21,888 nucleotides of DNA. Origin: Saccoglossus kowalevskii (taxonomy: Eukaryota > Hemichordata > Enteropneusta > Harrimaniidae). The translations under genes and the position numbers were made by a program. The stretch spans positions 1,666,148-1,688,035 of the forward strand of contig NW_003107089.1 in assembly GCF_000003605.2 (NCBI RefSeq), given 5' to 3'. Of the stretch, positions 1-21,888 are shown piece after piece (position 1 is the stretch's first letter; every line of letters begins with the position of its first letter). The notes beneath the pieces were generated by a model. That model was not told the DNA's origin. It searched no databases and was given only the letters and a program-made list of their open reading frames with translations.

Positions 1-351
1 TCTGAGTGCATACTTTGAGGTATCCTCGTAATAACCTTATTATTATACATCTTTTCACTCCAAGGATACACCATTGGGAATGCCGAAATCCAAAATGTTT
101 AGAACAGAATCAGCGAACTTCTTTGTGTGGAGTCCGGTAAAACTCTGGTGGCAGCCATGTTTGTTTTTATTATTAGAGGACGCTTACCCGCGTAATCATT
201 CCATATTTGGAATTCGATTTTTCCTAATAGGGTAGGATGAAAATACCGGCCCCGCAAAATACAGCAAACCTACGGTACGCTGTAACTTGTGGCGTTACGG
301 TGACAGATGTATAATAATATCAATAAATGCTACTCTGTCTTTGCAAAGATC
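1..351. other. No feature seen
   Basis: I see no credible exon or repeat before the inverted-repeat element. The last bases (341-352) form the 12-mer TTGCAAAGATCA, which recurs with one change at 389-400. Confidence 0.4.
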
Positions 352-714
352 ATTGGGTTAATTGTGTGCTAAGACGAAAACTTGGTTATTGCAAAGGTCA
401 CTTATTTTTACCATCAATATGACTCATAACAGTGCGTTGAAACATAATCCAGAAGTGCACAACGTTTACTAAATGCCTGACTAATTTGTATTGTCAAATT
501 TTATGTGCCTTGGACATGTTGAGAAATGAATAAATCATGACGTAACACCTTGCTTAAACGGCCGATAATTAGCCAATATGATTGAGTTTGATTAGAAGCT
601 GACTTTTATTATAACTGCACAATCGGTGCTGGAGCTCTAATAACTGTTAGGACCAGCTCAAAAAATGACACTGCTAAGATTGACCTTTTCGTCTTAGCAC
701 ACAATTAACCCAAT
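352..714. mobile_element. MITE-like element with 29-bp perfect terminal inverted repeats
   Basis: The left arm 352-380 starts ATTGGGTTAATTGTGTGC and ends GACGAAAA. Its exact reverse complement is at 686-714. The 363-bp body has no coding frame, as expected of a non-autonomous DNA transposon (MITE). Just inside the arms, GGTCA appears on both sides, but the left side carries about 15 extra bases, so the inner symmetry is disturbed. I could not find a direct target-site duplication: the left flank ends AGATC and the right flank begins CCCTG. TTAA is embedded in both arms at mirror positions, but symmetry continues six bases further out, so a simple TTAA duplication does not explain the ends. 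An old inverted duplication is an alternative. The symmetry is seen directly; the MITE label is inference. Confidence 0.65.
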
Positions 715-1380
715 CCCTGTCACGGCACTTTGATTGTGATAGTGTCTGGGGATGGTGATTTGTTCACTGTCCTGGACTACTCAAATGATGTACATGACTC
801 CCTAATGACGAAATGAAATCAATGTGATATATAAGCACCTTTGTATATTCACAGCGACTGTCAATCATTTAGTGTACATTTATGGTCTCGAATGGGGGTG
901 ATTTCATTATTTGCTTTTTATCTTCATGAAACCCATTCCTTCAACAAAAAAAATGGGTAAGCTAGTCGTCACTGAATACAGAATCACCGACCCGTCTAAG
1001 CTGAAGAAATTTACCATTCTCTAAAGATAAGCACCGTGTTGGCTGGTTCTCCACGCAATATTGGTGATGAAGAGTCTTTTGCTCCGTAAAAAATTGTATT
1101 TTGAATAATTAAGATATGCATGTTAAACATTCATTTCATTGAGTGTATGAGCAGCCGTACGCAGACATCGAACACATCTGCTTTTGATGTGTATATTTCG
1201 GTGGCTAAATGTCTTTTGGTGTTACCAGCCATGCGTAATACAATATTTAACTATCAATTCAAATGTGCTCTGTTATTGCAACTAGATTTCCCTGAATTTA
1301 CGGGTAGCATCTGTTATTAACGTTAATAAATAATGTTTAACCTGTCCTTTGGTGTCTCCTAAAAATACTCTCCTGAAATA
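715..1380. other. No confident gene
   Basis: An ATG frame at 1120-1320 encodes 66 residues without recognisable motifs. That length is expected by chance in this composition, and I do not call it a gene. Nothing else stands out. Confidence 0.3.
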
Positions 1381-1381
1381 G

Positions 1382-1521
1382 GACTTTGTTGGGAGGGGGC
1401 ACGTCGAGTCGAAGAATTCTTAGCAAGTGCCGAGACACCCAGGCAACAACCACGTGGGTACATCTAGCCAATAAGAGCACGCTTTGCGGTGACTGCAGCA
1501 CCACTTTGACCGTCGGAATTG
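1382..1521 (+). CDS. Candidate internal exon, unknown product
   Basis: I do not recognise the product. A pyrimidine-rich tract ending ...CTGAAATAG precedes 1382. From there one frame stays open (Thr-Leu-Leu-Gly-Gly-Gly...) to a donor-like GTAAAT at 1522. The stretch is more GC-rich than its surroundings. The donor interrupts a codon after its first base (phase 1), which matches the phase needed by the next candidate exon at 1680. The intervening 158 bp would be a small intron. The peptide contains three cysteines (CRD, CGDC) and no membrane segment. No start codon is present, so an upstream exon would be needed. Unspliced, the frame simply continues to a stop at 1601, so chance openness is a real alternative. 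Confidence 0.2.
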
Positions 1522-1679
1522 GTAAATACGTACGTTCTACGTCGCTTGGTCACATGATAGTCGAGGTGCAAGGAGATTGGACTAGAAGCCTGAATCCCTA
1601 ACACATACATAAATGTTGCTATACCATACTATAATATACTTAATTTCCACTTAGATTTTTTTTGCCTATTTTCGCTAAG

Positions 1680-1909
1680 TGAAAATCATAAAATCTGGTG
1701 AAAAAACAATTTTTTCCTACGTTTCACATTTAACTCATCAAAATTCAGAGAAAATAAATGTCAAACAAAACATCAAAAATGTCTTTACAACGAACATTAT
1801 TGCCAGCTTAGATAAAGTATTTTACAGTAGTGCCCACTTCAAATCGCCCTACTATTTCAAAGTACTGGTGACTACTCTGCGGAAACCGCCACGTAAAGAA
1901 AAACTGTAA
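1680..1909 (+). CDS. Candidate terminal exon, lysine-rich C-terminus, unknown product
   Basis: The acceptor is strong: a T-run and pyrimidine tract at about 1655-1676 ends in CTAAG at 1679. The exon would then read in phase 1 (TG completing a codon, then AAA ATC ATA AAA). About 76 codons follow to a TAA at 1907-1909. The peptide is basic and ends RKPPRKEKL, with no cysteine and no clear domain. It joins in frame with the candidate exon at 1382-1521. No canonical AATAAA follows closely; an ATTAAA lies near 1971. Composition is balanced, which favours coding, but I cannot assign a family and a chance frame is possible. Confidence 0.22.
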
Positions 1910-1984
1910 TAATTACATATTACAGTAAACAATTAGTCATCACTTGGACAATGTAATTGTCGAAAACAACATTAAAACATAAAA

Positions 1985-2032
1985 CACGTGACGTGGTTAA
2001 GAATTACGTCATTTACGTCAGCTAAAATATAG
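1985..2032 (+). promoter_or_regulatory. Promoter-like cluster: E-box, tandem CRE-like sites, TATA-like stretch
   Basis: CACGTG (1985-1990) overlaps a TGACGTG. Two copies of TTACGTCA follow at 2004-2011 and 2013-2020, nine bases apart. The AT-rich TAAAATATAG at 2023-2032 sits 26-35 bases before the ATG at 2058. Known binders of such motifs are bHLH factors (CACGTG) and CREB/ATF bZIP factors (ACGTCA). The order and spacing look like a compact core promoter. That it is active is inference. Confidence 0.35.
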
Positions 2033-2057
2033 TGTTTTACAGTAATAGAAATTCAAG

Positions 2058-2183
2058 ATGGCCACCAAATATTACATGAAATTGTATAACGGACCACAAT
2101 TTCTGTGCGTTATAGTGGAACGCATTAAAATGCGTCTTTCCTTTAAAATAATCGCGCCCTCTAGTAGCAATGCGCTTCTATGA
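2058..2183 (+). CDS. Small ORF, 41 residues, in good initiation context
   Basis: The ATG lies in AAGATGG (A at -3, G at +4), a favourable animal start context; CAAGATGGC also resembles a YY1-type initiator element. An in-frame TAG lies four codons upstream, so the start is well bounded. The product begins MATKYYMKLYNGPQF, is followed by a mildly hydrophobic stretch (LCVIV) and a basic segment (ERIKMRLSFK), and ends SNALL. I recognise no family. The CRE/E-box/TATA-like cluster directly upstream is the main reason to take it seriously. It could be a micropeptide, an upstream ORF, the first exon of a longer gene (no good donor seen inside), or chance. Confidence 0.28.
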   Translation: MATKYYMKLYNGPQFLCVIVERIKMRLSFKIIAPSSSNALL

Positions 2184-2400
2184 CGCAAAACTTCGTGACA
2201 CGAAAACTGTTTTAGCATCGGATAACATTTCGATCTGTAGGCGTCCGCCAATGACACGTGACGAGTATGCGCTTACAAATTTATTATATGTGATAAACCA
2301 CTGCAACAGCAAATGCATTCCCTCTCGATCTATGCGTTCTGCAAGTCGGGATCTTTTATAATTTTATTATGGCTCAGCCAGTGCTGTACATGCTACGACC

Positions 2401-2502
2401 ATGGCCGCGTCTAGTGCGATGAATGCATTTAAGGAATTGATTCGTTGGGTAGTTTTGACATTTTTATCTTTCATTTTCATGAGATTCGATCTTGATTTTT
2501 AA
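2401..2502 (+). CDS. Small ORF, 33 residues, near-ideal Kozak, single hydrophobic helix
   Basis: ACCATGGCC is a textbook Kozak context. The frame reads MAASSAMNAFKELIRW, then a hydrophobic run (VVLTFLSFIF) and a short tail ending DLDF before TAA. This is the layout of a tail-anchored or single-pass micropeptide. It could instead be the first exon of a longer protein, with a weak donor GTAGTT right after the Trp codon at 2448. A second overlapping ATG at 2370 opens only 17 codons in another frame. The T-rich codons of the hydrophobic part may just reflect AT-rich DNA. No family is recognised. Confidence 0.25.
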   Translation: MAASSAMNAFKELIRWVVLTFLSFIFMRFDLDF

Positions 2503-3720
2503 TAACTTTGTTTATATTTGTTTTCTTTTTTGCAATTTATATCTCGATATTGTCTTGTCTGTTTTGTCCCATCTCAACGAAAGAGGTTTTACGTATTTAC
2601 CAATGCAGTTATCGTAATTAAAATTAAAAGACTAGATCATTAAACATGTATATTGAATAATCCTTGTTATTACTTCGTTTTATTCTTGTGGATTTCATCA
2701 TTCTACTTTTTATTTTTAACAGCATTCACAGACTTGATGTCCTCGTACTTGCTGCAATGTAACATCTGCCATTACTCGTAATATTGGTAAAACTACGGGA
2801 ACGGACAAACGCGCCTGCTTATGCATTAAATAGAATTGAAAACTTGTAATTTTCAGGCTTGTTGTGGGCACTCATTGTACCTCACACTAGTCTGAGATTG
2901 TACACGCTATGTTTGTCCTCTATCTCTGGTTTCCGTTGTAGTTTGTGACTTAAGAGTATAAACTGTAGCTACGGTAACGTTCGGAGCTCGGAAGTTTCGT
3001 TCGGCGTGTTTTGATATGTATTGTTAGCAATGCATATGATTTTTGTTCAGTACGGGTTTGTACAACTTAACTGTTTTATGACCATATAAATAAATTAAAT
3101 AACAGCTGTATTTTGTTTTACAATCAGAGCAAATATCCCCTTACATACGCGAAGCAACTGTCGCGTATCGACATGAGGCGCCATCGTGACGCAGTTGCAG
3201 ATAAGACATATATTACGAACTGAACTAATTTGAAGACTGCTAATATTTTAGGGCATCATTTTGTTGGAAAAAAATTGAACGATTCCTGAAATCAGATTGC
3301 ATTAATACACTCGGCAATTACTATCACAAGTTAGTATGTCACGTTCGCATTGTAGAGGCGCCAACATATACTAACAGCTTATTAAGACTCCCAGCGATGA
3401 TATTTGAGATGATGATCGCCCCCACACAGATGAACGATTCTTCGTGCATTGATTCAAATTAAGACGTTATGTAAATATAACGTATCGACGAAATCGATGA
3501 CAGAGGCCATCAGATTAGGTGATTGGGATATAACGTATATCATTAGATGCTTTTAGCTGCCATGGTGTTAATTGACGGGGTCATGTTTATGTTACGTGTA
3601 TTATTTTGATATTTCGGTTTTTTTGTTGTAATCGTGTATACGAATGTATTGTTGGTTACGTTGACTTTATTGCCGTTTTTTGTTCCATCATTTATTACTT
3701 TGGGGCTTTTTTTCTGCTGA
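2503..3720. other. No confident gene
   Basis: AT-rich DNA with T-runs. GGCGCC hexamers occur near 3179 and 3357, and small palindromes around ATAACGT near 3464-3484. No exon with convincing splice sites was seen. Confidence 0.3.
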
Positions 3721-3731
3721 CCCCCCCCCCC
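3721..3731. repeat. Poly-C run (11 C)
   Basis: An uninterrupted run of eleven C. Runs like this are slippage-prone and often mis-sequenced, and the run sits inside a T-rich open frame (3606-3854) that I do not call coding. Confidence 0.9.
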
Positions 3732-5540
3732 TATGTCAAGGTTGAACAAACAACGAATATTTTACTGTGTTTCATAATCTTCTTATTTGTCCTTCTCCGA
3801 TCAGAATGGTATGTAAAACGTTCGCAACGTTCGGATCATATTTCAGAAATATAAAACCAGACAAGGCAGTTAAGCAATAGTGCAACCGAAATGGGACATC
3901 TGGTTGTGATTGCTCAATTAGTTGATTTGGTGTACATTTCGCAATAAGGTAAATTTAACTACGGCTTTGATTACGTCATATGCACTGGGTCCCACGGATG
4001 GTGTAAGATAAGTAACGTTGTCCGATACGCACATTTAATCGATTTTACGTTTTTTTTTATGTTAACCCGTTATTTAAAGGAATGTCTACGCCACAGCGAA
4101 TAATTGTTCTGATCTTACAATTACACGGTAGTCATTAAAACATCCGCATTGGGTACTATTACATGACAAAATATGTCTACTACACCGGCTACGTTTAGAA
4201 ATAGTAGTTCATTAGAGATTGATGAGTGCTCGTAGAATTCCTTCAAATTTTTAAATTGGCATACTGCACAAGACCACTGAATCCCCGATGATATGGCATT
4301 AGTTTAGGCATCTATCATTTTAACTTTATAAAGTTGAGTGCCTGTTACATGGTAATCAATGCATAATGTGGTCAATATCAATTTTAGGCAAAATCAAAAC
4401 AGGCGAAAGACGAAGTAGCAACCCTAAAACTTGCAGCGATCGATTTTTGTTATTAGCAAGATCAATCGTTAAAACCGACATTGAAAACCGTTTGGATGGT
4501 ATTGGAGTAAATACGTCACCATAAATCAAATAACTTATTGTGACGTGAATTCTACATTTCAGAAAAACAATAGTACAATTTAGGTAGGTCATTGAAATCA
4601 CAGGGTATATATATATCTGATGATTTGAGTATCAAGAAAAGTGTACTTTAAGAACTGACTATATTAGATAGACGATGTGTATCGTAATTGAAAAATTAAA
4701 TAATATATGAAATCGTCTTATCAATGAAGTTATTTTTCAGATATTTATATGGATCGTATTTGACATCACCGAGATTAAAATAGCTTAAAAAACTCTCATG
4801 AGAATGAATAACGCGCGCAAAATAGTTACTTACATATAGTTAACAATCAATATATAGTTATAAATTTCATCAAACCTAAAATGTCGACCAAGAGCGCGTA
4901 TCAGGAACGCTTGTTGAGCATGCGTTCAACTGCATAGCGCCAAGGCGTCACGCAACGTGGCGTTATTTGCGTAAAAGAACTTGTAATCAACATTTGCGAC
5001 GACACTGAAACTAGCGAGGAGATAACTGATTCCCCGGCAGACAATTGTTATTTGTTTCCATTGCTTGACGTACGTCACTCAATGACACTTTTGTCAATCT
5101 ATTAAGCATAGTGGTTTAACATTGTAGACTGGACGACATTTGGTGTGAACATAACTGCCGTTACTATGATTTATATGTTTAAATACTCATATACATATTG
5201 ATATTACAAATATAAAATAATGTTCATTACGTCATAAGTAAATACACGTATTTAGCGACATATTTTTAAGTACCTCCTCATTTCTCGGTAAGTGTTTACC
5301 GATATGTACCAGCCTGTACGTATATATGGCGGCCGTAATCTCATTCGCGCACCAGTCGCTGAGCCCTATTTTTATTCACAACATAGTCGATGATGCTGTG
5401 ATTGTGTGACAGCGCCCGATCCCTTAAGACGAACCTATTAGACTATAATTAGGCGCCGGCAAAGGTTATTTGACAGGTTATATGCGTTTAATTGTTTCCA
5501 CAATATGTGAATATTTTGATTCATTCCGTTATTCGTCTGT
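3732..5540. other. No confident gene
   Basis: Mostly AT-rich with scattered ACGTCA motifs (about 3974, 4513, 5071, 5229). A small dyad TCGGTAA/TTACCGA lies at about 5286-5302. ATGGCGGCC at 5326 opens a 27-codon frame in weak upstream context. I call nothing here. Confidence 0.3.
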
Positions 5541-5614
5541 TCTATTCTATTCTATTCTATTCTATTCTATTCTATTCTATTCTATTCTATTCTATTCTAT
5601 TCTATTCTATTCTA
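5541..5614. repeat. Perfect pentanucleotide microsatellite (TCTAT)n
   Basis: Almost fifteen uninterrupted copies of TCTAT, with no substitution. Perfection implies recent expansion and likely length polymorphism. The hydrophobic frame reading through it (FYSIL repeats) is an artefact of the repeat. Confidence 0.97.
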
Positions 5615-6480
5615 ATGTTAGCTTACGTACGCACAATTCACGTGACAAACGATTAATATTTAGTATACAGATCGAAGGTTAAAGTTGACCCACATTATGT
5701 CCACTTATAGTCGTTATACGTCTAATTTACGACCACAACTGTTTGTGTTCGAGCTTCCGGTTCCGGTAAAATCACTCGAGTAATGACGCTTATGTTTGAG
5801 AGGAAGCATACATCGCGTCGCGTTTGTTTGACAGCATATCAACATAGGTTGACGGACTCGGGAGTTTCCGAAACAAAACAGGCGATATATTTTGAACATA
5901 AATGTCGCTTCAGTGTCAAGAAGTGTTACCATTACTTAAATGCCGAGTATAAAAAGCCGAGTGATGTTTGAGTTGTGGAATAAATTTGAGAATTGTTCAA
6001 TAAGAATCTGCATTTTTCATGCCATTGTTTATTTTTAAATGTATCGCTTAAATCGAGAGGTTTCAAATAAAATTGGCTAGGCCATTACGAGCCCAATAGT
6101 ACCGCTATCTGCGTTGTAAACATCGAGTGGAGCTATAATGAATACGACTGATTGCATGTTCAGGTGAACATTATTCTGCTTCTGGTTGGACGTGATGAAT
6201 CAACGAATTGAAAATTCCGTGATCGACTTGCAAAAACAACACTTATAAACTTTTTTCAAGTAAGTCAGATTCACACTGCATTATTGATGTTTCAGTTCAA
6301 ACACCGCCATGACTCGTCATGGCGATTACGTAATCAGGTTTCTTCTTCCTTGCAATCATCAGTGATTAAATTTAACGATTGTTTTATTTATGTTTTATTT
6401 ATTGATCGTTGCTGCACAGTAGCTACGCTGTTTAACGGACCCGTAAAACAACCAACTGTCCAGAAGGCATAGTAATAAAC
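5615..6480. other. No confident gene
   Basis: Two opposite-strand open frames overlap at 5714-5971 and neither shows a motif or good splice sites. AATAAA-type hexamers occur near 5980 and 6067. The palindrome at 6305-6324 is listed separately. Confidence 0.3.
6305..6324. other. Perfect 9-bp-arm palindrome with AP-1/CRE-like core
   Basis: CGCCATGAC, two bases, then GTCATGGCG form a perfect dyad. Its centre, TGACTCGTCA, resembles a bZIP dimer site with a two-base spacer. It may be a protein-binding dyad or a chance palindrome. Confidence 0.5.
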
Positions 6481-7092
6481 TACGAAAGCATTGGGTATCC
6501 ACTATCGCGGTATTCGTGAGGCAGTGCAAGTGAAATCTCCGCGGGTGACATACGAGACATATGTAAAACACGCGATGTGGCGACACCAAATGCATATTAT
6601 ATTACATCACATTGAATCAAACCAATCGCAAAATAAACACTTCTCCCGCGTGAAATCGATCGCAACTGAATGTTTCTCCGTTGTTTATATTGAAAATAGA
6701 CCGAATAGCGGGCCCTGTCCGATTTCACCGTCTGTTCGATTCTCTGTTTGTTTTCATGGCGTATATACAGTGACAAGTTAGTGATGCGATGCGAGCGCGC
6801 CACCTTGTTTTTTTTTTTCAAATTGACGCGCGTGTAATGAGAGATCATATACAACGACGGCGGTCGAGAGGATCTGCGCAAGGCGTTACCATTCGTGACC
6901 CAACACTGTCATTGCGTACACACACCACGCCAGTGTCCTCGATGAAGTAAACACCACACATTTGTACCTCACCGAATCTCGTTGCCTATGTTGTGATTGG
7001 TCTCCTTTCATTATTGCTTCGAGTAGGTTGAAACCATTGGTAGGATTTAAGTTGTGGAACTTCAATAGAACGCTGATTATGGTTTCTTCGTC
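6481..7092 (+). promoter_or_regulatory. CpG-rich leader/promoter region of the signal-peptide exon
   Basis: CpG is dense from about 6490 to 6930 (clusters such as GCGAGCGCGCC and ACGACGGCGG). Reading frames stay open on both strands mainly because stops are fewer in GC-richer DNA. An inverted CCAAT box (GATTGG) lies near 6996. No convincing TATA lies close to the ATG at 7093. A 5' UTR plus promoter is inferred from position; the transcription start cannot be placed. Confidence 0.35.
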
Positions 7093-7156
7093 ATGGATCT
7101 TTTTAAAGTGGCTTTTATCGCGTGCTTTATATTAATAGTTGCTGTCACAGTTAACG
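7093..7156 (+). CDS. First coding exon: signal peptide of a secreted or membrane protein
   Basis: The ATG is in good context (GTCATGG, G at -3 and +4), with an in-frame TAG at 7066-7068. The frame reads MDLFKVAF, then an uninterrupted hydrophobic core (IACFILIVAV), then TVN: a short N-region with one Lys, an h-region and a polar end, the classic signal-peptide layout. Immediately after the first base of the next codon comes GTAAGT (7157-7162), a consensus splice donor. A signal-peptide exon ending in phase 1 is a very common design for extracellular and receptor genes built from phase 1-1 modules. The rest of the protein must lie downstream on the + strand. The open frame at 7681 and the terminal exon at 15318 are both phase-compatible. 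The product is otherwise unknown. Confidence 0.6.
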
Positions 7157-7239
7157 GTAAGTGCCAACACACCAATATTTAATCGCCCGCCGTTTGTAAG
7201 CACTTGCGTTTGGCGTGCATTCGGCACATGAAGCAATTG

Positions 7240-7275
7240 TAGCCAGAATGCTGGGCGAGTGGTTAAAACACTCGC
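7240..7275 (+). repeat. Possible tRNA-derived SINE head (A-box-like, with hairpin)
   Basis: TGGGCGAGTGGTTAAAACAC resembles the D-arm/A-box of Leu- or Ser-type tRNAs, as found at the head of many invertebrate SINEs. GCGAGTG (7255-7261) and CACTCGC (7269-7275) form a perfect 7-bp stem. No B-box (GGTTCGANNCC) follows within 100 bases, so at best this is a fragment. It lies inside the putative first intron. Confidence 0.25.
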
Positions 7276-7680
7276 GGTGGAGTAGATGAATGGTATGTTG
7301 CTTTGATTCTTAGTCTCAGCTGTTGTCACTAGCGTGTTTCGCGTGTTTCAGAAATAACGCAAACCCATGATGTAATACTAGTGTTTCGACTTCGCTAACA
7401 TGAACAGCGGAGCCGGAAAACAACACGCTCACTATTTCACCTTTTCCCGCTTTATTGGTGACTTTATTTCAAAATTAATTAAAAGTCGCGACGCCTTAAA
7501 CCATTTATCGTCGTCAATTCCGTGTTGTTTCGTTTGAGTTAGTAGGCGGTGACAGATTTATGTAAAACTCGTCAACTTTCATTTATGTAATTCCAGTTCT
7601 CATCTATTAAAAATGTGTGTTTTCAAGTTTGGTACCAAAATCTGGTGTATCAAACGGTGGGTGTAATATTCATTATATAG

Positions 7681-8210
7681 CCAACGGCCAATATCGGATT
7701 GATGCCCGGGGGAAGGCTGCTAATTCCGACATGGGAAGGGTTAATTACTGCGTCTGTTTCCACTATGCCGCTGCTAATTGCACACATTCATTTACCAGCA
7801 CCGACCACCAAGTGTTAAACCTTGGACATCGATCGGTGTATTCGTTAGGGGTGCACACGGCCGTTCGATATGCGAACTTTAACGTCAACCGTGGGTGTCC
7901 TCATCACTCCGCGCCAACGGCCATCAGAGCTAAGCCGAACACCTGCGATAGAATGTACTGGCTGAGTATTTTATCAATGGTTACCATCCCATGGTTACCG
8001 CACTTCAAACCGCCGTGTCACAGCCTCTCTTGTCCGACACGCCTCATTGCATACACACTGAAAAACCCAGCATTGGACATAAATGGGGGCATACTGGTAC
8101 GCTGTAACGTGGGACTTTTACATGGTTCTATTCACGACAAGCATGTTAAACAAACACAGACTGAACCAGTGACAATGCCTTGTAGATTAGTACGTATTTA
8201 TATCCAATAG
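7681..8210 (+). CDS. Longest open frame of the window; possible second and last exon of the signal-peptide gene
   Basis: The frame is open from 7611 to the TAG at 8208-8210 (about 197 codons), well beyond what I expect by chance at this base composition. ...TTATATAG ends at 7680, and an acceptor there would leave CC to complete the codon begun by the final G of the 7093 exon, so the two join in frame (Ala-Asn-Gly-Gln-Tyr...). The mature product would have nine cysteines, one N-glycosylation sequon (NCT) and a short hydrophobic patch (SILSMVTIPWLP). No family is recognised. Against coding: only one glutamate in about 176 residues, many His/Asn/Arg, a weak pyrimidine tract at the acceptor, and a second frame open from 7681 to about 7818. 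A decayed coding sequence or GC-rich chance frame is possible. Confidence 0.38.
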
Positions 8211-8218
8211 CAATAGAA

Positions 8219-8243
8219 ACAGGTTTCCTTTTGGGAAACTTGT
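8219..8243. other. Stem-loop just after the 7681-8210 frame
   Basis: ACAGGTTTCC and GGAAACTTGT form a 10-bp stem (one G-T pair) around a 5-base loop, starting nine bases after the TAG. It does not match the histone 3' stem-loop consensus. A 3' UTR structural element is possible if the upstream frame is real. Confidence 0.45.
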
Positions 8244-8707
8244 CAGTATTGATGGGCGGATAGGTATAGAAGTGTTCTTCATTATTGAAACGACGACTGC
8301 TTTCATAGTCAAGAAAAGCAACGAATAATGTGTCCACCGTGTGCAGTATGAACAGATCAATTAGATACGAGTATACCATTGTAATCATTATATCTCACCC
8401 ACTCTTAAAAACAACACTAGTCGAATCAAAATAGGTATTGTCCATTGAGTCGCTTATTAAATTCATCACTGCGCAGTCTCAGACTAATGTACAACGATCC
8501 TACCACGGTGTCAGTTACGACCCAGACCTACTTACCCAATCTGCCATGGGGCTTGCATCGATTCAATATTTGGGTTTGTATTATTGACCATCGTCTACTG
8601 AGCAAATAGGAGTCGGTCGATTCACCGATACTATGCACTAAAACTGCCACGTTTGCCATGACGAAATTTCACCATGCCAAGTAGCCAAACAAATCTGACA
8701 GCAAGTA

Positions 8708-8713
8708 AATAAA
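8708..8713 (+). terminator. AATAAA, possible polyadenylation signal
   Basis: This is the first AATAAA on the + strand downstream of the stop at 8210, which would give a 3' UTR of about 500 bases. AATAAA hexamers are frequent by chance in AT-rich DNA, so this only fits if the gene model is right. Confidence 0.2.
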
Positions 8714-8831
8714 ACATCACACTGCTCTCAAACAGGTTTTACTTTCCACTAATCTGAGTTCTCTGTCGCCTGCATTGTAGCCCTGTATGCTAATAATTCG
8801 AAAGTTAGTGCAAGTACTTGACATTTGGTAT

Positions 8832-8900
8832 GCGCACTTGACACAAACACCAACACGTGATCATTTTCTTTAGCATTCTCTGGCTTTTGGTCAAGTGCGC
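8832..8900. other. 69-nt imperfect hairpin with 11-bp perfect terminal stem
   Basis: GCGCACTTGAC (8832-8842) is the exact reverse complement of GTCAAGTGCGC (8890-8900). After a one-base bulge the stem continues with CAAA/TTTG and, past a small internal loop, CCA/TGG. Size and shape resemble a miRNA precursor, but the flanks do not extend the stem. A strong splice-acceptor-like tract (TTTTCTTTAG, to 8873) falls in the loop, so an exon or fossil transposon is also possible. Confidence 0.4.
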
Positions 8901-9975
8901 TTCACTACGCTGGAGCCCTGCCGATTACTCTTAATGGACGTGTTCATTTCACTGAAACTAGAACGCTGTTGACATCAATACCGTGAAATGAGTTCGCACT
9001 GAGTTGTACCTCCGTAATGATTCTAGACATACACCCGTCCAGAAGTTTAATTTAATATAGAAGTTAATTAATCAGGTTTATTTCAACGCTAATAAATTGC
9101 AATTGTTCGCATGAGTGGCTCCAACCCCGGTATACAGTTTTCTCCTCCGGGAATTCTTCTTCCTTCTAAGTTCCAATTTGCCATATATTTAGCTATAAAT
9201 CTGATTGAATGTGGGATATAGTGAGGACTCTACGATCAAAAGTCGTACGTCCCTTTGCATGTGTATCACCGAAACCGAAGGATGCAATTTCGGTTCAATA
9301 GATTAGAGAAGGGAAGTATACACTACGCGAAGTGACTAACATCATACGATCAGTTTTACTCTCGAAGTGATCCAATTTGTTTGGATAAAGTCAGTGTCTT
9401 GTTAAGTTGGATTATGCATGCAGTTTGTTGTATCGCTTTTTAGTCATTTCCATTATCGTATACTAACAAATCTCTCGCGGACACAAATTTGCCCAAGTTG
9501 AAAACGCCTGTGCATCGGTCAACCAGTTTACCGAACCGCATCGTGCAGCATGCTGACGGTATGGAATTCGGAGTTTGGAGTTCTTGCAATTTTGTAGCTT
9601 GTTTTGTTCCGAACTTGACGGTCAAGTAATCAGATAACGTCCTAGAAGAAATCAGTTTGTACAACTGGTTTTATATACGCAGTATAAGGCAGCTGCTGTT
9701 AAATAAAAACGTGTAGCAGCTTCGAAGAATATTGGTTAATATCTGACGCAAATTATAGACATGGTGTTCATATACCACTTGATCGAAATGGCTGATAGCA
9801 GGCACCCTCCATGGCGCATGCCTTAATCATTTTAACCATGCATCAACCGGGCGGTGGGCTCTGACTAAAGTATTACTTGCATAAAGTTCAAGCTTGAAAT
9901 GCCTTGTCGAGATGCAAAATATGCAGAATTGATGACCCTACAAATTTTCCCACGAGATCATGTACTGTCTATCAG
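8901..9975. other. No confident gene
   Basis: A pyrimidine-rich acceptor-like tract ends near 9168, with only 16 open codons behind it. A minus-strand frame at 9440-9664 follows an acceptor-like tract but has no domain. Neither is called. Confidence 0.3.
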
Positions 9976-10086
9976 GTCAACCCAAGTCTAGAACGATTAT
10001 TGTGTAAATGTGTTATATGCTATATACCGGAGCTTTGTACGACACCTGACGTACGTCGCTGCTGGTGCGGCATTAGCGTAACTCGT
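9976..10086 (+). CDS. Candidate cysteine-rich exon, unknown product
   Basis: A fair acceptor (ACTGTCTATCAG, to 9975) and a consensus donor GTGAGT (10087) bound 111 bases, exactly 37 codons, open in one frame only. The peptide is VNPSLERLLCKCVICYIPEL followed by a segment with three more cysteines (CTTPD, CWCG), six in all, with a CxCxxC...C...CxC spacing suggestive of a small disulfide-bonded secreted module. Both ends are phase 0, unlike the phase-1 signal exon, so it would not join that exon directly. It joins in frame to the candidate at 10669. The open frame continues upstream to 9898 and downstream to 10188, so the splice sites are not required for openness. No family is assigned. Confidence 0.2.
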
Positions 10087-10668
10087 GTGAGTGGGTATGT
10101 GTCTTTCACACGCGATTTCACGATCACTCAATTCGACAGAGAGAGATTAAAATATAGAATTACGAACGTTTTTGTTCCTGAGAATTAGTTCATGTTTTTA
10201 TCAACTACGAAGGCGATTACCGCTTCTACGATTCTACGAGATGTCGGAAACCAATTTCTCATTGCACGCTATAAATGTTACCGAGGGTAATCTGTTTTGT
10301 TTTACTTCTCGACTCGCGAATGAGTTACTAGTAATTATATAAACAGTAGTCTAAGAAAGAATCGGACCATTTAGGGATTATACCGATAGAATCTTCGTAG
10401 AATGGCAGTACGGAATATAGTATATAATCGATAGTGTCCATATCTTCCAAATACGTAGGTCAACATAAGTTTGTACAATATGTAACGGGCTGTCTATATT
10501 AGTATTTCCACTATTTAAATGCAGACGAGCTGCTTTGTTGTCCACATGTTTTCACGTTTTTTATCCTTGCAATACTGAACTAACTTCATGGTACCACATG
10601 GGTAAAGACAACAATATGCAATGTCTTGAAAATGAATATTTTAGCGACTATAAATTCATTTTTCTCAG

Positions 10669-10740
10669 GCTGATGCCTATATTTGCGACTATGTGTATCA
10701 TGCCGTTTTAATATTTTACCCCATGCGTGTTCATTTTTGA
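10669..10740 (+). CDS. Candidate short terminal exon
   Basis: CATTTTTCTCAG ending at 10668 is a near-ideal acceptor. In phase 0 it opens 23 codons (ADAYICDYVYHAVLIF...) to a TGA at 10738-10740, matching the phase of the 9976-10086 candidate. The joined segment VTR|ADAYICDYVY loosely recalls the Tyr-x-Cys end of an Ig fold, but two residues are missing from the usual spacing and I do not claim homology. No AATAAA follows nearby. Confidence 0.15.
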   Translation, partial: ADAYICDYVYHAVLIFYPMRVHF

Positions 10741-11542
10741 CCATAAAGGATCGTATTTAATGATTATAAAATATATTAAAATTGACTAAAAAACGCGCTT
10801 TCCCCGCTTTTAATTTTCATTTGTAAAAACATATAATTATTAATAAGCTATAATGAAGAGTAATTAAATTTTATTCGATTGAGTAATAATGCTTAATTTT
10901 GTTAATGTATTGGTATCATTGCGCATCGTTCATCAGTCTTTGTGTACAAATCTGCAGCGCTTACGTAAAATTACGGCTTAATTTGACCAGTGAAACAAAT
11001 CACGAAATGATCATCGTTTCGTGACACACACCCGATTCCAGAATTGCGATTATAAACTGTAATTCTGCTATTCCGAATTCAAAATAGAGGTAAACATTGT
11101 GGCTGAAAATCGAATCTATACTGATTTGTTTTATTAATTAATAACTATTTAAGTAATCAAATTAAAATTTAAATTAAAATCTTGATAATTTTGGAAATAA
11201 CTGACCACGCATGAATAATTAATGGGATATATATATGGCACTTAAGTCAAGCCAGTTTAATTTAGTCGTCTTTGAATGGCATGGTTACATACATTAAATT
11301 AAAATGGTCGTGGTCTGCTTTTGTAATCAGTGACGTAATAGATTTGGACCTCGTTTCAATAGTACTTTGACAATGAAATGTTTCAACAGTTTCACTATGG
11401 TTTACAGTGGCATTTCAACCAAGTGAACTTCAAATTGAACTAAAGATTAATCCAGTTTCATCACAGTAATGGATACCCGCACCCGTCATTGCTTAAGTCG
11501 AGTTGATTAAATGTAATTAAACGGTTGAATAACGAGTAGTTC
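10741..11542. other. No confident gene; very AT-rich
   Basis: Long A/T tracts (around 10740-10920 and 11120-11230) and a short ATATATAT run near 11230. No exon seen. Confidence 0.35.
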
Positions 11543-11588
11543 TTTAAACCTCAGACAAATAATACATTATTAGTTGTCTGAGTTTAAA
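11543..11588. other. Near-perfect 46-nt palindromic hairpin
   Basis: TTTAAACCTCAGACAA pairs with TTGTCTGAGTTTAAA with a single bulged C. The pairing continues inward (ATAATA/TATTAG, one mismatch) to a loop of about three bases. It is shorter than a typical miRNA precursor. A cruciform-forming or binding palindrome, or a very small MITE remnant, is possible. Confidence 0.6.
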
Positions 11589-12003
11589 CAAATGCTGTAT
11601 TTAAGACGTGGCCACTTGTAACGTGAACTTGAATTAGTCAAACAATCATTCATCATCTCTTTAATAATTCACGAATATGTTTTTAAGATGCATTAAAAAA
11701 AGAGTAATCCTGTTAGAAAGAACTGTTTCGGCTTATCATTAAGTCCGAGTGTGTTTGAATATTCTGCCATGATTCTACTAAGACTTGTTTAGTTACACAG
11801 GCGTAAGGTGGAAATTGACAAGTCCATGAATACAATACAAACCATTGAAAATAAATAGCTATAAGTAATCCACAAAAACAAAGCAGAGCAACTGACAACT
11901 AAATATACTACACTACTTAGTCAATTCAGTAAGAGAATTTGACTTTATGGTACATTAAGTGAGCACAACTTCCTCCTACAGTTCCGAGAGATTTGAGATG
12001 TAC

Positions 12004-12014
12004 ATATATATATA
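12004..12014. repeat. Short AT dinucleotide run
   Basis: A short TATATATATA tract within ACATATATATATACTAG. Confidence 0.7.
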
Positions 12015-12168
12015 CTAGATTCGGTGATTCGTTTTGATATTTGGAATAGTTAAAATCGCTACCGATCACTTAAAGCAATCTGTGTCAAGGGAGTTGTCGG
12101 CACCATGATTAAGATCAAACGGTCAATTTGGAAGTATAATATTAATTCACACGCATAGAGATGTGATG

Positions 12169-12176
12169 TGACGTCA
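12169..12176. promoter_or_regulatory. Palindromic CRE (TGACGTCA)
   Basis: A full 8-bp CREB/ATF consensus palindrome, with a GC/purine-rich stretch of CCACCCCCACC type 40 bases downstream. It is one of three full sites in the window. Confidence 0.4.
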
Positions 12177-12539
12177 TCGCTATTATAGAATCTGTTGTGA
12201 GACTGGAAATGGTCAGCCACCCCCACCTCACCACCACCACTACATACAACCACACGGTTCAGTTAGTACCTGATACCGTTCATTTACAAAAGATTCTAAG
12301 GTTGAGGAAACCTTGACTTAGTTGACACCACCGGGAATAGCGCCTTGAATTACTACGACGCCATTATGGCAAGGAATATAGCAGGACGCAGGACTAGTGC
12401 TGTCACGTAGGTTAAATAACACTTGGTCTTGTAATTTGCATATAACAACACCGTTAGTGACATTCAGTGACTGGAATTGCCTCCCACAATGAGGTTGAAT
12501 TATCGTACATTAATTTCTACATTAACTGCTATGCCGGTT

Positions 12540-12554
12540 ATGGAATATGAATTG
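12540..12554. repeat. Left target-site duplication of the retrotransposon insertion
   Basis: ATGGAATATGAATTG, repeated exactly at 12743-12757 on the far side of the insert. Confidence 0.85.
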
Positions 12555-12742
12555 TACTTCAAATTTCAAATTTTTTATTCCACGCTTCTAAACACAGAGT
12601 TAATCTACTTAACCAGTTGTGACTAGTAGATTCAACAATTATTTAAAGGAATCCCTCTGTATGTATTTTTCTATTTTTTTTTATTTATTGTACCATAGGC
12701 CTGAGGCCATTGTACTGAATAAAATTCATATCATATCATATC
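12555..12742 (+). mobile_element. 5'-truncated non-LTR retrotransposon 3' end (CR1/L2-like tail)
   Basis: A 188-bp insert is flanked by a perfect 15-bp direct repeat, the hallmark of target-primed reverse transcription. Its 3' end carries T-rich sequence, a hairpin at 12690-12715 (GTAC..AGGCC / GGCC..GTAC), an AATAAA at 12718-12723 and a short tandem tail of three CATAT units. A 3' hairpin followed by a microsatellite-like tail instead of poly-A is typical of CR1/L2-group LINEs and of SINEs that borrow their tails. I see no Pol III boxes in the insert, so a truncated LINE is preferred over a SINE. No reverse-transcriptase coding remains. The intact duplication suggests a fairly young insertion. 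Confidence 0.82.
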
Positions 12743-12757
12743 ATGGAATATGAATTG
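12743..12757. repeat. Right target-site duplication of the retrotransposon insertion
   Basis: Exact copy of 12540-12554, directly after the CATAT tail. Confidence 0.85.
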
Positions 12758-13983
12758 CATCACTGTGTGTTGGTAACATGAGCGTCAATCGAACACAAGC
12801 TTGGCGATTTCAAGCATACGTTTAGATGAATCTCGCTCTCTTAGAATTATACAGATTTACCAATACCATAAACCCTCGTCAGTTTTCACACCGCAAGCCT
12901 TTTCGATTTAATTCTATGTTCCGATATTAACATTCTTGAAATATCACATCAGTATGACCCTCCTCCCCAGCGCTGTGTGCCACATTCTCTTCGCACCAGT
13001 CGTTGACGTCATCATACTCCTTTATTTGCTCACTATCGGAATTTCCAAAAGCAGTGTTCCAGCAGATGTGACCAACACAATTGAGTTAAAGCCAGTGCGT
13101 AAATATTGAATTTCTCGTATTAAGTTCACAAATGTTGATAAAAATAATAACAACATGGCGTCCCGTCGTACGTTGGCAACATGGCCAGAAGAAGTTCAAT
13201 AGTACAAATGTTACAATTCCCTCTCGGGTGTTGTAAGAAGACATTTATGGGACGTAAACAGCCTGAGTGAATATATATAATTATAAGTAAGCTAAGTGGT
13301 CTACGCCTTTTTACTGGCCTAGTCCCGTGTCAAAAAAACGCCCGAGGGGAAAATCCCGGGGCAATTTGTCATTCAAAATCGATTCTCTGCGCGCGTTTTT
13401 TAATAATCTAAAATTGTCATTAAAATTGTGATTTAGTCTTATTTTTCATTAAAATAGTGTCTATCAATATCTAAAACATTTTTTAGCAGAGTGACCATAT
13501 TATTTTGTTTTCAAATGTGACAACAAATATTTACAAATATAGGCAGAGATCTCCCGGTTCGAATTTCGTTAATCGTATCGTCTAGAATCTTGAACAATCG
13601 TCTCTCTTTTTGTTCATGAGGATTTCTTGTATGTGAAAAGGAAACGGATGAACAGTATAAACCGACAGATGGACAGTAACCTGGTATTTGAAATATCTTT
13701 CACTGAACTCTGCTGGGAGTTCAACTATCTAAGCTTATACAAGCGTGTTGTTGACGCTGTCCTCGAAACAAGTGGACATTTGTTTATTGAACTTGAATGA
13801 CAGACTGTGCTTCAATTCTGTTCGGTGTTTGTTACAGGGATTAGAGTGAGCCATGCTGTCTAAAAATTGATTAAACACGTGGTCCCAAGAGGCTCAACGG
13901 AATACTTTATGTTTTTACTTGATAAAACATGTGTACTATAACCATCGTTATAACGTTGACTACTGCATTCGGCACTGGTAGCG
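12758..13983. other. No confident gene
   Basis: Contains a palindromic CRE (13004-13011), a 51-codon ATG frame (12954-13109) with a hydrophobic helix (see findings), and GC-rich patches near 13340-13400 with CCCGAGGGG and GCGCGCG. No secure exon. Confidence 0.3.
13004..13011. promoter_or_regulatory. Palindromic CRE (TGACGTCA)
   Basis: Second full CREB/ATF palindrome. It lies inside an open frame (Val-Asp-Val-Ile), so it may be coincidental to coding. Confidence 0.35.
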
Positions 13984-14019
13984 ATTCATTCATTCATTCA
14001 TTCATTCATTCATTCATTC
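13984..14019. repeat. Tetranucleotide microsatellite (ATTC)9
   Basis: Nine perfect ATTC units, uninterrupted; likely polymorphic in length. Confidence 0.97.
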
Positions 14020-15276
14020 TCCAGGAATATTCATTTGATTATTATATCGATTTAAAACGACAACTGAACCTTGTTTGATACATCGCGCATTGTTTGTAGC
14101 ACAGGACTGCTGTTGTATGTATGAACACATCATTGATTTGTTAGTTTGTTTCGTATATGCAGTTGTGATAAACTCGTACATTCATTCTTAAACGGGTGTG
14201 TAAACCTTTGTACCACGAGGTTCGTGTTAGATAATCGTTGTGACTTTAATTAACCCGGGTGTTTTACGTCACGCACCATGTGTTTCAGTCATATCAACAT
14301 TGCACACACACTATTATGGAATTATGGAAAATATGTTTTTTTTATTATTATTATTATTAGGAAAACTCACGGCTACAGAGCGCTCCATAGTGTTAACGGC
14401 AATTGCACAGTCGTATATGATGCATATATTGTTTTACAAGTTGACTTATAAATTCAGGCGTACGATATAACGATGCACTACCACGCGTACAAGTATCACA
14501 CATACATACAACGAATCACACGTCCTTGTAAAAAGTAGTGGACGCTAATCGCCAGAAGGTGGGTTGGATGAATTGAGAAAGCTTGTGACCGAAATTCCAT
14601 GGCGCCCCCACACTTCATGAACCAAAAATCTCCGATCCTAGCTGGAAACATAATAACCTGCCTTCAAATCTATAGTGCTAGTCAATTTTTAGGTGACAAA
14701 ACTTGCTAAACAATCACGTGATGCATCATCTTTAATCATTAAATTCAGGATGAAGATGGTGACTGTTAAAGGGTGGTGGTTGTCTGGCCACGCATGTGCG
14801 ACATTTTTGTTGATAAACATTGATTCTCCCACAATTCTTCTAGTGAAATAATGAGAACGAGTTATGACCTGGGCGCGAATCGCATTAATTGAAACAGGTG
14901 ACTCCTTCGATATCTTTCAAGCACCTAAATAAATACCAAATTAAAGCGCGGTATCGCCTCAGTTTGTACTCTGCAGTTTGGTCTGCACAACAGTCAAAGT
15001 CGCTTTTTTTGTATTTTATATGAGACCCATATCTCGCGGATGCGTTGCGCGACGATCACCACTCTTTAAGCTCTCACATGAAAACCGACAACAATGATGG
15101 ACAGATACACATCTCAACTCTCTCAAAAATGATAATATTTAAATGTAGGAACCTCAACTTTAATTAAAATATTGCTTTGATTTGTTTTGCATGCCAGGCA
15201 TTGTATTGAAACTCGTGAAACAGAATAGCTGATGTTTACAATTCTCACTTCTGGTCTGGTATGTTGATTAACAACG
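14020..15276. other. Probable intronic or intergenic DNA, CpG-containing
   Basis: No secure exon. CpG is present throughout (for example 15027-15055, TCTCGCGGATGCGTTGCGCG), in sharp contrast to the CpG-free block that follows. Confidence 0.35.
14342..14359. repeat. Short TTA microsatellite (TTA)6
   Basis: Six TTA units after a T-run. They produce the poly-Leu stretch of a spurious 76-codon frame at 14240-14470. Confidence 0.85.
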
Positions 15277-15916
15277 TAAATAATTAATTTAGTAATTATT
15301 GTTTTTTTGTATTTCAGTTGACATGGACCTTCATTATAATATTGCACCAAACAGCATGTAATGCAAAACTAAGGATTGTTTTAGTACAGGTCATACTAGT
15401 AGGCTAAACAGCTCTGTCATTTAAATATCATATTTTGTTAAAGACCAGAATAAATTAAACACTGTTTGTCAATTTAACACAAACTATTCTTGTAGAAACT
15501 AAGTTAATAAACATGCAGCACTACTAGTTAATAAATAAGCATAAAACAGAATCTGTACCACATATGTATTACCAGAAAATACTGTCTTTCACTCCAATGA
15601 GCTAATAATAATCACACAATAACTACTTGTTTTATTTTACTAACTAACTAACTAATTAGCATACAATGAGTATTTATTTTGACACATGGGAAAATTATTT
15701 CACTTTCAGTCATAATTCAAATACTAGTATAAATGGCAATTTATTAAAAGCATGTGTATTAAAATTAATGGAGAATAAATGATAACAATAAAAGTAACAT
15801 TGATTTATATTTAAAAAAAGAAAACAAATAAAGACAGACAGACTAATATCAAGTTATGCACATATTCCTAAGTTAAACCCAGGGGGGAATAAGCTAATAA
15901 TATTAAAATGATGGAA
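15277..15916. other. 640-bp CpG-free block, likely transcribed 3' region
   Basis: Between the CpG at 15275 and the one at 15917 there is not a single CG dinucleotide, whereas most 60-base lines elsewhere contain one to several. The block is AT-rich with many AATAAA hexamers (15449, and others near 15509-15824). It begins around the strong acceptor at 15317. CpG loss is known for methylated gene bodies of invertebrates and for UTRs. A + strand 3' UTR is my preferred reading; an old methylated repeat is the alternative. Sparse CpG continues to about 16740. Confidence 0.6.
15318..15361 (+). CDS. Candidate terminal exon with very strong acceptor
   Basis: ATTGTTTTTTTGTATTTCAG (to 15317) is a near-perfect 3' splice site. 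In phase 1 the exon completes a codon with TT and reads DMDLHYNIAPNSM to a TAA at 15359-15361, then enters the CpG-free AT-rich block with many polyadenylation hexamers, as a short last coding exon plus 3' UTR would. In phase 0 a second frame (LTWTFIII...) runs 29 codons to 15407. Phase 1 is compatible with the donor of the signal-peptide exon at 7156, which would make this the C-terminus of the same gene, though exons between would be expected. The C-terminal peptide matches no family I know. Confidence 0.38.
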
Positions 15917-16999
15917 CGAATTTACAACTACATTATACTCTTATGCATAAAATGTTCAAGGTTGAAGCTTATTAGATAAAAATATTCTCACTTATTTGCA
16001 GTCTAACAACAACACCAGTGACAACGACAATATACATGGACAGAATTCTCTCATATACAATTTCCTCTCATTCCTTCAAGGAAAAGCAATGCATAACAGT
16101 CTTTTGAACAAAGACTAACGAGTATTTAAATATTGTCAAATATGTGGAGAATACATCTTCTGCACATATCTTTTTAATCTTATAGGGCGGAAATCGTGAA
16201 AATAAGAAGAAACATATAAACGTCTCATAAACTAAAAATATACAGTGCTAGTAATCCTTCCTGCGTTCATGTGAGGTTAAGCATTAACATTTAAAATTAC
16301 TCAAAGTGTCGGCAAAATGCTTGTAAAACTATTCTTCCTCAAGGTATTTTCACTTACTCATTCTGAAACAACATACTTTTCTACTTTAATACAATTATGG
16401 GTTTATGCAATTAAAGTGTCGAGTGCATTCTATATTAAGATAGTGATATTTTTATCAGTGTACTGTGCTGTGTGTGACAAAAGTTAAATAAGATGACATT
16501 TAATTTCTCTCATACCAAAATTATAACCGAACTAAATAATGTACTCATTAACTCAATAATTTGTTGCCATTTGATTAATTCTTATAATATAAATGATTGT
16601 TTTGTACTACCAGAGTTAGAGAATATTCGCTGTATGTTTTCATATTTTAATTTGTTTACTTAAAATAAGATATATTAATGATGAGAATGTGTGAAACAAT
16701 TGTAACTGCAATTCTTGACTTGCTACATCTGGGAAGAACAATATTATGTTCTCCACAATGAACCACAACCTCCGTGTCAGCGAGAAAAGGTTGATATTGT
16801 TTTCAGTACATTAGATTAGTAAAGACACTTGCAATGACATTGTGAACATGACCTACACTACCGCACGTAGATCATTAAATGGAAAATACAAGTTCGCGAC
16901 ACAATGCAAGCGACGTACACAGACAATACATTACTAAATATGCATACGGGTGATTAATCAGGTGTTTCGAAGTAAATGCTGTTCTCTTAATATTTTATT
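15362..16999 (+). other. Putative 3' UTR and downstream sequence
   Basis: AT-rich, CpG-poor DNA with no exon-like frames. AATAAA hexamers occur at 15449, near 15509, 15530, 15774, 15786 and 15824, and again at 17081 inside the diverged repeat. The true 3' end cannot be chosen from sequence alone. A short ACTA repeat (four units) is at 15639-15654. Confidence 0.3.
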
Positions 17000-17375
17000 A
17001 TGAAGGTACCTTCATGGGTGGAACACTGTCGAATGTGACGATACCTTTAATGTTTTGTCAATATTCTTGTAATTTTTGTAAATAAATGGCTTATTATTGA
17101 AAACGGCTAATCAGATTGCCTTGATATTTTGTATGTAGGCACCTCGGGTAAAACACGGTCAGTTTTATTCATTGTGCTGTGATACTTCCAGTTGTCTAAT
17201 ATTAGTGAATAGTTTGGTCTTATTTCTGACGTCTTTTTGATAACCACTCGCTCAATTGTTTTAAAATTTTAACTACCTTGATTGGTTCACTGTCAGACTG
17301 ATTCATTCTTACGTCAGATTATTTCTATGAATTTGATACAGCGGAGCTATATGAGCTGACAGCTGCTTGTTCTTA
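17000..17375 (+). repeat. Diverged copy of the 157-bp repeat family, with shared right terminus
   Basis: Stretches such as TTGTAATTTTTG, GATTGCCTTGATATTTTG and TAGGCACCT align in order with the monomers at 20215-20942. The block ends with ACAGCGGAGCTATATGAGC (from 17338), matching the right end of the main array (ACAGCGGAGCTATCTCAGA, from 21047), and similarity continues through GCTTGTT. A 16-bp perfect palindrome, ATGAAGGTACCTTCAT (17000-17015), opens it. The left hairpin module is absent. This is an older dispersed copy, not part of the array. Confidence 0.6.
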
Positions 17376-18556
17376 TATCCCTTTCTTAGATTTGGATCAT
17401 ATAGACATAATCCACTATTGACAAAACATGTTTTGATCAAATTATTGAAAATATGGGAAGAATGATTCACATTTGTTTAGTAATCAGTGCCAGAATTTGA
17501 CTCGGTCGTTCAAAGGATAAAAACAAAACCATTTTTATCAGAAATAATATACCACAATACACGATCAAATATGTTTAGAGAAAAGCCATGAACCTCAAGG
17601 AGTGTAGCGAAATCGGTGACGACAAGTTTTTACGGGGAGAGTGAGCCCCAAGTGTGACAGCCTACATAAATTTGAATAATAATGAGGTAGATTGCAGTGA
17701 CATTGAGATCAGATCACTGAAGTTAATCAAGGAAATAATGTGCGAGTTCCAAGTCAGCAGTTTTCACTCAGTACATTGCTATATTGAAGACACCGTACAT
17801 GGGTCACAGTGGAGTAATTTTAGGTAACGGCCATTCCATGATTGGTTTGGATGCTTTATGCAAATTATCCTGCAAGTAATTGTAACAACGAAAAAGTTTC
17901 ACATCAATGGATTTTTTGATTCCCATCCCTGGGTATCTCTCTAGTAGTATACCTCCGCGATTGAAAGATACAGTCCTATTGCGACCTGTATTACAATTAA
18001 TTAAAGCATGTGATTAGTTTTCATTGAAAGTACTACAATAAAAACAATCGAGACAAGTTGAGAAATGTCTCGTTGAAATTAACTGAATGACCCGGGTAGG
18101 AAATTAAAAATAATTAATATAATATAACATTTTGCCACTGACAAAAAATGTCCTTCAAATCATCATAAATTAGGATGCTATCAGTAATGTAACGATCATG
18201 TTGACTCGGTAATGGCTGTCAAGATTTCGTTGTGGGCGAGAGAGCCACGTGATTTAATTTTGTTCAACAGAGACTTTCATTCCCTCCTGTCAACGCACAC
18301 ACTATTCGTCTAACCCATGTAACCATAAATTTTGAAAACAGTGGACGTGGTGACGTGAACTAATGGATTAGTATTAATGCACGAAAACAAATCCCGTTGC
18401 TCTTGGAGACGAGATCCTGACGGCGAAGTTATGTAAACATATCAATATACACAAAGGAAGAAAATCGTATAATGACTAGATGACTGATGAAATAAACTGT
18501 TAAATTAGTTCAGTTCTTTCCAAGTGAGACAGGATTTTCTGCGGGAATAAAAAACA
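17376..18556. other. No confident gene
   Basis: AT-rich with moderate CpG. I see no exon with both a good frame and good splice sites, and no repeat beyond short A/T tracts. Confidence 0.35.
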
Positions 18557-19021
18557 TTGCAAGTGTTAAATAGTGTAGACAGTAAATACACATTAGTTGA
18601 AATGACGCCGGAAACCAGATTTGATAGAACGTGTCTGTGTAATACGTGCCCAACGCTGGATCAACGTGTCCCAGTGAGTCACCGAAAGGTCACCTATAGT
18701 GACTTTATCTTCATTCATTGTAGACATCTTTCATATTAACGTTGAGATGGGTTTGTTTGAGTCGACTTTTGATCACAAATGCATTTTGTATACCATAGGC
18801 GTGTGGTGTACAACAAATAAACCATGCCTTCTGAGTGAACGGGACCAGCTGTACCAACGAGACGAAAGATGGTTCTGGAAAAAGAAATTCACTCGACTAT
18901 CATGGTAATCTGACAGTAAAGTCTGGAAATTAATTACAATCACTAAAACAAGCCCGGGACATTTCGCTTTGTTTATATAACCAGTCCCAGACACTTTCGT
19001 CAAGATGTTTTTTTTCGGCAG
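18557..19021. other. Open frames without assignable product
   Basis: A frame from an ATG at 18602 (MTPETRFDRTCLCNTCPTL...) reaches a consensus donor GTGAGT at 18674 in phase 0, and another frame spans 18699-18908. A T-rich acceptor-like tract ends at 19021 and GTAAGT follows at 19036. These could be pieces of one + strand gene, but I could not build a phase-consistent chain. Confidence 0.15.
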
Positions 19022-19161
19022 ATCAACTCGTGTGTGTAAGTACGGTAGCTTTTGGGAGCATATCTATGAAATGTGAGATTCCCTATTTTACCCGGCCAAT
19101 TTTATGATCTGACATGATACCGACAGCTTGTATTTTTCTTGCCCCTGGCGTACGTAATCAG

Positions 19162-19399
19162 TCGTGCGGCACTGCACTGCTTCAGTGACGAAATTGAATA
19201 CAATAACGGTTTTATGTTACATGATCTATGGACCCAAACAAATGATACAGACACGTATCTCATATATGTACCGCAATTCAATTTCATTCTGGACCAACTA
19301 TGTTTAATGTTGAAGTTAATAGAATATATTTCCCCATCTCCAACGCACTTCTCTCACTCTCTGCTATACGTTGTATACCGATTGGCTTTTGGTAGATAA
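19162..19399 (+). CDS. Candidate terminal exon closely followed by AATAAA
   Basis: A pyrimidine-rich tract (TATTTTTCTTGCCCC) leads to an AG at 19161. The frame then runs RAALHCFSDEIEYNNGF onward to a TAA at 19397-19399 (about 79 codons from the acceptor), with a hydrophobic C-terminal half (FILDQLCLMLKLIEYI). An AATAAA lies at 19413-19418, 14 bases after the stop, with a T-rich stretch beyond. No domain is recognised, and no in-phase upstream donor (phase 2) was found. A chance frame near a chance AATAAA is possible. Confidence 0.18.
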
Positions 19400-19419
19400 T
19401 TTACAATTTTGAAATAAAA

Positions 19420-20143
19420 AAATTAAACTAATTTTATTACTCTTGTGAAAAAAAAAATATATTCACAGTTAACCTGCTTTGCATTGCAGTAATGCATAGT
19501 ACATCATGTGATTTAGAAATAGCAAGGTTTCATAAATGTTCGTAAATACCTGCAACCGAAAATTGAAGATAAAATACCCTGCTATCGGATTAGTTTGAAA
19601 ATGTTGATTGAAATTAATATGTTGCCAGTGAAATAGATTCGGATATAATCAAATTAATGTTGATTTGCATATTAATTAATTAGGTTATATGTTCCGTTAT
19701 AATTAAACATTATAAAAATGTTTAGTCGTGGATGTCTTTCTGCTTCGGCCTATCTGTCAGCATTTCAACATTACATATATAACGTCATTGTTGTTGTATA
19801 CATTTTCAGGTCGTACCCACTTATGTAATCTACGCACGTAAACGGGTGTCGTATTCCCTGTTCAACTCGTGCCATATTTTGAATTCCGATAACATTTCAT
19901 TACTGCTTAGCAGGGCGATGAAAACTCCGATCGTCCTCCCAGTCAAACGTTGAATAGCTTTCCAACCGTTGCAAGTTCTTTTTGAACATTAAATGACATG
20001 CACAAGCTGCTATTTTCGTTTTAATATATGTGATACTGAGCATGGTCATTGTGGTACACGATAAATTGGGCACAATTTTGGAATCTACAATAAGCTAGTA
20101 AACGATCTCTTACAGCTAGCTGAAGAGTTACAGTTTATTTCAT
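19420..20143. other. No confident gene
   Basis: AT-rich DNA with an A-run near 19449 and overlapping TTAATTAA motifs near 19673-19682. Nothing coding was seen up to the repeat array. Confidence 0.35.
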
Positions 20144-20144
20144 T

Positions 20145-20175
20145 AGCTCCGCTGTCGACTTTGTCGAGCGGAGCT
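20145..20175. repeat. Left boundary hairpin of the repeat array
   Basis: AGCTCCGCT pairs with AGCGGAGCT, and inside it CGAC-TTT-GTCG pairs again, leaving only a two-base GT bulge. It opens the first higher-order unit. Confidence 0.8.
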
Positions 20176-20530
20176 TATCATATGAGTGATTGTCGTCCGT
20201 GTCAACTTTTTACTTTTTCTACTTCTCCTGAAAACTACAAGTCTGAATGCTTTGATTCTTGGCGTATATGTACCTTGGGTAGACCTCTCTTGGTTTTGTT
20301 CATTTCATGATGATATCTTCAATTCTCTAATTTCGGTGAATATTTTTGTAATTTCTGGTAAAAAGTGATATGTTCGATTTCTTGTTAAAAACCACAAGCC
20401 CAATTGCTTTGATATCATACATATAGGTACTACATGTGGACCTCTCTCTGATTTGTTCATTTCATGATGATATCTTCAATTCTCTAATTTTGGTGAATAT
20501 TTTTGTAATTTTTGGTAAAAAGTGATATTT

Positions 20531-20565
20531 AGTTCCGCTGTCGACAAAGTCGAGACAGTGAAGCT
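20531..20565. repeat. Second unit hairpin of the array
   Basis: CTGTC-GAC-AAA-GTC-GA-GACAG forms the core stem, with weaker outer pairing of AGTTCC and GTGAAGCT. The loop core CGAC-AAA-GTCG is the reverse complement of the first hairpin's CGAC-TTT-GTCG. Confidence 0.7.
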
Positions 20566-21035
20566 GTTCATATTACTGATTGTCCGTCGACGTCCAGAGT
20601 CCGTCGTCCGTCGTCGTCAACTTTACAATTTCAACTTCTTCTTCAAAACCGCAAGTTAGAATGTTTTCAAATTTGATATGCAAGTACCTTGGATAGTTCT
20701 TTCTCAGATTTGTTCATTTCATGCCAAATTCTCAAATTCTCTATTTTTGGTGAATATTTTTCTCAATTTTGGTAAAAAGTGATATTTTCGACTTCTCGTT
20801 AAAAAGCTCAAGTCTGATTGCTTTGATATTGCATATATAGGTACTACATGAGGACCTTTTTCAGATTTGTTCATTTCGTGGTGATATCTTCAATTATCTA
20901 ATTTTGATGAATATTTTTGTCGTTTTTGGTGAAAAGTGATATTTTCGAATTCTTGTTGAAAACAGCAAGGTCGATTGCTTGATACTATACATATTGTTCA
21001 TTATCTAATGATATCTTCAGTTCTTTAATTGAAAT

Positions 21036-21096
21036 GTGCATTGCTAACAGCGGAGCTATCTCAGATGACAGGTGCTTGTTTATAGCAATGCACCTG
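21036..21096. repeat. Right terminus of the array with two competing hairpins
   Basis: GTGCATTGCTA (21036-21046) pairs perfectly with TAGCAATGCAC (21083-21093). Alternatively CAGGTGC (21069-21075) pairs with GCACCTG (21090-21096). The two stems are mutually exclusive. Confidence 0.65.
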
Positions 21097-21780
21097 TGAT
21101 ATTAGCATACGAATAGATCAAGTTTACAAAATTGACACATTGACCACAAAAATAATGTTGGCTCAGTCTTGTATGGAATACACAGCTTTGTGACCTTTAA
21201 CTTTCGGTTCACACAAAGTAAAAAAAATGAAATATTACGAATACCCTCTTTTTATGCATTCAGTAAAGCGTTAGGAAAGATTGTGTTGATACGTCTTTCT
21301 AATAAGTCAGTCCCTCTAGCATCGAATTCGTTCTGTGACGTCAACGGGTGTGAGAAATATCGTTCGAAATGACAACTGTGTTTGGATGTGTAACACTTCG
21401 TTACCTAGAATATAGGAAATCGCTAAACAAAATATTTGTTATAGACGAAAGACCACAGAACAGAACAATACCGACTTTATGTATGGCGTCTCGCGCGTCA
21501 CATATGCACACGTCACTGGAGGGCGCGACTTATTGGAACGATGTAATTGAATTTACCCTTCGCTTTGACTTTCTATTTGATTGACGCATTCACTAATAGA
21601 AACACTAGCACTTAATTGGAGACTATCAGATTGTGATCTAGACTAGACCTAAGTACATTTGGACAATCTTGCTTCGAACATTTGCTTATCAGGTTCAATC
21701 AATAAGCAATGGCATTTTAATTCACCTCCCGTCGCATCTGTGCACACAGTGACATAAAGTGTTGCCGCCTCGCTTGTATA
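21097..21780. other. Two overlapping + strand open frames, uncertain
   Basis: A frame open from 21136 ends at TGA 21370-21372 and overlaps the ATG of a 71-codon frame (21369-21584) by four bases. Neither has a recognised domain. See findings. Confidence 0.2.
21336..21343. promoter_or_regulatory. Palindromic CRE (TGACGTCA)
   Basis: Third full CREB/ATF palindrome of the window. It falls inside an open frame of uncertain reality. Confidence 0.35.
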
Positions 21781-21789
21781 CCCCCCCCC
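21781..21789. repeat. Poly-C run (9 C)
   Basis: Nine consecutive C near the window end; slippage-prone. Confidence 0.9.
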
Positions 21790-21888
21790 TTTCGCAACAT
21801 AAACATGTTTTTTTGAAGCCGATTATTATTTAAAAAAACACAATTATACTACTTGACACATTTACTCGTTTCATACGCACTACACCGC

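Follow-up and report, generated by a model that had tools for sequence, protein, structure and literature searches.

A probable double-headed HINE with satellite-like repeats in Saccoglossus kowalevskii and its possible origin as a composite of two elements

The closest described relatives of the element reported here are the Cg_HINE elements of the oyster Crassostrea gigas. As presented in PMC7492417, these have an 11-12 bp 5' subTIR with a complementary inverted repeat (IR), in several families a GTC-type microsatellite, central repeats with consensus lengths of 138-181 bp in fixed orientation, a 3' subTIR and a 3' palindrome, and they insert at T-rich sites without a target site duplication (TSD). 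In the same account the autonomous partner is not settled; elements with two repeat arrays are ascribed to recombination or captured junctions, and their origin is left between recombination and other routes. For Helraiser, the 3' hairpin has been reported to act as a terminator that can be bypassed (PMC4778049). Here we describe a locus of the hemichordate Saccoglossus kowalevskii, contained in a window (the whole stretch of DNA analysed) of 21,888 nucleotides, which has each of the listed Cg_HINE traits and a monomer of 157 nt; its sequence is apparently other than that of Cg_HINE, the likeness being one of described structure. We propose, with a probability of roughly 0.75, that window positions 20145-21080 are a double-headed, non-coding HINE, which would make them a non-autonomous, Helentron-type rolling-circle transposon, best explained as a composite of two elements.

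Four 157-nt monomers, a fifth that is truncated, a pair of hairpin heads with GTC-rich linkers, and inverted repeats of 12 nt make up the interval. Its parts, together with an older relative in the same window, are as follows.

20145..20175, + strand: outer A-type 5' subTIR AGCTCCGCTGT with complementary IR; hairpin head with TTT loop
20176..20215, + strand: A-type linker, GTC-rich and microsatellite-like
20216..20372, + strand: central repeat M1, the variant found after A-type heads
20373..20529, + strand: outer element, central repeat M2; its closing T-run is the point at which the inner element begins
20531..20565, + strand: decayed hairpin head of the inner, B-type element; AAA loop
20566..20629, + strand: B-type linker, GTC-rich and microsatellite-like
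20630..20786, + strand: central repeat M3, the variant found after most B-type heads
20787..20943, + strand: central repeat M4
20944..21030, + strand: shortened monomer in which about 1-52 of M2 adjoins 81-117; it precedes the tail in most copies
21036..21058, + strand: right flank with the conserved GTGCATTGCTA (21036-21046), then the 3' subTIR ACAGCGGAGCT(A)
21062..21080, + strand: terminal stem-loop, here decayed from the common form CAGCCGACAGGCTG, then the 3' end CTTGTT
17045..17371, + strand: older headless relative with the same 3' subTIR and ..GCTTGTT end

In a 157-nt register the monomers start at 20216, 20373, 20630 and 20787, with pairwise identities of 71-86%, and when the window is compared with itself the two units align to each other at E=2e-78. 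Much of the initial annotation is thereby borne out: four full monomers and a truncated fifth are present at 20216-21030, the two units match each other, a hairpin with a GTC-rich linker precedes each monomer pair, and the hairpin cores are reverse-complementary (CGAC-TTT-GTCG in head 1 vs CGAC-AAA-GTCG in head 2). The 12-bp inverted repeats it reported are perfect (20144-20155 and 21047-21058); they cannot be called termini, since the 3' repeat lies about 23 nt inside the end and is thus subterminal. When folded as single-stranded DNA, hairpin 1 (20145-20175) beats 200/200 shuffles (z -3.69), while hairpin 2 (20531-20565) is decayed and unremarkable (z -1.10, with 28/200 shuffles folding equally well). 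No listed ORF of at least 80 aa overlaps 20144-21080. The headless relative at 17045-17371 is about 62-69% similar to the element and has the same 3' end. Elsewhere the window contains a (TCTAT)n microsatellite of 15.8 copies (5536-5614), an imperfect palindrome of about 60 nt that is 79% self-complementary (11535-11596), and a perfect 29-nt inverted repeat (352-380 and 686-714, about 300 nt apart) that is possibly another small inverted-repeat element.

Copies of the element were sought in the genome (572 Mb, 4830 contigs). A search with the whole element listed 65 matches, the best 40 of 4305 candidates being scored, and the better matches among those listed fell mainly into two classes that split at query 382-387 (window 20525-20530), with identities of 91-93% in the first half and mostly 82-89% in the second. 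The A-type head has 2073 genome matches at no more than 3 mismatches (1014 + 1059) and the B-type head 72 (31 + 41), the reversed controls giving 0 and 0 in both cases; the B-type count may be too low, as many of these heads are decayed or have a shortened core. The copies follow a common plan. A T-run is followed by the hairpin head, a GTC-rich linker, a first monomer that in most copies depends on the head (M1 behind A heads, M3 behind B heads) and regular monomers; the 3' part comprises the shortened monomer (about 1-52 joined to 81-117), GTGCATTGCTA, the 3' subTIR, a stem-loop and CTTGTT, the stem-loop having the form CAGCCGACAGGCTG in most copies read. With matches of more than 100 nt counted as monomers, 58 of the 77 exact A-type heads sampled are followed by 0 to 13 monomers and then the tail. 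These heads were taken from 100 places listed: 73 of the first 74, with the window's own omitted, and four more (C315, C363) from lower in the list, chosen for two close heads. No tail was reached in 19/77 (12 with N nearby, 7 without), and heads without a tail include truncated copies, such as the head alone at L155, and copies running past the sequence examined. Elements cluster around a length of 530 nt, the longest measuring 2273 nt. At L183 (731-5600) there is a cluster of three elements, two of which are joined tail to head and carry 13 and 10 monomers. At L165, a double-headed copy follows some 400 nt after an exon that matches T-type calcium channels (about 820-1000, E=1e-20); members of the family are thus also located near or inside genes.

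The genome copies support the view that satellite-like repeats are here enclosed in a transposon with defined ends, and the predicted combination of common ends and varying monomer number is what the 58/77 heads display. The monomer pair as the repeating unit did not survive this comparison, as other copies have 0 to 13 full monomers per head. The idea of a composite element stands as regards the common ends and is weakened by monomers that occur without heads, at 17045-17371 and in a weak run in L126.

The sequence itself displays common ends, a variable number of monomers, insertion into T-runs without TSD, high copy number and fusion at a monomer T-run. The assignment to HINEs draws on subTIRs near both ends, namely AGCTCCGCTGT at the 5' end with its complementary IR and ACAGCGGAGCT in the tail, on a 3'-proximal stem-loop, which has decayed in the window copy, and on a T-rich insertion site that is not duplicated; the optional features of a microsatellite behind the head and tandem central repeats are also present. 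Candidates for an autonomous partner, none of them tied to the family, are eight Helitron_like_N (PF14214) matches in the genome, C2261:3150874-3151464 and C238:1801-2133 among them; two of the eight lie within open frames of 977 and 1446 aa. Several other classes were considered and rejected. A canonical Helitron begins with 5' TC, ends with 3' CTRR and inserts between A and T, and the ends here are AGCTCC..CTTGTT in T-runs; a TIR transposon or MITE does not agree with a 3' inverted repeat about 23 nt inside the end and no TSD; and classical satellite DNA does not agree with arrays of 0-13 monomers bounded by head and tail at 58/77 heads. A structural RNA was dismissed with no Rfam family at gathering score in the window, a coding repeat with no ORF of at least 80 aa in the repeat, and a tRNA reading of the repeat was likewise rejected. 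A pattern scan of IMG/VR returned at least 120 stretches, and among the matches listed none was similar to the element beyond one at E=0.45.

At least five T directly precede AGCTCC in 35/47 called heads, and in the five heads that have no T at the last position TTTT stands one base further upstream, L143 and L144 among them having a common flank. Direct repeats across the 47 insertions are no longer than those of shuffled pairs (1.79 vs 1.56, sd 0.23), a comparison that includes four miscalled 3' ends (50-54 nt after the head) among the 47 heads paired with a 3' end; the miscalls have no effect on the head counts. A natural empty-site case is provided by L220, where an older copy reads GTAATT / element / TTTGG and the intact repeat is GTAATTTTTGG, which fixes the ends as AGCTCC and CTTGTT. 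With these ends, the interval of the initial annotation, 20144..21096, extends 16 bases into the flank: the element stops near 21080 (..GCTTGTT), and 21081-21096 is host flank. Nesting is not always clean, about 10 nt of the outer element being missing at the insertion in L189. A stem that the fold program placed at 21068-21097 is probably not the element's own, because its right arm lies beyond the 3' end common to the copies. Across the same boundary, an 11-nt inverted repeat, GTGCATTGCTA / TAGCAATGCAC (21036-21046 / 21083-21093), pairs the element tail with the adjoining host flank; it may be a chance match, the trace of an older insertion or the product of a small template switch.

The flipped hairpin loop had been taken as a sign of selection on structure, which the copies do not show. 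TTT is the loop in 6/6 A-type heads from the element-search loci (L121, L137, L142, L145, L149, L150), the A-type heads from the genome-wide head pattern being preselected for it, and two older heads (L133 and L147) have altered cores. Eighteen B-type heads carry AAA in 12 cases, lack the core in 5 and carry TTT in one (L171); a further count, AAA in 66/68 mismatched B-type heads, leans toward AAA since the search pattern itself contained it. From these counts the loop chiefly distinguishes the subfamilies, TTT in A and AAA in B, and the rule has at least one exception. In the stems of the 68 mismatched B-type heads, 117 one-sided changes (50 leaving a G-T pair) stand against 5 two-sided ones, all five Watson-Crick again, where by our own estimate about 4 would be expected by chance; 87/117 one-sided changes are C>T or G>A. 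This looks like decay of resident copies, and we reject selection on the stem in them; the reading covers resident, not moving, copies.

The window copy is made up of an A head, M1 and M2, broken at the T-run GTGATATTT, and then a complete B element; A's tail was looked for behind it, and the 1516 nt past the 3' end hold no same-strand element sequence. The two heads belong to two elements of two subfamilies, one joined behind the other's head, and not to the one higher-order design that had been annotated. In the loci read, element sequence in the same orientation lies directly upstream of 8/105 distinct heads. Four of the eight lack the outer tail (L121, which is the window, L134, L165 and L214), three have the outer element on both sides (L156, L189 and L220), and in one, L181, N sequence hides the state of the outer tail; an outer tail without an outer head was found at 0/89 distinct 3' ends. 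The direct tail-to-head join of L183 is counted apart from the eight, and a weak 29-nt tail match upstream of the first head of L134 was left out of the count. It should be noted that the sample of fusions is small and partly chosen, as it includes the window itself and L181, picked because two heads were listed close together. Four head-only against zero tail-only fusions, with the window as one of the four, are therefore suggestive and not significant. A junction pattern covering the head side only, GTGAATATTTTT, N{0,3}, AGCTCCGCTGTCG, occurs at 2 exact places, one of them L214.

How such a copy could arise may be sketched from the known relatives. A Rep/helicase made elsewhere would nick at the 5' hairpin head, copying of the strand would then pass rightwards across the monomers, and the event would end at the 3' stem-loop and CTTGTT. 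For the window, an A element would first have received B in one of its T-runs. In a later round, copying from A's head would have run as far as the first terminator on its way, that of B; A's tail would have stayed behind, and the two-headed product would then move as one unit. We are less sure of this sequence of events than of the classification and regard it as somewhat short of an even bet. Copying from an outer head to the first terminator would produce the head-only bias; against the reading stands the decay of the 3' stem-loop in the window copy. More tentatively still, nested satellite-carrying Helentrons might in general be re-mobilised as head-to-first-terminator composites, in which outer heads are kept and outer tails never, so that multi-headed elements accumulate.

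Other histories could also lead to two heads. The insertion of B into A may have happened right here, at this locus, with A's tail lost later by ordinary DNA deletion, a course made conceivable by the two-sided nestings (L156, L189, L220) and by truncated copies such as L155. Non-element flank, however, stands close behind the inner 3' end in 4/4 resolved head-only cases, so that a deletion would need to begin there every time, and the 621-1516 nt past these inner ends are free of element sequence on the same strand; we consider local loss rather unlikely. Recombination or template switching between A and B copies, for instance via T-runs and without prior nesting, could draw on monomers similar enough to recombine and on the double-headed L165 and L181, which share a junction at the T-run that closes the head linker. 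Yet the junctions are the first bases of a whole inner head, placed after T-runs at differing repeat positions, as insertion predicts, whereas homologous exchange between monomers would put no head there, and this route appears improbable to us.

Tail-to-head arrays generated by rolling-circle read-through or side-by-side insertion do exist, as the direct join ..CTTGTT/TAGCTCCGC.. of two full elements in L183 attests, and later loss of the inner tail might turn one into a double-headed copy. In the window, the outer element instead ends within the repeat, at a monomer T-run, and no tail remnants precede the inner head, which makes such an origin very unlikely for this copy. The window taken by itself does have the appearance of a single designed higher-order element of paired monomers with structure under selection, as initially annotated; against this, most copies elsewhere have one head with 0-13 monomers, the window's heads come from separate subfamilies, and most changes in the stems of B-type heads affect one side of the pair (117 vs 5), so that we find a single design scarcely credible. 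Insertion of B into A followed by copying from A's head to B's terminator is the account we prefer.

If the head-only bias were true genome-wide, double-headed copies would be fossils in which the start and stop points of Helentron transposition could be tested in a simple way, and the DNA sequence of the fusions would by itself document the direction of rolling-circle copying. Fusion would also be a way for different repeat subfamilies to be brought into one element, and double-headed copies would give rise to elements with two repeat arrays. That a large HINE family carries satellite-like repeats agrees, in any case, with the view that elements of this type disperse satellite-like DNA.

Among the known systems, DINE-1 likewise carries an IR and, in contrast to the element here, has a core sequence; as reported in PMC4067079, autonomous partners were found for DINE-1 and the mite HINE, whereas none is linked to the present element. 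The bivalve elements Pearl, DTC84 and MgE have a comparable architecture, likened by description alone (PMC7492417), and Pearl, as cited there, is non-autonomous with short arrays of ~160-bp central repeats. Rolling-circle logic and a 3' hairpin terminator would be shared with Helraiser and canonical Helitrons (PMC4778049), the latter differing in their TC..CTRR ends and A/T insertion from the AGCTCC..CTTGTT ends, T-runs and subterminal inverted repeats seen here. The Results and Discussion of PMC7492417 describe no double-headed Cg_HINE copy, and the portions of PMC7492417, PMC4067079 and PMC4778049 drawn on here describe no head-only double-headed HINE, which does not prove its absence from print. 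Oysters and flies are already known to harbour satellite-carrying elements, which leaves the double-headed form as the one feature of some interest; set beside these relatives, it poses a modest new question, namely where rolling-circle copying starts and where it stops.
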